A stretch of DNA of 64,000 nucleotides from Thermococcus barossii (GTDB taxonomy: Archaea > Methanobacteriota_B > Thermococci > Thermococcales > Thermococcaceae). Each line of letters starts with the position of its first letter. Position 1 is the stretch's first letter. Under the pieces are notes generated by a model. It had not been told where the DNA came from. It did no database searches and was given only the letters and a program-made list of their open reading frames with translations. The translations under genes were made by a program, and so were the position numbers. Location: assembly GCF_002214465.1 (NCBI RefSeq), contig NZ_CP015101.1, positions 1,805,013 through 1,869,012 on the forward strand. Direction: 5' to 3'. Below, in pieces: positions 1 to 64,000 of the stretch.

Positions 1-365
1 ACGGAGCACTGGCGGTCCTGCTGGTCATTTCGGACTTCTTCGGCTTTGTGGGCAGCTGGCTCAGCTACGCAAGGCTCATGGCGCTTGCTCTGGCAACGGC
101 AGGAATAGCAATGGTCATCAACATCCTCGTCCAGATGGTCTGGGGAATAAGCATCGGCCCCGTTCCAATAGGCATACTCATAGGCCTCATCCTCTTTGTC
201 GGCGGCCAGCTGTTTTCGGTCGCCATCAACGCCCTCGGAGCGTTCGTCCACTCGCTCCGTCTGCAGTACGTTGAATTTTTCGGGACGTTCTACTCAGGTG
301 AGGGTAAACCCTTCCAGCCCTTCAGGGCAAAAAGAGAAGTTTCCGAGTTGGAATTTGAAGCTTAA
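1..365 (+). CDS. atpI: A-type ATP synthase subunit I, C-terminal part
   Basis: The reading frame is open from the window edge (first full codon at base 3) to the TAA at 363-365, so only about the last 120 residues are present. They are strongly hydrophobic, with a motif ISDFFGFVGSWLSYARLMAL and a final amphipathic tail ending in SELEFEA. This is the C-terminal membrane domain of the a-type subunit, which forms the ion half-channels next to the rotor ring. The gene is followed after 15 bases by atpK, with an AGGAGGTG ribosome binding site between them, so it is the upstream member of the same operon. Identification rests on the conserved FxG-x-SYARL segment and on operon position. Confidence 0.93.
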   Translation, partial: GALAVLLVISDFFGFVGSWLSYARLMALALATAGIAMVINILVQMVWGISIGPVPIGILIGLILFVGGQLFSVAINALGAFVHSLRLQYVEFFGTFYSGEGKPFQPFRAKREVSELEFEA

Positions 366-377
366 GGAGGTGCATGA

Positions 378-869
<492 letters not shown>

Positions 870-909
870 CTCCCAACAAACTTTCTTTATAGGCCAAGGA
901 GGAAGGAGG

Positions 910-1521
910 ATGGATGGAGCAGAGCTGATCATTCAGGAGATAAACAGGGAAGCGGAGCAGAAGATACAGTACATACTCAGCGAGGCCCAGAAGGAGGCAG
1001 AGAGGATTAAGGAAGAGGCGAGAAAGAGGGCCGAAGCGAGGGCCGAGTGGATACTGAGGAAGGCCCAGACCCAGGCGGAGACCGAAAAGCAGCGCATAAT
1101 AGCCAACGCCCGCCTTGAGGTCAGGAAGAAGCGCCTTGAGGTTCAGGAAGGACTAATCCAAGAGGTGATAACCGCCCTGAGGGAGAGACTCGCTGAGCTC
1201 CCCGAGGAGGAGTACTTCCCGATGCTCATCGATCTCACGGTCAAGGCCCTCGAAGAGCTCGGCGCGGAGAGCGTGGTCGTGCGCTCCAACTTGAAGACGT
1301 TAAAGCTCCTTGAGAGCAAGCTCGGGGAATTCAGAAAGACCGTCGCCGCGAGGATCGGAAGGGACGTGGAGATAAGCCTCGGTGAGCCGATAAGCACCAT
1401 AGGCGGTGTCCTGGTTGAGACTCCCGACGGGGCGGTGAGGGTGGACAACACCTTTGAGGCCAGAATAGATAGGTTTGAGAGCGAGCTCAGGGCAGAGATA
1501 GCCAAGGCTCTCTTCGGGTGA
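910..1521 (+). CDS. atpE: A-type ATP synthase subunit E (peripheral stalk)
   Basis: A 203-residue protein. Residues about 10-100 are a long charged helix rich in Glu, Lys, Arg and Ala, with heptad-like spacing (KEAERIKEEARKRAEARAE). This is typical of the E subunit, which pairs with the coiled coil of the other stalk subunit. The C-terminal part, with IGGVLVETPDGAVRVDNTFEAR, is the globular head that binds the catalytic A3B3 hexamer. GGAAGGAGG directly precedes the ATG. The stop overlaps the neighbourhood of the atpC start, which suggests translational coupling. No TATA element is evident in the 40-base gap after atpK, so it is read as part of the same operon. Confidence 0.96.
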   Translation: MDGAELIIQEINREAEQKIQYILSEAQKEAERIKEEARKRAEARAEWILRKAQTQAETEKQRIIANARLEVRKKRLEVQEGLIQEVITALRERLAELPEEEYFPMLIDLTVKALEELGAESVVVRSNLKTLKLLESKLGEFRKTVAARIGRDVEISLGEPISTIGGVLVETPDGAVRVDNTFEARIDRFESELRAEIAKALFG

Positions 1522-1526
1522 GGTTA

Positions 1527-2627
1527 ATGGAAGCAGGAGCCGTAAGCGGAATCCTCAACACGACGCTGGCGGTCGTATTCGTGTGGGTGGGATACAAGAC
1601 GGCCAAGATAGTCTGGAAATACACACCCTACTCCTATCCCAACGCCAGAATAAAGGCGATGGAAGCGAAGCTCCTCACGGAACAGAGGTTCAACGAGCTG
1701 GCCGAGAGCAGAACCCTGCAGAACTTCGTGGTAAACCTCGAAGACACCGACTACAAGGACTACCTCACCGACGTTTCAGCGTACACCATCGAGGAGATAG
1801 AGAGGGCGCTTGAGAAGGCCCTCGCCGGAACCTACGAGCTGATGATTAAGATTCTCCCGAAGAGGGTCAGCCCGTTCTTCGGGCTCATGCTCGAGGAGTG
1901 GGACGTCAGGAACATAGCGAGCGTCGTCAAGGCCAAGTTCGCTGGTGATGTTGCCGGCGACTACGTCATGGAGATAGGTCCGATGCTCCCGAAGGTCAGG
2001 GCGATGGCAGAGGCAAAGACAATGGAGGAAATCCTCGTAATCCTTGAGGGCACCCCCTACGAGGAACCCTACCAGAGGCTGCTCCTCGGGGAGATATCGC
2101 TCCAGGAGTTCGAAACCGAACTCTACAGGATGCACTATGGAAAGCTCCTCCGCTACGCCCTGTCGAGGAAGGAGGACGAGCGCGTTATCCTTGAGGAGTT
2201 CGTCAGGCTCAAAATAGACAAGACCAACATTCTCACCGTCCTCAGGGCCAAAGCCGCCGGAATGACCGCGGAGGAGATAAGGCCCCTGGTAATTCCTGGC
2301 GGAAGCATAAAACTTGACCCGCTCCTCCACGTCGATGACCTGAGCATGGCGCTGGCCGAGCTAGACTCAACGAAGTACGGAAAGGTCATCAGGGACGTCA
2401 GGGAGGAGGTCGAGAGGGATCTAAGCGTCCTTGAGAGGGTCCTTGAGAGGCACATACTCGAGAGGATGAACGAGCTCAACAGGTTCTATCCGCTCAGCGT
2501 TGCCGCTCCCCTCAGCTACATCCTTCAGAGGGAGAGGGAGGTCAGAAAGCTCAGGGCGATAGCGAAGCTCATCGAGGACGGTGTTCACCCTGAGAGGATA
2601 AAGGAACTCGCGGGTGATGTTGCATGA
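1527..2627 (+). CDS. atpC: A-type ATP synthase subunit C (central stalk collar)
   Basis: About 366 residues, matching the length of archaeal subunit C (V-type d), the funnel-shaped cap that joins the rotor ring to the central stalk. The sequence is helical throughout with a repeated three-part plan. Conserved features include the [14 protein letters not shown] segment near the N terminus and [27 protein letters not shown] near the C terminus. I place the start at the ATG at 1527 because GGTGAGGT lies just upstream. A GTG at 1518, overlapping the atpE stop, is in frame and would add three residues. The end overlaps the start of atpF by four bases. Confidence 0.94.
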
Positions 2628-2932
2628 AGATAGCCGTGCTTGGCGATAAGGACACCGCGCTCGGCTTCAGGCTGGCCGGTGCCCACGAGGTTTATTCCTT
2701 CGACGATACACCGCTTGATATGGAGAGGCTCCGGAACAAGCTGAAGGAGCTCGTTGAGAGGGACGACATCGGAATAATCCTGATAACCGAGAGATTTGTC
2801 GAGAAGGTTGAACTTCCGGAGGTTACGGTTCCAATCATCCTTCAGGTGCCGGACAAGTCCGGCTCCAGGCTTGGTGAAGAGGCCATCAAGGAGATAGTTA
2901 GAAGGGCAATTGGTGTTGAGCTTAAGAGGTGA
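2624..2932 (+). CDS. atpF: A-type ATP synthase subunit F (central stalk)
   Basis: A 102-residue alpha/beta protein opening [19 protein letters not shown], the signature of the F subunit, which has a CheY-like fold and sits on the central rotor stalk with subunit D. The motif [10 protein letters not shown] in the middle and the PIILQVPDK loop are also typical. It overlaps atpC by four bases (ATGA) and is followed after six bases by atpA, so translation of the three genes is probably coupled. Length and sequence are normal for the family. Confidence 0.96.
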
Positions 2933-2938
2933 AGGGAA

Positions 2939-4696
2939 ATGGGAAGGATAATTCGCGTTACCGGTCCGCTCGTCGTTGCCGACGGAATGAAGGGCTCCAA
3001 GATGTACGAGGTCGTTCGCGTCGGCGAAATGGGACTCATAGGAGAAATAATCCGCCTTGAGGGTGATAGGGCTGTCATCCAGGTCTACGAGGAAACGGCA
3101 GGCATAAGGCCGGGCGAGCCGGTTGAGGGAACCGGTGCTTCGCTGAGCGTCGAGCTCGGCCCGGGACTGCTCACCGCGATGTACGACGGAATCCAGAGGC
3201 CGCTCGAAGTCCTCAGGGAGCTGAGCGGAGACTTCATAGCGAGGGGTCTTACCGCCCCCGCATTGCCAAGGGACAAGAAGTGGCACTTCACGCCGAAGGT
3301 CAAAGTCGGCGACAGGGTCGTCGGCGGTGACATCCTCGGTGTCGTTCCCGAGACCAGCATCATCGAGCACAGAATCCTCGTCCCGCCATGGGTGGAGGGT
3401 GAGATTGTCGAGATCGCCGAGGAGGGCGACTACACCATCGAGGAGGTCATAGCCAAGGTCAAGAAGCCCGATGGAAGCATCGAGGAGCTCAAGATGTACC
3501 ACCGCTGGCCGGTCCGTGTCAAGAGGCCCTACAAGACCAAGCTCCCGCCGGAGGTTCCGCTCATCACCGGACAGAGAACGATAGACACCTTCTTCAGCCA
3601 GGCCAAGGGCGGTACCGCTGCAATTCCGGGCCCCTTCGGTTCGGGCAAGACCGTCACCCAGCACCAGCTGGCCAAGTGGAGCGACGCGCAGGTGGTCGTT
3701 TACATCGGCTGCGGTGAGCGCGGTAACGAGATGACCGATGTCCTTGAGGAGTTCCCCAAGCTCAAGGACCCGAAGACTGGAAAGCCCCTCATGGAGAGAA
3801 CCGTTCTCATCGCTAACACCTCAAACATGCCCGTCGCTGCGCGTGAGGCTTCCATCTACACTGGAATCACCATAGCCGAGTACTTCAGGGACATGGGCTA
3901 CGACGTGGCTTTGATGGCCGACTCGACGAGCAGGTGGGCGGAAGCGCTCCGTGAGATTTCTGGAAGGCTTGAGGAGATGCCCGGTGAGGAGGGTTACCCG
4001 GCCTACCTCGCGAGCAAGATTGCCGAGTTCTACGAGCGTGCCGGTCGCGTCGTCACCCTCGGAAGCGACGAGAGGATAGGCAGTGTCTCCGTCATCGGTG
4101 CAGTCTCGCCGCCCGGCGGTGACTTCAGCGAGCCGGTCGTCCAGAACACCCTCCGTGTCGTCAAGGTCTTCTGGGCGCTCGACGCTGACCTCGCGAGAAG
4201 GAGGCACTTCCCGGCAATAAACTGGCTCAGGAGCTACTCCCTCTACATCGATGCCATCCAGGACTGGTGGCACGAGAACGTTGACCCAGAATGGAGGAAG
4301 ATGCGCGACCAGGCAATGGCGCTCCTCCAGAAGGAGGCCGAGCTCCAGGAAATAGTCAGGATCGTCGGTCCCGACGCGCTTCCCGAGAGGGAGAAGGCAG
4401 TGCTCATAGTCACGAGGATGCTCCGTGAGGACTTCCTCCAGCAGGATGCGTTTGATGAGGTTGACACCTACTGCCCACCGAAGAAGCAGGTCACCATGAT
4501 GCGCGTTATACTCAACTTCTACGAGAAGACAATGGAGGCCGTTGACAGGGGAGTCCCGGTTGACGAGATAGCCAAGCTCCCGGTGAGGGAGAAGATAGGC
4601 CGTATGAAGTTCGAGCCGGAGATCGAGAAGGTTGCCGCACTCATAGACGAGACCAACGCTCAGTTTGAAGAGCTCTTTAAGAAGTACGGGGCGTGA
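2939..4696 (+). CDS. atpA: A-type ATP synthase catalytic subunit A
   Basis: The 585-residue catalytic subunit hydrolyses or makes ATP at the A/B interface. Residues 1-70 are the beta-barrel. Residues about 110-200 are the non-homologous insertion typical of A subunits. The Walker A loop GPFGSGKT is at 231-238, followed by the ERGNEM and [17 protein letters not shown] segments of the nucleotide-binding core, and then a helical C-terminal domain. Some Thermococcales carry an intein at the P-loop of this gene; here the P-loop is uninterrupted and the length is that of an intein-free protein. The start ATG follows AGGTGAAGGGAA. It overlaps the beginning of the atpB region at the stop. Confidence 0.98.
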
Positions 4697-4701
4697 TGCT
4701 G

Positions 4702-6093
4702 ATGCCTGGAATGGAGTACTCGACCGTTAGCAAGATTTACGGGCCTCTCATGATAGTCCAGGGGGTCAAGGGCGTCGCCTACGGTGAGGTTGTCGAGATC
4801 GAAACTGAAAGCGGAGAGAAGAGAAAGGGCCAGGTGCTTGAGGCCAGAGAGGACATGGCCATAGTCCAGGTCTTCGAGGGAACGCGCGATCTGGACGTCA
4901 AGACGACGCGCGTCAGGTTCACCGGAGAGACCCTCAAGGTTCCGGTTTCCATGGACATGCTCGGCAGGGTATTCAACGGCATCGGAAAGCCCATAGACGG
5001 CGGGCCGGAGATCATCCCGGAGGACAGGCGCGACGTTCACGGCGCTCCCCTCAACCCGGTCGCGAGGGCCTACCCGAGGGACTTCATTCAGACCGGTGTT
5101 TCGGCCATAGACGGCATGAACACCCTCATCCGCGGCCAGAAGCTCCCGATATTCAGCGGTTCGGGTTTACCACACAACATGCTGGCCGCTCAGATAGCGA
5201 GGCAGGCAAAGGTCCTCGGTGAGGAGGAGCAGTTCGCCGTGGTCTTCGCGGCAATGGGTATCACCTACGAAGAGGCCAACTTCTTCAAGAAGAGCTTCGA
5301 GGAGACGGGGGCAATAGAGAGGGCTGTGCTCTTCCTCAACCTCGCCGACGACCCGGCAATAGAGAGAATCATCACCCCGCGCATGGCGCTCACGGTTGCG
5401 GAGTACCTCGCATTCGACTACGACATGCAGGTGCTCGTTATCCTCACGGACATGACCAACTACGCGGAAGCTCTGCGTGAAATATCGGCCGCCCGTGAAG
5501 AGGTTCCAGGCAGGCGCGGTTACCCAGGTTACATGTACACCGACCTGGCTACCATCTACGAGCGTGCCGGCCGTGTCAGGGGCAGGAAGGGAAGCATAAC
5601 CCAGGTGCCCATCCTAACGATGCCGGACGACGATATTACCCACCCGATTCCAGACCTCACCGGCTACATCACCGAGGGACAGATAGTCCTCAGCAGGGAG
5701 CTTCACAGGAAGGGTATCTACCCGCCGATTGACGTCCTTCCGTCACTCAGCCGTCTGATGAAGGACGGTATTGGTAAGGGAATGACCAGGGAAGACCACC
5801 CGCAGCTCAGCCAGCAGCTCTACGCTGCCTATGCGGAAGGAAGGAGCCTCAGGGACCTCGTCGCCGTCGTCGGTGAAGAGGCCCTCAGCGAGACCGACAG
5901 GAAGTACCTCAAGTTCGCGGACAGGTTTGAGAGGGAATTCGTCGCCCAGAGGTACGACGAGGACAGGAGCATCTTTGAGACCCTTGACCTTGGCTGGGAG
6001 CTCCTCGCCGAGCTTCCGGAGAGCGAGCTCAAGCGTGTCAGGAAGGAATACATCCTCAAGTACCACCCCAAGTACAGGAAGAGGGAGGGCTGA
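4702..6093 (+). CDS. atpB: A-type ATP synthase subunit B (regulatory nucleotide-binding subunit)
   Basis: About 463 residues, the non-catalytic partner of subunit A in the alternating hexamer. [12 protein letters not shown] at the N terminus begins the beta-barrel. The P-loop position reads [19 protein letters not shown], lacking the Walker lysine, as expected for B subunits. [34 protein letters not shown] is the conserved core near residue 265, given here only as its ends matter: the arginine-rich [11 protein letters not shown] motif. Three starts are possible in frame (GTG 4693, ATG 4696, ATG 4702). I prefer 4702 because GTGATG lies just before it. The gene follows atpA without a gap. Confidence 0.95.
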
Positions 6094-6120
6094 CCTCCCT
6101 TCAACCTTTAGGTGGTCGAG

Positions 6121-6774
6121 ATGGCAGAGCTGCTCAACGTCAAGCCCACCCGTATGGAGCTCCTGAACCTCAAGAGGCGCATTAAGCTGGCCAAGAAGGG
6201 CCACAAGCTCCTCAAGGACAAGCAGGACGCCCTCGTCATGGAGTTCTTCACCATATACGACGAGGCCCTTAGCCTGCGCGAGGAGCTGGGTATGAAGATG
6301 GCCGAGGCCTTCGCGGCCCTTCAGGCGGCAGAGATAGACGTCGGAACGCTGCGCCTCAGGGAAATAGGCCTCTCCGTCAAGCCCAACAGGGAGGTTGAAA
6401 TAAAGAGAAGGAACGTGATGGGCGTTCCTGTTCCTCTAATCGAGGCGGAATCCTTCAGGAGGAGCACCAACGAGCGCGGCTACGCACTCGTGTCCAGCTC
6501 GGCCAGGGTGGACCTCGCGGCCGAGAAGTTCGAAGAGGTTCTTGACTTAGCCGTCCGCCTGGCCGAGGTGGAGGAGACCCTCAAGAGGCTGGCAAAGGAA
6601 ATAGAGGTCACCAAGAGGCGCGTCAATGCCCTCGAATACATCATAATCCCGAGGATGGAGGCAACGGTGAAGTTCATCAAGCAGAGGCTGGACGAGATGG
6701 AGCGCGAGAACTTCTTCAGGCTGAAGAGGGTCAAGGCCCTGATAGAGGCCAGGGCTCAGGCCGAGGGCTCGTGA
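6121..6774 (+). CDS. atpD: A-type ATP synthase subunit D (central rotor shaft)
   Basis: About 217 residues, almost entirely helical, forming the long coiled-coil shaft that turns inside the A3B3 hexamer. The N-terminal helix reads [20 protein letters not shown], a conserved D-subunit motif. The C-terminal helix carries [21 protein letters not shown], also diagnostic. The start is set at ATG 6121 because AGGTGG lies five bases upstream; in-frame GTGs at 6112 and 6115 would add two or three residues. This is the last gene of the ATP synthase operon. It is followed by a 48-base gap with a new TATA element. Confidence 0.96.
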
Positions 6775-6780
6775 GGCAAC

Positions 6781-6822
6781 AAGCCTTTTATCTTCGGCTT
6801 CCATTTTTCTTGCGGTGGTGAC
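6781..6822 (+). promoter_or_regulatory. Promoter and ribosome binding site of the alanyl-tRNA editing gene
   Basis: The short gap after atpD contains AAGCCTTTTATC (about 6780-6791), which fits a BRE/TATA element. It lies roughly 35 bases before the ATG at 6823. GCGGTGGTGAC directly precedes the ATG and matches the 3' end of archaeal 16S rRNA. This suggests the next gene is transcribed on its own rather than as part of the ATP synthase operon. The position of the transcription start is inferred only. Confidence 0.45.
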
Positions 6823-8046
6823 ATGACGGAAAAGCTGTTCTACAAGAACGCCTACCTCTGGGAGGCAGGTGCGACCGTCGAGAGTGTTGAGAGGGCCGGT
6901 AGAAAGGTGAGAGTCCTGCTCGACAGGACGATATTCTACCCCGAGGGCGGCGGCCAGCTCTCCGACAGAGGGGTAATAGCCGGCGAGGGCTTCAGAATAA
7001 CCGTTGAGAAGGTCTACGGCAAGGACGAAATATGGCATGAGGGCAGGCTTGAGGGCCGTCTTCCCGAGCCGGGCGAGCCGGTCAGGCTTCTCCTCGATGC
7101 TGAATGGCGCTACGAGAACATGCGCCAGCACACGGGACAGCACATACTGTCGGCGGTCTTCAAGGAGCTCCACGACGCCAACACGACTGGCTTCCAGATA
7201 TTTGAGGGATACAACAAGATAGAGATTGACTACCCCGGCGAGCTCACATGGGAGACAATTCTTGGAGTCGAGAGGAAAGCAAACGCCGTTGTCTGGTCAG
7301 ATCTCCCGGTGGAGGTGGAGGTTTACGATGAGCTCCCCGAGGAGCTGAGGAGAAACCTCAGAAAGGAGCTGTCCGACAAGGTCAGGCCCCCGATAAGGAT
7401 AGTTTCAATTCCAGGGGTTGACGTCATCCCCTGCGGTGGAACACACGTGAAAAGTACCCGCGAGGTTGGCCTGATAAAGGTCGTCAACTTCTACCGGAAG
7501 AGCAAGAAGCTGTGGAGGGTGGAGTTCGCCTGCGGAAACAGGGCGCTGAAGTACTTGGATGAGCTCATTGCTGATTACTGGCTGAGCCTTGATGAGATGC
7601 CCAACAAGAACCGTCCGCTGGCCGAGCGCGTGGGAGAGCTGAAGGCAGAGCTTGAGAAGCTGGAAGGTGAGAAGGACGCCCTCAGAAGGGAGCTGTGGGG
7701 ATGGAAGGCCAGGGCGTTGCTGAGGGACGCCAAAGAAATCAACGGGATCAGGGTGGTCTCTTACCTTGAGGACGCCCCCATGAAGGACGCCCAGGCGTTC
7801 GTCGTCAACCTCGTTGACAAGAATCCGGGGACCATTGCCCTCGTGGCCGGTGAGAACTACGTGATATTCGCCAAGAACAGAGCAGTAGAGGGCATCTCCA
7901 TGAACGACCTTTTGAGGGCCGTTTTATCCGAGGTCGGAGGCGGCGGTGGGGGCAGCGAGGTTCTGGCGAGGGGCGGTGGTTTCAAAGTGTCACGGGAAGA
8001 AGTCCTAAACCTCGCCCGCAGGATGGTCATGGATTACATTAAGTGA
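6823..8046 (+). CDS. alaX: Alanyl-tRNA editing protein (AlaX-L type)
   Basis: A 407-residue free-standing editing factor that hydrolyses Ser or Gly wrongly attached to tRNA-Ala, working in trans to alanyl-tRNA synthetase. The N-terminal part has the FYPEGGGQLSDRG motif of the AlaRS second additional domain. The zinc site is made of H103 and H107 (HTGQH) and C204 and H208 (CGGTH). Residues about 265-295 form a short coiled coil. The C-terminal part has the glycine-rich EVGGGGGGSEVLARGGG motif of the DHHA1 domain. That long architecture, editing domain plus DHHA1, defines the AlaX-L class. There is no aminoacylation domain. Length and all visible catalytic residues are intact. Confidence 0.9.
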   Translation: MTEKLFYKNAYLWEAGATVESVERAGRKVRVLLDRTIFYPEGGGQLSDRGVIAGEGFRITVEKVYGKDEIWHEGRLEGRLPEPGEPVRLLLDAEWRYENMRQHTGQHILSAVFKELHDANTTGFQIFEGYNKIEIDYPGELTWETILGVERKANAVVWSDLPVEVEVYDELPEELRRNLRKELSDKVRPPIRIVSIPGVDVIPCGGTHVKSTREVGLIKVVNFYRKSKKLWRVEFACGNRALKYLDELIADYWLSLDEMPNKNRPLAERVGELKAELEKLEGEKDALRRELWGWKARALLRDAKEINGIRVVSYLEDAPMKDAQAFVVNLVDKNPGTIALVAGENYVIFAKNRAVEGISMNDLLRAVLSEVGGGGGGSEVLARGGGFKVSREEVLNLARRMVMDYIK

Positions 8047-8107
8047 CATCTCCTTTCTATCGTTTTTCAGTTGTAGAACTTATTGCGCAGTGTTTGGTTA
8101 ATGATAA

Positions 8108-8185
8108 AACTTTATAAACGTTGTTGGGAATTTTTACCATCATGCGTTAGACAACGTACTCACTCCTTCAGCCGGGGGTGGGGCA
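8108..8185 (+). promoter_or_regulatory. Promoter of the forward permease pair
   Basis: AAACTTTATAAACG at 8107-8120 is a good archaeal TATA element, about 70 bases before the TTG start at 8186. CGTTGT (8119-8124) and ACAACG (8151-8156) form a short inverted repeat flanking the predicted transcription start, so a repressor site is possible. GGGGGTGGGG just before the start serves as ribosome binding site. The remainder of the 8047-8185 gap shows nothing recognisable. Confidence 0.45.
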
Positions 8186-9205
8186 TTGTCCCTGAGGAGG
8201 ATAGTAATCAGGTACGCCGTGGTGACGCTGCTGATTGCCTTCGTGCTCGGCTATGCCGTGAAGGGTGTCGTCGAGAAGAGGGCGTACCTTGAGGCCATTG
8301 ACTTCTTTCAGTACAACCCAAACGCCGGCAAGGCAATGGCCGCGGCGGAAAAGCTGGGTATGGATCCGATGGAGTACTACGTCAGATACATTGCCCCCAG
8401 GAACCATCCCGAGCTTGGTATGTCATCGCTCCACGTGGGTTTGAAGTACATGGCTGCCACCCTAAGGGACCTCTTTCTGTCCTCCGGGGGACATAGTTCG
8501 TGGAACTATCTCTATGGAACTGCCACGCCCTCTTGGGGGTACATATACAGAACGTTGCTGTTCCTGCTCCTGGCAGATGTATCGGTCGTTTTTCTTGCAC
8601 TCCTCCTGTCCTTCAAGGCCGTGAGGAGCGAACGCTTCTACGGCTTCCTTCAGATGGCGGCGAGAACATTCAACGGAATCCCTGTCTGGTTCTTCGTTGT
8701 TCTCTTCTTCCTAATCATAATCTACTCCCCGATTCCCTCAGACCTCGCCAACGGCCTCAAGGGTTCGGGCGTGGAGACCCTCGCTTACTTCCTTTTCCCG
8801 GTTCTTTCCGTTCTACTGGTGGCGTCATGGGGGCTGGCAGAGGGAATAACGGTGGTGATGAGGGAGGAGTTCGCACAGCCCTACGTTGAGGCAAAGAAGG
8901 CCATGGGCCTTCCCGAGAGGAGGGTCAAGAGGCACGTGGTGAGGGCATCCATCGTCCCGGTGCTCCACGTCTGGCTTCAGAACTTCATAGAGATACAGAC
9001 GCTCATCCTCGTCGTTGACTACCTCTTCAGGCTCAACGGCCTCGGGACTATCCTCGCCTCCGCCCTGGTGATAACCCCCGACAGCGTGTTCTTCTACCCC
9101 AAGACGTTCGCCTTTGTGGTCGTTACCCTGGTTCTCCTGAACTTTCTGGTTTCCCTGACCGTGGAGCTACTGGCGATAAAGCTTGAGCCGAGGGGAGTGG
9201 CATGA
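8186..9205 (+). CDS. DppB-type ABC transporter permease, orphan pair 1
   Basis: A 339-residue inner-membrane permease of the dipeptide/oligopeptide/nickel class. One N-terminal transmembrane helix (about 8-28) is followed by an extracytoplasmic stretch of roughly 90 residues, then five helices. The EAA loop that docks on the ATPase is visible as EAKKAMGLPERRVKRHVVR (about residues 237-255). The start is a TTG preceded by GGGGGTGGGG. It overlaps the next permease gene by four bases. No ATPase or substrate-binding gene lies beside this pair; the nearest are in the separate operon at 17639-24793. Substrate cannot be told from sequence; peptides or oligosaccharides are both known for this family in Thermococcales. 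Confidence 0.82.
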   Translation: MSLRRIVIRYAVVTLLIAFVLGYAVKGVVEKRAYLEAIDFFQYNPNAGKAMAAAEKLGMDPMEYYVRYIAPRNHPELGMSSLHVGLKYMAATLRDLFLSSGGHSSWNYLYGTATPSWGYIYRTLLFLLLADVSVVFLALLLSFKAVRSERFYGFLQMAARTFNGIPVWFFVVLFFLIIIYSPIPSDLANGLKGSGVETLAYFLFPVLSVLLVASWGLAEGITVVMREEFAQPYVEAKKAMGLPERRVKRHVVRASIVPVLHVWLQNFIEIQTLILVVDYLFRLNGLGTILASALVITPDSVFFYPKTFAFVVVTLVLLNFLVSLTVELLAIKLEPRGVA

Positions 9206-10383
9206 AGAGAAGGCTGGGTGCGCTGATGGTCGCTGCCTTCATGATTTTCACAGCCCTGTCCTACGCCACGCTGGACATGGAGAAGCTCGCCAACTGGGAC
9301 AACTACCTCTTCTGGGTGGACTACCCGAAGGGGGCCAGGCCGGCGTGGCTCGGCGACTCGGGCTCCGTTGAGTTCAGAGGGGGAATTGAGTACACCGTGA
9401 CGCAAAAAGCACCGGTTAACCTTATCCTCAGGGGCACCGGGGACGTTTCCATCACGATATTCCGGCCGGACGGCAGGGTGGTTCGTCTGAGTACAGAGAT
9501 AAACGGAACCACAAGCGTGAACTCCAACACCGAACTGGCCCTCCAGGCGAGGCGCTTTGCCCTTGAAGTCCTCGGCCTCCGGCGGGAGGACATGGCCTTC
9601 CTAACCCCCACCCAGGCACTCTTCATGGACGAAAACCGAAACCCCCTCCCCGGAAACTACACCGTCCAGGTGCACCCGGCCGGCATCGAGGCGCAGCTAA
9701 TCGGGGATGCCTACGGCCTGCTTGGAACGGACTACAAGGGCAGGGACCTCTGGGTCGGCTTCGTGGGCTCGACCGTGAACACGCTAATTCTTGCGTTCCT
9801 GACAACTGTTCTCGTCATCGTCGTGGGGATAGCCCTCGGGGTCGGGTCTGGTTACTACGAGACGAAGCTCGGCGACGTGATCTCGGTGGTTCTTGAGGCA
9901 CTCAACGCGGTCCCTTACCTTCCCCTGGCGATAGCGATAATCTTCGTCCTCTCCTCGACGGGCTTTCACGGAAAGCTTGAGATGGGAACCGTTGAACTCG
10001 CCTCAATACTCGCCCTCCTGCTGGTGGGCAAGTTCGCCAGCGCCGTCAAGGGCATCGTCATGCACGAGAAGGTTCAGGAGTACATAGAGTCCGCCAGGGC
10101 CCTGGGGGCAAGTGACCTCCAGATAATCCTGCGGCACGTGATGAGGGCCGTTCTCCCCTACGCGCTCTCCTACTCCACCCTGCTCTTCGCCCAGATGATA
10201 GCGGTCATTTCAATACTCGGCCTCTTCCAGATAATCCCGGGCGTTAACTGGGGCTCCTTCGTGGCGGAAGCCTTTTCCCAGAACGCCATCTACACCCTGT
10301 GGTGGTGGCCGCTCTCCCCTTCCATTGCCATAATCCTGCTGAGCGTGGGGCTGACGCTTTTGTCGGGTCCCTCATCTGACTGA
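9202..10383 (+). CDS. DppC-type ABC transporter permease, orphan pair 1 (short C terminus)
   Basis: A 393-residue permease that pairs with the preceding gene. After one N-terminal helix there is an extracytoplasmic insert (about residues 30-170), then the family motif LLGTDYKGRDLWVG, then five transmembrane helices. The ATPase-docking loop reads ESARALGASDLQIILRHVMR. The insert starts NWDNYLFWVDYPKGARPAW, a motif shared with the two other DppC-type proteins in this window. The C terminus ends LTLLSGPSSD, about ten residues earlier than the DppC at 21345-22805, which ends in NPRLRRL. Its last codons overlap, on the opposite strand, the end of the convergent permease gene. It may be a slightly truncated protein left by a rearrangement. 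Confidence 0.8.
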   Translation: MKRRLGALMVAAFMIFTALSYATLDMEKLANWDNYLFWVDYPKGARPAWLGDSGSVEFRGGIEYTVTQKAPVNLILRGTGDVSITIFRPDGRVVRLSTEINGTTSVNSNTELALQARRFALEVLGLRREDMAFLTPTQALFMDENRNPLPGNYTVQVHPAGIEAQLIGDAYGLLGTDYKGRDLWVGFVGSTVNTLILAFLTTVLVIVVGIALGVGSGYYETKLGDVISVVLEALNAVPYLPLAIAIIFVLSSTGFHGKLEMGTVELASILALLLVGKFASAVKGIVMHEKVQEYIESARALGASDLQIILRHVMRAVLPYALSYSTLLFAQMIAVISILGLFQIIPGVNWGSFVAEAFSQNAIYTLWWWPLSPSIAIILLSVGLTLLSGPSSD

Positions 10384-11628
10384 GAACTCCTCCTCCATGT
10401 GCAGGTTTATCAGCACGAACGCCATGGCAAAGAACGCCAGCGCCACCCCAATGGGCAGGACTATCCACCACGCCATGCTGAAGAGCTGGTTCTCGGTTAT
10501 CATGCTTCCAAGCAGTGTTCCCCAGTTGAAGCCAGGTACGGCCTCAAAGAAGCCCAGCAGGGATACCAAGGCAACGACCTTCGGCATGACTATCGAGAAC
10601 TGGTAGACGCTGTAGGGTAGAACGGCCCTGGATATGTGGTGCTTCAGTATCCACCATCTCGAACCCCCAAGGCTTACCGCGGACTCAACGTATTCCTTGC
10701 TCAGCTCGGTCTCAACGAGCGCCCTGACGTTCCTTGCGATCTTACCGAACAGGAGCAGTCCCATTACGAGGACAAAGCTCCAGAAGGGCACCTCCAGGTG
10801 TCCCCCGTAGGTGACCTTACCGGTGATGGGAACCATCATCACCATCACGGGAACCAGGGGCAGTATGGTTGAAAGCTTCGTAAGACCGTCCGTTATTGCT
10901 CCCACAATGCCTGAAAGGGCGCTCAGAACGCCAAGTGTAGCACCCACAACAACGGCGGTTAGGCCGACGGCGACCACCATGACCATCGTCTCCCGGAGGC
11001 CCCAGATGAAACCCTGCCAGATGTCCCTTCCAATTGAGTCCGTTCCGAGAATTCCGTAGGACTTCCCAAGCACCCGAACCTCTGGTTTCCTCTCGGCCGT
11101 TATTTCAAGCACGTAGGTGCCCTCCTCCGGGCCATCTTTGCCGATGAATATTGGATCTAAACCTCCCCCAAAGATCAGGTCGGAGTCGGTGTAGTTCAGC
11201 CCCCTCTCCTGGGCTATCATCTTCATGGTCACGAACATCATACCGAGCCTTATTTTGCTCCTTGAGATTCCCCGATACAGCGTGTACTCCCTGCCGTTGG
11301 GAAGGGTCAGGTTTATCGTGATCTCCTGGGGGGACTCGCTGTAAACGATTATGTCCTGCGGGGCTTCGGAATAGTGGAAGTTGTACTCGTAGGTGTAAAC
11401 GTTCCCCTCAATCCTTGAGGGCTCCAGGTTCTCTGTCGGAGGGAGGTTCTTTCCGAGGATGTTGGTCCACTCCGGAGGCACGAGCTTTGGATTGTCCGAC
11501 CAGTACATCTTATTGTTCCAATTGTCTATCGCCTCCTTATTGGCTATGCTTGGCCCTATTACGGCGGCCAGGAGGTAGAACAGGAGTATAGCGGTGGCGA
11601 TTTTTATCTTGAGGGATACGCGTTTCAT
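10372..11628 (-). CDS. DppC-type ABC transporter permease, orphan pair 2
   Basis: A 418-residue permease of the same class as the one it faces. There is one N-terminal helix, a long extracytoplasmic insert (about residues 30-190) opening IDNWNNKMYWSDNPKLVPPE, then ILGTDSIGRDIWQG and five transmembrane helices. The ATPase-docking loop reads ESAVSLGGSRWWILKHHISR. Its 3' end overlaps that of the forward permease by 12 bases, tail to tail. It starts four bases inside the preceding DppB-type gene, so the two are translationally coupled. No ATPase is encoded nearby, so the pair would have to borrow one or depend on genes elsewhere. Confidence 0.8.
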   Translation of the reverse strand: MKRVSLKIKIATAILLFYLLAAVIGPSIANKEAIDNWNNKMYWSDNPKLVPPEWTNILGKNLPPTENLEPSRIEGNVYTYEYNFHYSEAPQDIIVYSESPQEITINLTLPNGREYTLYRGISRSKIRLGMMFVTMKMIAQERGLNYTDSDLIFGGGLDPIFIGKDGPEEGTYVLEITAERKPEVRVLGKSYGILGTDSIGRDIWQGFIWGLRETMVMVVAVGLTAVVVGATLGVLSALSGIVGAITDGLTKLSTILPLVPVMVMMVPITGKVTYGGHLEVPFWSFVLVMGLLLFGKIARNVRALVETELSKEYVESAVSLGGSRWWILKHHISRAVLPYSVYQFSIVMPKVVALVSLLGFFEAVPGFNWGTLLGSMITENQLFSMAWWIVLPIGVALAFFAMAFVLINLHMEEEFSVR

Positions 11629-12695
11629 CTGCGCCCCTCCCTTCCGGTTCTGGGGTCGAGGTGTATGTAGAGCGACTCCATGACGACCGCGTTTATGAAG
11701 TAAAAGAGCATCATCACGAAGGCCGCGAAGAAAACACCGTAGCTGCTGTAATAAAAGGTCACACCGTTCACGCCGTGCCCCATCCTGAACGAGCTTACGA
11801 GTATCCAGCCCACGCCGTGAATGTTGAATATAATCTCCACAACGAACGCGCTCATCAGGATTTCCAGGAAGTTGTAAGTAGTAAAGGTGAGGAAAGCTGG
11901 CAAAGCCGTTCTCAGGAGCTTCCTCATTATCCTTCTGTCAGGCAGGCCCCTCGCCCTGTCGTACAGTACGTGTCCCTCGTTGCTCTCGAACTTGATGAGG
12001 TTCCTCACGTTAAAGGCGTACTCCCATATCATTGCAACCACCAACGTCAGAACCGGCAGGAGAAGTCCCATGAGGTACGCCAATGGAAGAGAGCCTCCGT
12101 TTATTGAAACGTTCCTGAGGTGGCCCTCGAAATCTATCGGGAGGAGGGAAGCTTTCCAGTAAAGCGTGTAGAGAAGTACCACTGCTATGAACCAGGAGGG
12201 TATGGCCGAAAACAGCGGGGTAAGGACGGACAAGAATCTATCGGCCCACCCACCCCTGTAGCCGGCCCGGAGGCCCAGATAAAGGCCGAAAGTCAGTATG
12301 AACAGCTCCGTGAAGATAACCAGGAGGAGGCTCTTCAGGATGTATGTATAGTACTCGTAGCCAGCCTTGGTCTTCTCGTGGGGATTGGCGAAGAAGTGAT
12401 ACACCACCTCGAGGTGGTCCTTCATGAGTTCCCTCTTACTGGATATTCCCAGAGCCTCCATCGCCATCTCCTTTGCCAGCTGTTCGAGGCTAACGTGCTT
12501 TTCTATGACCTTCTTGACGCTCTCCGGAAGGTGGCTGACCATGTCGAGGTAGTCCCCGTAAACATCACTGTTGTACAGCTCCGCGTTGATGTGTCCGAGC
12601 ACTGCCAGATAATCGAGAACTAGCACACCGATTACGAACAGGGCCAAGTTTTTAATGAGCACCTTAAGGTACAGATGCCATCTTCCGCTCATCAA
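11625..12695 (-). CDS. DppB-type ABC transporter permease, orphan pair 2
   Basis: A 356-residue permease, first gene of the reverse pair. One N-terminal helix (about 10-32) is followed by a charged, helical extracytoplasmic stretch of about 95 residues. Five more helices follow, with the docking loop DRARGLPDRRIMRKLLRTAL near residue 245. The start ATG follows GGGGGTATTG. The upstream region contains TTTTTAAAGG on the minus strand, which would serve as TATA element. Sequence similarity to the other DppB-type proteins in the window is limited to the membrane core; the extracytoplasmic part is different. Its substrate is unknown. Confidence 0.8.
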   Translation of the reverse strand: MMSGRWHLYLKVLIKNLALFVIGVLVLDYLAVLGHINAELYNSDVYGDYLDMVSHLPESVKKVIEKHVSLEQLAKEMAMEALGISSKRELMKDHLEVVYHFFANPHEKTKAGYEYYTYILKSLLLVIFTELFILTFGLYLGLRAGYRGGWADRFLSVLTPLFSAIPSWFIAVVLLYTLYWKASLLPIDFEGHLRNVSINGGSLPLAYLMGLLLPVLTLVVAMIWEYAFNVRNLIKFESNEGHVLYDRARGLPDRRIMRKLLRTALPAFLTFTTYNFLEILMSAFVVEIIFNIHGVGWILVSSFRMGHGVNGVTFYYSSYGVFFAAFVMMLFYFINAVVMESLYIHLDPRTGREGRR

Positions 12696-12834
12696 TACCC
12701 CCTGTTTTACGTTGGTGTAAACCTTTAAAAATCTGATGCATATGGGTGTTAACCTTCTAACAACTAATTGACGGAGAAGCTTTAAAGCGAGAATCGTAAC
12801 AATGGGTTCCAGATGGTGCCCTAAGATATCCGCC
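12696..12834. promoter_or_regulatory. Intergenic region with minus-strand promoter
   Basis: Read on the minus strand, ATTTTTAAAGGTTTACACC (around 12715-12735) fits a TATA element for the permease pair, and GTTAACCTTCTAAC at about 12751-12764 is an imperfect palindrome upstream of it. TTTAAAGC at 12781-12788 on the plus strand could be another TATA element, but no plus-strand gene follows. Nothing else is recognisable. Confidence 0.35.
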
Positions 12835-13659
12835 CTATGGCATCAGGTCTATACCCAGCCGTTCCATTACAAACCTCCTCTGCTCCTCCGGCACGATGGG
12901 CCTTGCGAGTTCCCTCTCCGCTCTCTCCCTGTCCATCAGGCCGTAGCGCACCAGCGCGGCTATCCGCCTCTGCTCGAAGCTGTGACCGTGCTTCTCCCAG
13001 TAGCGCTCAAGGGCCGGTCCGAGGACGAGGCAGTTGGTGGTGTAGCCCGGCAGCTCCGGGAACTCGAAGGGGAGCCTTTCAAGTATCCTAAGCCTCTCCC
13101 CCTCGGTCATCATGGAGAGGAGCCGTATCTGGACCACTCCCCCGCTCATGAGCCTGTAGGGGTGGTGGCCGAAGGGAAGCTCGTGCCCGGTGATGATGTA
13201 CTTATAGCCGTTTTTGAGGGCGTACTTTCTCAGCTTCTCCATTGTCCTCTTGGAGCAGCGCCTGCAGGGCGATTCTGCCTTGAGAAGGGCCTCGCGGAAG
13301 AGGTCAGAGTAGTCGTAGCGAAGAACGGTGAACGGAACGTCCAGCGCCCTGGCTATCCTCCCAGCGTTCTCTATGGCCTCCCCCGCCATCAGCCCGTGGT
13401 CTATCATCACCGCCTCCAGCTCCGGGACCTTAAAAACCTCCTTTGCCAGGTAGAGAGCCACAACGCTGTCCTTTCCGCCGGAGTAGGCAACGATTGCCCT
13501 GTCCACGTCCTTCATAAGCTCCTCCAGCTCGGCGCGGATCCTTTCCCGGTCCACCGGGTGCCTCAGGTAAACCTGGCACTCCCTGCATATCGGCCTTCCG
13601 TCGATGATGTCTATCTTCGCCGTCCTCTCGTCGTGAACGCAGAGTGAACACCTTAGCAT
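12835..13659 (-). CDS. PP-loop ATPase of the TtcA/TtuA/CTU1 type (probable tRNA thiolation)
   Basis: A 274-residue protein with the N-type ATP pyrophosphatase loop YSGGKDS at 59-65. An N-terminal zinc-binding pair, C4/C7 with C25/C28, precedes it. Two more cysteines, C132 and C135 (SPCRRCSKR), lie where TtcA/TtuA proteins have their catalytic or iron-sulfur site. A GHELPFGHHPYR loop follows. These enzymes adenylate a tRNA base and replace oxygen with sulfur, so tRNA 2-thiolation is the likely role. The C-terminal zinc finger typical of TtuA is not visible, so it may be a divergent member. The gene stands alone, with no strong ribosome binding site ahead of the ATG. Confidence 0.75.
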   Translation of the reverse strand: MLRCSLCVHDERTAKIDIIDGRPICRECQVYLRHPVDRERIRAELEELMKDVDRAIVAYSGGKDSVVALYLAKEVFKVPELEAVMIDHGLMAGEAIENAGRIARALDVPFTVLRYDYSDLFREALLKAESPCRRCSKRTMEKLRKYALKNGYKYIITGHELPFGHHPYRLMSGGVVQIRLLSMMTEGERLRILERLPFEFPELPGYTTNCLVLGPALERYWEKHGHSFEQRRIAALVRYGLMDRERAERELARPIVPEEQRRFVMERLGIDLMP

Positions 13660-13691
13660 GATGGGGAGGGAGAAGAAAGCTCTTAAAAGCT

Positions 13692-14375
13692 TTATCTGGG
13701 CAGTTTTGGCACCTTAGACTTGAGCTTCCCCGTGGTGCCCTTCGCCTTCTTCACGGTCTCATCGGTCTTCCTCTTACCCTTCCGGGTGGCGAAGAAGCCA
13801 ACCGTCGCTATGGCGTTCCTCAGGAGTATTCCGCGGTTGTTCCTGGCTATGAACCAGCCGAAAAGGAGGCCAAACGCCAGACCTGCCAGCCAGAGCGAGA
13901 GGATGAATGTGTTGGCACCCATGCCGTTCGGGCTGAGCGTTACCGAGAGGGCCTTGTAGGCGAGGGCGAAGGCGACGACGAAGACCGTTTCGAGCAGTAT
14001 CGACAGCTTGGTCGCCGTTCCAACGATGCCGAGTACCCTGCTGTCCTCCGTGTATTCGGCTATGACCCTCTGGTCGTGGAGGCCGTAGACGAGGGTTCTC
14101 GTGATGTTTGCCCCGCTCCTGAAGGCGAGGAAGGCGAAAACGGCCGCGCTCCAGCTGGCCCCCCAAGCTTTCCATGCCCCCCAGATTCCAACGGCTATCC
14201 AGACGAGGGTGTAGAGCCTCTCGATGCCCTTCTTCTCGTTCTCAGGAATGTCCAGCCTCAGGACCTTTCTCCAGGCCATCCCGGTCAGGCTTCCGAGGGC
14301 CCTCATCAGCATCAGGGATAGGTTGATGAAGAGAAACGCCGTCAGGAGGAGGAACGCGAACAACTCCCTAACCAT
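13692..14375 (-). CDS. Hypothetical membrane protein
   Basis: Not recognised beyond being a membrane protein of 227 residues. About five hydrophobic segments can be seen: residues 5-27, 55-85 (rich in Trp and Ala), 110-140, 150-175 and around 190-197. The C-terminal 30 residues are strongly basic, with many Lys and Thr (KGKRKTDETVKKAKGTTGK), and probably face the cytoplasm. It lies between a PP-loop ATPase gene and a radical SAM gene on the same strand with gaps of 30-40 bases, so it could be co-transcribed with the radical SAM gene. No catalytic motif is visible. Confidence 0.7.
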   Translation of the reverse strand: MVRELFAFLLLTAFLFINLSLMLMRALGSLTGMAWRKVLRLDIPENEKKGIERLYTLVWIAVGIWGAWKAWGASWSAAVFAFLAFRSGANITRTLVYGLHDQRVIAEYTEDSRVLGIVGTATKLSILLETVFVVAFALAYKALSVTLSPNGMGANTFILSLWLAGLAFGLLFGWFIARNNRGILLRNAIATVGFFATRKGKRKTDETVKKAKGTTGKLKSKVPKLPR

Positions 14376-14415
14376 GTTATCCCCTGGTACGTTAGGGCGT
14401 TTGGGGATAAAAGGT

Positions 14416-15321
14416 TTATTCGGCCTTCTCCCTCTTCATCGCAGGGGCGACGTCCCTGGCCACTCGTCGCGCGCTGAAGAGTGTGAGCGGGTCCATCGTC
14501 CTGTATATCGCCAGCTGGCAGCCGCTTATGCGGACGTCTATGTACTCCTTCGCCTCCATCGCGGCCTTCAGGTAGTCCCTTATGCTCTCTGCCCGCTCGA
14601 AGTCGAGGCCGGCCTTTTTCAACCGCTCGACGTTCAGCTCGTGAATCGTGAGGGGCTGGAGCATCATCTCGTCTATCCCGAGGGAAGAGGCAAGCTCCGC
14701 TATCCTCGGTATGTCCTCGTCGTTTATGCCCGGCATGAAGATGGTCCTCACAGCCGAGCGGACGCTTTTATCTGAGCCGACTATTCTAAGCGCATTCACG
14801 ACGTTTTCAAAGGTGTCGGCGTTGGTAATTTTGAGGTGCTTTTCCCTCGTCGATGCGTCGAGGCTTATCATCACGAGGTCGAAGTCGAGTTTGCTCCACA
14901 GCTCCTCGGTGAGAAGGGAACCGTTCGTCTGGAGGTCGAGCCTCGCCTCCGGAAACCTCTCCCTGAGCATTCTGTTGACCTCGACTATGCGGGGGCTTAT
15001 GAGCGGCTCGCCGTACTGTGAAACGGTTATGGCGTACGGCCTCTCCCAGCCGTAGTAGCCGGGCTTTGGGGCCTTTCCGAGCTTCACCGCGACGTTTGAG
15101 TAGCAGAATATGCAGTCGTGGTTGCACGCCGGCGTGAGCTCGTAGCTCGGATGGTGAACGGGGTTGGGGTTGCTAAGGTCGAGACCCTGACAGCCCTGAC
15201 AGTGGGTGGGGAACTTCAGATCCATCACGAACTTCTTTAACAGCCTCGCCTCCCTGTTCTCAAGAACCTGCGGCTCCACACCCATGCTCCTCGCGAACTC
15301 CTCCCAGCTCATCCTCTTCAT
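14416..15321 (-). CDS. Radical SAM protein
   Basis: A 301-residue protein with the radical SAM cluster motif CNHDCIFCYS (C66, C70, C73), which binds the 4Fe-4S cluster that cleaves S-adenosylmethionine. The SAM-binding region includes the sequence TVSQYGEPLISP. A second Cys pair, C41 and C44 (CQGCQG), lies just ahead and may bind metal. LDLQTNGSLLTEELW and VMISLDAST are the expected beta strands of the TIM barrel. There is no C-terminal SPASM domain. The substrate is unknown. The start ATG is followed two residues later by another Met (MKRM), which leaves the exact start uncertain. Confidence 0.82.
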   Translation of the reverse strand: MKRMSWEEFARSMGVEPQVLENREARLLKKFVMDLKFPTHCQGCQGLDLSNPNPVHHPSYELTPACNHDCIFCYSNVAVKLGKAPKPGYYGWERPYAITVSQYGEPLISPRIVEVNRMLRERFPEARLDLQTNGSLLTEELWSKLDFDLVMISLDASTREKHLKITNADTFENVVNALRIVGSDKSVRSAVRTIFMPGINDEDIPRIAELASSLGIDEMMLQPLTIHELNVERLKKAGLDFERAESIRDYLKAAMEAKEYIDVRISGCQLAIYRTMDPLTLFSARRVARDVAPAMKREKAE

Positions 15322-15368
15322 TCTCTCACCGGCCGAAACAGAGAAAAGGGGTTTAAAAACCTGATTGG

Positions 15369-16070
15369 TCAGAACAATCCCCTGAGCTGGAAGCCGTCGA
15401 AAACCGGCCCGTCGCGGCAGACGAGGTACTTTCCGAGGTTACAGGAGCCGCAGATACCTATCCCGCACTTCATGTAGCGCTCCGCCGAAACCTGGACGTT
15501 CTCGTAGTTCATAACCTCCAGCACCGCTTTGAGCATCGGCTCCGGACCGCAGGCGTAGACCTGGTCAAACTCGCTCTTTCTCTCCGCCAGCACGTCCGTT
15601 GGGAAGCCCTCTCTGCCAGCGGAGCCATCGTCGGTGGTGATTATCACCTCGTCCACGTACTCTTCAATGTCCATCAGCGCAAGCTCCTCCCGGCTTTTCG
15701 CACCGTATATCAGGCTCACTCCCTCGAATATCCCCCGGTACTGCCTCGCGAAGGCGTAGAGTGGTGGAATTCCTATGCCGCCGCCGAGGAGCGCTACCTT
15801 TTCCCCCTCTGGCTCGAAGCCCCTGCCGTAGGGCCCGCGGATCCAGAGGTGGTCTCCCTCAGCCAGCTCGAAGAGCCTCGACGTGAAGGGGCCAACGCGC
15901 TTGACGACTATCAAGTCCCTCCAGGCCAGGCTGAAGGGCTTCTCACCGACTCCCGGAAGCCAGGCCATTATGAACTGTCCGGCGGTAAATTCGAGCCTCT
16001 TATCGAAGCGGAAGGCTTTAACGTCCCTGGCAACGTCCCAGACTTCCCTAAGGGTTACCCTTTCCAGCAT
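15369..16070 (-). CDS. pyrK: Dihydroorotate dehydrogenase electron transfer subunit
   Basis: A 233-residue iron-sulfur flavoprotein that passes electrons from dihydroorotate dehydrogenase (PyrD) to NAD in pyrimidine synthesis. The N-terminal half is the FAD-binding barrel with the FTAGQFIMAW segment. The NAD-binding part has the GGGIGIPPLYAF loop. The 2Fe-2S cluster cysteines are in CGIGICGSCNLGKYLVC, near the C terminus. It overlaps the end of pyrC by 23 bases on the same strand. pyrD itself is not in the window. All expected cofactor motifs are present. Confidence 0.92.
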   Translation of the reverse strand: MLERVTLREVWDVARDVKAFRFDKRLEFTAGQFIMAWLPGVGEKPFSLAWRDLIVVKRVGPFTSRLFELAEGDHLWIRGPYGRGFEPEGEKVALLGGGIGIPPLYAFARQYRGIFEGVSLIYGAKSREELALMDIEEYVDEVIITTDDGSAGREGFPTDVLAERKSEFDQVYACGPEPMLKAVLEVMNYENVQVSAERYMKCGIGICGSCNLGKYLVCRDGPVFDGFQLRGLF

Positions 16071-17280
16071 TTATCCTGACCCCCTCCGGCTTTCCCACGA
16101 TTTCATCTTCCTCCATCACGATTTTCCCGCGGAGAATCGTCATCACGACCTTCCCCCTTAGCGTTCTTCCCTCCCAGGGGCTCCACTTTGCTTTGGTGTA
16201 GAACTCCTCCGGCTTTACCTTCCATTCCCTTTTGAGGTCCACCACGGTAAAATCTGCATCCCTCCCGACCTCGAACCCCTTGTTTCTTATTCCAAATGTT
16301 CTAATCGGGTTGGTATGCATCTTCTCAACGATGTCGAAGACGCTCATCATTCCCCTGTTCACGGCGTCGAGGAGAAGCGCCACCTCCGTTTCCAGTCCCG
16401 GTATCCCCGCCACCCCAGATTTCTTGTCCTCCAGCGTATGGGGTGCGTGGTCGCTGGCTATTATCGGAATCCGCGAGAGGTTCTCCCAGAGGGCCCTCCT
16501 GTGCTCCTCGTCCTTCAGGGGCGGGTAAACCCTGAGAAGCGGGTTTTTCTTGTAGTCATTCCTAGTCAGAAAGAGGTGGTGAGGGGTAACTTCGAAGCTC
16601 ACCCAGGGTAGGTCTCTCCGCAGTATCGCTTCGATTCCGCCGGTGGTTGATACGTGGCAGACGTTGAGGGGCTTTTTCAATTTTTCCGCCACGTTCAGGG
16701 CCCTGTTTATTGCCCTTACCTCGGCCTCAGGTGGTCTCTCTGGGTTTGAGGAGATGATCTCGGCGTCCTCGGCGTGGACGCTAACGACGCCCGGAGAGCA
16801 GGAGTAGTCCGACTCAAAGTCCTCCGAAAAGATTCCGCCCGTTGATGCACCCATGAATATCTTGTAAAAGTCGGCATTGGCCCTTCTGGCCTCGGTGCAG
16901 TTACCGTTCATGAGAAAGCCTAGAGCGTAGTCGGCGTAGGATTTTCTGGCGAAAAGCTCTGCCCGCCTTCGAAATGTCTCGGAATCAATCACTGGCGGAT
17001 CCGTGTTGGGCATGTCAAAGACGACCGTTATCCCCCCGTGCAGGGCAGCCATCGTACCGGTTTCCACGGTTTCCTTTCTTCTTTGTTTGAAGTCCCTCAG
17101 GTGGACGTGAACGTCTATGAGTCCCGGGAGGATGATGTTCCCACGGCCGATCTTAATCTCTTCTTCTCCTTTTAATTCACCGAGGGATATTCGAGAAATT
17201 TTTCCATCAAGAACGCCTACGCTTCCTTCTATCACTTTCCCATCCTTTAAGAGCCGCCCTCTTAAGACGAAGTCGTACAT
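16048..17280 (-). CDS. pyrC: Dihydroorotase
   Basis: A 410-residue amidohydrolase that closes carbamoyl-aspartate to dihydroorotate, the third step of pyrimidine synthesis. The zinc-binding motif DVHVHLRD is near residues 56-63. The lysine that is carbamylated lies in FYKIFMGAST. Further ligands are visible in VSVHAEDAE, NVCHVSTTGG and IASDHAPHT. It forms a two-gene overlap with pyrK, which places the two pyrimidine genes under one promoter. The start ATG has GGGCGCT upstream rather than a strong binding site; TTAAAATGG on the minus strand near 17310 could be the TATA element, giving a very short leader. Confidence 0.93.
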   Translation of the reverse strand: MYDFVLRGRLLKDGKVIEGSVGVLDGKISRISLGELKGEEEIKIGRGNIILPGLIDVHVHLRDFKQRRKETVETGTMAALHGGITVVFDMPNTDPPVIDSETFRRRAELFARKSYADYALGFLMNGNCTEARRANADFYKIFMGASTGGIFSEDFESDYSCSPGVVSVHAEDAEIISSNPERPPEAEVRAINRALNVAEKLKKPLNVCHVSTTGGIEAILRRDLPWVSFEVTPHHLFLTRNDYKKNPLLRVYPPLKDEEHRRALWENLSRIPIIASDHAPHTLEDKKSGVAGIPGLETEVALLLDAVNRGMMSVFDIVEKMHTNPIRTFGIRNKGFEVGRDADFTVVDLKREWKVKPEEFYTKAKWSPWEGRTLRGKVVMTILRGKIVMEEDEIVGKPEGVRINAGKGNP

Positions 17281-17638
17281 AGCGCCCGCACTGGGATGGA
17301 TGCTAGCCCATTTTAAGTTTTTTGCATATTCCTCTGGAGAGGATAATATAAAACTGGTCGCTAACGATTTTTGGGGCTTTCCTCAACTATATGTAGTCTG
17401 TAAATGGTCGAATATGCTATAAGTGTGGCAGACAGGGCTTTCACGCTATTTTTAACAACGCAATGCTAGAACTAGGATTCAACAAGTATTAAATTGCTTA
17501 TCCAAACCTTGTCATGCCTCTGTTGAAAATGCGACTTTTACAAGAACGTAACCCTTAAATAGGCTTTCAATGTATATCTTCATGCCATTATACACCATAT
17601 GTGGCAACATTGCCAAAAAGTGAAGGAGGCAGTGGAGT
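17281..17638 (+). promoter_or_regulatory. 358-base intergenic region with promoter of the binding-protein gene
   Basis: No gene is seen in this A+T-rich gap. ACCCTTAAATAGG at 17551-17563 is a good BRE/TATA element, giving a transcription start near 17586. TGGCAACATTGCCA at 17602-17615 is a perfect 14-base palindrome (6-2-6) in the predicted 5' leader. AAGGAGG at about 17623-17629 is the ribosome binding site for the ATG at 17639. On the minus strand side, near 17310, lie the promoter elements of pyrC. The remaining ~200 bases show no recognisable RNA or reading frame. Confidence 0.55.
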
Positions 17639-20095
17639 ATGAAGAAGGCTTTGGGATTGTTTATTATGGGTTTGATGCTGTTTAGTATTTTTTCAGTCCA
17701 TGCAGTTAGTGCAGCGGACTACACTCCAAAGGACATTCCGCTGAATAGCGACGAGGCCAAGGCCCGCTTTAAGGCCGACCTCCAGTGGTACCTCAAGTAC
17801 GGCCACTTCGTCATCAGCAACGGCCCGTACATGCTCGTCATGTACTCTCCGGAGAACCTCTACCTCAAGCTTGAGAAGTTTACTGGCCCGAGGAAGATAT
17901 TCACCGACACCCTTCCAAAGGACGGTTACGCCGACGTTATTGAGTACCAGGGTGTCCAGAACCCTGAGAACGTTATCCTCCAGATCGCCAAGGGCGAGTA
18001 CGACCTCGGAATGTTCTCGTTCCCCGCAGGAAAGTACCAGGGTCTCGGTGAGGACGTTCTCGCCAACCTCAACCTGTACAAGAGCGCCAGCTCGTACAAC
18101 GAGCTGACCTTCAACACCTACCACGACCCGGACAAGGACGCCCCCCTCGTCACCGTGGGTGACAAGGTCTACTTCAACCCGTTCGCCATCAGGCAGGTCA
18201 GGTTCGCCATGAACTGGCTCATCAGCAGGGACTACATCGTCCAGAACATCTACCAGGGTAGCGGTGCCCCGATGCTCGGATGCATAAGGCCCAGCCACCC
18301 CGCCGACAAGTACTTCGAGCCCGTTTACAAGGCCCTTGGTCTCAGCGGTGCCGGCAACGAGGAGCTTGCTCTCAAGATAATCGGCAACGCTATGCAGGAG
18401 GCAGCCCAGGAAGTTGCCAAGTACGGACACACCCTCGAGAAGAAGGAGGGAATGTGGTACTTCGACGGCGAGCCGGTTGAGGTCAAGTTCATCATCCGTA
18501 TCGAGGACGAGAGGCACGAGATTGGTCTCTACGTTGCCGACCTCCTTGAGAAGAAGGTTGGCTTCAAGGTTGACAGGCTTGAGTGGGACAGGCAGAAGGC
18601 CGGTCAGGTCGTCTTCGCCAAGCCGCCGAGCAACTACGAGTGGAACATCTACACCGGTGGATGGGGTACCAGCGGTATCCCGAGCGTCTGGATTGACGAC
18701 TACACAGCTTGGTTCTACGCCGCCTGGTACGGCTACGTCCCCGGCGCCGTTGATCCGAAGCACATAAACACCGTCACTGTTGAGGATGCTCTCAAGTACC
18801 TTGGAGACGGTGACGTTGATGCAGGACTCCAGAAGATCGGAACCACCTACTACAAGAGCGCCGACAGCCTCGGCCCGATGCTCAAGTGGACCGAGGAGGA
18901 GCTCACCTACCTGCTGACCTACTTCACCACCAAGGGCGCCAAGGGCACCCCGTACATCCACGACGACCTCATTCCGGACGAGCCGATCAAGATAACCAAC
19001 GCTGACCAGTACTGGGACCTCCAGAAGATCAGCATGCTCATTGGAATCCTCGAGAGCGAGAGGGTCTTCCTCATTGAGACCTGGGAGTTCTACCCGGCCA
19101 ACAAGCAGAGGGTTGTTAAGATTACCCCCGAGGCCAGCACCGGTATCGGCCAGCGCTGGAGCATCATGACTGCCGAGACCCCGGACAAGCACCTTAAGAT
19201 CGCCCAGTTCGCTTCAACCGGTGCCATGTTCATGAGCGCCTTCAACCCGGTCGGCGGTCTGAGTGACGTTTACAGTGTCCGTGTCTGGAACCTCATCAGG
19301 GACTACGGTGCCACCACGAACTTCGACGGTATCGTCAGCCCGTACAGGTGCAAGTGGGAGCTCGAGCGCGGTGAGTTTACCGTTCCGGACGATGCCGTCA
19401 TCTACAACCAGACTCAGGGCTGGATCCCAGCCAACGCTGGTCAGAAGGCCGTCGTCAAGGTCAAGGTCACCTGTGACTTCGGCGAGTGGCACAACGGCGT
19501 TAAGGGTAACATCGACGACCTCAAGTACTACATAGCCTTCCTCTACACCTGGGCCTACCAGGACGGTGCCGACGACCCGTACTACGACAGCTCACTCGGT
19601 GGAACCGCTGGAACGCTCTCCAACATACTCGGCTGGCAGTGGACCGACGACGGCTACGTCGTTTACGGTACCTACGAGCACCCGCTGGCCGACGACATGA
19701 CCGCTGGCTTCTACGTGTTCTACCCACAGCTCCCGTGGGAGCTCTACTGGGCCATGGGTGAGCTCGTCGCCAAGAGCAAGGAGTACGGCATCGACAAGAC
19801 CTACTCCTTCAGCAGCGGTGCCGAGGGTGTCCTCTGGCTCGACCTCCTGACCAAGGAGCACGTCGACGACCTCGCCAAGGTCATGCTGAAGATCTCAGGC
19901 CTCACCTGGGATGACATAACCAGCACTACCACCACAACGACCTCAAGCGAGACCGGGCCGACAGTCACCACGCCGAGTGAAACCACGACCACCACGACCC
20001 CGAGCGGCGGAGGCAACACGACCACCTACGTCGTCGTTGGCCTGGTGATAATCATCATAGCCGCGGCCGCCTGGTACTTCACCAAGAAGAAGTGA
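17639..20095 (+). CDS. Substrate-binding protein of a peptide-type ABC importer, membrane anchored
   Basis: An 818-residue extracytoplasmic receptor of the SBP_bac_5 (DppA/OppA) family. A signal peptide covers about residues 1-27 (MKKALGLFIMGLMLFSIFSV, cleavage near AVSAA). The body has features of the family such as FNPFAIRQVRFAMNWLISRD and NEELALKIIGNAM. A Thr/Ser-rich linker (about 755-790) precedes a single C-terminal transmembrane helix ending WYFTKKK, which anchors it to the cell surface. It heads an importer gene set with permeases and ATPases downstream, after a 180-base gap with its own promoter. In Thermococcales such proteins bind peptides or oligosaccharides, so the substrate is left open. 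Confidence 0.87.
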   Translation: MKKALGLFIMGLMLFSIFSVHAVSAADYTPKDIPLNSDEAKARFKADLQWYLKYGHFVISNGPYMLVMYSPENLYLKLEKFTGPRKIFTDTLPKDGYADVIEYQGVQNPENVILQIAKGEYDLGMFSFPAGKYQGLGEDVLANLNLYKSASSYNELTFNTYHDPDKDAPLVTVGDKVYFNPFAIRQVRFAMNWLISRDYIVQNIYQGSGAPMLGCIRPSHPADKYFEPVYKALGLSGAGNEELALKIIGNAMQEAAQEVAKYGHTLEKKEGMWYFDGEPVEVKFIIRIEDERHEIGLYVADLLEKKVGFKVDRLEWDRQKAGQVVFAKPPSNYEWNIYTGGWGTSGIPSVWIDDYTAWFYAAWYGYVPGAVDPKHINTVTVEDALKYLGDGDVDAGLQKIGTTYYKSADSLGPMLKWTEEELTYLLTYFTTKGAKGTPYIHDDLIPDEPIKITNADQYWDLQKISMLIGILESERVFLIETWEFYPANKQRVVKITPEASTGIGQRWSIMTAETPDKHLKIAQFASTGAMFMSAFNPVGGLSDVYSVRVWNLIRDYGATTNFDGIVSPYRCKWELERGEFTVPDDAVIYNQTQGWIPANAGQKAVVKVKVTCDFGEWHNGVKGNIDDLKYYIAFLYTWAYQDGADDPYYDSSLGGTAGTLSNILGWQWTDDGYVVYGTYEHPLADDMTAGFYVFYPQLPWELYWAMGELVAKSKEYGIDKTYSFSSGAEGVLWLDLLTKEHVDDLAKVMLKISGLTWDDITSTTTTTTSSETGPTVTTPSETTTTTTPSGGGNTTTYVVVGLVIIIIAAAAWYFTKKK

Positions 20096-20130
20096 AGTAG
20101 TTTCGTTCTTTCCCTCTTTTTTGAAATTTT
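20096..20130 (+). terminator. T-rich terminator after the binding-protein gene
   Basis: Just after the stop lies GTTTCGTTCTTTCCCTCTTTTTTG, with several T runs and no clear hairpin. This is the usual form of transcription terminator in Thermococcales. It would let the highly expressed receptor be made in excess over the downstream permeases. Confidence 0.45.
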
Positions 20131-20164
20131 ACTCTTATGGTTTTTGACGGTTCTTTCTGGGCTT

Positions 20165-20277
20165 CTTAGTGCACTTCCATGAAAATGTGCACATCTATGC
20201 AGTAAGATATATAAAGCCGGTTTTACAATGCTGAAAAAGATACATTAAACACGAGCAACCTACGTGGGGGTGGAAAA
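20165..20277 (+). promoter_or_regulatory. Promoter of the permease/ATPase operon with GTGCAC repeat
   Basis: AAGATATATAAAGCC at 20204-20218 is a strong TATA element. Two copies of the palindrome GTGCAC, at 20169-20174 and 20187-20192, are centred 18 bases apart directly upstream of it, where an activator or repressor could bind. GGGGGTGG lies just before the ATG at 20278. Confidence 0.5.
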
Positions 20278-21333
20278 ATGGGGTATCTAAAGTACCTGGT
20301 GTTTAGGATCCTGAACGCCATTCTCGTTCTACTGATAGTGACGTTTATTATCTCGGCGCTCTTCGTCAAGGTCGCCGAGGAGAGCAACCGCTCCAAGATG
20401 TACGAGGAACTGATGCAATGGGAACGAACGGAAGGTGCTAAAATCAAGCAGAGCCAGGGTTTAGAGGCCTTTGAAAAGGCCAAAGCCGAAAAACAGGCAT
20501 CTCTTGAGGAGAAGTACGAGCTGAACATTCCATACTGGCAGAAGGTTTACAGAAAGTCCATTCGTACCCTAAAACTCGATTTTGGAACAACGAGCATGCC
20601 TATCTTCGGAACTAATAGTGTCTCTGACATTATCAAGGTAGCCGTTCCAAGGAGTATTCTGCTCTTCACAACCGCGACAATAATTGTTATCATTCTGGGT
20701 ATCTTCTTGGGCGTTAGGGCGGCAAGGCACGCGGGCAGTGTCTTCGACAGGGGACTGTCAATCTTTGCACTGCTCACCTACAGCCTGCCGATGTGGTGGA
20801 CCGGAATGATGTTCCTCCTGATATTTGCATTCAAGCTTGGCTGGTTCCCGCTCAGTTCAATGTTCGATCCGCAGCTCACCGGATGGGAGCACGTTAAGGA
20901 TGTCCTCTGGAAGCTTGCCCTTCCTGTGTTCACCTACGTCTTCGTCGTCTTTGGTGGCTGGGCCTGGACTACCAGGAACATCATGATAGGCACCCTCCAG
21001 GAGGACTTCATCATGGCCGCCAGAGCCAAGGGTGTTCCCGAGCACAAGATTATCTACGGACACGCTCTCCGTGCCGCTGCCCCGCCGATAGTCACCATGA
21101 TCATCTTCGCCCTCCTCGGTTCGCTCGGCGGTGCCATCATCAGTGAGCTCGTCTTCAACTACCCGGGAATGGGCAGGCTCTACTGGGTCGCCCTTCAGCA
21201 GAACGAGACCAACCTCCTCATAGGCCTGACGTACTTCTTCACGGTGCTCTACCTTGCGGGAGTCGTCCTCGCCGACATGGTCTACGGATTCCTCGACCCG
21301 CGTGTCAAGGTCGGTGCTTCCGCCAAGATGTGA
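20278..21333 (+). CDS. DppB-type ABC transporter permease
   Basis: A 351-residue permease of the peptide/nickel class. One N-terminal helix (about 7-27) is followed by a charged, helical extracytoplasmic stretch (about 35-105, rich in Glu, Lys and Ala), then five helices. The docking loop EDFIMAARAKGVPEHKIIYGH is near residue 245, and FNYPGMGRLYW, typical of DppB, follows. It is the first gene of a tight permease-permease-ATPase-ATPase run, with an 11-base gap to the next gene. It works with the receptor encoded just upstream. Confidence 0.88.
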   Translation: MGYLKYLVFRILNAILVLLIVTFIISALFVKVAEESNRSKMYEELMQWERTEGAKIKQSQGLEAFEKAKAEKQASLEEKYELNIPYWQKVYRKSIRTLKLDFGTTSMPIFGTNSVSDIIKVAVPRSILLFTTATIIVIILGIFLGVRAARHAGSVFDRGLSIFALLTYSLPMWWTGMMFLLIFAFKLGWFPLSSMFDPQLTGWEHVKDVLWKLALPVFTYVFVVFGGWAWTTRNIMIGTLQEDFIMAARAKGVPEHKIIYGHALRAAAPPIVTMIIFALLGSLGGAIISELVFNYPGMGRLYWVALQQNETNLLIGLTYFFTVLYLAGVVLADMVYGFLDPRVKVGASAKM

Positions 21334-21344
21334 GGTGATTCACG

Positions 21345-22805
21345 ATGAGATGGGTCGACGTCAAAGAAGGATTTAAGGAATTCCTTGAAGAGTTTAAGAG
21401 GGAGAAGACCGGTATAGCCGGCGTCATTCTCCTTGTCATTCTTGTCCTGGTCGCACTCACGGCACCGTACACCACTATGCCTGACCTCCCTGAGAAGTGG
21501 AGGAGTTCAGCCTACTGGGAGGACAATCCGAAGAACGTTCCTCCCACCTGGTACAACATGTTCACTTCCCAGAAGCTCGTTCCCCAGGAGGTTTACTATG
21601 CCAACGACCTTAAGATCAGCCACCCGAGCGATACCCTAACCGTGATAGAGGCGGACTACCTCTTCCCCGAAAAGCACATCCTTGGACCCCAGGGAATCAT
21701 CATTAGAGGTCTGAACGTCACGCTCAACGCTCCTTCCAAAGCGCCTACCATGGATGTGTACCTTCTCAGGCCCGATGGAAAGACCATCCCGCTCCTCACC
21801 AACAAGCAGCTCAGCTCGGGCACCACTATCTCCATCGGCAGGGACAGTACCATTTCAACCAACGTGTACATATGGCTCGTGAACGTTACTGAGGGAAGGG
21901 AGATAACGATGTTCGAGGTACCCCTTGAAACAATCCTCATCAGCGACATGGTTGCTCCGATGTTCGCCAAGGTTGAGCCGGGAATGAACGTGAGTGACAT
22001 AATAGCCAACCCGCAGCCACTTCACGGCCAGTACAAGCTCATACTCAAGATTAACAACCCTGCTCCTAAGTACAATCAGGTCATCTACGATAACCTTAAG
22101 GTCACCTTCCTCGGCAGGAGCTATGGAACGATGGGTACCGACTACCTCGGCAGGGATCTATGGGCCGGAATCATCTGGGGTAGCAGGGTTTCACTGACGA
22201 TAGGTATACTCGTTTCAGTCCTCAGCACGGTTATAGGCCTAATCTACGGAGTCACTAGTGCATACCTCGGAGGAAACTCCGACGAGATCATGATGCGTAT
22301 CAACGAGATATTCGCCTCAATTCCGAGCCTGCCGATACTTATCCTCATTGGAGCCACCCTCGGCCACGTTACCCTCTGGTTCATAGTACTGCTGCTGGTC
22401 ATCTTCGGATGGATGGGAATAGCCAGGATTGCGAGAAGTATGGCCCTCCAGATCAAGGAGCAGACGTACATCGAGGCGGCCAAGGCCCTCGGAGCGGGCA
22501 ACGGAAGGATTATCTTCAAGCACATCCTCCCGCAGCTACTGCCGTACGCCTTCGCTGTCATAGCACTCAGCGTTCCGGGTGCGGTTATAGCCGAGGCTTC
22601 GCTGAGCTTTCTTGGTATAGGTGATCCAAGCGCGGTAACGTGGGGACAGATACTCAACGCGGCACAGGCGCAATCGGCGACCACCAAGGGCTACTGGTGG
22701 TGGGTCCTTCCGCCCGGACTTGGGATAGCCGTCGTCGGCCTTACCTTCGTCCTCATCGGTACGGCCCTCGATAAGATACTCAACCCGAGACTCAGGAGGC
22801 TGTGA
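21345..22805 (+). CDS. DppC-type ABC transporter permease with large extracytoplasmic insert
   Basis: At 486 residues this is much longer than a bacterial DppC (about 300). The extra length is an extracytoplasmic domain between helix 1 (about 25-45) and GTMGTDYLGRDLWAG (about residue 262). The insert opens KWRSSAYWEDNPKNVPPTW and then looks beta-rich with several sequons. The rest is the normal membrane core, with the docking loop EAAKALGAGNGRIIFKHILP and AEASLSFLGIG, both classic for the family. The C terminus ends NPRLRRL, as expected. It sits 10 bases before the first ATPase gene. Confidence 0.87.
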   Translation: MRWVDVKEGFKEFLEEFKREKTGIAGVILLVILVLVALTAPYTTMPDLPEKWRSSAYWEDNPKNVPPTWYNMFTSQKLVPQEVYYANDLKISHPSDTLTVIEADYLFPEKHILGPQGIIIRGLNVTLNAPSKAPTMDVYLLRPDGKTIPLLTNKQLSSGTTISIGRDSTISTNVYIWLVNVTEGREITMFEVPLETILISDMVAPMFAKVEPGMNVSDIIANPQPLHGQYKLILKINNPAPKYNQVIYDNLKVTFLGRSYGTMGTDYLGRDLWAGIIWGSRVSLTIGILVSVLSTVIGLIYGVTSAYLGGNSDEIMMRINEIFASIPSLPILILIGATLGHVTLWFIVLLLVIFGWMGIARIARSMALQIKEQTYIEAAKALGAGNGRIIFKHILPQLLPYAFAVIALSVPGAVIAEASLSFLGIGDPSAVTWGQILNAAQAQSATTKGYWWWVLPPGLGIAVVGLTFVLIGTALDKILNPRLRRL

Positions 22806-22815
22806 GGTGGTATGA

Positions 22816-23775
22816 ATGGCTAAGAACGTGCTTGAAGTTAAAGACCTCAAGATGTATTACTTCACCAGCAAGGGTGTCGTCAAGGCCGTCGACAACATAT
22901 CCTTCAACCTCAGAAAGGGTGAAGTGCTGGGACTTGCCGGTGAGAGCGGATGCGGCAAGTCCTCCCTTGGTTTTACCCTTATGGGAATGCCGACTCCTCC
23001 TGGCAAGATAGTCAGTGGAAGCGTGAAGATTGACGGCAGGGAGATAGTCGGCCTTCCCGAGGACGTTCTCAGGAAAGAGATTCGCTGGCAGAAAATTTCG
23101 ATGATATTCCAGGGTGCGATGAACGCCCTCAACCCCGTTTACACTGTCGGCTACCAGATGACCGAGCCACTCATACTTCACAAGGGAATGAGCAAGGAAG
23201 AAGCCCTCGACAGAGCCCAGAAGTACCTCGAACTCGTCGGCCTCGACCCAGAGATAGTCTACCGCTACCCACATGAGCTCTCTGGTGGCATGAAGCAGCG
23301 TGTCATCATCGCAACGGCACTCCTCCTTGAGCCAGAAGTCGTCATTGCCGACGAGCCGACAACGGCACTCGACGTGGTTGTTCAGGCCCAGATCATCAAC
23401 CTCATGAAGAAGCTGAAGAAGGAACTCGGTCTCTCGATGATATTCATCACTCACGACCTCAGCATCCTGGCCGAGATCAGCGACAGGGTTGCGATAATGT
23501 ACGCGGGTAAGATAGTTGAGATAGGCGACAGCGAGAAGGTTTACTATGAGCCGGCCCATCCCTACACCCAGAAGCTCCTCGCGGCAATACCGAGGCTCCA
23601 TGAGGACGTTGAAAAGCTGGAGTTCATCCCAGGACAGCCGCCCAACCTCATCACGCCGCCGAAGGGATGCCGCTTCCACCCGAGGTGCCCCTACGCGATG
23701 CAGGTTTGTAAGGAGCAGGAACCCGAGCTGAAGGAAGTTGATAAGGACCACTACGCCGCATGCTGGCTGCTGTGA
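22816..23775 (+). CDS. DppD-type ABC transporter ATPase
   Basis: A 319-residue ATP-binding subunit. Walker A is GESGCGKSS at 42-50, the signature is LSGGMKQR, and Walker B reads VVIADEPTTALDV. The C-terminal oligopeptide-transporter extension contains the cysteine motif CRFHPRCPYAMQVC, typical of DppD/OppD proteins and able to hold an iron-sulfur cluster in some members. It is coupled with its partner ATPase 10 bases downstream. The two ATPases form a heterodimer on the permease pair. Confidence 0.92.
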   Translation: MAKNVLEVKDLKMYYFTSKGVVKAVDNISFNLRKGEVLGLAGESGCGKSSLGFTLMGMPTPPGKIVSGSVKIDGREIVGLPEDVLRKEIRWQKISMIFQGAMNALNPVYTVGYQMTEPLILHKGMSKEEALDRAQKYLELVGLDPEIVYRYPHELSGGMKQRVIIATALLLEPEVVIADEPTTALDVVVQAQIINLMKKLKKELGLSMIFITHDLSILAEISDRVAIMYAGKIVEIGDSEKVYYEPAHPYTQKLLAAIPRLHEDVEKLEFIPGQPPNLITPPKGCRFHPRCPYAMQVCKEQEPELKEVDKDHYAACWLL

Positions 23776-23785
23776 GGTGTGAGAA

Positions 23786-24793
23786 ATGGCCGAGCCGATA
23801 CTTAAAGTTGAAAATCTGAAGAAGTACTTCCCGATCAAGAGGGGATTCATAGACACCATCAAGGGCGCTCCGCAGAAGAAGGTACACGCGGTGGACGGCA
23901 TCAGCTTTGAGATATATAAACAGCAGGTCTTTGCCCTCGTCGGTGAGAGCGGCTGTGGAAAGTCAACCACCGGAAAGCTGATCGTCAAGCTCCTGGAACC
24001 GACGGACGGCAGGATATACTTGGAGGGCAAGGATGTCACGAACATCAGCACCAAGGAAGAGATACTTGACTACAGAAGGCACGTGCAGATAATCTTTCAG
24101 GACCCGTTCAGCTCGATGAACCCTCGCTTCAGGATATTCGACATCCTCGAGGAACCGCTCCTCATACACGGCATAGGCGAAACCAAGGCCGAACGCGAGG
24201 AGCTCATATACAAGGCCCTTGAGATGGTCAAGATAACCCCGCCAGAGGACTACGTCGGCAGGTTCCCGCACATGCTCTCCGGCGGTCAGAGGCAGCGTGT
24301 CGCCATAGCAAGGGCCCTCATCCTCAACCCGACCTTCATCGTTGCCGACGAGCCGGTCTCGATGCTTGACGTGTCCATCCGTGCCGAAATCCTTGAACTG
24401 ATGAAGGAACTGAAAGAGAAGATGGGCGTTACCTACCTCTACATTACCCACGACATGTCCACGGCAAGGTACTTCGCCGACTGGATGGCGGTCATGTACC
24501 TCGGAAGGATAGTCGAGATGGGGCCGGTCGAGAAGGTCATCGACAACCCGCTTCACCCGTACACGAGGGCCCTCCTGGCAGCCGTTCCGGAACCCAAACC
24601 GGAGCGCAGGAACATCATCAAGGAGCTACCGATCAGGGGTGAGGTGCCCAACGCCGTTGATATCCCTCCGGGATGCCGCTTCCACCCGAGGTGCATCTAC
24701 GCCCAGAAGGGACTCTGCGACACCAAGCACCCGCAGCTCGTCGAGTACGAGCACAACCACTGGGCAGAGTGCCACCTCGTCGGCAAGTACTGA
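23786..24793 (+). CDS. DppF-type ABC transporter ATPase
   Basis: A 335-residue ATP-binding subunit with Walker A GESGCGKST at 53-61, signature LSGGQRQR and Walker B FIVADEPVSMLDV. Residues 20-33 contain the extra loop RGFIDTIKGAPQKK typical of DppF/OppF. The C-terminal cysteine motif CRFHPRCIYAQKGLC matches that of its partner. It is the last transporter gene of the operon. The gene after it begins 31 bases later and could be read through. Confidence 0.92.
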   Translation: MAEPILKVENLKKYFPIKRGFIDTIKGAPQKKVHAVDGISFEIYKQQVFALVGESGCGKSTTGKLIVKLLEPTDGRIYLEGKDVTNISTKEEILDYRRHVQIIFQDPFSSMNPRFRIFDILEEPLLIHGIGETKAEREELIYKALEMVKITPPEDYVGRFPHMLSGGQRQRVAIARALILNPTFIVADEPVSMLDVSIRAEILELMKELKEKMGVTYLYITHDMSTARYFADWMAVMYLGRIVEMGPVEKVIDNPLHPYTRALLAAVPEPKPERRNIIKELPIRGEVPNAVDIPPGCRFHPRCIYAQKGLCDTKHPQLVEYEHNHWAECHLVGKY

Positions 24794-24824
24794 CCCCCTT
24801 CTTTTCTTTCTCTGGGTGATGACT

Positions 24825-25301
24825 ATGGGAACGTTCAGGGATGCCATGAGTTATCCCCTTCTGAGGGTTGGACTGATAATGCTCATCCTTGCCCTGCTCA
24901 TCTCCATTGCCGGCTTCTACCGCGTTAATAAGACCTACTCCGCGAGCGGAACCCTGGGAGAGGGCATGCACTATCTGGGAGACGACAAGTTCGAGAACGA
25001 GTACCTGTACCACAATAGAACCCTCGTTCTCTATTCCTCCAACGCGAACCTCTCACTCCTTCAAGGGGCTGAAATGACGAACTACACTCTGGTGGATCGA
25101 GAGATAACGCTCCACCCGGAGGAGCGACCAGTGATATATGTTTTTAACGGGAGCGTGAATTATACCTACAACGCGACCGCCGTTGACTACCCCTACGCGG
25201 TCTATTCCCTATTTGCCTTCGTGCTGATGCTGGTGGGGGTTGTCATGGCGTTCCTGGGCTACACCCAGTTCCTGAGGGACGTAAAGGAGGGTAAGAAATG
25301 A
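24825..25301 (+). CDS. Hypothetical membrane protein with extracytoplasmic domain
   Basis: Not recognised. The protein has 158 residues, with a transmembrane helix near each end (about 15-33 and 125-147) and about 85 residues between them containing four or five N-x-S/T sequons, so the middle is probably outside the cell. The start is placed at ATG 24825 because GGGTGAT lies four bases upstream; ATG 24819 is two codons earlier and in frame. Its stop overlaps the start of nadE by four bases, which suggests they are translated together. Nothing links it to NAD synthesis beyond this. Confidence 0.7.
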
Positions 25302-26059
25302 GGGAGCTTGATTACAACTTTGCAATTGAGAGACTCACTACATTCATCCGGGAGAAGGCTGAGGAGACCGGTGTGGACGGAGTCGTCGTAGGTGTAAGCG
25401 GCGGAATAGACAGCGCCACCGTTGCCTACCTCGCCGCAAAGGCCCTTGGAAAGAGGAGGGTTCTTGGCCTGATAATGCCCTACTACGAGAACCGCGACCT
25501 TGACGACGCCAGGCTGGTCTGCGAGAGCCTGGGAATTGACTACAAAGTTATCAACATAAGGTCCATTGTGGACGAGTTTGAGAGTGCCGTTGGAGGGCTC
25601 GATACAAGGAGCAGGGGAAACGTCATGGCCAGAACGAGGATGGTTCTGCTGTACGCCCATGCTAACGCCATGAACCGGCTCGTCCTTGGAACCAGCAACA
25701 GAAGCGAGTTTCTGACCGGTTATTTCACCAAGTGGGGCGATGGTGCCAGCGACTACGCTCCGCTGATAAACCTCTACAAGACCGAGGTCTGGGAGATAGC
25801 GAAGCTCCTTGGTGTTCCCGAGAGGATAATCGAGAAGAAGCCGTCGGCAGGCCTGTGGGAGGGGCAGACGGACGAAGATGAACTGGGAATAAGCTACCGC
25901 CTGCTCGATGAAATCCTCTGGCGCATGGTTGACCTTGGGATGGGAAACGCCGAAATAGCGAGAGAGCTCGGAATAGGAATCGAGATGGTCGAGTACGTCG
26001 AGAATCTCGTTAAGAAGAGCGAGCACAAGAGACGCCTTCCGGTTGGCCCCGTCTTCTGA
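25298..26059 (+). CDS. nadE: NAD+ synthetase (ammonia-dependent)
   Basis: A 253-residue enzyme that amidates nicotinic acid adenine dinucleotide to NAD. The ATP pyrophosphatase loop is SGGIDSATV at 34-42. [21 protein letters not shown] and [14 protein letters not shown] are conserved NadE segments. [19 protein letters not shown], near residue 185, is the diagnostic substrate loop. There is no N-terminal glutaminase domain, so it uses free ammonia. It overlaps the preceding membrane protein gene by four bases and is followed by a transporter gene 9 bases later. Confidence 0.96.
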
Positions 26060-26068
26060 GGTGAGTCC

Positions 26069-26953
26069 ATGAAACGAGGATACCTTTTCGTTTTTCTTGC
26101 CGCGTCCATGTGGGGAACCCTGGGGATATTCGCCAAGTACCTCGACGGTTTTGGACTGACTCCATTCACGATGGTCTTCTACCGTGTTTTCTTTGCCCTC
26201 CTCCTTCTGGCGATTTACCTTCGGCTCAGGGGAATAGGATTCGCCCTTGAGCGCTCCCGCCTGAGGTTTTACGCCCTCTACGGCTTTTTCAGTATCTTCC
26301 TCTTCTACACGCTGTACTTCTACACGGTGACGATATCCTCTGTCTCCTTCGCGGTTCTGCTCCTCTACACCGCCCCCGTTTACTCCATAATCCTCGGCAG
26401 ACTAGTGTTCAACGAGCCCCTGAGGCGAGAGAAGATAGCAGCTCTGTTCATGGTTATGCTGGGCGTTGTCCTCGTGAACTGGGGTGATATGCAGTTCTCC
26501 ACCAAGGCGCTGGTCTTCGGACTGCTGACCGGTCTGACCTACGCACTCTATGGTGTTCTTGCAAAGTTTGCCGTCAGGGACGATGAGCCCGAGAAGGCAC
26601 TCTTCTATACTCTTCTCTTTGGCATGTTCTATCTCATGCCCTTCGCCGACTTCTCGGTGCCCTCTGGTGCCGTTCCGTATCTCTTTGCCCTGGCGTTTTT
26701 CCCAACGTTTCTCGGTTACATACTCTACAATCATGCGCTGAAGGAAATAGAGGTCAGCAGGGCCAGCATAGTGGCCACGATCGAGCCGGTGGTCGCGATA
26801 ACCCTGGCGTTTCTGCTCTTCGGTGAGACCCTCACTCCCGAACAGCTCATCGGGGCGGTTCTGATAATAGGAGGCTCAATGCTGGTGCATCTGAAGGAGA
26901 AAGAAAAGCCTGAGGAAACGGTTATCGAGGAAGTGCTTGAGGAGGTTCATTAG
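26069..26953 (+). CDS. EamA (DMT-family) transporter
   Basis: A 294-residue membrane protein with ten predicted helices in two EamA repeats. The first opens MWGTLGIFAKYLDGFGL, and the second begins near ALVFGLLTGLTYALYGVLAK. The segment EPVVAITLAFLLFGETLTPEQLIGAVLIIGG is the typical end of the second repeat, given here by its core PVVAITLAFLLFGE. Members export or import small metabolites; the substrate is not predictable. It follows nadE closely, and its end overlaps the end of glnA by four bases, tail to tail. Confidence 0.88.
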   Translation: MKRGYLFVFLAASMWGTLGIFAKYLDGFGLTPFTMVFYRVFFALLLLAIYLRLRGIGFALERSRLRFYALYGFFSIFLFYTLYFYTVTISSVSFAVLLLYTAPVYSIILGRLVFNEPLRREKIAALFMVMLGVVLVNWGDMQFSTKALVFGLLTGLTYALYGVLAKFAVRDDEPEKALFYTLLFGMFYLMPFADFSVPSGAVPYLFALAFFPTFLGYILYNHALKEIEVSRASIVATIEPVVAITLAFLLFGETLTPEQLIGAVLIIGGSMLVHLKEKEKPEETVIEEVLEEVH

Positions 26954-28281
26954 ACGTGGAAGTACCTCTCCATCTCCCACTCCGTTACCTTCTTCGTCCC
27001 CTCGGGAAGACCCTTGGCGCCGAGGTATTCTAAGTATTCCTCCCACTCGCGTTCCTTGTAGGTCCGGAAGTTCCAGTACGCCCCACCCAGCGCTTTCCGT
27101 ACAACTTTGTCTTTCTCCAGCAGCTCCAAGGCTTCCCCGAGACTTTCTGGAAGCGTATCTATCCCGAGGCTTTCCCGCTTGGAGCCGTCCATCTCGTAGA
27201 CGTTTTCCTCCACGTAAGCGCTGGGCTCGAGTTTTCTTCTTATACCGTCTAAGCCCGCCATCAGTATCGCGGCGAAGGCCAGGTAGGGGTTTGCACTTGG
27301 GTCCGGACAGCGGTACTCTATCCTCGCCCCGTTGCCCCAGAACGCGGGAACCCTTATCAGTGCACTCCTGTTCCGGTATCCCCAGCTTATGTAGACCGGT
27401 GCCTCGTAACCCGGAACGAGGCGCTTGTAGCTGTTCACCGTCGGGTTCGTTACGGCAGTCAGGGCCTTTGCATGCTTCAATATCCCGGCTATGAAGTGCA
27501 GTGCCGTCTCGCTCAGCCCGTCCTCACCGATGAACGCGTTCTTTCCGTCCTCCCAGAGGCTTATGTGGAGGTGCATCCCGTTGCCGGGAAATCCGTAAAG
27601 GGGTTTGGGCATGAATGTGGCGTAGAGGCCATGTGCCTCTGCGGTCGCCTTCACTATGTGCTTGAAACTGATGATGTTGTCGGCCGTTCTGAGCGCCTCA
27701 TCGTAGCGGAAGTCTATCTCGTGCTGGGCCTTTCCGACCTCGTGGTGGAGAACCTCCGGGATGAGTCCAAGGGCGGGCATACGGAGCGCTATTTCCCTGC
27801 GAATACCCCTGGCCTTGTCCAGGGTCACCAGGTCGAAGTAGCCGCCGCTGTCGGGTATCTGAAGCTCCCAGGAGCCGTTCTTCCTGAAGAGGTAGAACTC
27901 GGGTTCCGGTCCAATATATGCTTTGAAGCCTGCCTTTTCAAGCTCTTCAAGGGCATTCCTTAGAACTCCTCTGGGATCCGCGTGGTAGGGTTTATCCCCC
28001 TTGTAGATATACCCGTAGACCCTGGATACGCCCTCCCATGGGATTTCGGCGTAGGTTGATGGGTCTACTTTGAAAATCAAATCGCTGTCCTCTATCCCCT
28101 CGAATCCGGGAATCGAGGAGCCATCGAAGGCTATGCCGTCATCTATGGCCTCGTCGTATCTCTCTATGGGAACCTCCATGCCCTTAGGAACGCCGTTTAT
28201 GTCCACAAAAATGAGCTGGATGAACCTTACCCCTTTAGATTCAAGTGCATGCTTCACGCCGGACATGCTCAAACTGTTCAT
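26950..28281 (-). CDS. glnA: Glutamine synthetase, type I
   Basis: About 443 residues, the normal length for GSI. It makes glutamine from glutamate and ammonia and is the main route of nitrogen assimilation. The N-terminal beta-grasp contains FIQLIFVDINGVPKGMEVPI. The catalytic domain has PEPEFYLF, NGMHLHISLW and NSYKRLVPGYEAPVYISWG, with the arginine-rich RNRSALIRVP after it. The start is set at ATG 28281 because GGGTGAT lies four bases upstream; an in-frame GTG at 28290 is less likely. The upstream region has a perfect inverted repeat that flanks its TATA element. Confidence 0.96.
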   Translation of the reverse strand: MNSLSMSGVKHALESKGVRFIQLIFVDINGVPKGMEVPIERYDEAIDDGIAFDGSSIPGFEGIEDSDLIFKVDPSTYAEIPWEGVSRVYGYIYKGDKPYHADPRGVLRNALEELEKAGFKAYIGPEPEFYLFRKNGSWELQIPDSGGYFDLVTLDKARGIRREIALRMPALGLIPEVLHHEVGKAQHEIDFRYDEALRTADNIISFKHIVKATAEAHGLYATFMPKPLYGFPGNGMHLHISLWEDGKNAFIGEDGLSETALHFIAGILKHAKALTAVTNPTVNSYKRLVPGYEAPVYISWGYRNRSALIRVPAFWGNGARIEYRCPDPSANPYLAFAAILMAGLDGIRRKLEPSAYVEENVYEMDGSKRESLGIDTLPESLGEALELLEKDKVVRKALGGAYWNFRTYKEREWEEYLEYLGAKGLPEGTKKVTEWEMERYFHV

Positions 28282-28345
28282 CTTTATCACCCATCATTAC
28301 TTGAATGTTCAGTATTAATACACTTCCACTGAACGATTAATCTAA
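28282..28345 (-). promoter_or_regulatory. glnA promoter with flanking inverted repeat
   Basis: GTTCAGT at 28307-28313 and ACTGAAC at 28328-28334 are perfect inverted copies with a 14-base spacer. Between them lies TATTAATA (28313-28320), a plausible TATA element for the minus-strand glnA gene. A protein bound to the repeat would cover the TATA box, so this is a candidate nitrogen-responsive operator. The remaining bases up to 28502 are A+T rich and hold no clear gene. Confidence 0.5.
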
Positions 28346-28502
28346 TAAAAGCCTTTTTACTGAGTTTTTGTCATTATGACGACGGTGAGATTGAACACTC
28401 CGACGATTGACAAGAAACTGTCATTCCGCTCGCTATTTCTGCCTATTTTTAACAGATTAATGTTAAGCAAAGGTTTATTGGATTCAAGAGTAGGCACGAA
28501 CA

Positions 28503-28909
28503 TGCCGAAGGCTGAGGACATACTCAACAGGGAGATAGCCAGAGTGAACCTCCATCTCCCCGCCAGCAGGCCCACGCTGGGGGAACTGCTCAGCGAGGAT
28601 GAGCCGAAGGTCAAACTGCGGGACGGGAGTTACCACTACTTCAAGCGTTCCGAGCTGGAGTACGTTCTCTCCCTCCTTGACAGGGGTGAGGAAGAGCGTC
28701 TCAGGATACCCATAGTGCTTGAGATAAGCACCCTTTACAGGGGCTACTTTAGGGTGAGGGGCCGGCTGGAGGTTAAGGTCGTGGACAAAATCCTCGGCAC
28801 CTACGATATCCTTGCTGATAAAGCGGAGGAGCTGTATCCCAGGTACCTTCTTCCGAAAATAAGAAAAGCCCTTCCAACGACAACGACCTACGCGTTCATA
28901 ACGGAGTGA
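28503..28909 (+). CDS. UPF0216 (DUF61) family protein
   Basis: A 135-residue protein of an archaeal family without a firm function. It opens MPKAEDILNREIARVNLHLP and has the conserved blocks RPTLGELLSEDEPKVKLRDG, FKRSELEYVLSLLD, LRIPIVLEIS and YRGYFRVRGRLEVKVV. I start it at 28503, where the family similarity begins. AAGGTTTATTGG at about 28470-28481 would be the TATA element, which makes the message nearly leaderless. An ATG at 28376 is in frame, but its extra 42 residues look unlike protein of this organism. The next gene follows within a few bases. Confidence 0.85.
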
Positions 28910-28914
28910 TGGGT

Positions 28915-29190
28915 ATGGACGAAGACCTCAAGGTTTTGAGGGACTACCTGGCCTTCACGGTTCCCCACGTCACGGTGCTCGCCGGCGCCCTCCTTGGGGT
29001 GCTCCTGATACTTGGCGTGAGCGTTAACACGGCCCTTGGGATATTTGCGGTGTTCTACGGCCTTATGCTCTTTGTGCTGGGTCTCGTCATAGGAACTCAC
29101 ATCTCCAGGCTCATATGGTACAGGCTCATGATGGCCGCCTTCGCCGGTTTGATGGTCGTTGGTGTCTTTATTCTGCTCTATGGGGAGTAG
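28915..29190 (+). CDS. Small hypothetical membrane protein
   Basis: A 91-residue protein with three hydrophobic helices (about 14-34, 38-60 and 68-88) and a short acidic N terminus (MDEDLKVLRDYL). The start is set at ATG 28915 after GAGTGATG; GTG 28906 and ATG 28909 are also in frame. It follows the UPF0216 gene directly, so they are probably co-transcribed. No family was recognised. Confidence 0.65.
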   Translation: MDEDLKVLRDYLAFTVPHVTVLAGALLGVLLILGVSVNTALGIFAVFYGLMLFVLGLVIGTHISRLIWYRLMMAAFAGLMVVGVFILLYGE

Positions 29191-29232
29191 ACTTTATATG
29201 GGTGAAAACACAACTATCGATGGTGGGAACGC

Positions 29233-30843
29233 ATGAGAAAGACTGTGATGGCGTTTATCCTTTTGATGCTGGCCATGACGCTTCTTCCCCCTACCTCGGC
29301 CCAGTTCGTAAGTTTCACGACGAACGATGAGATAACCCTGCTTCGCGGCGACTACAGTAGTGGAACGATAATGCTGACGAACGCCGGTGGCTTCAGTTTT
29401 AAGGTGGTCAGCTACCAGAAGTTCTGGGTAGAGGATGCGGACGGAAACAAAATTCCGGGCTTCAATCTGACGATCAAGCCAACGATATTCGCCGACTGGA
29501 CATCCCAGAAAACTTACTCCGTCTCCTACAATATATCCTGTGCCTCTAACGTCTCAGGGGGCACATACACCCTATATCTGCGTTTTCTGGCGTATACTGC
29601 CGACAATTCGATGTACATAGTCCACGCCGCGGTTCCGCTCCACATAATCGAAAGTGCCCTGAACTTCGGGGTTGCCGACGCCTATGTGAAGGAGAGACCC
29701 GGCTCGACCTATGCTCTCAATGGAGAAACCATAGTGGTTTTTTCCCACGTTGACAACATCGGTCACTCGGACATCACCGTTAGGGCCTCCGTTTCTCTCT
29801 CAGCTGGCGGTAGGGTCTACTTCTCCGAGAACAGAACGCTGACGATGAAACCCGGGGACAACCTGATACGCTTTGAGGTTCCAGTTGGTTATGACCTTCC
29901 GGAGGGAACTTACAGACTTGAGTATCGCATTGAGTACGAGGACGGAAGCTACAGATATTCCCGCGAAATCCCGGTTCGTTTCGGGGTTAAACTCGTTGCT
30001 ATTTCCCTTCAGTCAGACGTCGTGAAGCTCGGTGAAGAAAACCGCGCCTATCTCACCCTCCTCTCCGAGAGGAACGTTGACCTAAACCTGACCGTGGAGA
30101 CCTACAGGAACGGAAGCCTTGTCTCGAACACCACGACTCCAGTTACCGTTAGGGGAGGTACGGACGTAATCGAGGCAAACCTTCCAACTAACGTAGCGGG
30201 GAACCTAACCTCGGTCATAGAGCTGACCTTTGATGGACGACTCATCGGGAGCGGCAAGGTCTCCTACAAGGTGCAGGCCCCGCCTCTCATCCGCAACGTA
30301 ACCTACGAAAGGGTCTCCAGTGAGGAGGTTCTGTTTAAGATTGCAATAGAGAACCCCAACTATGAGGAAGTTCAAGGCGAATTCGGATACAGAATCGTTG
30401 CAAATGGCAACGTCCTTTACAAGGATTCGCTCCAGAGTGTGCTCCATCCCGGAATCAACGAAGTCTCCCTCAAGTTCCAACTGCCAGTTGGGAAGGTCGT
30501 TGAGTACGAGTTTACCCTGAGCGCCATGGGTGAGACCAGCACTTCCAAAGGAGAGCTGTACCTGCAGCCTCCTGCACCTCCCACGACAACCACTACCACC
30601 ACGACCACCACGGTTTCGAACACCACAACGACCTCATCCGGAACCTCTGGAGGCCTTTGGATGGGTCTCGTTATTATAGCCTTTCTCCTGCTCGTCGCGG
30701 GAGCGTTCTACTACACCCGCAAGGGTGAAAGGTCCAAAAGACGCACCAGACCAAAACCAAAGAGGCGTTCGCCCCTTGGGAGGTTCAGAAGGCCCAAGAG
30801 GCCGGAGTTCAAGGAGAACAAGGAACTCCCCAAGAAGAGGTGA
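29233..30843 (+). CDS. Cell-surface protein with signal peptide and C-terminal anchor
   Basis: A 536-residue exported protein. The signal peptide is about residues 1-23 (cleavage near PTSAQ). The body looks like several tandem beta-sandwich domains of the CARDB/NPCBM-associated kind, with repeats of the theme LSAGGRVYFSENRTLTMKPG followed by VPVGYDLPEGTYRLEYRIEY. A Thr/Pro-rich linker (about 445-470) precedes one transmembrane helix and a very basic tail of about 45 residues (KRRTRPKPKRRSPLGRFRRP). Such a long cytoplasmic tail rich in Arg, Lys and Pro is unusual. ACTTTATATGG at 29190-29200 is the TATA element. Adhesion or cell-envelope function is a guess. Confidence 0.75.
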   Translation: MRKTVMAFILLMLAMTLLPPTSAQFVSFTTNDEITLLRGDYSSGTIMLTNAGGFSFKVVSYQKFWVEDADGNKIPGFNLTIKPTIFADWTSQKTYSVSYNISCASNVSGGTYTLYLRFLAYTADNSMYIVHAAVPLHIIESALNFGVADAYVKERPGSTYALNGETIVVFSHVDNIGHSDITVRASVSLSAGGRVYFSENRTLTMKPGDNLIRFEVPVGYDLPEGTYRLEYRIEYEDGSYRYSREIPVRFGVKLVAISLQSDVVKLGEENRAYLTLLSERNVDLNLTVETYRNGSLVSNTTTPVTVRGGTDVIEANLPTNVAGNLTSVIELTFDGRLIGSGKVSYKVQAPPLIRNVTYERVSSEEVLFKIAIENPNYEEVQGEFGYRIVANGNVLYKDSLQSVLHPGINEVSLKFQLPVGKVVEYEFTLSAMGETSTSKGELYLQPPAPPTTTTTTTTTTVSNTTTTSSGTSGGLWMGLVIIAFLLLVAGAFYYTRKGERSKRRTRPKPKRRSPLGRFRRPKRPEFKENKELPKKR

Positions 30844-30847
30844 ACAC

Positions 30848-30862
30848 CAAACCTTTTTATCC
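30848..30862 (+). promoter_or_regulatory. Promoter of the RNase P RNA gene
   Basis: CCAAACCTTTTTATCCC at 30846-30863 fits a BRE/TATA element. The P1 stem of the RNA begins at 30883, so the distance to the expected transcription start is right for archaea. It lies directly after the stop codon of the upstream surface-protein gene. Confidence 0.6.
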
Positions 30863-30882
30863 CTCCTTTTCTAACTTTCCTC

Positions 30883-31206
30883 GGCGAGGGGGTCGGGGGC
30901 TCTCGGGGTGCTCCCGAGGAAGTTCCGCCCACCGCACCGGGGCCGCGGTGCCGCAAGGCACCTCCCGAGAGGGAGGGCAACGGCGCAGAAACGACACGTC
31001 CCGGCGGATATGGGGATGAAAGCGGCGAAGGGCCCGGCGACGGTGCCTGAGATAACCCGCAGACGACCCGTCGGGGACCGGTGAAACGGCCGTCCCGCGG
31101 GGTGCAAGGCCGAGGAAGGGGCGATGAGTTCCCGGTGGGAGTCCCGTGGTAGGCCGCTCAGTCGAATGTCCCCTTGATACAGAAGGCGGGCTATGACCCC
31201 CTCGCC
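30883..31206 (+). ncRNA. rnpB: RNase P RNA
   Basis: A G+C-rich stretch of about 324 bases without a credible reading frame, carrying the hallmarks of archaeal RNase P RNA, the catalytic subunit that matures tRNA 5' ends. The ends pair perfectly over 12 bases: GGCGAGGGGGTC at 30883-30894 with GACCCCCTCGCC at 31195-31206, forming P1. Next comes the P3-like hairpin CTCGGG/CCCGAG. The CR-I region GAGGAAGTTCCG is at 30916-30927. The CR-V region ACAGAAGGCGGGCTATG is at 31179-31195. The protein subunit Pop5 is encoded at 60519-60887. The 3' end overlaps the 3' end of the opposite gene at 31191. Confidence 0.95.
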
Positions 31207-32039
31207 TTGACATCCAGCAGGGATGCGAGTAATATCAGGGCCCCTCCAATCGCGGTTCTCATTCCCGGAACTTCTCCAAATATCAGAAAGGCGTATACTA
31301 TCGCGCTCATCGGATCCAGGTAGCTCAGCAACGCCGCCTCGTTGACCTCGACCTCCTTCAGCCCGTCCATGTAAAGGAACAGCGCAAGTACCGTGTGAAC
31401 GGCCACGAGAACGAAAATCGCCCACCAGACAGGTTCCCCGGCACCTGAGGCAATCATGAAAGGGGCGAGTACCAGCGATGCTATGGCGAGCTGAAGGAAC
31501 GTCAGCGTTTTACCATCGATTCCACGCAGAAATCTGCCGAAGTTCGGTATCAGGGCATAGAAGAAAGCCGCCACAAGGGCGAGCAAGATGCCTATGAAGT
31601 CCCTGTCGCCCAGATCAACGTTCTGGCCGCTCATGATGAGGATGAGTCCGGCGAAGGCCGTGCCTATAAGGAGCCAGCTCTTCAGGCTCAGTCTCTCCTC
31701 CAGGAAGCGCCATGAGATAACCGTCGCTATTATCGGGGCCAGGTAGTAGACAAGGACTGCGTTCGCTATGGTGGTGTAGTTAAACGCTGTGAACAGGAAG
31801 GCCCAGTTTAACCCAAGGGAAATTCCCAGCGCCAGGAGGGGCTTCCATCTGTCCTTCAGGAGAGGGGAAATTGATAGGAGCGATTCCCTATTCCTTGCGA
31901 GAATGAGAAGGAGCAGAAGGGCCCCAAGGGATACCCTGTAGAAGGCCACCCCTAGGCCGGACAGGTTCGAAAAGCGTGCGAATATTCCCACGCTGCCCCA
32001 TATCAGCATCGCCGTGGCTATTTTTATTCTTCCGTTCAC
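31191..32039 (-). CDS. EamA (DMT-family) transporter
   Basis: A 282-residue membrane protein with ten helices in two EamA repeats, distantly related to the one at 26069. The first repeat opens LIWGSVGIFARFSNLSGLG and the second contains GDRDFIGILLALVAAFFYAL. It starts with GTG, four bases inside the end of the primase small-subunit gene, so it is translated as part of that operon. Its last residues (DVKARGS and stop) are read from the complement of the P1 stem of the RNase P RNA gene. Substrate unknown. Confidence 0.85.
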   Translation of the reverse strand: MNGRIKIATAMLIWGSVGIFARFSNLSGLGVAFYRVSLGALLLLLILARNRESLLSISPLLKDRWKPLLALGISLGLNWAFLFTAFNYTTIANAVLVYYLAPIIATVISWRFLEERLSLKSWLLIGTAFAGLILIMSGQNVDLGDRDFIGILLALVAAFFYALIPNFGRFLRGIDGKTLTFLQLAIASLVLAPFMIASGAGEPVWWAIFVLVAVHTVLALFLYMDGLKEVEVNEAALLSYLDPMSAIVYAFLIFGEVPGMRTAIGGALILLASLLDVKARGS

Positions 32040-33076
32040 AATTCATCCCCATGCCTTTCCAGCCACTCCCCGTAGGCTTCCCTGACCTCTTCCCTTCTGA
32101 ACCTTGGAACCGCGTCCTTGAATGGGTTAAACCGTTCGAGCTTTCTCTCGTCCTGACCTATGTACGTCGTTATGAGGCCGACTTTGGAATGGAGGCTCGA
32201 CGGGAGGCGGAGGATTCTTTTAACATCTACGGTAACCCTTCCGTCAAAGTATGCCTTTGAGAACGTGCTCGAAAGAGCAAACAACTTCGTCAGGGTTTTA
32301 TATCCTATTCCCTGGGGAAACGCGGTGAGGAGTCCTTTCCTCACGAAGCCCTCGTAAATTTCTTCCCTGTTCTCAAGGAGTTTCTCAATCTGTCCCTTTC
32401 TTAGCCCTATGTTGAGGAGGTGGCTCTCGTTTATCCGCCTTATGAAATACCCAAACCTCAGACGAAAAACCCTGTAATAGCCGGAGGAGAGCATAATCCT
32501 TCTGCTCATTATGTCGTCAAAGCTAACCTCCTCCGCCGCACTGATGTACGCCAGCACCTTTTCCCTGGCCTTTCCATCGAGGGCCAGAGCCCATTCATCC
32601 AGAACGCGGATGTGGTAGCCCCTTCCGGAGTATATCACGTGGACGTCCTCGAAGCCGAAGTCCTCCTTGAGAACAACCAGCGTGTCCCTCGCCAGCTCCT
32701 TGGCGTCTTCGAGACAGAGCGGGCACACCTGCCCGTGCTCGTGGATATGGGAACACCTTCTGAGCGGGAGGTCCTTCGCGTCTATGTCAAAGACCAGCTC
32801 CGCTCCCAGCCAGCCGCTCATACCCTTAGGTTCCTCGTAAAGGGCGACGCTGGAGTATATCGCGTAGGGCGCCGTTGCCCGTATGTAGTCCCCAAGGTCT
32901 TGGATGTCCATGAAGACATTCTTCCTGTCGCTCGGCCCCTCCCCCGTGTGGTCGAAGCCGAACTCCCTGTTCTCCAGGGTCTTGACGATGAAGTCGGGGA
33001 GTTTCCCAGGGTTCCATTCCCGTGAGTAGTAGAGCTTCCGCTCCTTCGGCGTGGCCTCCCTGAACAGTTCAGCCAT
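32036..33076 (-). CDS. priS: DNA primase small (catalytic) subunit
   Basis: A 346-residue archaeal/eukaryotic-type primase subunit that makes primers for DNA replication. The catalytic acid motif is FDIDAKD (about 96-102). The zinc-binding loop has C108, His residues at 110-114, and CPLC at 118-121. The nucleotide-binding motif is SGRGYHIRVLD (150-160). The C-terminal LHSKVGLITTYI is also conserved. The start is set at the ATG at 33076 because GCGGTGAGGAG lies immediately upstream and family similarity begins there. An earlier ATG at 33130 would overlap priL by 62 bases. It overlaps priL by 8 bases and the transporter gene by 4. Confidence 0.95.
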   Translation of the reverse strand: MAELFREATPKERKLYYSREWNPGKLPDFIVKTLENREFGFDHTGEGPSDRKNVFMDIQDLGDYIRATAPYAIYSSVALYEEPKGMSGWLGAELVFDIDAKDLPLRRCSHIHEHGQVCPLCLEDAKELARDTLVVLKEDFGFEDVHVIYSGRGYHIRVLDEWALALDGKAREKVLAYISAAEEVSFDDIMSRRIMLSSGYYRVFRLRFGYFIRRINESHLLNIGLRKGQIEKLLENREEIYEGFVRKGLLTAFPQGIGYKTLTKLFALSSTFSKAYFDGRVTVDVKRILRLPSSLHSKVGLITTYIGQDERKLERFNPFKDAVPRFRREEVREAYGEWLERHGDEL

Positions 33077-34286
33077 TCTCCTCACCGCCCTCGGCGCTTT
33101 CATCTCCACCGGCTTTCCCTCTGTTTTCAAGGTAGAGGCGCCTCAGATAGTACGTGAGAGGGTTCTTTATGTTCCTGCAGTGCCTGTCGGGCCTGCAGAG
33201 CTGGGGGGCGTTTGCCCGTATCTTGGAGCAGTTCGGCGGGAAGTACCACGTGGAGTTCCCGCTGTCCTCAAGGGTTGGCTTGTCGGTTAAACCGAAGCCG
33301 AGGTGGTACCAGATGTTCTTAACCTCGTGTGGCTGGTCTTCGAACAGCGGCGGACTGCAGCGGTTGCCGGCCTCTATGATGACCGGGAGTATCTCCTTCT
33401 CAACGATGCTCAGGTCGCTCACGCAGTCCCTTATTCTGACGTCCCTCCTGGGGGGGTTGGGGCACAGTCTCGCGTAACTCAGAAAGCTCGTGAGGAGAAC
33501 CGTTATCGCATAGTTCCTGAGTCCAGCTGGGACCCCGCCGAGAGCGATTTTGACGCACGGCGGGAACAGGTCGAAGCGCAGGGGTTGCGCCTCCGCCGAG
33601 CCCATCCTTTCGAGCCTTTCCTTGAAGTGCTCCCTTGCAATCTCTCCGAGTCTCTCGTAGAGCCTGAGGTAGTACTCCGGAAGCTCATCCCGCACCTCGT
33701 AGAGCAGGTTCACAGCCCGTTCAAAGTTCCTCTCAAAGGACCTCTCCCAGAGCCTCAACCCCTGTTCTTCCGTGAGGTAGGCGTATCCCTTTCTGATGTA
33801 CACCTCCTTGAGGCTCCCGTCCCACAGTTCGAGCAGTTTTCCCAGGGGTATCTTGTACTTCAGCCTTAGCCTCTCCCTCTCCCCTGGCGGGAGTTCTTGG
33901 TGGTGGGTTCTCTCAAGTATGGTTCTGTCCCTGATGGGTATCTCGTTTCCACTCACGCTCTCCAGGGCAATCGATGTTCCCTCTATTCTCCCTGCCCTTC
34001 TGAGTCTCTCGGAGTATATCCTTGCGTTGCTTTCTTTCACGAGTTCCATTTCTATGCCGTAGGGTGAGAACGCGAGAGCACCCAGGAGGGCGTAGAACGT
34101 CAGCAGATCCTGAACGTCTCCAAGTTTGAGAATCTCCTCAGGGATCTCGCCAGATTTAATCCATGATACCCTCTCTATGGCCTGGTCTATTCCCACGTAT
34201 GAGGGAATGATTGAGAGCAGTTCGTTTATTCCACCGAACTCCTCCCTGACGAGCCGCTTGGCTTCATCTCCAAAGGGATCGAGCAT
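33069..34286 (-). CDS. priL: DNA primase large subunit
   Basis: About 405 residues, the regulatory partner of PriS that sets primer length and activity. The N-terminal half is helical. The C-terminal domain has the cysteines that hold a 4Fe-4S cluster: FPPCVKIALGG, NRCSPPLF, PPNCSKIRANAPQLC and the nearby DRHC, of which four are ligands. The tail after LYLENR is low in complexity, acidic and Gly-rich. The start is placed at ATG 34286, preceded by AGAGGTGAAG; an upstream in-frame ATG at 34457 would add 57 residues not expected for the family. It heads the priL-priS-transporter operon. Confidence 0.93.
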   Translation of the reverse strand: MLDPFGDEAKRLVREEFGGINELLSIIPSYVGIDQAIERVSWIKSGEIPEEILKLGDVQDLLTFYALLGALAFSPYGIEMELVKESNARIYSERLRRAGRIEGTSIALESVSGNEIPIRDRTILERTHHQELPPGERERLRLKYKIPLGKLLELWDGSLKEVYIRKGYAYLTEEQGLRLWERSFERNFERAVNLLYEVRDELPEYYLRLYERLGEIAREHFKERLERMGSAEAQPLRFDLFPPCVKIALGGVPAGLRNYAITVLLTSFLSYARLCPNPPRRDVRIRDCVSDLSIVEKEILPVIIEAGNRCSPPLFEDQPHEVKNIWYHLGFGLTDKPTLEDSGNSTWYFPPNCSKIRANAPQLCRPDRHCRNIKNPLTYYLRRLYLENRGKAGGDESAEGGEENG

Positions 34287-34563
34287 GACTTCACCTCTTA
34301 CTGATAGTCGGGGTGGGGACATAAAACGGTTTCCATGGTGGTTGGTGATCTTGTACCTTGCTTGGCTGAATTCTTCAAAAACCCTCTGGAGGGTCATTTG
34401 TGGCGTTTGCTGTCCCAAATAGCGTGAACTCCCGAACAATCCCCGTGATATATTCATTTAAACGTGAGTGGCCACTCGCACCCCAAAAGTTTTATATCTC
34501 TTTGGTTCCAGATGTTATATTAGACAAAAGAGAGAGTTCGTAAAGATTTCACGGGTGATTTGG
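34287..34563. promoter_or_regulatory. Divergent promoter region between priL and the KaiC-like gene
   Basis: On the plus strand, AAAAGTTTTATATCTC at about 34485-34500 is a clear TATA element for the KaiC-like gene. TATTAGACAAAAG follows, and GGGTGAT at 34551-34557 is the ribosome binding site. On the minus strand, priL promoter elements are less clear; CCACCATGG-rich sequence near 34330 holds no good TATA, and the nearest A+T-rich candidate is ATAAAACGG at 34320-34328. The 34330-34440 part holds nothing else recognised. Confidence 0.45.
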
Positions 34564-35313
34564 ATGGTCATGAAATACACTGTCAAAAGAGTGAAAAGCG
34601 GTATCCCTGGTTTTGACGATTTAATCGAAGGCGGTTTTCCCGCGGGGACGACAGTCTTGGTTACAGGACCAACAGGAAGCGGTAAGACTACTTTTGGGGT
34701 TCAGTTCGTCTACAAAGGGGCCTCTGAGTATAATGAACCCGGAGTCATAGTCACCCTTGAGGAGAGGGCACAGGACCTTAGAAGGGAGATGCTGGCCTTC
34801 GGATGGGACCTTGAAAAGTACGAGAGGGAGAGGATGATAGCCATAGTGGATGGCGTTAGCGCCGTGGTCGGGCTACCCTCTGAGGAGCAGTACGTCCTTG
34901 AGGGCAACCTCAACGCCGAGGACTTTCTCCGCTACATATACCGCGTCGTCAAGGCGATAAACGCCAAGAGGCTGGTTATAGACTCGATTCCCTCCATAGC
35001 CTTCAGACTTCAGGAAGAAAGCAAGATAAGGGAAGTTCTTCTCCAGCTCAACACAATACTCCTTGAGATGGGTGTCACGTCCATACTAACCACTGAGGCT
35101 CCCGATCCCAGCAGGGGTAGAATAAGCCGCTACGGAATGGAGGAGTACATAGCAAGGGGCGTTGTCCTTCTGGACTTCGTTGAGAAGGAGGTTGAGTTGA
35201 AGCGCTACCTCCTAATCAGGAAGATGCGCGAGACCAAGCACTCCATGAAGAAGTACCCCTTCGAGATAAACGAGGAGGGCATCGTGGTCTACCCGAGCGG
35301 CGAGGTTTACTGA
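34564..35313 (+). CDS. KaiC-like RecA-superfamily ATPase
   Basis: A 249-residue protein with a single KaiC domain. The Walker A loop GPTGSGKTTF is at 35-44, the Walker B strand LVIDSIPSI is near residue 138, and the N-terminal KSGIPGFDDLIEGGFPAGTT is typical of KaiC-domain proteins. EERAQDLRREMLAFGWDLEKY carries the catalytic glutamate pair. Single-domain KaiC paralogues are frequent in Thermococcales and are thought to act in signal transduction. It has its own promoter, is transcribed away from primase, and no kinase or receiver partner lies beside it. The start follows GGGTGATTTGG. Confidence 0.85.
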   Translation: MVMKYTVKRVKSGIPGFDDLIEGGFPAGTTVLVTGPTGSGKTTFGVQFVYKGASEYNEPGVIVTLEERAQDLRREMLAFGWDLEKYERERMIAIVDGVSAVVGLPSEEQYVLEGNLNAEDFLRYIYRVVKAINAKRLVIDSIPSIAFRLQEESKIREVLLQLNTILLEMGVTSILTTEAPDPSRGRISRYGMEEYIARGVVLLDFVEKEVELKRYLLIRKMRETKHSMKKYPFEINEEGIVVYPSGEVY

Positions 35314-35378
35314 TCTTCTTCTTTCTCCCCTACCCTCAATAGGGTAAGATTTTTAAGGTTCCGTTATTACTATTAAAT

Positions 35379-36545
35379 ATGGTGACAAATAAAAGATTAG
35401 TAGTTGTTCTCTTGATTGGCTCGGTAGTGGTTCTGCTGGTAATGACCCACCTAGGAGCCACAACCGAGAATCTCGACGACTTCACAGGGGTCTGCGTGTA
35501 TTCCTCGGATTCATTCTCGCTCCTGAGCGACGGACGGACTACGGTGGGCGTATATGCATCCCTTCAGGTTGGAAAGGTTTACCGGGCGGTGGGGAGAATG
35601 CACAACACGACATACGGAACAAAACTCAGAAACGCTCGGATAGAGCCGGCCGAACCGGACTTTCCCCTGTCCACCGTGGAGGGTGCCTACTGGCCATCAT
35701 CCGGGTTTTACCTGCTGACGCCGGAGAGGGTGAGGCTTGCAACCGCTCTCCCCGTGGAAAAGGGGATAACTGTAAGGGTCAGGGGCATCTGGTACCGGAA
35801 TATGTTCTATCCCCTGGAGTACAGGCTTCTGAACTTTCCCAGGGAACCCAGCGATGGAATGCCCTGGGTCGTTGAGGGGGCTGTGATTTACAGCGGTTCG
35901 AGAACCGTGCTCTGGAACGGGAGTGAGGAGATAGTTCTTTACCTTCCGTATGGAACGCATCTCGAAGCCGGACAGCTTGTGAGGGTGGTTGGAGTAGTCA
36001 GGTTCTACTCAAAGCTCTCCCTCATCGTTGATTCAGCCGAGGACGTTGTTGTAAAGGGCCACGCTAGGAGGGTTCCGGTTTCGGAGGCGTCCATCGGGGA
36101 CATCGCAACGGGAAACTGTACTGTAGTAAGAGCCGGCAGCTCCCTAAAGCTGGACTGCACCGAATTGAAACTCACCAACTTTCGGGCGAGAGCTGGTGAC
36201 GTGATTCACTTTGAGGCCGTCAGGAGGAAGTCTTCCCTCTACTGCCTGAAGTGTGACGTCATAAAGCCCAGGGAAAAACTGCCGAACGAAATATGTGCCT
36301 TTTCCGAGGGAGCATTCGCCAGGGTCAATGGGGCAGTGAGTTGGGTGAGGGTTTACAGGAACGGCTTTGGGCTGGCGAACCTCACAAACAGCAACTGCTG
36401 GATTCTCCTAAAGCTGAGAAAGTCCCTCAACGTTTCCCTGAGCCCAAACCAGACAGTCACCGCCTACGGGTTCTTCACAACCTATAGAGACCTGCCCGCC
36501 TTTGAGATTCAATCGGGTGGTGATGTTTGCTCGGGGAACTGCTGA
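35379..36545 (+). CDS. Exported protein with repeated OB-fold-like segments
   Basis: A 388-residue protein of unknown function. An N-terminal hydrophobic segment (about 7-28) is either a signal peptide or an anchor. The rest appears to be several beta-barrel units. Three stretches share the theme of a G-x-V-x-V-x-G turn (GITVRVRGIWYRN, AGQLVRVVGVVRFYSK, NQTVTAYGFFTTYRD), as in OB-fold proteins. Six cysteines occur in the second half and two at the very C terminus (DVCSGNC). A TATA-like AAGATTTTTAAGG at 35346-35358 precedes it. The end overlaps the next membrane-protein gene by 19 bases, so the two are probably functionally linked. Confidence 0.7.
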   Translation: MVTNKRLVVVLLIGSVVVLLVMTHLGATTENLDDFTGVCVYSSDSFSLLSDGRTTVGVYASLQVGKVYRAVGRMHNTTYGTKLRNARIEPAEPDFPLSTVEGAYWPSSGFYLLTPERVRLATALPVEKGITVRVRGIWYRNMFYPLEYRLLNFPREPSDGMPWVVEGAVIYSGSRTVLWNGSEEIVLYLPYGTHLEAGQLVRVVGVVRFYSKLSLIVDSAEDVVVKGHARRVPVSEASIGDIATGNCTVVRAGSSLKLDCTELKLTNFRARAGDVIHFEAVRRKSSLYCLKCDVIKPREKLPNEICAFSEGAFARVNGAVSWVRVYRNGFGLANLTNSNCWILLKLRKSLNVSLSPNQTVTAYGFFTTYRDLPAFEIQSGGDVCSGNC

Positions 36546-37654
36546 GCGGAATCCTCGCGGGGACTTTCAGCGGTATATTCCCCGGAATCCACGTGAACAC
36601 GCTGGGCGCTTTCCTGGCAATGGAAGGAGTAAGCGGGAACCTGTTGCTCTTTTCGATGGGCCTGACGCACACCTTCCTCGACGTCGTTCCCTCGGCATTC
36701 CTCGGCGTTCCAGATGAAGGGACAGCCCTTGGCATACTTCCGGCACACAGGCTCGTCCTCCGTGGAAGGGCCATGGAGGTCATCAGAATAGCGCTGTGGG
36801 CGAGCTTTCTGGCGGTTCTCATGGTGATTCTTCTCTCCCCCTTCTATCCAGTGCTGGCCGGTGCTTACACTCCAGGAACCGGAAGGGCAGTCGTATGCTT
36901 ACTGGCCCTCCTCTTAATCCTCACGGAGAAGGGTTTGAAGAAACTCTATGCAGCGCTGGTGTTCTTCCTCGCGGGGATACTTGGAGTCCTCACTTTCCGG
37001 CTCCCCTTGGATCAGCCGTACTATCACCTCTTCACGGGGCTCTTTGGTCTGCCCGTGCTTTTAATGGCTTTCATTGAAGGGACTGCAAACATTTCGAAGG
37101 AGGATGGGGAGATCAGAATGAACCCGAAACGTTTCCTAGGCTTCTCCTTCCTGGGGACCCTTTTGGGGATGATAGCCTCGCTGGTTCCAGCGTTTACCGC
37201 TTCCCAGGCGGCCCTCATAGGTTCCTTTCTCTCCCGTGACGAGCGCTCGTTCCTTGTGGTGGTCTTTTCCGTCAACACCGCCAATTTCCTGTTCTCCTTC
37301 ATGAACTTCTTGGAAACCGGGAGGATAAGAAACGGCATCGTGGCTTTGATGGAACCGGACCCCAGGGGTTTCCTCCCGTGCTACGGCCTGGCAGCCCTGT
37401 TCGTTTCCCTCCTCGTTCTTAGCTACGGTGAACCGCTGGCGGCCACTATACTCGGTACACTGAACCGTGTACCCTACAGGTTCCTGAACGGTGCGGTTGT
37501 GGCCATCCTTGTACTCCTGTCACTGTATTTTGACGGCTTCCTAGGACTCCTCGTCCTCACGGGGGGAGCGATGATAGGACTGCTGGCTGTGGCCCTAGGA
37601 GTCAAAAGAACGAACTGCATGGGAGTGCTGATGCTCCAAATAATAATCGGATAA
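36527..37654 (+). CDS. TctA-like (DUF112) membrane protein
   Basis: A 375-residue membrane protein with about ten helices. The N-terminal motif SGIFPGIHVNTLGAFL and the matching ASLVPAFTASQAALIGSFLS in the second half indicate an inverted-repeat transporter of the tripartite tricarboxylate TctA/DUF112 type, in which PG-I-x-x-N-T loops bind substrate. The expected TctB and TctC partners are not beside it. It starts with TTG after GGGTGGTGATG and overlaps the preceding exported-protein gene by 19 bases, so that protein could be its extracytoplasmic partner. The substrate is not known. Confidence 0.75.
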   Translation: MLGELLSGILAGTFSGIFPGIHVNTLGAFLAMEGVSGNLLLFSMGLTHTFLDVVPSAFLGVPDEGTALGILPAHRLVLRGRAMEVIRIALWASFLAVLMVILLSPFYPVLAGAYTPGTGRAVVCLLALLLILTEKGLKKLYAALVFFLAGILGVLTFRLPLDQPYYHLFTGLFGLPVLLMAFIEGTANISKEDGEIRMNPKRFLGFSFLGTLLGMIASLVPAFTASQAALIGSFLSRDERSFLVVVFSVNTANFLFSFMNFLETGRIRNGIVALMEPDPRGFLPCYGLAALFVSLLVLSYGEPLAATILGTLNRVPYRFLNGAVVAILVLLSLYFDGFLGLLVLTGGAMIGLLAVALGVKRTNCMGVLMLQIIIG

Positions 37655-37662
37655 GAAGAGAA

Positions 37663-37971
37663 TCAGGGGGATTTCTCCTTCAGAATCTTCTGGAGCTCGC
37701 TGTAGTCCGTCACTATCCTCTTGCCGTCCAGCGTCGTGAAGTACGCCTTCTTGACCCGAATCTTCTTCGTGCTTACGTACTTCTTCTCGGGCGGATCGTA
37801 AGAACCGGGCTCCACGACCTCGTCTTCAATCGTGTACATGCCGAGGTCTGGCTGGCCCACGTATTTCCAGACCTCGTAGAAGACCTCCGGCTCCAGGTGA
37901 ATTTCGCCGTCAATCTCTATCCAGTCCGCCCCTATTTCCTCGAGAAACTCTTTCACTACCTCGAAGTGCAT
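37663..37971 (-). CDS. Conserved Thermococcales small protein, function unknown
   Basis: A 102-residue soluble protein: MHFEVVKEFLEEIGADWIEI, then a charged central strand region, then KKIRVKKAYFTTLDGKRIVT. It reads as a small alpha/beta domain. I recognise it only as a protein conserved in this group, without a known role. The start is at ATG 37971 because CCGGTGATTCT lies just upstream; an ATG at 38028 is in frame but has no such site and overlaps the shared promoter. It is transcribed divergently from the methyltransferase gene. Confidence 0.75.
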   Translation of the reverse strand: MHFEVVKEFLEEIGADWIEIDGEIHLEPEVFYEVWKYVGQPDLGMYTIEDEVVEPGSYDPPEKKYVSTKKIRVKKAYFTTLDGKRIVTDYSELQKILKEKSP

Positions 37972-38041
37972 AGAATCACCGGCATAATATAGGACGCTAA
38001 GGGTTATATACCTATCGCCGAACTTCAACCGGTGGTGAGAG
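37972..38041. promoter_or_regulatory. Divergent promoter of the small protein and the methyltransferase
   Basis: In 70 bases there are two TATA-like elements: CATAATATAGG at 37983-37993 for the plus-strand methyltransferase gene, and GGTATATAACCC on the minus strand (about 38001-38012) for the small protein. GGTGGTGAG at 38031-38039 is the binding site before the plus-strand ATG. The two promoters face away from each other and overlap, so binding at one could limit the other. Confidence 0.5.
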
Positions 38042-39232
38042 ATGGCAAAGGTGGTAGTTGACGCTCAGGCGGCGAGAGCCATAGGAAAGGGCGCGATGAT
38101 AGTCTTCAAGAAGGGCGTCGTGAGAACGGAGGGTGAGTTCGAGCCTGGAGATATAGTTGAGGTCTACACCCGCGGGGGCAAGTTCCTTGGAAAGGGCTTC
38201 GTGAACCCGAACTCCAACATCATGATTCGCCTTGTCACCAAGGACCGCGAGACGGAGATAAACAAGGAGCTCTTCCGCGAGAGGATTAGGAAGGCCAACG
38301 AGTATAGGAAGAAGGTTCTCGGCTACGATAGGGCCTACCGCATGGTCTACGGCGAGGCCGACTACCTTCCGGGCCTCATAGTTGACCGCTTCAACGAGAT
38401 AGCATCGCTCCAGATATCGAGCGTCGGGATGGAGAGGTTCAAGCTCGACGTTGCCGAGGCCATAATGGAGGCCGAGCCGGAGATAGAGACCGTCTTCGAG
38501 AAGAACACCGGGCGCTCGAGGAGGAGGGAAGGATTGCCAGAGATAGAGCGCGTTCTCCTCGGAAAGGAGAAGTATCGCACGATAATCGAGGAGGGAAGGG
38601 CAAAGTTCATCGTTGACATGCGCGGCCAGAAGACGGGCTTCTTCCTCGACCAGAGGGAGAACAGGATAGCCCTTGAGAAGTACGTCAAGCCGGGGATGAG
38701 GGTTCTTGATGTTTTCACATACACAGGTGGCTTCGCCATTCACGCCGCCGTCGCCGGGGCGGAAGAGGTCGTGGCCGTTGACAAGTCCCCCTGGGCAATC
38801 AACATGGTGAAGGAGAACGCCAAGCTCAACGGCGTTGAGGACAGGATGAAGTACATAGTGGGTTCGGCCTTCCCTGTCATGGAGGAGATGATAAAGCGCG
38901 GCGAGAAGTTTGACATCGTCATCCTCGATCCCCCCGCCTTCGTCCAGCACGAGAAGGACCTAAAGCGGGGCCTTCGCGCTTACTTCAACGTGAACTACGC
39001 CGGCTTACAGCTTGTCAGAGAGGGTGGAATACTCGTGACCGCCTCCTGCTCCCAGCACGTGGACATGCAGGCCTTCAAGGACATGGTTATTGCAGCGGCG
39101 GCCAAGGCCGGGAAGTTCCTTAAGATGCTTGAGCCCTATAGGACTCAGGCGCCGGACCACCCGATACTCATGGCCTCGAAGGACACGGAGTACCTCAAGG
39201 CGCTCTTCCTCTACGTGGAGGATATGAAGTAG
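38042..39232 (+). CDS. SAM-dependent rRNA cytosine methyltransferase with PUA domain (RlmI-like)
   Basis: A 396-residue methyltransferase. Residues 1-70 form a PUA RNA-binding domain (AARAIGKGAMIVFKKGVVRT). A central domain carries YGEADYLPGLIVDRF. The Rossmann domain has motif I VLDVFTYTGGFAIHAA (about 222-237), ILDPPAF for motif IV, and the catalytic cysteine in VTASCSQH. This set belongs to the RlmI/RlmK class, which makes 5-methylcytosine in large-subunit rRNA. The gene is followed within three bases by a structured RNA-like stretch. Confidence 0.88.
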   Translation: MAKVVVDAQAARAIGKGAMIVFKKGVVRTEGEFEPGDIVEVYTRGGKFLGKGFVNPNSNIMIRLVTKDRETEINKELFRERIRKANEYRKKVLGYDRAYRMVYGEADYLPGLIVDRFNEIASLQISSVGMERFKLDVAEAIMEAEPEIETVFEKNTGRSRRREGLPEIERVLLGKEKYRTIIEEGRAKFIVDMRGQKTGFFLDQRENRIALEKYVKPGMRVLDVFTYTGGFAIHAAVAGAEEVVAVDKSPWAINMVKENAKLNGVEDRMKYIVGSAFPVMEEMIKRGEKFDIVILDPPAFVQHEKDLKRGLRAYFNVNYAGLQLVREGGILVTASCSQHVDMQAFKDMVIAAAAKAGKFLKMLEPYRTQAPDHPILMASKDTEYLKALFLYVEDMK

Positions 39233-39300
39233 GGACGATGAGGAGAAAGCACCTCCTCTGATTCCGGCGTGAGTGATGAGACGCCCACGGTCCGAGTCCC
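39232..39300 (+). ncRNA. Candidate small structured RNA (C/D-box-like)
   Basis: A 69-base stretch directly after the methyltransferase stop is closed by GGGAC (39232-39236) and GTCCC (39296-39300). It contains the hairpins GAGGAG/CTCCTC (39240-39245, 39253-39258) and GGCGT/ACGCC (39266-39270, 39281-39285). It also contains C'-like TGATGA (39274-39279), D'-like CTGA (39258-39261), a C-like CGATGA with one mismatch (39236-39241) and a D-like CCGA (39292-39295). The 12 bases between C' and D fit an archaeal 2'-O-methylation guide. The other spacings are not ideal, so another kind of structured RNA is possible. Confidence 0.35.
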
Positions 39301-39307
39301 TGCTCAA

Positions 39308-39360
39308 CCGTGTTCTTTTGTTCGCTCTTTTACTCTCCCTTCTTTTGTCTTGTTCTCTTC
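39308..39360 (+). terminator. T-rich transcription terminator region
   Basis: GTGTTCTTTTGTTCGCTCTTTTAC and the following CTTCTTTTGTCTTGTTCTCTTC make a pyrimidine-rich, T-rich stretch on the plus strand, the common terminator form in Thermococcales. It would end transcripts from the methyltransferase gene and the RNA-like element. Confidence 0.45.
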
Positions 39361-39424
39361 TTGATGCTACGGTTGGAAATTGAAAATTCTACGAAAAAAA
39401 AAACGGAACTAATTCAAACTTGTA

Positions 39425-39486
39425 ATTGGAAAAGTTTTTAAGGATTTTGACGTACATATGGTGATTATCTCTGGGGGTGTGTGTCT
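39425..39486 (+). promoter_or_regulatory. Promoter and ribosome binding site of the cysteine-rich exported protein gene
   Basis: TTGGAAAAGTTTTTAAGG at 39426-39443 is a strong BRE/TATA element, set in a very A+T-rich stretch that includes a run of ten A at about 39394-39403. The predicted transcription start is near 39467. GGGGGTG at 39473-39479 is the ribosome binding site before ATG 39487. The gene therefore has its own, apparently strong, promoter. Confidence 0.55.
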
Positions 39487-40476
39487 ATGGATGGTTGGGT
39501 CCGGAAGGTTGGTGCTCTGCTTTTGCTTGCTATGCTGTTGAGTCTCCAGTTGGGGACTGTCCAGGAGACCAAGGCTTTAACTGCCAACAATTCTAGCGTA
39601 ACATTCCGAAGGACTGTGGTTGCCTGGTATGATGATACTGGTAAGCTTCAGATGAACGTCACGTGGGTGAATAAGACCATTGACTTCGCGAACTTGACTA
39701 ATGCCTCCTGTGCATGCCACAACTCAAGCTCCTGCAGTGCCTCAAACTTGACTGCAAACTTCAACGTTTCAGTGGTTACGCTTTACAACATGACGAGAAA
39801 GCACGAGCAGTTGTTGTTCTTTGGCATTAGCTTTTATAACAGCACGTTTAACTACACGATGTACGCGCTCGTTTATAAGGCCGAGAGGAGTCAGTACAAC
39901 TTTACGTTAATCACGAGAATATTTACTGACCCGAAGACTGGCGAGTACCGGGTTTTCCTTACTGGAATGAACATCGCGCCAAACGATGAGGATAGGGCAT
40001 TGCCTGTTGGGGATACGATTATTACTGCTGACAACTTGACTCTCTCGGAGTACTACTGGACTCTGAACAAGGTTCTCATGAAGCTCCGCAGGGGTGATGA
40101 GACGAACTGGATTTGGGGCAGGAGTGCTTACGAGTTAAGGCACCTCTCACACCTCGTGAAACTCAAACTACCAGAATACAACCAAGAAAAAGCAAGAGGA
40201 ATTAATCTAATCTTGGACAGTGAGTATCTCTTGTATGCTCCAAATTTGGGCTTGTTTGTTATAAAGATTTACTGTGGGGATCCAGTAATGCCAATAGCCT
40301 ATGTCTACGTAGCAGCATACGGTGCACTAATTGCAATTGTTGCAGAGTGTGGGACAGTTATTGGGTGCATCGCTGGTTCGTTGGGTACAGTAGCAGCTAC
40401 AAGAGGCTTGTGTGGTTATTGGAAAGTATGTCTAACAATAGGTGGGTTTTATACACTGTCTTGTACCTATGCATAG
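39487..40476 (+). CDS. Exported protein with Cys/Gly-rich hydrophobic C terminus (halocin-like precursor candidate)
   Basis: A 329-residue protein that I could not assign to a named family. A signal peptide covers about residues 1-32 (KVGALLLLAMLLSLQLGTV). Residues 33-255 are rich in Asn, Thr and Ser with about a dozen N-x-S/T sequons and three cysteines (75, 77, 83). The last 70 residues change character: hydrophobic, Gly/Ala rich, with six cysteines at 263, 288, 294, 309, 315 and 326 (CGTVIGCIAGSLG, then GLCGYWKVCLTIGG). A soluble exported front part plus a cysteine-rich hydrophobic C-terminal peptide is the plan of the halocin C8 precursor. Codon use is looser and A+T richer than in neighbouring genes. 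GTG 39481 is an alternative start. Confidence 0.6.
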   Translation: MDGWVRKVGALLLLAMLLSLQLGTVQETKALTANNSSVTFRRTVVAWYDDTGKLQMNVTWVNKTIDFANLTNASCACHNSSSCSASNLTANFNVSVVTLYNMTRKHEQLLFFGISFYNSTFNYTMYALVYKAERSQYNFTLITRIFTDPKTGEYRVFLTGMNIAPNDEDRALPVGDTIITADNLTLSEYYWTLNKVLMKLRRGDETNWIWGRSAYELRHLSHLVKLKLPEYNQEKARGINLILDSEYLLYAPNLGLFVIKIYCGDPVMPIAYVYVAAYGALIAIVAECGTVIGCIAGSLGTVAATRGLCGYWKVCLTIGGFYTLSCTYA

Positions 40477-40546
40477 TTAGATTTTTATTTTTAACCTCCC
40501 TATTAACAATGGGGAAAACCTTAGAAAAAGTGGTGGAGGGGTCATA

Positions 40547-40846
40547 ATGAGCATCTGGGGTTGGATTGCTTTGGTGGCTTTCATAGTCATGGCAGTTGAG
40601 GGTATCTCTGGTAGGGGTATAAGGGAAAGTCGTAGTAAATTGGTAAGGATGTGTTACACAGTCAGTTACTCCTTAGTGATGATAATTGTTATGATCGGAG
40701 TACTGATTGGTTTTGAGGTTATAAGTAAAAATTCTCTAGTGATCTGGATTATGCCAGTATCCGCAATATTAGCATTAATCTTGACCTTTGTCGGGATAAG
40801 TATCGACAACAAAAAAACGAGCTTCAACGAAAAGGCATTTCACTGA
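40547..40846 (+). CDS. Small three-helix membrane protein, possible immunity protein
   Basis: A 99-residue protein with three predicted helices (about 3-20, 38-60 and 65-87) and short charged connections (SGRGIRESRSKLVR). GGAGGGG precedes the ATG. It lies 70 bases after the cysteine-rich exported protein gene, shares its A+T-rich composition, and is the only partner gene in the island. Small multi-helix membrane proteins beside peptide-antibiotic genes often give immunity, so that is a reasonable guess. No sequence motif supports it directly. Its 3' end overlaps the opposite methyltransferase gene by 23 bases. Confidence 0.65.
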   Translation: MSIWGWIALVAFIVMAVEGISGRGIRESRSKLVRMCYTVSYSLVMIIVMIGVLIGFEVISKNSLVIWIMPVSAILALILTFVGISIDNKKTSFNEKAFH

Positions 40847-41579
40847 AAATCAAACTGTGCCTCCACCTCGTTCCGGCCTTAAAGCGTACGTCCCTGACGG
40901 AGTAGCCCAGTTCCTTTCCCTTCTCTTCCACGGCCTCTATCAGCGGCCCCTTGTCGGGAAGGAAGAGGGCCACCCTTCCGCCCGGCTTTAAATAGTCCAG
41001 CGCCTCCTCGATGAGCCTCACTGAAAAGCCCTCGCCGTGTTTCCCTCCACCGAGGCCTTCAAGCTCGGTCAGAACGCCCTTCGTCGGCTCCTCGTAGTAC
41101 GGGGGAGCCGAGAAGATAACTTCGAACCTCTCCCCCTCCGGGACTACACCGTGGATTATCCCGCCGTTGCTTTTGATTAGCCTGACTCTGGCATTGTTCC
41201 TCTCGATGTTCTTCCTCGCGTACTCAAAGAACTCCCCGTCGAGCTCCGTCGCGGTGACGTCGCAGTTGAAGAGCTTCGCCGCCATGAGTGCCATCAGTGC
41301 AGTATGCCCCGTCCCTATCTCCAGAACCCTCTCACCGCCCCTGAGGAAGGTCTTGAGAAAGATGTAACGCGAAACCGGGGTGGTGACAAGCCCGCGTGGG
41401 TGGTACTCTATGTCCAGTCCAAAAACGGCCTTTGCTATCGCTCTGTTGTAGAGTATCCTCGCTTCCCTGTTCGAGAAGTCGAGCCTGCCGCGTTCATCAA
41501 GGTATCGCTCAAGCTCGGGGAAGAGCTTAACGGCTTCCCTCACGGGCAGTCCGAGCTTTCCGTCCTTCCATGTGGGCAT
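40824..41579 (-). CDS. METTL16/RlmF-like SAM-dependent methyltransferase
   Basis: A 251-residue methyltransferase. The N-terminal part DFSNREARILYNRAIAKAVF and GLVTTPVSRYIFLKTFL are typical of RlmF/METTL16 relatives that make N6-methyladenine in RNA. The SAM-binding motif is VLEIGTGHTALMALMAA (about 84-100). The catalytic motif that usually reads NPPY/F is SAPPYY here. TRWRHSLIFS near the C terminus is also conserved. The RNA target in archaea is not certain. Its end overlaps the end of the small membrane protein gene. Confidence 0.82.
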   Translation of the reverse strand: MPTWKDGKLGLPVREAVKLFPELERYLDERGRLDFSNREARILYNRAIAKAVFGLDIEYHPRGLVTTPVSRYIFLKTFLRGGERVLEIGTGHTALMALMAAKLFNCDVTATELDGEFFEYARKNIERNNARVRLIKSNGGIIHGVVPEGERFEVIFSAPPYYEEPTKGVLTELEGLGGGKHGEGFSVRLIEEALDYLKPGGRVALFLPDKGPLIEAVEEKGKELGYSVRDVRFKAGTRWRHSLIFSEMPFR

Positions 41580-41608
41580 GAAAAGGGTTGGGTGAGGGGC
41601 TTAAAAGT

Positions 41609-42880
41609 TCAACCCCTCGGGTCTTCGAGCCTCCCGATGAAGAGTATCAGCCCGCTCTCCCTGTCCACTATGAGGAACAGGAAGGGATGGTCTGCCCTGA
41701 AGACCTTGTACTCCTGCCCCTCTTCCCGGACAGAAACGACAGTGAACGTCACTGCCGTCGCGGCCGCCGCCTCGGTGCCGTTCTCGGCGACGCTGATGAA
41801 GGTCTTGTGGCGGACGTCGCTGATTGCAATTGGCTTTTCTGAGATGCCCGAGAAGTTCGCGTTGTCTGTGAACGCGCTCCTAATGCCCATCTCCCTGAGG
41901 ACGTCGCTTAGCGGGTAGCTTTCCCTGAACTCGAATTTGGGAATGGCGACGCTGACGTTCTCGGGGTGCAGTTTCTCAAGGAGGTTTCCGATAAAGGCCG
42001 GGCTTAAGCTCCTCTCCACCCCGCTCAGCCCGTCCATTTTTCTGGGCAGAATTATCACCATGGAGAAGCTGGAGTCCTCGTAGGGCATCTCAAGAACCTG
42101 CACTTCCTCGGTTTCCGTGTAGTTGAACTCTCCAAGCTGGTGCATCATGGGCACGGTGATTTTTTCTCCGGAGGGGAGCGTGAATCTCTCGTTCCGTGTG
42201 TCCTCCGGTCTGAACCTGCTCGACCAGTTGGCCCTGAAATAGACCGCGTTCGTTATTACCAGCCTCGTCAGGGGGTCGAGGTTGCCCACTATGTTCTCAA
42301 TCTTTCCGTTGGTTTCCTCTCTCACCCATTCGTTGATGATCCTCTCCGCACTCTCTGGGTCGTTCTGGAAGTCGAGTTCCCTCGCCTCTCCGAGGTAGTA
42401 CCTACGGATAACGTCAACGTAGTCCTCCCTAACGGGATAGCCTCTCTGAACCCAGAGGGCGTTTGCCACGGTGAGTTTTATGCTCCTCGGCCTCTCCATG
42501 TTGAGCAGGAGTGTCCTGAAGGCCTCCCTCCGTTTGGAATCGTTCGCCGGCAGATGGAGGACCAGGCCCATTTCCCTCGCGGTTTCTCCTCTGGCCCCTT
42601 CATATGCCATCGCCAGCGCCGTGAAAACGCTGAATGGGGATATGAGGACGTTTCCCTTCTCCCCTGAGAGCTTCAGATACAGTTCGGTGCCAAAGAGGTT
42701 GCTGGCGCTGACGACGTTCATGGCCTCATCAGTCTGAACCGGGTTCAAAACGTCGCTGTCCGTTGGGTGCGGGGTTTCGGCAGGGGAACTCTCCGGAGCG
42801 GTTGGGGTTCCCTTTCCCCCGGCTATGCACCCCGAGGTGATTACCATTATGACGATAAGGACCGATACGAAACGCCTCAT
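41609..42880 (-). CDS. Serpin (serine protease inhibitor), membrane-anchored lipoprotein
   Basis: A 423-residue serpin, a suicide inhibitor of serine proteases. A lipoprotein signal ends in ITSGC with the lipidated cysteine at residue 18, then a Pro/Thr/Ser-rich linker to about 50. The serpin core begins NLFGTELYLKLS and has NVLISPFSVFTALAMAYEGA and ITNAVYFRANW, both classic. The reactive-centre loop has the hinge ENGTEAAAATAV; counting from it puts P1 and P1' at Val-Ser in TFTVVSVREE. HPFLFLIVDRESGLILFIGR closes the fold. Serpins are known in Thermococcus, where they inhibit subtilisin-like proteases. The start ATG follows CGTGGTGAACTTC. Confidence 0.92.
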   Translation of the reverse strand: MRRFVSVLIVIMVITSGCIAGGKGTPTAPESSPAETPHPTDSDVLNPVQTDEAMNVVSASNLFGTELYLKLSGEKGNVLISPFSVFTALAMAYEGARGETAREMGLVLHLPANDSKRREAFRTLLLNMERPRSIKLTVANALWVQRGYPVREDYVDVIRRYYLGEARELDFQNDPESAERIINEWVREETNGKIENIVGNLDPLTRLVITNAVYFRANWSSRFRPEDTRNERFTLPSGEKITVPMMHQLGEFNYTETEEVQVLEMPYEDSSFSMVIILPRKMDGLSGVERSLSPAFIGNLLEKLHPENVSVAIPKFEFRESYPLSDVLREMGIRSAFTDNANFSGISEKPIAISDVRHKTFISVAENGTEAAAATAVTFTVVSVREEGQEYKVFRADHPFLFLIVDRESGLILFIGRLEDPRG

Positions 42881-42961
42881 GAAGTTCACCACGATTACTT
42901 TCGGCGGGAGAATATAAACGTCTGTCGTTCGATTCAAACGGATTTGAAACAAAAGGGGGGA

Positions 42962-44227
42962 TTAGAGAAGGGCTAAAGCCGCCATGACCTTCGCGTCATT
43001 GACCATGTTCTTTATCCAGGCGTACTCGTTGGGCTGGTGGGCGGTCTCGTCGAGCGTCGCCCAGACAACCGCCGGGATTCCGAGCTTCCTGAAGTAGGCC
43101 GCGAAGGTTCCGCCCCCTATTCCGCCGACCTTCGCCTCCTTTCCGCGAAGCCTCCTGATGGCCTCCTTGAGCAGGAGAACTATCTCGCTGTTCGGGTCCG
43201 TCGGCTCTGGAGCGTCCATACGCTGAAGAACCTCGAATTCAATCTCCGGCAGGACTTTTCCATTGAACTCCTTCCTGTACTTCTCCTTGATCTCCTCGGC
43301 AAGCCTCTCGGCGTCTTTCAGGATATCGTCTATGCTGTACCTCGGCAGAATCCTGCAGTCGAAGACGACCTCGTGCTCGCCGGGCGCTATGTTCGGGCTG
43401 TCGGCCGGGTTTTTGACCATCGTCGGCTCGAAGGTGCTCTCCGGCGGGTCGAAGAGTTCGTCCCTCTCACCGTACTTCTCGTGGAGCACTCTGTCGAGGT
43501 GGTAGGCGAAGTCCAGAGCCACACGGTGGGCGTTTAAACCCTTGTCCGGCATGCTGGCGTGAACCTGCCTACCCCTGACCTTCACCCTGAGCCAGAGGAT
43601 GCTCTTCTCGGCCACCTCAATGAAGGTTCCGTCTTCGTTTCCCCCGTCCGGGACTAAAACCAGGTCGTCCTTCCTGAACAGCTCCGGGTGTTCTTTCATC
43701 AGCCACTCGACGCCGTACTTGCTCCCGGTCTCTTCATCGCTGACGAAGGCGAGGATTACCGTCCTCTTCGGCCTTATCCCGAGGTTCATCATAGCTTTTA
43801 CCGCGTAAAGTGAGGCGACCAGGCTCTGCCCGTTGTCCTCGCTTCCGCGCCCGTAGACCTTTCCGTCCTTGACGACCGGCTTAAACGGTTCCGTGACCGT
43901 CCACTTGCTTAAATCTCCGGGCGGGACAACGTCGATGTGGGTGAGTATCCAGAGCCTCGGACTTTCTTCGCCCTTCTCGCCGTAGTAGTATGCTAAAATG
44001 CTCGGCCTGACACCGTTCTTGGCCCTCTCGTCCGGCGCGTTGTAGACCTCAACCCTGTCGAAGGGCCAGTCCTTGATTATCTCCAAAAGCTTCTGGGCCT
44101 TGTCGTATTCGCCCTCGTAGCCGTAGTCGGGGCTTATGGCCGGGATTTTAATCAGTTCGACAAGCGTCTCGACCATCTCGTCCTGGAGGTTCTCGATTTC
44201 CTTCGAGATTCTTTCGAGATTCGACAT
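42962..44227 (-). CDS. M20-family metallopeptidase
   Basis: A 421-residue enzyme of the M20 group (dipeptidase, carboxypeptidase and deacylase relatives). Metal-binding and catalytic motifs are in order: LTHIDVVPPGD, GRGSEDNGQSL, the catalytic SDEETGS, PDGGN, and a final HQPNEYAW. The dimerisation domain lies between about residues 185 and 320. The VPPGDLSKW segment and total length fit the archaeal branch annotated as dipeptidase or succinyl-diaminopimelate desuccinylase-like; the substrate cannot be fixed. The start at ATG 44227 is chosen because GGTGGTTGTG precedes it. Confidence 0.88.
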   Translation of the reverse strand: MSNLERISKEIENLQDEMVETLVELIKIPAISPDYGYEGEYDKAQKLLEIIKDWPFDRVEVYNAPDERAKNGVRPSILAYYYGEKGEESPRLWILTHIDVVPPGDLSKWTVTEPFKPVVKDGKVYGRGSEDNGQSLVASLYAVKAMMNLGIRPKRTVILAFVSDEETGSKYGVEWLMKEHPELFRKDDLVLVPDGGNEDGTFIEVAEKSILWLRVKVRGRQVHASMPDKGLNAHRVALDFAYHLDRVLHEKYGERDELFDPPESTFEPTMVKNPADSPNIAPGEHEVVFDCRILPRYSIDDILKDAERLAEEIKEKYRKEFNGKVLPEIEFEVLQRMDAPEPTDPNSEIVLLLKEAIRRLRGKEAKVGGIGGGTFAAYFRKLGIPAVVWATLDETAHQPNEYAWIKNMVNDAKVMAALALL

Positions 44228-44279
44228 CACAACCACCATAGATTTTATTGGTGGGCATCTTAAACGGTTTTTGCATCCC

Positions 44280-44342
44280 AAATGCCTTATATACCCTCAC
44301 TGTGATACCCGTACGTCTGCAAAAGAAATCGGGGGTGTATTG
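44280..44342 (+). promoter_or_regulatory. Promoter and ribosome binding site of the MBL-fold gene
   Basis: AAATGCCTTATATACCC at 44280-44296 is a good TATA element. GGGGGTG at about 44331-44337 lies five bases before the GTG start at 44343. This supports the short start and excludes an extension upstream into the peptidase gene. Confidence 0.55.
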
Positions 44343-45158
44343 GTGATTGAGATAACCTTCCTAGGCAGCGGCGGCGGCAGGTTCATAACCATAACGCAGT
44401 TCCGCTCCACCGGTGGCTTTCACATACGCGCCAGCAGGAACATCTACGTTGACCCCGGTCCGGGTGCGCTGGTTCGTTCTTGGCGCTACAAGCTCGACCC
44501 CAGAAAGCTCGATGCCATATTCGTCTCACACAGGCACGTTGACCACTGCAACGACGTTGAAGTTCTGATCGAGGCCATGACGGGTGGTGCACTCAAGAAG
44601 CGCGGCATGCTCATCGCATCAAAGAGCGTCGTCTACGGCGATGAGACCCACACTCCCGCCGTCAGCAAGTACCACATGGATGTCCTTGAGAGCATCCACA
44701 TTCCCGAACCGGGAAGCAAGATAGCAATCGGGGAGGAGGAGTTCATAATAACCCCAACGGTTCACTCCGATCCGACAACCATAGGGTTTCGCATGAAGAC
44801 CCGCTACGGGGATATATCGTACATCCCCGACACGGCCTACTTCGATGAACTCCTGGAGTGGCACGACGGTTCGAGGCTGATAATCGCGGCCGTAACGAGG
44901 CCCAGGGATATGGGCATTCCCTACCATCTGAGCACAGACGACGTCGTTATGATGCTCAAGAACATGGAGCATAAACCCGATGCCCTAGTGATGAGCCACA
45001 TCGGAATGAAGATGCACTTCGCGAACCCCTACAAGGAGGCTAAATACATCGAGACGGTAACGGGAGTGAAGACCTACGTGGCCAAGGAGGGCTTCAAGGT
45101 CATGGTGGAAAAGAACGAGATAGCTGTCAGGACGCTTAGGCCCGCAAGGTTCGTCTGA
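44343..45158 (+). CDS. Metallo-beta-lactamase-fold hydrolase
   Basis: A 271-residue enzyme with the motif HRHVDH at 63-68, a version of HxHxDH that binds one or two metal ions. It opens IEITFLGSGGGRFITITQFR, and later metal ligands lie in the TVHSDPTTIG, PDTAYFDELL and VMSHIGMKMHFA segments. It resembles RNase Z-like and related MBL proteins, but lacks the long exosite arm, so tRNA processing should not be assumed. It starts with GTG and is followed 9 bases later by a small membrane-protein gene. Confidence 0.85.
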   Translation: MIEITFLGSGGGRFITITQFRSTGGFHIRASRNIYVDPGPGALVRSWRYKLDPRKLDAIFVSHRHVDHCNDVEVLIEAMTGGALKKRGMLIASKSVVYGDETHTPAVSKYHMDVLESIHIPEPGSKIAIGEEEFIITPTVHSDPTTIGFRMKTRYGDISYIPDTAYFDELLEWHDGSRLIIAAVTRPRDMGIPYHLSTDDVVMMLKNMEHKPDALVMSHIGMKMHFANPYKEAKYIETVTGVKTYVAKEGFKVMVEKNEIAVRTLRPARFV

Positions 45159-45167
45159 GGTGGTTTC

Positions 45168-45389
45168 ATGGGCAGAGGGGTTCTCGCCTTCATCCTGACT
45201 TTTTCCTTTATCTTCAACGTTTTTCTTGGAAAATCCGGTCTGTCGCTCGGTCTTCTCGTTCCCCTGCTCGTTTACTGGTTCTATCTAACCGTAACCGGAC
45301 GGAGGCCCGAACTCCCGATTCTTCTCAGGGATTTTGGGCTGATTTTCCTCATCGGAACGGCCGGCTGGCTTCTAGGGGTTGCGGTCTAA
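45168..45389 (+). CDS. Small hypothetical membrane protein
   Basis: A 73-residue hydrophobic protein with three helices (about 4-18, 23-40 and 52-72) and a short basic loop (TVTGRRPELP). AGGTGG directly precedes the ATG. It lies nine bases after the MBL-fold gene, so the two are probably co-transcribed. No family recognised. Its end is 17 bases from the end of the phosphohexomutase gene on the other strand. Confidence 0.65.
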   Translation: MGRGVLAFILTFSFIFNVFLGKSGLSLGLLVPLLVYWFYLTVTGRRPELPILLRDFGLIFLIGTAGWLLGVAV

Positions 45390-45406
45390 AAGTGGAAAAT
45401 GGCGGC

Positions 45407-46771
45407 TCAGCCCTTCTTCATGACTTCTTCAACGGCCTTTTTGACCGTTCCGTAGGCCAGCTCGAAGAGCTCGTCGCGTCTCTTCTCACTGGGAGCTTCA
45501 ACAACAACGCGAATCTTCGGCTCCGTCCCGCTCGGCCTCACGAGAACCCACGAGCCGTCCTTCAGGTTGAAGCGGAAGCCGGAAATAGTCAGAACTTCCC
45601 TGGTCTCGCTTCCCAGCTTCTCCTCAAGGGCCCTGTACGCTCTCTCCATTACCGCCCCCTTGAACTCGTCCGGGCAGGGGACGTTCTTCTTCGTCAGGTG
45701 GAACTCGGGGATGTTCTCCTTCACTATCTCCGAGAGGGACTTGCCTTCCTCGTCGATGAGTCTGAGCAGGAGCCCCATCGTCACGAAGCTGTCTATCCAG
45801 GGCCCGAACTTCGGGTGGACAAGCTTCCAGGGCTCGGCGGCGAAGATGGCCCTGTATTTCTTTATTCCGTCGTGGGGCTGGCCGAGGGGAATCCTCACCA
45901 CCCTTCCGCCGGCCTTCTCGACGACGTAGTCTATCCTCGAGCCCGTGTCTATCGAAACGACAACCGTTCCGCCCCCGTGTTCCTCGGTATAGAGCTTGGC
46001 GAAGAGCGCTATGACGGTGTCCTCATTGAGGTAGTTGCCCCTCTCATCGAAGACCGCTATCCTGTCCGCGTCGCCGTCCTGCGCTATGGCAATATCAACG
46101 CCCAGCTCTCTCACCAGCTTTCCGAGGTAGGCTATGTTCTCATAGCGAGGCTCGGGCTTTCTTCCGGGGAAGTGGCCGTCCACGTGGGCGTTCACGCTTA
46201 TGACCTTCGCCCCCATCTCGCGCAGGAGGTAAGGAGCCAGAACGCTCCCGGCACCGTTGGCGCCGTCGTAGAGGACTTTTAAGCCCGTCTCGTGGTTCAC
46301 GAAGTCGAGAACAGCCCCGATGTAGTCATCTATGACATCGAGGGACTTCACCGTCTTTATCTCGTCCCACTTGGCCTTCCTGAAGTTTCCTGAGAAAACG
46401 AGCTCCTCAAGCTCCTCCTCCTGCTCGACGTAGAACTCGGTTCCATCGCCGTTGAAGACCTTTATCCCGTTGTCGGTCGGTGGGTTGTGGCTGGCCGTTA
46501 TCATAACCCCGCCGTCGCCATACTCTCTCGTCGCCCAGGCCAGGGCCGGTGTTGGGATTAAGTCCGCGTCGAGAACTTCCTTCCCGGTCGAGAGGAGCCC
46601 CGCGACGAGGGCGTTCTTGAGCATCACGCTTGAAGTTCTCCCGTCCCTCGCGACCACGATGCTCTCTCCCTCGATGTAAGTCCCCATTGCCTTTCCTACG
46701 TCCATCGCGAGCTCGGGAGTGACCTTTTCCCAGAGGGTGCCCCTAATTCCAGCGGTACCGAAGAGCCTCAT
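45407..46771 (-). CDS. Phosphohexomutase (phosphoglucosamine or phosphomannomutase type)
   Basis: A 454-residue enzyme that moves phosphate between the 6- and 1-positions of hexose or hexosamine. The N-terminal FGTAGIRG loop, the phosphoserine loop GGVMITASHNP (Ser94), the metal loop DGDADR, and the phosphate-binding VRPSGTEPKIRV near the C terminus are all present. In archaea this family acts on glucosamine-, mannose- or glucose-phosphate, often more than one. The nearby maltodextrin genes do not settle this. It stands alone on the minus strand. TCACCACCGG upstream on the plus strand reads CCGGTGGTGA as a binding site. Confidence 0.9.
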   Translation of the reverse strand: MRLFGTAGIRGTLWEKVTPELAMDVGKAMGTYIEGESIVVARDGRTSSVMLKNALVAGLLSTGKEVLDADLIPTPALAWATREYGDGGVMITASHNPPTDNGIKVFNGDGTEFYVEQEEELEELVFSGNFRKAKWDEIKTVKSLDVIDDYIGAVLDFVNHETGLKVLYDGANGAGSVLAPYLLREMGAKVISVNAHVDGHFPGRKPEPRYENIAYLGKLVRELGVDIAIAQDGDADRIAVFDERGNYLNEDTVIALFAKLYTEEHGGGTVVVSIDTGSRIDYVVEKAGGRVVRIPLGQPHDGIKKYRAIFAAEPWKLVHPKFGPWIDSFVTMGLLLRLIDEEGKSLSEIVKENIPEFHLTKKNVPCPDEFKGAVMERAYRALEEKLGSETREVLTISGFRFNLKDGSWVLVRPSGTEPKIRVVVEAPSEKRRDELFELAYGTVKKAVEEVMKKG

Positions 46772-46784
46772 GTCACCACCGGAA

Positions 46785-47195
46785 CTATTTGGTGCGGGGG
46801 TTATAAACGTATATCGCCAGTCCGCGGTGGTTAACCAGCCTCATCCCCCTGGGCATGCTATCCCCCGTCAGCGGAAGGATGTAAACCGGAACGCCCAGCT
46901 TCCGTCCCAGTTCGAGGATGGGCTGCACTATCTCGGGCGTTGGCCTGACTGAGTAGAGCGCGCGGGCGTTTCTGTAAAGTTCGAGCCTCGGGCTGAAGAG
47001 GTCGTCTCGCACCGCCTCTATGCCCAGCTCCCTGGCCCTCTCCACAGCCTGAGGGTTCCAGTCGATGGCCAGAACGTCGTAGCCCAGGCTTTTCAGTTTG
47101 AGCGCGACCTTGAACTGGAAGCCTATGCCCAGTTCGACTATCTTTCCCCTTGGAACCTCCCTGGCCAGAAACTCGGCGAAGTCCTCGAGTGGCAT
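46785..47195 (-). CDS. UPF0146 family protein
   Basis: A 136-residue protein with a Rossmann-like start: GKIVELGIGFQFKVALKLKS, then DVLAIDWNPQAVERARELG. This resembles the SAM-binding half of a methyltransferase, but there is no catalytic half and the family, UPF0146, is of unknown function. PLTGDSMPRGMRLVNHRG near the C terminus is characteristic. It lies 13 bases upstream of the phosphohexomutase gene on the same strand and is probably co-transcribed with it. Confidence 0.85.
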   Translation of the reverse strand: MPLEDFAEFLAREVPRGKIVELGIGFQFKVALKLKSLGYDVLAIDWNPQAVERARELGIEAVRDDLFSPRLELYRNARALYSVRPTPEIVQPILELGRKLGVPVYILPLTGDSMPRGMRLVNHRGLAIYVYNPRTK

Positions 47196-47228
47196 GGGAG
47201 AAAATGGGGAAAGGGGGTTTAAAAAGCT

Positions 47229-48347
47229 TCAGAATATTGCCTTTCCGTTTTTCTTTTCGAAGGTGTGGGCTTTCCGCATGTCGAAGACGACGTCGACTTC
47301 TTGACCTTCCCTGACTTTTGATTCCGACCTGAATGCTCCGAGGAATGTTACTCCTCCAACGCGCAGGTGGACTATCTTCTCGCTCCCCAGGTTTTCAATA
47401 ATCTCCACCATTGCTCGAACCATGTTCTCGCCGGGAACCTTCACTTGAGCGAACATTGCGTCGTAAATATCCTCCGGGCGAATCCCGAAGATTACCTCCT
47501 TCCCAACGAGGTTCCTCTCCTCAAGAACCTCGAACTGGTCGGGCAGGAACTTAAGCCTGAATTCCCCAAAGTCTGCAAAACCGTCCTCGGTTATTGTCGC
47601 GTTCATGAAGTTCATTGGGGGTGATCCGATGAAGCCGGCGACGAAAGTGTTTGCCGGCCTGTCGTAAACTTCATCCGGCGTTCCGACCTGTTGGAGTACT
47701 CCAGCGTTGATGACTGCAATCCTGTCGCCCATGGTCATTGCTTCCACTTGATCGTGGGTGACGTAGATTGTGGTGACTCCGAGCTGCCTCTGGAGCCTCT
47801 TGAGTTCGGCGCGCATTTTCACTCTGAGTTTAGCGTCCAGGTTGCTCAGGGGCTCGTCCATGAGGAAGACCTGGGGCTTCCTCACTATCGCCCTGCCCAG
47901 GGCAACCCTCTGCCTCTGACCACCGCTCAGCTCCCTCGGCTTCCTCTTGAGTAATTCCGTCAGGCCGAGGAGTTCTGCGACTTCCCTGACGCGTTGGTCG
48001 ATTTCTTGTTTTGGGACTTTTCTGAGCTTGAGGGGGAAGGCTATGTTGTCGTAGACTGTCATGTGGGGGTATAGCGCGTAGCTTTGGAAGACCATTGCGA
48101 TGTCCCTGTCCTTCGGTGGAACGAAGATTCCCTTCTCGGGGTCGGCCACGAGCTTGTCTCCGATGTAGATTTGGCCTTTGGTGGGTTCTTCTAAGCCTGA
48201 AATCATTCTCAAGGTGGTTGTTTTTCCGCAGCCGCTTGGCCCGAGGAGGATCATGAATTCTCCGTCTTTCACATGAAGATTCATATCCTTAACGGCCGCA
48301 AAATCACCAAACATCTTCCAAACGCCGGTGAGCCTTACCTCCGCCAT
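47229..48347 (-). CDS. malK: Maltodextrin ABC transporter ATPase
   Basis: A 372-residue ATPase that drives MalFG. Walker A GPSGCGKTTTL is at 36-46, the signature LSGGQRQR and Walker B VFLMDEPLSNLDAKLR follow, and the switch His is in VTHDQVEAM. The C-terminal half has the OB-fold regulatory domain of MalK (FGIRPEDIYDAMF, TFLGAFRSESKV). The start at ATG 48347 is set by GGGGTGAGAAA upstream. It is the last gene of malE-malF-malG-amylopullulanase-malK, 28 bases after the amylopullulanase gene. Confidence 0.94.
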   Translation of the reverse strand: MAEVRLTGVWKMFGDFAAVKDMNLHVKDGEFMILLGPSGCGKTTTLRMISGLEEPTKGQIYIGDKLVADPEKGIFVPPKDRDIAMVFQSYALYPHMTVYDNIAFPLKLRKVPKQEIDQRVREVAELLGLTELLKRKPRELSGGQRQRVALGRAIVRKPQVFLMDEPLSNLDAKLRVKMRAELKRLQRQLGVTTIYVTHDQVEAMTMGDRIAVINAGVLQQVGTPDEVYDRPANTFVAGFIGSPPMNFMNATITEDGFADFGEFRLKFLPDQFEVLEERNLVGKEVIFGIRPEDIYDAMFAQVKVPGENMVRAMVEIIENLGSEKIVHLRVGGVTFLGAFRSESKVREGQEVDVVFDMRKAHTFEKKNGKAIF

Positions 48348-48375
48348 TTTCTCACCCCTAAAAGGAAAATGGAGG

Positions 48376-51300
48376 TCAGCGCCTCCTCCTGAGGAGGAGC
48401 GGTATCGTGGCGAGGGCCACGAGCATCGCGGGCCCACAGATCCCGCCACCTTCGCCAGGGGAGGTGCTGGTGGTAGTTGTTGTCGTACCCGTGGTGCTGG
48501 TAGTGGTAGTCTGGCTCGGTGAGGTCGTCGAGGTTTCGCTCGTGGTAGTGGTGGTTTCGGTCGGTGTCTCGGTCGGGGTCGGCTGCTCGCCGCCGGTGCC
48601 CTCGACGAGCGGTATCATGAGCACCGTTGCCAGTGTCTTCTTCTCAAGGTCGTAGCTGCTCAGCTGCTCTTCCTGAGTTGGCTTAAAGCCCTCCGGCACG
48701 AGTTCGTCAACAACCCTTGGCGCCAGGTTGTCTATGACCGCCTGTGGGTCTGCTCCTCCCAGCTTCCACTGCTCGGCTTCTACAGCAACTGGCCTCCACT
48801 TGTCCGGTCCATAGCCGTCCTGTGAGCCCACAAGGATTGCCGTGTACAGCCCGTAGTCCGAGATGTTGAGGTACTTCTTCGGTAGCTTGACTATGACCGC
48901 GTTCTTTACCGGGTCGGCTGAAATCTGCATCTCTCCCTGGTACACCGTTCCGTCCGGAAGGACGATGAGGTTACCGTAGTCCCATCCGGCTATTCTCAGC
49001 GCGAGGTCCCACGGATGGGTTGGGTCGAGCCGTACGTTGCTTCCCGGTCCGTCAGGGAACATTTTGATTGCACTTGTGTTTCCGCCCTCCCTGAAATCGA
49101 AGTATGCCTCGATTATCTGGAGGCTGAAGCCGTTGGGCCCGTTCCACGGGTTTCCTCCAAGGTCTTTGAAGTAGAACTCGAGCGTCCAGTCGTCGCTCCC
49201 CTCGACCATCTTGAACTTGAGCAGGTCAAGGTGTCCCGGAACGAAAACTTTGTCCGTTGGGTAGGTGTAGGTTCCCGGCCCGTGGTCGTCTCCCTCGGGG
49301 TCGTTCACGACTATTCCCTGCTTGAGCAGCGGGAGGGCTTTGACGGTTGCAAGCTTCATCTCGTTGGCATCGTAACTGCTCAGCTGTTCCTCCTGGGTTG
49401 GCTTGAAGTTGGCGGGGGCGAGGAGGTCCATAACGCGCGGAGCAACGTTGTTGATTACAGCCTGTGGGTCTGCTCCTCCCAGCTTCCACTGCTCGGCTTC
49501 TACAGCAACCGGCCTCCACTTGTCCGGGCCGTAACCGTCCTGACTCCCGGTAAGGACAGCCCCCCAGAGGCCGTAGTCTTCGTTTATTGTGATGTACTTC
49601 TTCGGTACCTTGACTATGACCGCGTTCTTTACCGGGTCTGCCGAGATTTGCATCTCGCCTTGGTAAACGGTTCCGTTGGGCAGGACGATGAGGTTACCGT
49701 AATCCCAGCCCGCTATCCTGAAGGCGACGTCCCACGGGTGGTCCGGATCGAGGTTGACGTTGGCTCCGGGTCCATCGGGGAACATTTTGATGGCCGAACT
49801 GTTGCCGCCGTCCTTGAAGTCGAGGTAGACCTCTATTATCTGGAGGCTGAAGCCGTTCGGTCCGTTCCAGGGGTTTCCTCCAAGATCCTTGAAGTAGAAC
49901 TCCATCACGTAGCTGTCCGTCTGTTCAAGCATCCTGAAGCGGAGGAGGTCAAACACGCCCGGCTTGAAGACCTTGTCGGTCGGATAGGTGTAGGTTCCCG
50001 GCCCGTGGTCATCGCCCTGGGGGTCTTCTATGTCTGCTATGACGACTCCCTTGACCTCGGTCGGAAGCTTCAGCTCGACCGGCGTGCTTATGACCTCCAG
50101 TCTTCCGTCCTTCACAGTTGAGACCGTGAAGTAGAAGTCGCTCGGGCTGGCTAGGTAGTCGAAGGGCACAACAACCTCTATTCCTTCACTCGTCTCCCTG
50201 ACCGTCGCCTCTCCGAGCTTCTCGCTGTTCTCGTAGTCGGTGGCCTTGTACACCTCGGCCTTCCCATCACGGTACACGACGTGCTTGGTTATCATCAGTC
50301 CGACGCTGTCGGCGGAGAACGGGAACATCGAGTACCTAAACTCGCTTGGCCTCTCCTGGAGGAGTGTGAAGGTGTTTCCCACGCGCTCTCCCTTCTCCCA
50401 GATGCTGACCTCGAACTCGCTGAGGTTGCCCCTCACGAGGAAGTGAAGCCCCTCGCCGTCGAAGTAGACGCCAACGCTCTTGGCCAGTGATGACATGCTG
50501 GAGAAGTTCTTCATCTCGCCTTCTTTGAGTCCGACCAGTCCCCTCGTCGTGTAGGGCTCCCCGTCGGGGAAGTAGTTTCCAAAGAGGTAGCTAGGCGGCT
50601 CGACTCCAGCGAGCCTGTACATCTCGTAGAGGTAGGTCTTGAGGTAGCGGTCAAAGGTGTAGTCCTGCCCGCTGTCTTGGTCACTTCCGTACCACCAGAA
50701 CCAGTCACTCGCCTCTGCCCTGAGCAGGTACTCGTGGGCTTTCTCCCAGTCCTCCTGGCTCATCTCGCTCTTGTGTTCCATTAGGGTCTTCCTCGCCAGG
50801 TAGAGCCAGTACCAGCCGTAGTTCTCCTGGGGTTCGCCTATCCAGGTGGAGAGCGTCCCGTCTATCCAGCTGCTCTCGGGCCACTGCATCTCCTCCTTAA
50901 CGCCGGCCATGTCGTAGAGCTCGCCGAGGCTCTGGGCCTTTAGGAGTGCTTGGACGTTGTCACCGGTCAAATCAAGGCGCTCCATCATCTGTGGCGTGAG
51001 CCTGTTGGCCTTGTCGCCGTAGAGCTGGATGTACTCGCTCGGCGTCACAGTTCTTATAAGCCCCTGCTCCTGGAGCTCGGTCAGCTTCTTGTAGAGTTCC
51101 GTCAGGAAGAGCTTGCCGTCGTAGGGGTAGTGCTCCCACGGGTTCTCCCCGTCCAGGGTGACCACGTAGACCAGCGAACCGTCGTAGTTCTCCTTCTGTA
51201 TCTTGAGGAGCTCGTTCACGAAGTCTTCGACGGCCTGGTACTGGTTCATCCCTGCGTAGGTGAAGCCAACGCGGTCGCTCAGCGCGTGGTCTCGCGGGAA

Positions 51301-52413
51301 GAGGTATATCTTCTTTCCGTTGAACTCGGCCACCCAGGGCTTGTAGTAGTTCTCCACACTGCCCTCAATACCGAGCTTTCCGAGGACCAGCTGGTCGGTC
51401 ATTACCCATTCCCAGCCGTTGTCGGCGAGGATTTCGAGGGTCTTATCGTTCAGAGCGGACTCCGCCGCCCATCCTCCCCTCGGAACCGCGGTGCCGCCGC
51501 CGAGGTACTCCTTGTAGAGTTCGTCAGCCTTCTTCACCTGGTCGTTGAAGTCGCTCTCCCAGCCGAAGTCGTTGAGTATCGGGCCTATCGGGTGGGCGTA
51601 GGGGACTGTGGTGACCTCGACGTTGCCGTTTCCTAGTAGGAGGTTTATCTTCTCGTGCTCTTCGAAGGTGTGGTTGAGGAGCCACATCTGAGCGTTGAGG
51701 ACGGTCTTAACGTCGTCCCTCGTGTAGCCTCCCTCGTCCACCTTGTCGTAGAGGGCCTTTAGCTCGGGGTGGGTCATGATGTAGTTGTAGTCTATCCAGG
51801 CGAGGTTGAAAAGGACTGCTAGGTCAATGTAGTCCTGCTCGGTGAACTCGTTGGTGACCGCAACCTTCTGTTCCTCGAGCGGAAGGTTGGCGTACTTGGC
51901 CTTTGCCTGGAGCATCTTGTTCTTCAGCTCCGTGTAGCGGTTCCAGAAGTCCCTTATCGGGTTGCCATTGGGATCGGTTATCGGCTCGCCGTTCCAGGGG
52001 ATGGTGTGGTCAAAGAACCCGCCCGGTGCCTGGAGTATGAACCACTTCTCGTCAACAGTCAGGGGCTCTCCGTTGGCTATTTTCTCGGTGACTATCTGGT
52101 AGTTGTCCTTGGCGCCGTTCATGTAGTCCGCCAGCTGGGCTATAAGGGAGCCCGATAAATCAATGGTTGCGTGAACCTCCGGATACTGGCTCAGGTAGTA
52201 GGCCATCTTCCAGTAGTTGTTGGCAGCGTGGAGCCTGACCCAGGGCCTTGTGTATATCCCCTGAATCGGATCGTAGTAGTAGGGCTGGTGCTGGTGCCAC
52301 ACTATTATAACGTTGAGCGGCTTCGGCTCCGCCGCTCCAACGGTCTTTACGTTCGCTCCAACGATGCTTCCGAGCATCAAAATTGCAATAAACAGGGCAA
52401 CCACCCGTCTCAT
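48376..52413 (-). CDS. apu: Amylopullulanase, GH57, cell-surface anchored
   Basis: A 1345-residue exported enzyme that cuts alpha-1,4 and alpha-1,6 links in starch and pullulan. A signal peptide covers residues 1-27. The GH57 domain opens WHQHQPYYYD. The nucleophile is E318 (GGWAAESA) and the acid/base is D421 (VVTLDGENPWEHY); minus 27 these become 291 and 394, the residues known from Thermococcus amylopullulanases. Two tandem modules of about 240 residues (about 786-1030 and 1032-1269) share PEGDDHGPGTYTYPTDKVF. A Thr/Ser-rich stalk follows, then ICGPAMLVALATIPLLLRRR, which fits the CGP-CTERM sorting signal. It is translated just before malK and after malG. Confidence 0.96.
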   Translation of the reverse strand: MRRVVALFIAILMLGSIVGANVKTVGAAEPKPLNVIIVWHQHQPYYYDPIQGIYTRPWVRLHAANNYWKMAYYLSQYPEVHATIDLSGSLIAQLADYMNGAKDNYQIVTEKIANGEPLTVDEKWFILQAPGGFFDHTIPWNGEPITDPNGNPIRDFWNRYTELKNKMLQAKAKYANLPLEEQKVAVTNEFTEQDYIDLAVLFNLAWIDYNYIMTHPELKALYDKVDEGGYTRDDVKTVLNAQMWLLNHTFEEHEKINLLLGNGNVEVTTVPYAHPIGPILNDFGWESDFNDQVKKADELYKEYLGGGTAVPRGGWAAESALNDKTLEILADNGWEWVMTDQLVLGKLGIEGSVENYYKPWVAEFNGKKIYLFPRDHALSDRVGFTYAGMNQYQAVEDFVNELLKIQKENYDGSLVYVVTLDGENPWEHYPYDGKLFLTELYKKLTELQEQGLIRTVTPSEYIQLYGDKANRLTPQMMERLDLTGDNVQALLKAQSLGELYDMAGVKEEMQWPESSWIDGTLSTWIGEPQENYGWYWLYLARKTLMEHKSEMSQEDWEKAHEYLLRAEASDWFWWYGSDQDSGQDYTFDRYLKTYLYEMYRLAGVEPPSYLFGNYFPDGEPYTTRGLVGLKEGEMKNFSSMSSLAKSVGVYFDGEGLHFLVRGNLSEFEVSIWEKGERVGNTFTLLQERPSEFRYSMFPFSADSVGLMITKHVVYRDGKAEVYKATDYENSEKLGEATVRETSEGIEVVVPFDYLASPSDFYFTVSTVKDGRLEVISTPVELKLPTEVKGVVIADIEDPQGDDHGPGTYTYPTDKVFKPGVFDLLRFRMLEQTDSYVMEFYFKDLGGNPWNGPNGFSLQIIEVYLDFKDGGNSSAIKMFPDGPGANVNLDPDHPWDVAFRIAGWDYGNLIVLPNGTVYQGEMQISADPVKNAVIVKVPKKYITINEDYGLWGAVLTGSQDGYGPDKWRPVAVEAEQWKLGGADPQAVINNVAPRVMDLLAPANFKPTQEEQLSSYDANEMKLATVKALPLLKQGIVVNDPEGDDHGPGTYTYPTDKVFVPGHLDLLKFKMVEGSDDWTLEFYFKDLGGNPWNGPNGFSLQIIEAYFDFREGGNTSAIKMFPDGPGSNVRLDPTHPWDLALRIAGWDYGNLIVLPDGTVYQGEMQISADPVKNAVIVKLPKKYLNISDYGLYTAILVGSQDGYGPDKWRPVAVEAEQWKLGGADPQAVIDNLAPRVVDELVPEGFKPTQEEQLSSYDLEKKTLATVLMIPLVEGTGGEQPTPTETPTETTTTTSETSTTSPSQTTTTSTTGTTTTTTSTSPGEGGGICGPAMLVALATIPLLLRRRR
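48606..50050 (-). repeat. Tandem duplication of the C-terminal module within the amylopullulanase gene
   Basis: Two adjacent in-frame copies, about 49323-50050 (first in the protein) and 48606-49320, each code for about 240 residues. Long stretches are nearly identical in DNA, not just protein: the bases at about 48741-48790 match those at 49460-49510 with almost no differences. Elsewhere the copies differ more. Such patchy identity suggests gene conversion between the copies. Confidence 0.85.
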
Positions 52414-52422
52414 ACTATCACC

Positions 52423-53691
52423 TCATTCCTTCAGGCCTCCGACAGTGAGGCCGCTCCTTATGTAGTTTTGAGCCAGCATGAACATCACGAACACCGGCAG
52501 GGCAAAGAGCAACGCCGCGGCTGCGAAGTAGCTCCAGTCTATTCCCCTGCCTATGCCCCCCATGAGCAGGTATATCCACACTGAAAGCGGCTGGTTCTTC
52601 TCAGTCAGCAGGAGGCTTGCCAGGATGAACTCCGTCCAGCCGCCTATGAAGGCGAAGATTGAAACTGTGGCTATTCCTGGAAGCGCCATGGGCAGGAGCA
52701 CGTGACGGATTATCTGCAGGTAGCCTGCGCCGTCGACCAGGGCCGCCTCGTCAAAGTCTGGGCTTATGGAGTCTATGTAACCCTTGAGGAGCCACGTGTT
52801 GAAGGGAACGCTTCCTGCCGCGTAGATGAAGGACAGCACCGGTAGCTTGTCGTAGAGGCCGAGCTTGACGACCATACCGTAGAGCGCTATCAAACCCGCT
52901 ATGCCGAGGCCTCCTGCGACCTGGGTGAACATCAGGTAGAAGTACAGCACATGGTCTCTGCCGAAGAACTTCATGCGTGAGAACGCATATGCCGCAGGGA
53001 CGACGAAGATGAGGGTCAGCAGCACCGCCAGACCGGCGATTATGAGGCTGTTCTTGAGGTAGCCGAAGAACAGTGAGTTGACGAACATCCCTATGCGGGT
53101 GAATGTTACCCTTCCTGAGTTCCTGACTACGATGTAATCCCTTCCCGTTGGGCCCTTTTGGAGAATCCCCGAGAATGATGTTCCCGCAACCTCGCCGCTC
53201 GTAAGCTCAAGGTTTCTGACCAGCCCGAATCCGATGCTCCCGTCGTCGTTGACCTTCGTGAGCACGAAAAGGCCTTTAACGTTCCCCGTCAGCTGTCCCT
53301 GCACGTTTTTGTCCGTGGTAACTTCAAAGACCGCACTGGGTAGTGGTATCTCAAAGGTCAACCCCGTAAAGGGTCCGTACTTTACCTTCCCCACGAGCTT
53401 GCCATTGATAACGTAGAGCTTTCCGTCCTCTATGTGGGCTGTGCCCTCGATGGTTCCGGTAAAGTTCTCGCTTATCCTGGTTCCCTTGAAGCCGAAGAGC
53501 ACCTCGCGGTAGGAGTCGAGGCTGACGTTCCTGGGAATGAGGTGGAACTCGGTGGTTGCGAGGGTTGAGCCCGGGGTTATTGAAACCACGAAGATGTAGT
53601 AGACGGGGAAGAGTATCATGAACATCACGAACACTGCCAGTGCGGTGAGCACGAGGCTCCTCAGGGCCTCACCCTTTCTCATGCCTTTCAT
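52423..53691 (-). CDS. malG: Maltodextrin ABC transporter permease MalG, with insert
   Basis: A 422-residue permease, about 130 residues longer than a bacterial MalG. After the first helix (about 14-36) and the normal IPRNVSLDSYREVLFG there is an extra segment, about residues 70-205, rich in Gly, Thr and Val, that looks like a beta domain outside the membrane (TGTIEGTAHIEDGKLYVING). The membrane core then resumes at YLKNSLIIAG. The EAA docking loop reads EAALVDGAGYLQIIRHVLLP. It overlaps malF by four bases and lies nine bases before the amylopullulanase gene. Confidence 0.9.
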   Translation of the reverse strand: MKGMRKGEALRSLVLTALAVFVMFMILFPVYYIFVVSITPGSTLATTEFHLIPRNVSLDSYREVLFGFKGTRISENFTGTIEGTAHIEDGKLYVINGKLVGKVKYGPFTGLTFEIPLPSAVFEVTTDKNVQGQLTGNVKGLFVLTKVNDDGSIGFGLVRNLELTSGEVAGTSFSGILQKGPTGRDYIVVRNSGRVTFTRIGMFVNSLFFGYLKNSLIIAGLAVLLTLIFVVPAAYAFSRMKFFGRDHVLYFYLMFTQVAGGLGIAGLIALYGMVVKLGLYDKLPVLSFIYAAGSVPFNTWLLKGYIDSISPDFDEAALVDGAGYLQIIRHVLLPMALPGIATVSIFAFIGGWTEFILASLLLTEKNQPLSVWIYLLMGGIGRGIDWSYFAAAALLFALPVFVMFMLAQNYIRSGLTVGGLKE

Positions 53692-54593
53692 CCTTTAGCA
53701 CCCTCCTGGAGCTTGGTTATCCTAACGTTGACGTACATGTACACGGCCAGAACGAGGGTCGCTATTATCATGACCGCCGCTGCCCTTCCGTAGTGTGGTG
53801 TTGCACCGAAGGCCTTCCTGAAACCGTAGAGCAGTATGAACTTGTCCTCGAAGAGGCCGGCGTTGTAGATATACGGCACCATGAAGTACTGGAAGCTCGC
53901 CGCGCTGGTGAGTATCGTCGCGAAGGCTATCGGTTTGCCGACTATCGGAAGAACCACGTGCCTTATCCTCTGCCAGTAGCTGGCGCCGTCTATTATCGCC
54001 GCCTCGACCAAGGTGTCGGGAACCGACTGGAGCGCTGCCGTTATGACGGTTATCATGAAGGGATACGCCAGCCATACCTCGATGATGTTTAGGGCCAGAA
54101 ACGCCCAGAGCGGATCGTTAATCCAGTTGGGAAGGGTTTGAACCCCCAGGGATTTGAGCATCTGATTTATCGGTCCAAAAATTGGATCAAACATGAATTT
54201 CCACACGGTGACGGAGAAAAGCAGGGGTAGCGCCCAGGGGATTATTAAAAGCGAGCGGTATATCATTTTACCCTTCACGTAACTGCTGTTGTAGAGCAGG
54301 CTGAGGAAGATTCCGGCAAGAACCTTTAGAGTAACGCTCGTCAGCACGAACAGCCACGTCCACAGGAAGGCACTCCTGAACTTTTCGTCGCTGAGTATCC
54401 ACCTGAAGTTGTCCAGCCCCACAAAGGTTAGCTTCGGCGCCTGAGGTGCCTGAATCGGGAAGTTCCCAAGCTGGGCGTTGGTGAAGGCGAGGTATATCGA
54501 GTATATTATCGGCCACAGGTTGAAGAACAGGAACGCTGCTATCCCTGGAAGGATAAGAAACAGGGCAATCATTGTGGTCTTTTTCATCCTCAT
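53688..54593 (-). CDS. malF: Maltodextrin ABC transporter permease MalF
   Basis: A 301-residue permease with six helices and the docking loop EAAIIDGASYWQRIRHVVLP (about residue 197). The opening FLFFNLWPIIYSIYLAFTN and WALPLLFSVTVWKFMFDP are typical of the MalF/UgpA group. It lacks the large periplasmic P2 loop found in enterobacterial MalF. It follows malE by 32 bases and overlaps malG by four, so it is translated as part of that operon. Confidence 0.92.
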   Translation of the reverse strand: MRMKKTTMIALFLILPGIAAFLFFNLWPIIYSIYLAFTNAQLGNFPIQAPQAPKLTFVGLDNFRWILSDEKFRSAFLWTWLFVLTSVTLKVLAGIFLSLLYNSSYVKGKMIYRSLLIIPWALPLLFSVTVWKFMFDPIFGPINQMLKSLGVQTLPNWINDPLWAFLALNIIEVWLAYPFMITVITAALQSVPDTLVEAAIIDGASYWQRIRHVVLPIVGKPIAFATILTSAASFQYFMVPYIYNAGLFEDKFILLYGFRKAFGATPHYGRAAAVMIIATLVLAVYMYVNVRITKLQEGAKG

Positions 54594-54625
54594 CCCTCCA
54601 AAAAGGTAGGAAAAGGGAAAAGGCG

Positions 54626-56004
<1,379 letters not shown>

Positions 56005-56007
56005 TAG

Positions 56008-56024
56008 TATCATCGGCAGTGATA
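56008..56024 (-). promoter_or_regulatory. TrmB-type (Tgr/TrmBL1) operator at the malE promoter
   Basis: TATCATCGGCAGTGATA matches the Thermococcales glycolytic motif TATCAC-N5-GTGATA at 11 of 12 fixed positions. It lies directly downstream of the TATA element of the malE operon on the minus strand, a position from which the regulator represses in sugar-uptake genes. The regulator itself is encoded at 58103-59125. Confidence 0.8.
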
Positions 56025-56034
56025 TATATACCTT
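56022..56034 (-). promoter_or_regulatory. TATA element of the malE operon
   Basis: On the minus strand AAGGTATATATATCAC contains the TATA box, read from plus-strand ATATATATACC (56022-56032). It predicts a transcription start near 56001, about 30 bases before the malE ATG. It adjoins the operator on its downstream side. Confidence 0.65.
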
Positions 56035-56095
56035 GCGCTTTCCTGTTCAACCCTGTGAGGTAGGGTCATGATAGGGCCTCGATGAAAAGGTGGGT

Positions 56096-58030
56096 TCATC
56101 GGGTCAGCACAATGAACGACCATGGTGCCAGCTCTATGCCGTCACTGTCGTACTCTTCAGGAACGGTGATTGTCACATTTTTCTCCGAGTAGTTTATTGC
56201 CACGAGAACCCTCTCGTCACGGCAAGTCCTCTCGTAAAGGATGAGCCCATTTTCGAAAACCAGTGGCTTGAATTCACCCAGCTGAAGCGCCCGGCTTCTT
56301 TGTCTGAGTCTTATCAGTTCCTTTGTGACATTCTGCAGGGCGGTGTTCCATTCTGCCTCGTTCCAATTCATCGGTGTCCTTCCGGCGCTCAGGCCTTCGC
56401 CGCCCCCGCTGAGTCCAATCTCGTCGCCGTAGAATATCGAGGGGATTCCCTTGTAGGTCATCAGAAACGCCAGCGCACAGAGGTACCTTCTTTCGTCGCC
56501 CACCAGGTCGATGAAGCGCTCCGTGTCGTGGTTGTCGAGGAAGTTGTACATCGCGTACTCCGCGGGACCAAGATGGGCGCTCAGCAGCTCCAGGCCGTTG
56601 AGGAACTCCCCCGCGTCAATCTCCCGCTCGACGAAGAACCTCAGCATGAGCTCGTAGAGGGGGTAGTTCATCGTCCCGTGGAACTTATCAAAGAGCCAGA
56701 GCCTTGGGTCGTCCATGACCTCCCCGACGAGGTAGGCTTCCCTCGGCATCGCTTCCCTCACCTCCCGCCAGAGTTCCGGCGGAACGCCGTGGGCAACGTC
56801 AAGGCGCCAGCCGTCCGCACCTTTTTCAAGCCAGTGCAGCATGACGTCCTTTACGAGCCTCCTTACTTCTGGGTTCTCGTGGTTCAGCCTCGGCATCAGC
56901 CACACCGAGTAGAAGCTCTCGTAGTTCCATTTCAGCCCCTTGAGCTTTCTGTATCTCTCGGGCCATGGTTCATCCGATTTTAGAACCTCCAGGAATTCAT
57001 CCGGGACAAGCGGGAAGCCGGTGATTCGATAAAAGTCCCTGTACCTGCTGTTCTCCCCCTTCGCAACCACGTCTTGGAAGAAGGGATGGAAGAAGCTAGT
57101 GTGGTGGAAGACGCCGTCGAGAATAAGCTTAATGTCCCGTTTTTTTAGCTTCCTCACCAGCTCCCTGAAAACGCCCCAGCCGCCGAGCTTTGTATCGACG
57201 TTGAAGTAGTCCGTGACATCGTAGCGATGGTAGGTCATCGATCCAAAGATGGGGGTGAGATAGAGCGCGTTTACACCGAGGTCTTCGAGGTGGTCTAACC
57301 TCTTTATTATTCCGGCCAGGTCTCCGCCGTGGAATCCCTCCCCGGCAAATGCTCTTCCCCTCGGAGTCCCGGGCAGGCCCCTCTCAAACCTGTCGGGCAT
57401 TATCTGGTAGAAGACCCTCTCGTAAATCCACCCTGGGGCATTGTATCTGTAAGGCTTCGCCTCAAAAGGGCCGAGTTCGATGGTTTTTCCTTCGGATTCG
57501 ACGATGAACGAGTACTCAAGCGGGCCTTCACCGGGCAGGATCGCCTCGAAGTACTCAAAAAGCCCGTCACGCGCCTTAAGTCTCATCCTGATTTTGGCCT
57601 CTCCCGTTATCAGGAGCACCCCCGAGGCCTTCCTTCTCGCCGCGCGAAAAACCACGTGGGTTCTGCCCGCGATGGAGTAGAGGTAGGTGGCGCTCGGTCT
57701 GTGGAAGAACTCACCTTCCCCTACTATTCTCGCCACACTCGCTTCCTTTTCCAGCTTGTAGGAGAGTCTCCTGTAGGTTTCCACATCGGGGTTTTCTGGA
57801 TCCATGAGAAATTCCCCGTCCACCGAGAAGCCGTAGTGCCAGATTCCCTCCGGGAGCTCTATCTTTATGCTCCACCTGTCCCCTTTTCGCGTCATTCTGA
57901 AGCTTCCCTCGTTGAAGGCGTTGAAGCTTCCCAGGAGGTAGGCGTATTTTCCCCTGGCCGGAATCGAGAACTCCACCTCCGCGACCCTGCCGAACCTCCA
58001 GTCAGGTTTGAACCCGAAAATTTTATACAC
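56096..58030 (-). CDS. GH13 alpha-amylase-family enzyme (neopullulanase/cyclomaltodextrinase type)
   Basis: A 644-residue intracellular enzyme without signal peptide, acting on maltodextrins or cyclodextrins. An N-terminal glycan-binding domain contains KYAYLLGSFNAFNEGSFRM. The catalytic barrel shows the four conserved regions: DGVFHH (305-310), GWRLDVAHG with nucleophile D411, EVMDD with acid/base E437, and FLDNHD with D502. The start is a GTG at 58030 preceded by GGGTGGGGAAG. An in-frame ATG far upstream lies inside the divergent regulator gene and is rejected. It shares a 72-base intergenic region with that regulator and presumably acts on sugars imported by MalEFGK. Confidence 0.92.
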   Translation of the reverse strand: MYKIFGFKPDWRFGRVAEVEFSIPARGKYAYLLGSFNAFNEGSFRMTRKGDRWSIKIELPEGIWHYGFSVDGEFLMDPENPDVETYRRLSYKLEKEASVARIVGEGEFFHRPSATYLYSIAGRTHVVFRAARRKASGVLLITGEAKIRMRLKARDGLFEYFEAILPGEGPLEYSFIVESEGKTIELGPFEAKPYRYNAPGWIYERVFYQIMPDRFERGLPGTPRGRAFAGEGFHGGDLAGIIKRLDHLEDLGVNALYLTPIFGSMTYHRYDVTDYFNVDTKLGGWGVFRELVRKLKKRDIKLILDGVFHHTSFFHPFFQDVVAKGENSRYRDFYRITGFPLVPDEFLEVLKSDEPWPERYRKLKGLKWNYESFYSVWLMPRLNHENPEVRRLVKDVMLHWLEKGADGWRLDVAHGVPPELWREVREAMPREAYLVGEVMDDPRLWLFDKFHGTMNYPLYELMLRFFVEREIDAGEFLNGLELLSAHLGPAEYAMYNFLDNHDTERFIDLVGDERRYLCALAFLMTYKGIPSIFYGDEIGLSGGGEGLSAGRTPMNWNEAEWNTALQNVTKELIRLRQRSRALQLGEFKPLVFENGLILYERTCRDERVLVAINYSEKNVTITVPEEYDSDGIELAPWSFIVLTR

Positions 58031-58102
58031 CTTCCCCACCCAAGTATCACTACTGATGAATAAACTACTGCGAGTGAAACTTAAAAGTTTGGAGGTCTCG
58101 GT
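58031..58102. promoter_or_regulatory. Divergent promoter between the GH13 gene and the TrmB-family gene
   Basis: AACTTAAAAGTTT at 58079-58091 is a TATA-like element for the plus-strand regulator gene, so its message would have almost no leader. On the minus strand, GTTTATTC serves as TATA candidate for the GH13 gene. TATCAC at 58044-58049 (GTGATA on the minus strand) is a perfect half of the TrmB-family operator; the other half, ATTCAT, is degenerate. Autoregulation or regulation of the GH13 gene is therefore plausible. Confidence 0.45.
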
Positions 58103-59125
58103 ATGAAGGAAGAGGAAATCATTGAGAAACTTCAGAAGCTCGGTCTCACCAAGTATGAGAGTCTCGCCTACATAACCCTTCTTAAGCTTGGCCCGAGCAA
58201 GGCCACCGACATAACAAAGGAGAGCGGTATTCCCCACACGAGGGTTTACGACGTCCTCAGTTCGCTCCACAGGAAGGGATTCGTTGACGTTATGCACGGC
58301 TCTCCAAGGCTCTACAAACCGGTTAATCCGGAAGTCGTCCTTGAGAAGATAAAGGAGGACTTCATAGAGGACATAGAGAACCTCAAGGTGGCCTTCCTCG
58401 ACCTCTACCGCGAGGTTCATGGGGAGGATCTGCCGGAGATCTGGACTATCCAGGGCTTTGACAACACTGTTGAGCGCGCTGAGTACGTAATCAGAACGGC
58501 AAAGCACGAGGTTCTCATAAACACGCCATTCGAGTTCCTAAAGCTTCTCAAGGGTGAGATACGAGCCAGAAAGGACATAGTGTTCGTGATCATAAGCAAC
58601 TTCGAGGAGATACCCGACTGGCTTAGGAGGGACAACATAATCCTCGCGAGAACCGGCGGCGCTCCCTGGCTCATGGCCAGCTGGATAATCGGAGATATCA
58701 ACTACGCCCTCTTCTTCGGTGCCCTTCCGAGGGACAAGAGGCGCGAGAAGTTCTACTCCTTCTGGGCCAAGAGCCCCAAGATAATTCAGAACTACATGCA
58801 CTGGTTTTACACCATCTACTTCGACAACAGCGAGATTGCGAAGCCGCTGAACTACGAGTCCCTGCCAAAACCGCTTTCCCTGGTTAACATAAGAACCCTG
58901 ATAACCCTCCTAAAGTTAACGGAACTTCCGAGGAGAGCTGAGATAGTCGGGAGACTCGTGGACACCAAGGAGCCCGTGACGCTGGAGGGGGAGATAACCG
59001 CCTACGAGTACACTCCCCTCATGGCCAACGTGACGGTCAGAGCCGATGGAAGGGAGTGGAAGGTGGGCGGCATCGGCAGCTACTTCGAGGACATCGAGGG
59101 GGAGAAGTTCATCCTCCTTGAATGA
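58103..59125 (+). CDS. TrmB-family sugar-responsive transcriptional regulator (Tgr/TrmBL1-like)
   Basis: A 340-residue DNA-binding regulator. Residues about 5-75 are the winged helix-turn-helix (LTKYESLAYITLLKLGPSKA, then SGIPHTRVYDVLSSLHRKGF). A short coiled coil follows. The C-terminal sugar-binding domain, from about 110 to 340, has WTIQGFDNTVERAEYVIRTA and ends GSYFEDIEGEKFIL. In this group the regulator binds TATCAC-N5-GTGATA. It represses sugar uptake and activates gluconeogenic genes, with maltotriose as effector in Thermococcus kodakarensis. Its place between the maltodextrin operon and the glycogen synthase gene fits that role. A matching operator lies at 56008-56024. Confidence 0.92.
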   Translation: MKEEEIIEKLQKLGLTKYESLAYITLLKLGPSKATDITKESGIPHTRVYDVLSSLHRKGFVDVMHGSPRLYKPVNPEVVLEKIKEDFIEDIENLKVAFLDLYREVHGEDLPEIWTIQGFDNTVERAEYVIRTAKHEVLINTPFEFLKLLKGEIRARKDIVFVIISNFEEIPDWLRRDNIILARTGGAPWLMASWIIGDINYALFFGALPRDKRREKFYSFWAKSPKIIQNYMHWFYTIYFDNSEIAKPLNYESLPKPLSLVNIRTLITLLKLTELPRRAEIVGRLVDTKEPVTLEGEITAYEYTPLMANVTVRADGREWKVGGIGSYFEDIEGEKFILLE

Positions 59126-59163
59126 GGATTTTCCTTTCAATTCATCGATTCCCTGGAGTCGTG

Positions 59164-60522
59164 ATGCCGATGCGGATTCTTATCCTTGGTTTTGAGTACC
59201 TGCCCGTGAAGGTCGGCGGTTTAGCCGAGGCTATAACGAGCATAGCCGAGGGTTTAGCCAAGCTTGGCAACGAGGTCGTTGTCTTCACGCCCGATCATGG
59301 AAAGGGCCTCGGTGAGACGGTTGTTTCCTTTGATGTTTCGACCTTTGGCGGTGATGTTTCAATAACCGTCAGGAAGAGGGAGCAGAACGGGGTTGTTGTC
59401 TATTCCCTCGGTGGGGGGCTTCTCAGTGAGGCCGATGTTTACGGTCCAAACTGGGAGGCACTTCTGAGAAAAACCGTCCTCTTTGGAAAGGCTAGCGTTG
59501 GGCTGATGAACGAGCTTATTGAAACATTTAAACCGGACGTAATCCACGCCCACGACTGGCACACCGTCTTTGCCCTTGGTCTCCTGAGAAAGTACTTCGG
59601 AATAAGGAGTGTTTTCACCGTCCACAGGCTCAACAAGGCCAAGATTCCAGCCCACTACTTCGGCGAGGCAAATCTCAGCGAGCTTGCCCCCTACCCGGAC
59701 ATAGACCCGGAGCACACCGCCGCCTATATAGCGGACGTCGTAACTACCGTCAGCAGGAGCTATCTATGGGAGGAGTGGGAGTTCTTCAGGCACTTTGAGG
59801 GGAAGGTTACGCACGTCTTCAACGGCATAGACTGCTCCTTCTGGAACGAGGAACTCATGGAGACGAAGGACCTCCCAAGGGAGGAAAGGAGAAGGCTCGC
59901 TCTGGAGCGCTTCGGTCTGAGCGATGGAAAGGCATTCATGTTCATAGGACGCTTTGACAGAGCCCAGAAGGGCGTTGATACGCTCCTGCGGGCGATAGAG
60001 GTCCTCTCAGCCGATCCTGCCTTTAAGGGAATGAGGTTCATCATAATAGGCAAGGGTGACTCTGAACTGGAGGCGTGGGCAAGGGCAGTCCAGAATCGCT
60101 TCCCTGAAAACGTGATGGTGGTAACCGAGCTCTTGAGCAGGGAGACCGTCCGCGAGCTCTACGGCTCGGTGGATTTCGTTATAATTCCCTCGTACTTCGA
60201 GCCCTTCGGTCTTGTTCAGCTTGAGGCGATGTGCCTCGGCGCGGTTCCGATAGCGAGCGCCGTTGGTGGACTAAAGGATACGATAATTGACCTCAACTCC
60301 GACCCCGAGAATGCCACCGGAATCCTCGTGCCGCCGAGGGATGCATTTGCCCTTGCCCGGGCGATGGTGCTTGCCAATGAGTTGGACGGGGAGACGCTGA
60401 AAAGGCTTCGCGAGAATGGTAAGAGGAGGGCTAGAAAGGACTTCACCTGGGAGAACGCGTGCAGGAGGTACATTAAAGTCTACGAGGGGGCGGTTGATAA
60501 GGCCGTTCCCTTCCTGCGCTAA
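59164..60522 (+). CDS. glgA: Glycogen synthase (GT5)
   Basis: A 452-residue glycosyltransferase that adds glucose from a nucleotide sugar to glycogen. The N-terminal [20 protein letters not shown] is the glycine-rich donor/acceptor motif. [10 protein letters not shown] follows. The C-terminal domain has [14 protein letters not shown] with the catalytic glutamate, and [14 protein letters not shown]. The starts ATG 59164 and ATG 59170 are both in frame; GGAG lies six bases before the first. It is 38 bases after the regulator gene with no clear TATA element, so it may be co-transcribed with it. Confidence 0.93.
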
Positions 60523-60887
60523 CGCCATCCGTACTCGGCCAGGAACTTTCTTTTCAACCTCTTTATGGTTCCAGAAACGCCGAGGGTTCTGAATATTGCC
60601 TTCGAGCCATTTATCTTCGTAACAAGCGTCAGGGCAAAGCGGAGCTCTTCGACGTGCTTTCTGTCCACCCTAACGATTCCAGTCTGGCTCTTCTCGTCGA
60701 AGTTGATGAACCACGGCTTTGCCCTGGCCGAGCCGAGGGTCCCTAGGGTTGAGAGGCTGGCCTCCCATATGGCCCTCTTTATCTCCTCCCCCTTAAATCT
60801 CCTCTCCCCGATGACCTGAAAGGCTATGTAGCGGTGCCTGTCGCGAAGGGTTGGAGGTAAATACTTCGGCTTCTCCCTCATAGGCAT
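60519..60887 (-). CDS. rnp2: RNase P protein subunit Pop5 (Rnp2)
   Basis: A 122-residue protein that helps the RNase P RNA cut tRNA 5' leaders. The conserved segments are [56 protein letters not shown] and the C-terminal [17 protein letters not shown]. The start is at ATG 60887, or at ATG 60881 two codons later. GCTTAAAAAGG on the minus strand lies about 25 bases upstream, so the message is probably leaderless. Its RNA partner is at 30883-31206. The 3' end overlaps that of glgA by four bases. Confidence 0.93.
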
Positions 60888-60953
60888 CTGCACAACTTTG
60901 CCCGCCAACCTTTTTAAGCCCTCCCCCTCGTTTAGGGTTAGCGAGGTGAGTCG
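60888..60953. promoter_or_regulatory. Divergent promoter of Pop5 and the radical SAM gene
   Basis: CCTTTTTAAGCCC (60908-60920) reads as a TATA element on either strand and lies between the two genes. GCGAGGTGAGTCG before the ATG at 60954 is the ribosome binding site of the radical SAM gene. Pop5 has none, consistent with a leaderless message. Confidence 0.5.
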
Positions 60954-62039
60954 ATGGTCTGGGAGACGCCTTACTTTTCGTACGCCGTTCGCGAGCTGCC
61001 AAAGGGCTGCCAACTCTGCGTCAGGGGTGAGAAGCTCGTCCTCTTCACCACTGGAAAATGCCCGCGTGACTGCTTCTACTGCCCCCTGAGCGAGCACAGG
61101 AGGGGAGACGTCGTCTACGCCAACGAGAGGCCGGTGAGAAGCCTTGATGATGTAATCGAAGAGGCCCTGTTGATGGATGCTAAGGGAGCAGGAGTTACGG
61201 GCGGCGACCCCCTCGCGAGGCTTGAGAGAACGGCCGAGTACATCCACGTTCTCAAGGAGGCCTTTGGCGAGAGTTTTCACGTTCACCTCTACACCACCGG
61301 TGCTTTAGCCACAAAGAAGAACCTTGAGGAACTCTATGACGCCGGATTGGACGAGATACGATTTCACCCCGATCTCTTCAACCCGAACTCAAGGCTCTTC
61401 AAGATTGAAATCGAGAACATAAGGAACGCCTTCGACTTCGACTGGGACGTCGGAGGCGAGATTCCTTCAGTCCCCGGCCAGTTCGAGAGGATGAAGTGGT
61501 ACGCTGAATTCCTCGACGGCCTCGGCGCGAAGTTCCTCAACGTGAACGAGCTGGAGTTCAGCGAGACGAACCTGCGGGCTATCCTAGACAGAGGGTACAG
61601 GCCAATAAGTGATGAAAGCGCAGCCATCAAAGGCTCCCTTGAGCTGGGCCTTAAGTTGCTCGAATGGGGCGAGGAGAACACCTCCCTGAGCTACCACCTC
61701 TGCACCGCGAGGCTCAAAGATGCCGTCCAGCTCAGGAACAGGCTGAGGAGGATGGCGAGGAACGTCGCCAAACCCTACATGGAGATAACCGAGGAGGGCA
61801 CGCTCCGCTTCGGCATAGCGGAATACGACGACCTCGACGAACTCTACATGCTCCTCGTGGAGGAGGCCGAGGTTCCGCCTGAGTGGCTGTACGTCAACAG
61901 GGAGAGGGGAAGGATAGAGATGCCCGAGGAGGTCGCGGTGGAGCTGGCCGAGGCCATTGAGGGCGACGTGCGGTTCTTCATCGTGGAAGAGTACCCGACC
62001 TTCGACAGGCTTGAGGTGGAGAGGGTTCCGCTGCCATGA
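60954..62039 (+). CDS. Radical SAM protein
   Basis: A 361-residue protein with the radical SAM motif [11 protein letters not shown] (C36, C40, C43). A second Cys pair C19 and C22 ([10 protein letters not shown]) precedes it. [17 protein letters not shown] is the SAM-binding loop. The barrel continues through [20 protein letters not shown] and [10 protein letters not shown]. The last hundred residues form a separate domain of unknown role with no cysteines. It resembles pyruvate-formate-lyase-activating relatives in archaea, but no substrate can be named. The gene is alone on its strand and ends convergently with ileS. Confidence 0.82.
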
Positions 62040-62174
62040 GCCTGTTTTTGCCCTTTTACTATCCTAAGTTGTTGGTTAGGGGGGCGTAAGTAACTTACGG
62101 GGGCATAAGTTCATGCACCAAGCGGGATTTTGGGCATCATGAGGTAATATGGGGAGTAGAAAAATTAGAGGGCC
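62040..62174. other. Intergenic region between convergent genes with inverted and direct repeats
   Basis: This 135-base gap contains CCTAA/TTAGG (62064-62068 and 62075-62079) as a small hairpin, then the near-perfect palindrome CGTAAGTAACTTACG at 62085-62099. GGGGGCRTAAGT is also repeated at 62080-62091 and 62099-62110. T runs occur at 62045-62049. It may act as a two-way terminator. Confidence 0.4.
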
Positions 62175-64000
62175 TCAGCCCTCGACCTTCTCAATCCCTA
62201 TCTTCGCCTGAACCTCAGGCCACTCAACGACGTAGCCCTTGGCTTCCCCGAAGCGAACTTCCACAGCTCTGGTCTCCTTCATCACGTAGTCGAGGTTCTC
62301 GCTGAGGAGCTCGCGGTTCTCGTCGGTGGTCTCTATGGTAACCACTATCCTGTCGTTCACGTCGAGGTCAAGCCTCTTGCGCATCTCCTGTATCCTCCTG
62401 ACGAACTCCCTCGCGAGGCCCTCGGCGAGGAGCTCCCTCGTGAGGGTTCTGTCCACGAAGACCCTTCCGCCCTCGAACTCTTCGCTGACGAGGAAGTCCG
62501 GCAGTTTTTCCTCCACGCTCAGGTGCTCTCTGGTGAGGTGGAAGGTTTTACCCTCTATCTCAACGTCCATCTCGCCCTTCTCGTAGAGCTCCCTCCCGTG
62601 CTCGTTTATCCACGCTATCACGAGCCTTGCATCGCCCTTGAACTCCGGACCGACCTTAGCGAAGTTGGGCTTGATGACGAGCTCCCTCTCCACCTTGCCA
62701 ACGACGACCTCCTTGGCGTTGAGCTGGTCGCTGAGTATTCTGTTGAGCCTCTCGACGGCCTTTGCCACGGTCTCGTCCTCGGTCTCTACGACTATCCTCC
62801 TGACGGGGTAGCGGAGCTTTATCTTGGCCCTCTGCCTGGCGCTTGAGCCGGCCTCGACGATTCTCCTGACGTACTCCATTTCGCGCTCAAGCTCCTCGTC
62901 CCTGACCTTTTCGTCGGCCTTAGGCCAGTCGAGCATGTGGACGCTCTCGACTCCAAGGAACGGCCTCAGCATGTTCTGGTATATCTCCTCCGCTATGTAG
63001 GGCGTGAAGGGCGCCATGAGCCTCAGCAGGACGTCGAAGACCTTCCAGACGGTGTAGTAGGCAGCTAACTTGTCGGGGTCGTCGCCCTCGACCCACATGC
63101 GCTTCCTTATGAGCCTCACATACCACCTGCTCAAATCCTCGACCACGAAGTTGTAGATGGCCCTCGTTGCCTTGGTGAGCCTGAAGGTCTCTATTCCCTC
63201 GGTGACCTCGTTGACGAGCCCGTTAACCCTGCTGAGTATCCACCTATCCTCCTCGCGGAACGGAAGCTCCTCCGGCTTGAGTTTGGTAGGATCAAAGTTG
63301 TCGAGGCTCATGTAGGTCGCGCTGAGAACGTAGACGTTCCAGAGTATGTTGAGCATCCTCTTGACCTGCTCAAGGCCCTTCCAGCTGAAGCGCAGGTTCT
63401 CCCAGGGGTTCGTCGCCCAGAGCATGTAGAACCTGAAGGGGTCTCTGCCCTCTCTCTGAACCACTTCCTCGGGCCTTATGATGTTGCCGAGGCTCTTGCT
63501 CATCTTGTCGCCCTTCTCGTCGAGGACGTAGCCGTGCATCGCCACGTGCCTGTAGGGGACGGTGTCGAAGGCTATAACTGAAGCCGCCTGCTGGGAGTAG
63601 AACCACTTGGTGACCTGGTCCTCACCCTCGACGATGAAATCAGCGGGCCAGAGCTTCTCGAAGAGCTCCCTGTTGCGCGGGTAGTCCAGCGAAGCCCAGC
63701 TCGCTATTCCGCTGTCGAACCACACATCTACAACGTCCTTGACGCGACGCATCTCCTTGCCGTTGACCTTTATGATGAAGGCATCCACGTAGGGCCTGTG
63801 CAGGTCCTCCGGGCCAAGCTTCTCCTCTATGACCCTGAGCTTCTCCTCGTAGCTCTCCGGGAGCTCTATCCTCTCGCCGTTCACCTCTATCGCGACGCTC
63901 AGCTCAACGAGCTCCCTGAACGAGCCGACGACGTGTATCTCTCCATCCTCGCTCTGCCATATCGGGAGCGGTATTCCCCAGTAGCGCTGCCTGCTTATGA
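62175..64000 (-). CDS. ileS: Isoleucyl-tRNA synthetase, C-terminal part
   Basis: The frame is open to the window edge, giving about 607 C-terminal residues. They include SRQRYWGIPLPIW at the edge, DVVDVWFDSGIASWASL, the KMSKS loop DKMSKSLGN, and the anticodon-binding helical domain. The C-terminal extension holds repeated beta units. It charges tRNA-Ile with isoleucine. The N-terminal HIGH motif and editing domain would lie beyond the window. No interruption such as an intein is seen in this part. KMSKS is typical of class I synthetases, and the sequence around it identifies the Ile enzyme. Confidence 0.95.
   Translation of the reverse strand, partial: ISRQRYWGIPLPIWQSEDGEIHVVGSFRELVELSVAIEVNGERIELPESYEEKLRVIEEKLGPEDLHRPYVDAFIIKVNGKEMRRVKDVVDVWFDSGIASWASLDYPRNRELFEKLWPADFIVEGEDQVTKWFYSQQAASVIAFDTVPYRHVAMHGYVLDEKGDKMSKSLGNIIRPEEVVQREGRDPFRFYMLWATNPWENLRFSWKGLEQVKRMLNILWNVYVLSATYMSLDNFDPTKLKPEELPFREEDRWILSRVNGLVNEVTEGIETFRLTKATRAIYNFVVEDLSRWYVRLIRKRMWVEGDDPDKLAAYYTVWKVFDVLLRLMAPFTPYIAEEIYQNMLRPFLGVESVHMLDWPKADEKVRDEELEREMEYVRRIVEAGSSARQRAKIKLRYPVRRIVVETEDETVAKAVERLNRILSDQLNAKEVVVGKVERELVIKPNFAKVGPEFKGDARLVIAWINEHGRELYEKGEMDVEIEGKTFHLTREHLSVEEKLPDFLVSEEFEGGRVFVDRTLTRELLAEGLAREFVRRIQEMRKRLDLDVNDRIVVTIETTDENRELLSENLDYVMKETRAVEVRFGEAKGYVVEWPEVQAKIGIEKVEG

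Follow-up and report, generated by a model that had tools for sequence, protein, structure and literature searches.

A two-gene cassette of Thermococcus barossii as a candidate polymorphic archaeocin system with exchangeable cysteine-rich tails and tail-specific membrane genes

Introduction

What is the role of a gene for an exported protein with a hydrophobic, six-cysteine C-terminus, located between two methyltransferase genes of Thermococcus barossii, and could it encode a peptide toxin? The gene lies in the window, i.e. the whole stretch of 64,000 nucleotides analysed here, and a preliminary description of the sequence had taken it for a counterpart of halocin C8. To our knowledge, hardly any peptide antibiotics of hyperthermophiles have been characterised. 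The literature search retrieved no paper joining Thermococcales to halocin biology in this sense; the closest prior work, Makarova et al. 2019 (mBio), was outside its coverage, and is said to have enlarged the halocin C8 family widely, possibly including some of these proteins.

Halocin C8 itself is synthesised as a 283-aa Tat-exported precursor, ProC8, from which both HalI (immunity) and HalC8 (76 aa) are derived (PMC11509114).

Results

The precursor ORF (39487-40476, forward strand) is likely to start at ATG 39487, 7 nt downstream of a likely ribosome-binding site, GGGGGTG (39473-39479, forward strand), recognised by its sequence; an alternative start is the upstream GTG at 39481. Tail cysteines occupy residues 263, 288, 294, 309, 315 and 326 when ATG 39487 is counted as residue 1, and 265, 290, 296, 311, 317 and 328 when counted from GTG 39481. 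The coordinates, frame and cysteine positions of the preliminary description are correct, as is its outline of a signal peptide, a sequon-rich front and a hydrophobic six-cysteine tail; it missed the transition from head to tail near residue 246 and the second gene of the cassette at 40547-40846. The sequence-predicted Sec-type signal peptide (MDGWVRKVGALLLLAMLLSLQLGTVQETKA; 39487-39576, forward strand) extends to about residue 32 (GTG numbering) with a presumed cleavage position, and its counterpart in homologues, at the same position, is LIAAPQAMA. It is followed by a beta-rich head domain (39577-40218, forward strand; residues 33-246, GTG numbering) and by a variable, hydrophobic tail with the six cysteines, which is the predicted toxin peptide (40219-40473, forward strand; residues 247-331). 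The mature head contains 14 N-X-S/T sequons and the tail none.

The gene has a G+C content of 0.458, lower than that of the window (0.555) and of its two flanking genes (0.569 and 0.573), which bears out its earlier designation as A+T-rich. Among the 142 frames of at least 120 codons, it is the sole ORF in the window with six cysteines in its last 70 residues, and the runners-up are not hydrophobic. Pfam, NCBIfam and PADLOC gave no match above cut-off for either the precursor or the product of the second gene, P0002, and the tail resembles no known toxin in sequence.

The AlphaFold model of the head has a pLDDT mostly of 80-95 outside one loop, and its last predicted strand ends at the invariant D246. 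The head has no relatives in the PDB by sequence and no fold match at E ≤ 0.001. Together with the position of the last strand, this would leave the tail of the model free for cutting right after D246. The tail has a pLDDT of about 25-30 in the full-length model; the structure prediction of the tail alone, proposed earlier as a check, did return a fold (a strand, two hydrophobic helices and a hairpin), but at low confidence (mean pLDDT 65). Such a predicted fold with six cysteines suggests a disulfide-stabilised, membrane-active peptide.

The gene had been said to possess its own promoter, and a BRE/TATA-like element, GGAAAAGTTTTTAAGG (39428-39443, forward strand), is indeed conserved upstream of homologues, as GAAAAGTTTATATA or AAAAGTTTTTAAGG. 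A further conserved element, AACTTGTAA (39417-39425, forward strand), lies just 5' of the TATA box in most homologues. A palindrome, TGACCAACTGGTCA, is found between the TATA box and the start codon in L040, L052, L054, L056 and other loci and is absent from the leader in the window; this palindrome of head-gene leaders is possibly an operator for a shared regulator.

P0002 (40547-40846, forward strand) is a 99-aa protein with three predicted TM segments, encoded by a gene with a G+C content of 0.393 as compared to 0.57 in both flanking genes. The two-gene cassette is an insertion at a fixed site between methyltransferase genes. The left flank (38042-39232, forward strand) is a PUA-domain, RlmI-like RNA methyltransferase (PF10672, PF17785) that is 91-97% identical in relatives, and the right flank (40824-41579, reverse strand) is a Methyltransf_10-like RNA methyltransferase (PF05971); the earlier reading of both neighbours as methyltransferases is thus confirmed by Pfam, as RNA-methyltransferase-like. 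The C/D-box sRNA sR43 (39233-39297, forward strand; Rfam RF01128, E 2e-16, 71.4 bits with a gathering threshold of 45) immediately precedes the cassette, whose other end falls within the final codons of the methyltransferase gene on the right. That gene is present in 59 of the 61 genomes searched, its homologues align to residue 245-250 of 251, and its last codons come from the inserted DNA. In about a dozen Thermococcus genomes the site is empty, the flanking methyltransferase genes being ∼80-110 bp apart, and the C/D-box sRNA sits in this gap in relatives.

The same gap holds other inserts elsewhere, e.g. a gene for a 457-aa ATPase-like protein in G069 (L187). Many cassettes (L036-L081, downstream flanks) adjoin the same few housekeeping genes, the recurrent neighbours being an RsmC-like methyltransferase (MSHYYSEEP), a Taw3/Tyw3-like gene (MFLYTKNFDEQKA) and a tRNA synthetase, and this recurrence suggests preferred insertion sites.

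The head was found in 29 of 94 Thermococcaceae genomes, with up to seven matches in each and many decayed copies; it was not found outside this family in the phylum sample (29/115 genomes overall), nor was there a match in IMG/VR or plasmids. The 32 homologous heads are 59-85% identical to that of the window. Most of these alignments stop at residue 246-249, while the homologous frames run on into other tails. Plain BLAST clustering joined unrelated tails via their common cysteines and was discarded; clustering that ignored Cys-Cys matches gave 18 groups, or ∼14 once obvious subtypes were combined. Tail length is 58-119 residues, shrunken copies excepted, and nearly all tails are hydrophobic. 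They contain 6, 8, 10, 12, 16 or 20 cysteines, an even number in intact members of every family. Odd numbers are confined to altered or cut tails, namely L068 (seven cysteines, contig edge), L077 (contig end) and L051 (truncated, pseudogene-like), those of L075, L076 and L080 being due to a tail cut-off placed after a cysteine.

The tail type of the window has two further members only, L077 (73% identical) and a more divergent one in L044, where each of the six cysteines is matched. Five of five are kept in L077, whose tail ends with the contig; a free-standing tail at L077 was ruled out, the locus being cut by the contig end. Conservation of the cysteines among homologues, an expectation of the preliminary description, holds within a tail type, but between types the whole tail is replaced. 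When tail types were placed on the head tree, 19 changes were needed (minimum 12, shuffled mean 23.0), which indicates that tails hop between heads. The precursor family is modular, and its tails have been swapped.

The postulated kinship with halocin C8 applies to sister loci rather than to the tail in the window. Tails were scanned one by one against TIGR04449 (curated cut-off 24 bits), and five other tail types of the same head passed it, with 24.2, 25.5, 46.0, 46.6 and 49.4 bits. The search of the window's tail, proposed earlier, failed: neither the protein nor its tail matched TIGR04449 at E ≤ 10, no protein of the genome did so at E ≤ 1, and profile-profile comparison of this tail with the TIGR04449-type tails revealed no similarity (hhalign probability 0.2%). 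The counterpart claim stands only as far as the window has an exported, cysteine-rich precursor and its sister tails are of the halocin C8 type.

TIGR04449 also led to a second head, head B (about 180 aa), which has no similarity to the first. Its loci (L128, L129, L130, L132 and L133-L144) carry halocin-C8-like or other cysteine-bearing tails followed by TM genes, and several copies adjoin a phosphorylase-like gene. L043 and L128 have different heads, and their halocin-C8-like tails are 42% identical (E 1e-14) and their TM proteins 33% identical (E 4e-6); judged by these similarities, one putative tail-immunity pair is common to both heads.

Every tail is directly followed by a small multi-TM gene, ∼10-120 nt away in nearly all loci. 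The downstream TM genes were clustered independently of the tails, and their families follow tail type. All 67 same-tail locus pairs have a common downstream family, as against 42 of 1014 different-tail pairs, all of these 42 lying between subtypes of two tail families. In a permutation test of tail against TM family, none of 5000 shuffles reached 67, the best giving 19. The TM genes thus co-vary with the tails, and P0002 is predicted to be the cognate immunity protein; it is only 23% identical over the alignment to its partner in L077.

Immunity-like genes also occur as orphans. At the same chromosomal site of G040 (L165), the same promoter leads directly into a P0002 homologue (75% identical), the precursor being absent; this may be regarded as a natural trace of a toxin that was lost while its protection stayed. 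The dN/dS of P0002 against this orphan is ∼0.45, indicating only moderate constraint. Tandem type-6 and type-3 immunity-like genes without a precursor are present at this site in G019 (L195), a row of immunity-like genes follows a shrunken 20-cysteine toxin in G025 (L197), and secondary immunity-like genes without cognate toxin were recorded in L037, L059, L063, L064 and L078. This pattern fits what cells exposed to the toxins of neighbours would keep.

A NagP match of P0002 (E 8e-5) was rejected as partial, limited to TM segments and far below the NagP cut-off. Weak P0002 matches at L198-L200 were dropped; L198 and L199 are a LysO-like transporter beside an aminotransferase gene.

Discussion

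The cassette is very probably a polymorphic secreted archaeocin, i.e. two adjacent genes, one for a precursor whose toxin tail can be cleaved off and one for a membrane immunity protein specific to that tail. We infer disulfides, cleavage, a membrane target, killing and protection, in the following form. The signal peptide would export the precursor, and the glycosylatable, beta-rich head would fold outside the cell, bearing the hydrophobic, disulfide-bonded C-terminal peptide. A protease would cleave the precursor close to where the final strand of the head ends, ahead of or around D246, and the released peptide of roughly 80-85 residues would insert into the membranes of related cells; multi-TM immunity proteins are in keeping with such a site of toxin action. 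P0002, in the membrane of the producer, would block that one tail type. The head would thus be a reusable delivery part, while tail and immunity gene would move as one unit.

The cassette encodes neither a protease nor a transporter dedicated to it and has no proven cleavage motif, and the processor is likely to be a subtilisin-like extracellular protease by analogy with a haloarchaeal precursor-protease system (PMC12893001). In that HapP/halolysin system, a secreted precursor gives an active antimicrobial part after extracellular proteolysis, but there the activity resides in an N-terminal helical part, and the protein is a different one; cognate immunity and tail swapping are not described in the accessible part of that paper.

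The preliminary description, following halocin C8, had assigned immunity to the front part of the precursor. A one-gene system of this type, with the head conferring immunity, the tail acting as toxin and the TM gene only aiding export or processing, draws on the cutting of ProC8 into HalI and HalC8 (PMC11509114) and on the TIGR04449 tails borne by related heads. It is nevertheless improbable, as one head serves ∼14 unrelated tails, whereas the TM gene is tail-specific, and as TM genes persist without precursors, which is unexpected of a processing helper. Immunity residing in the head is likewise disfavoured, the head being constant whatever the tail. Since it is common to all tails, the head probably functions in export or processing, rather than in immunity as in halocin C8.

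The secreted archaeocin proposed here resembles halocin C8 in its exported precursor with a hydrophobic, cysteine-rich C-terminal peptide and in the TIGR04449 tails of sister loci with the same head type. It differs in having a tail outside TIGR04449, an unrelated sequon-rich head, many tail families and a separate, tail-specific predicted membrane immunity gene. Export also differs: halocin C8 is exported by Tat, whereas the window precursor has a Sec-type signal with no twin-arginine motif in its MDGWVRKVGALLLL, a stretch where most homologues have MNWRK. The arrangement also resembles bacterial CDI/Rhs-type polymorphic toxins, which likewise have a constant N-terminal part, a swappable C-terminal part, an adjoining candidate immunity gene, orphan immunity arrays and remnants of degraded copies; however, these use large delivery proteins with enzyme domains, as compared to a secreted precursor of ∼330 aa with peptide-like, cysteine-rich tails.

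Another possibility is antigenic or receptor variation, with a surface protein whose cysteine-rich tail anchors it or recognises self and non-self, and with the TM genes encoding its binding partners. A precedent exists in VARTIG (Makarova et al. 2021, PMC8416519), a hypervariable surface system of Thermococcales whose C-termini recombine and whose membrane genes co-vary, and for which self/non-self recognition is among the ideas proposed. The present family shares the recombining, hypervariable C-termini and the co-varying membrane genes, and its exported, sequon-rich head would also fit a surface protein. This reading is nonetheless unlikely: the window protein reaches Big_4 at E 0.1 only, which is below cut-off, no Ig family is above the Pfam cut-off in 36 head-family members, and there is no large arCOG07710-type protein. 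Unlike VARTIG, the tails are cysteine-rich and hydrophobic, several being halocin C8 domains, whose family includes demonstrated antimicrobials, and orphan arrays of partner genes are better explained by immunity. A thioether-linked (sactipeptide- or lanthipeptide-like) RiPP in place of a disulfide peptide is hardly credible, for although cysteine-rich hydrophobic cores are generally known to be common among RiPPs, the loci examined contain no recognisable gene for a modification enzyme, the core is joined to a large exported folded domain, and the even cysteine numbers in all tail families point to pairing.

We lean towards the broader view that this is a hitherto undescribed polymorphic archaeocin system, with at least 14 even-cysteine toxin families on one sequon-rich head, most of them, including that of the window, outside known antimicrobial families, and each with a membrane immunity gene, often in orphan arrays. 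It would tie halocin C8 to the logic of polymorphic toxins, and seems to be a scarcely explored means of chemical warfare among hyperthermophiles. The ∼14 candidate peptide toxins, each with its matching immunity gene, are genetically testable and are expected to be stable near 80-95 °C; the toxin-immunity pairs might also serve as plasmid-maintenance or selection markers in Thermococcus.

Truncated or frameshifted precursor copies were observed at L043, L044, L059, L062, L070, L074, L080 and L081, often beside intact ones, and may form a reservoir for tail recombination.
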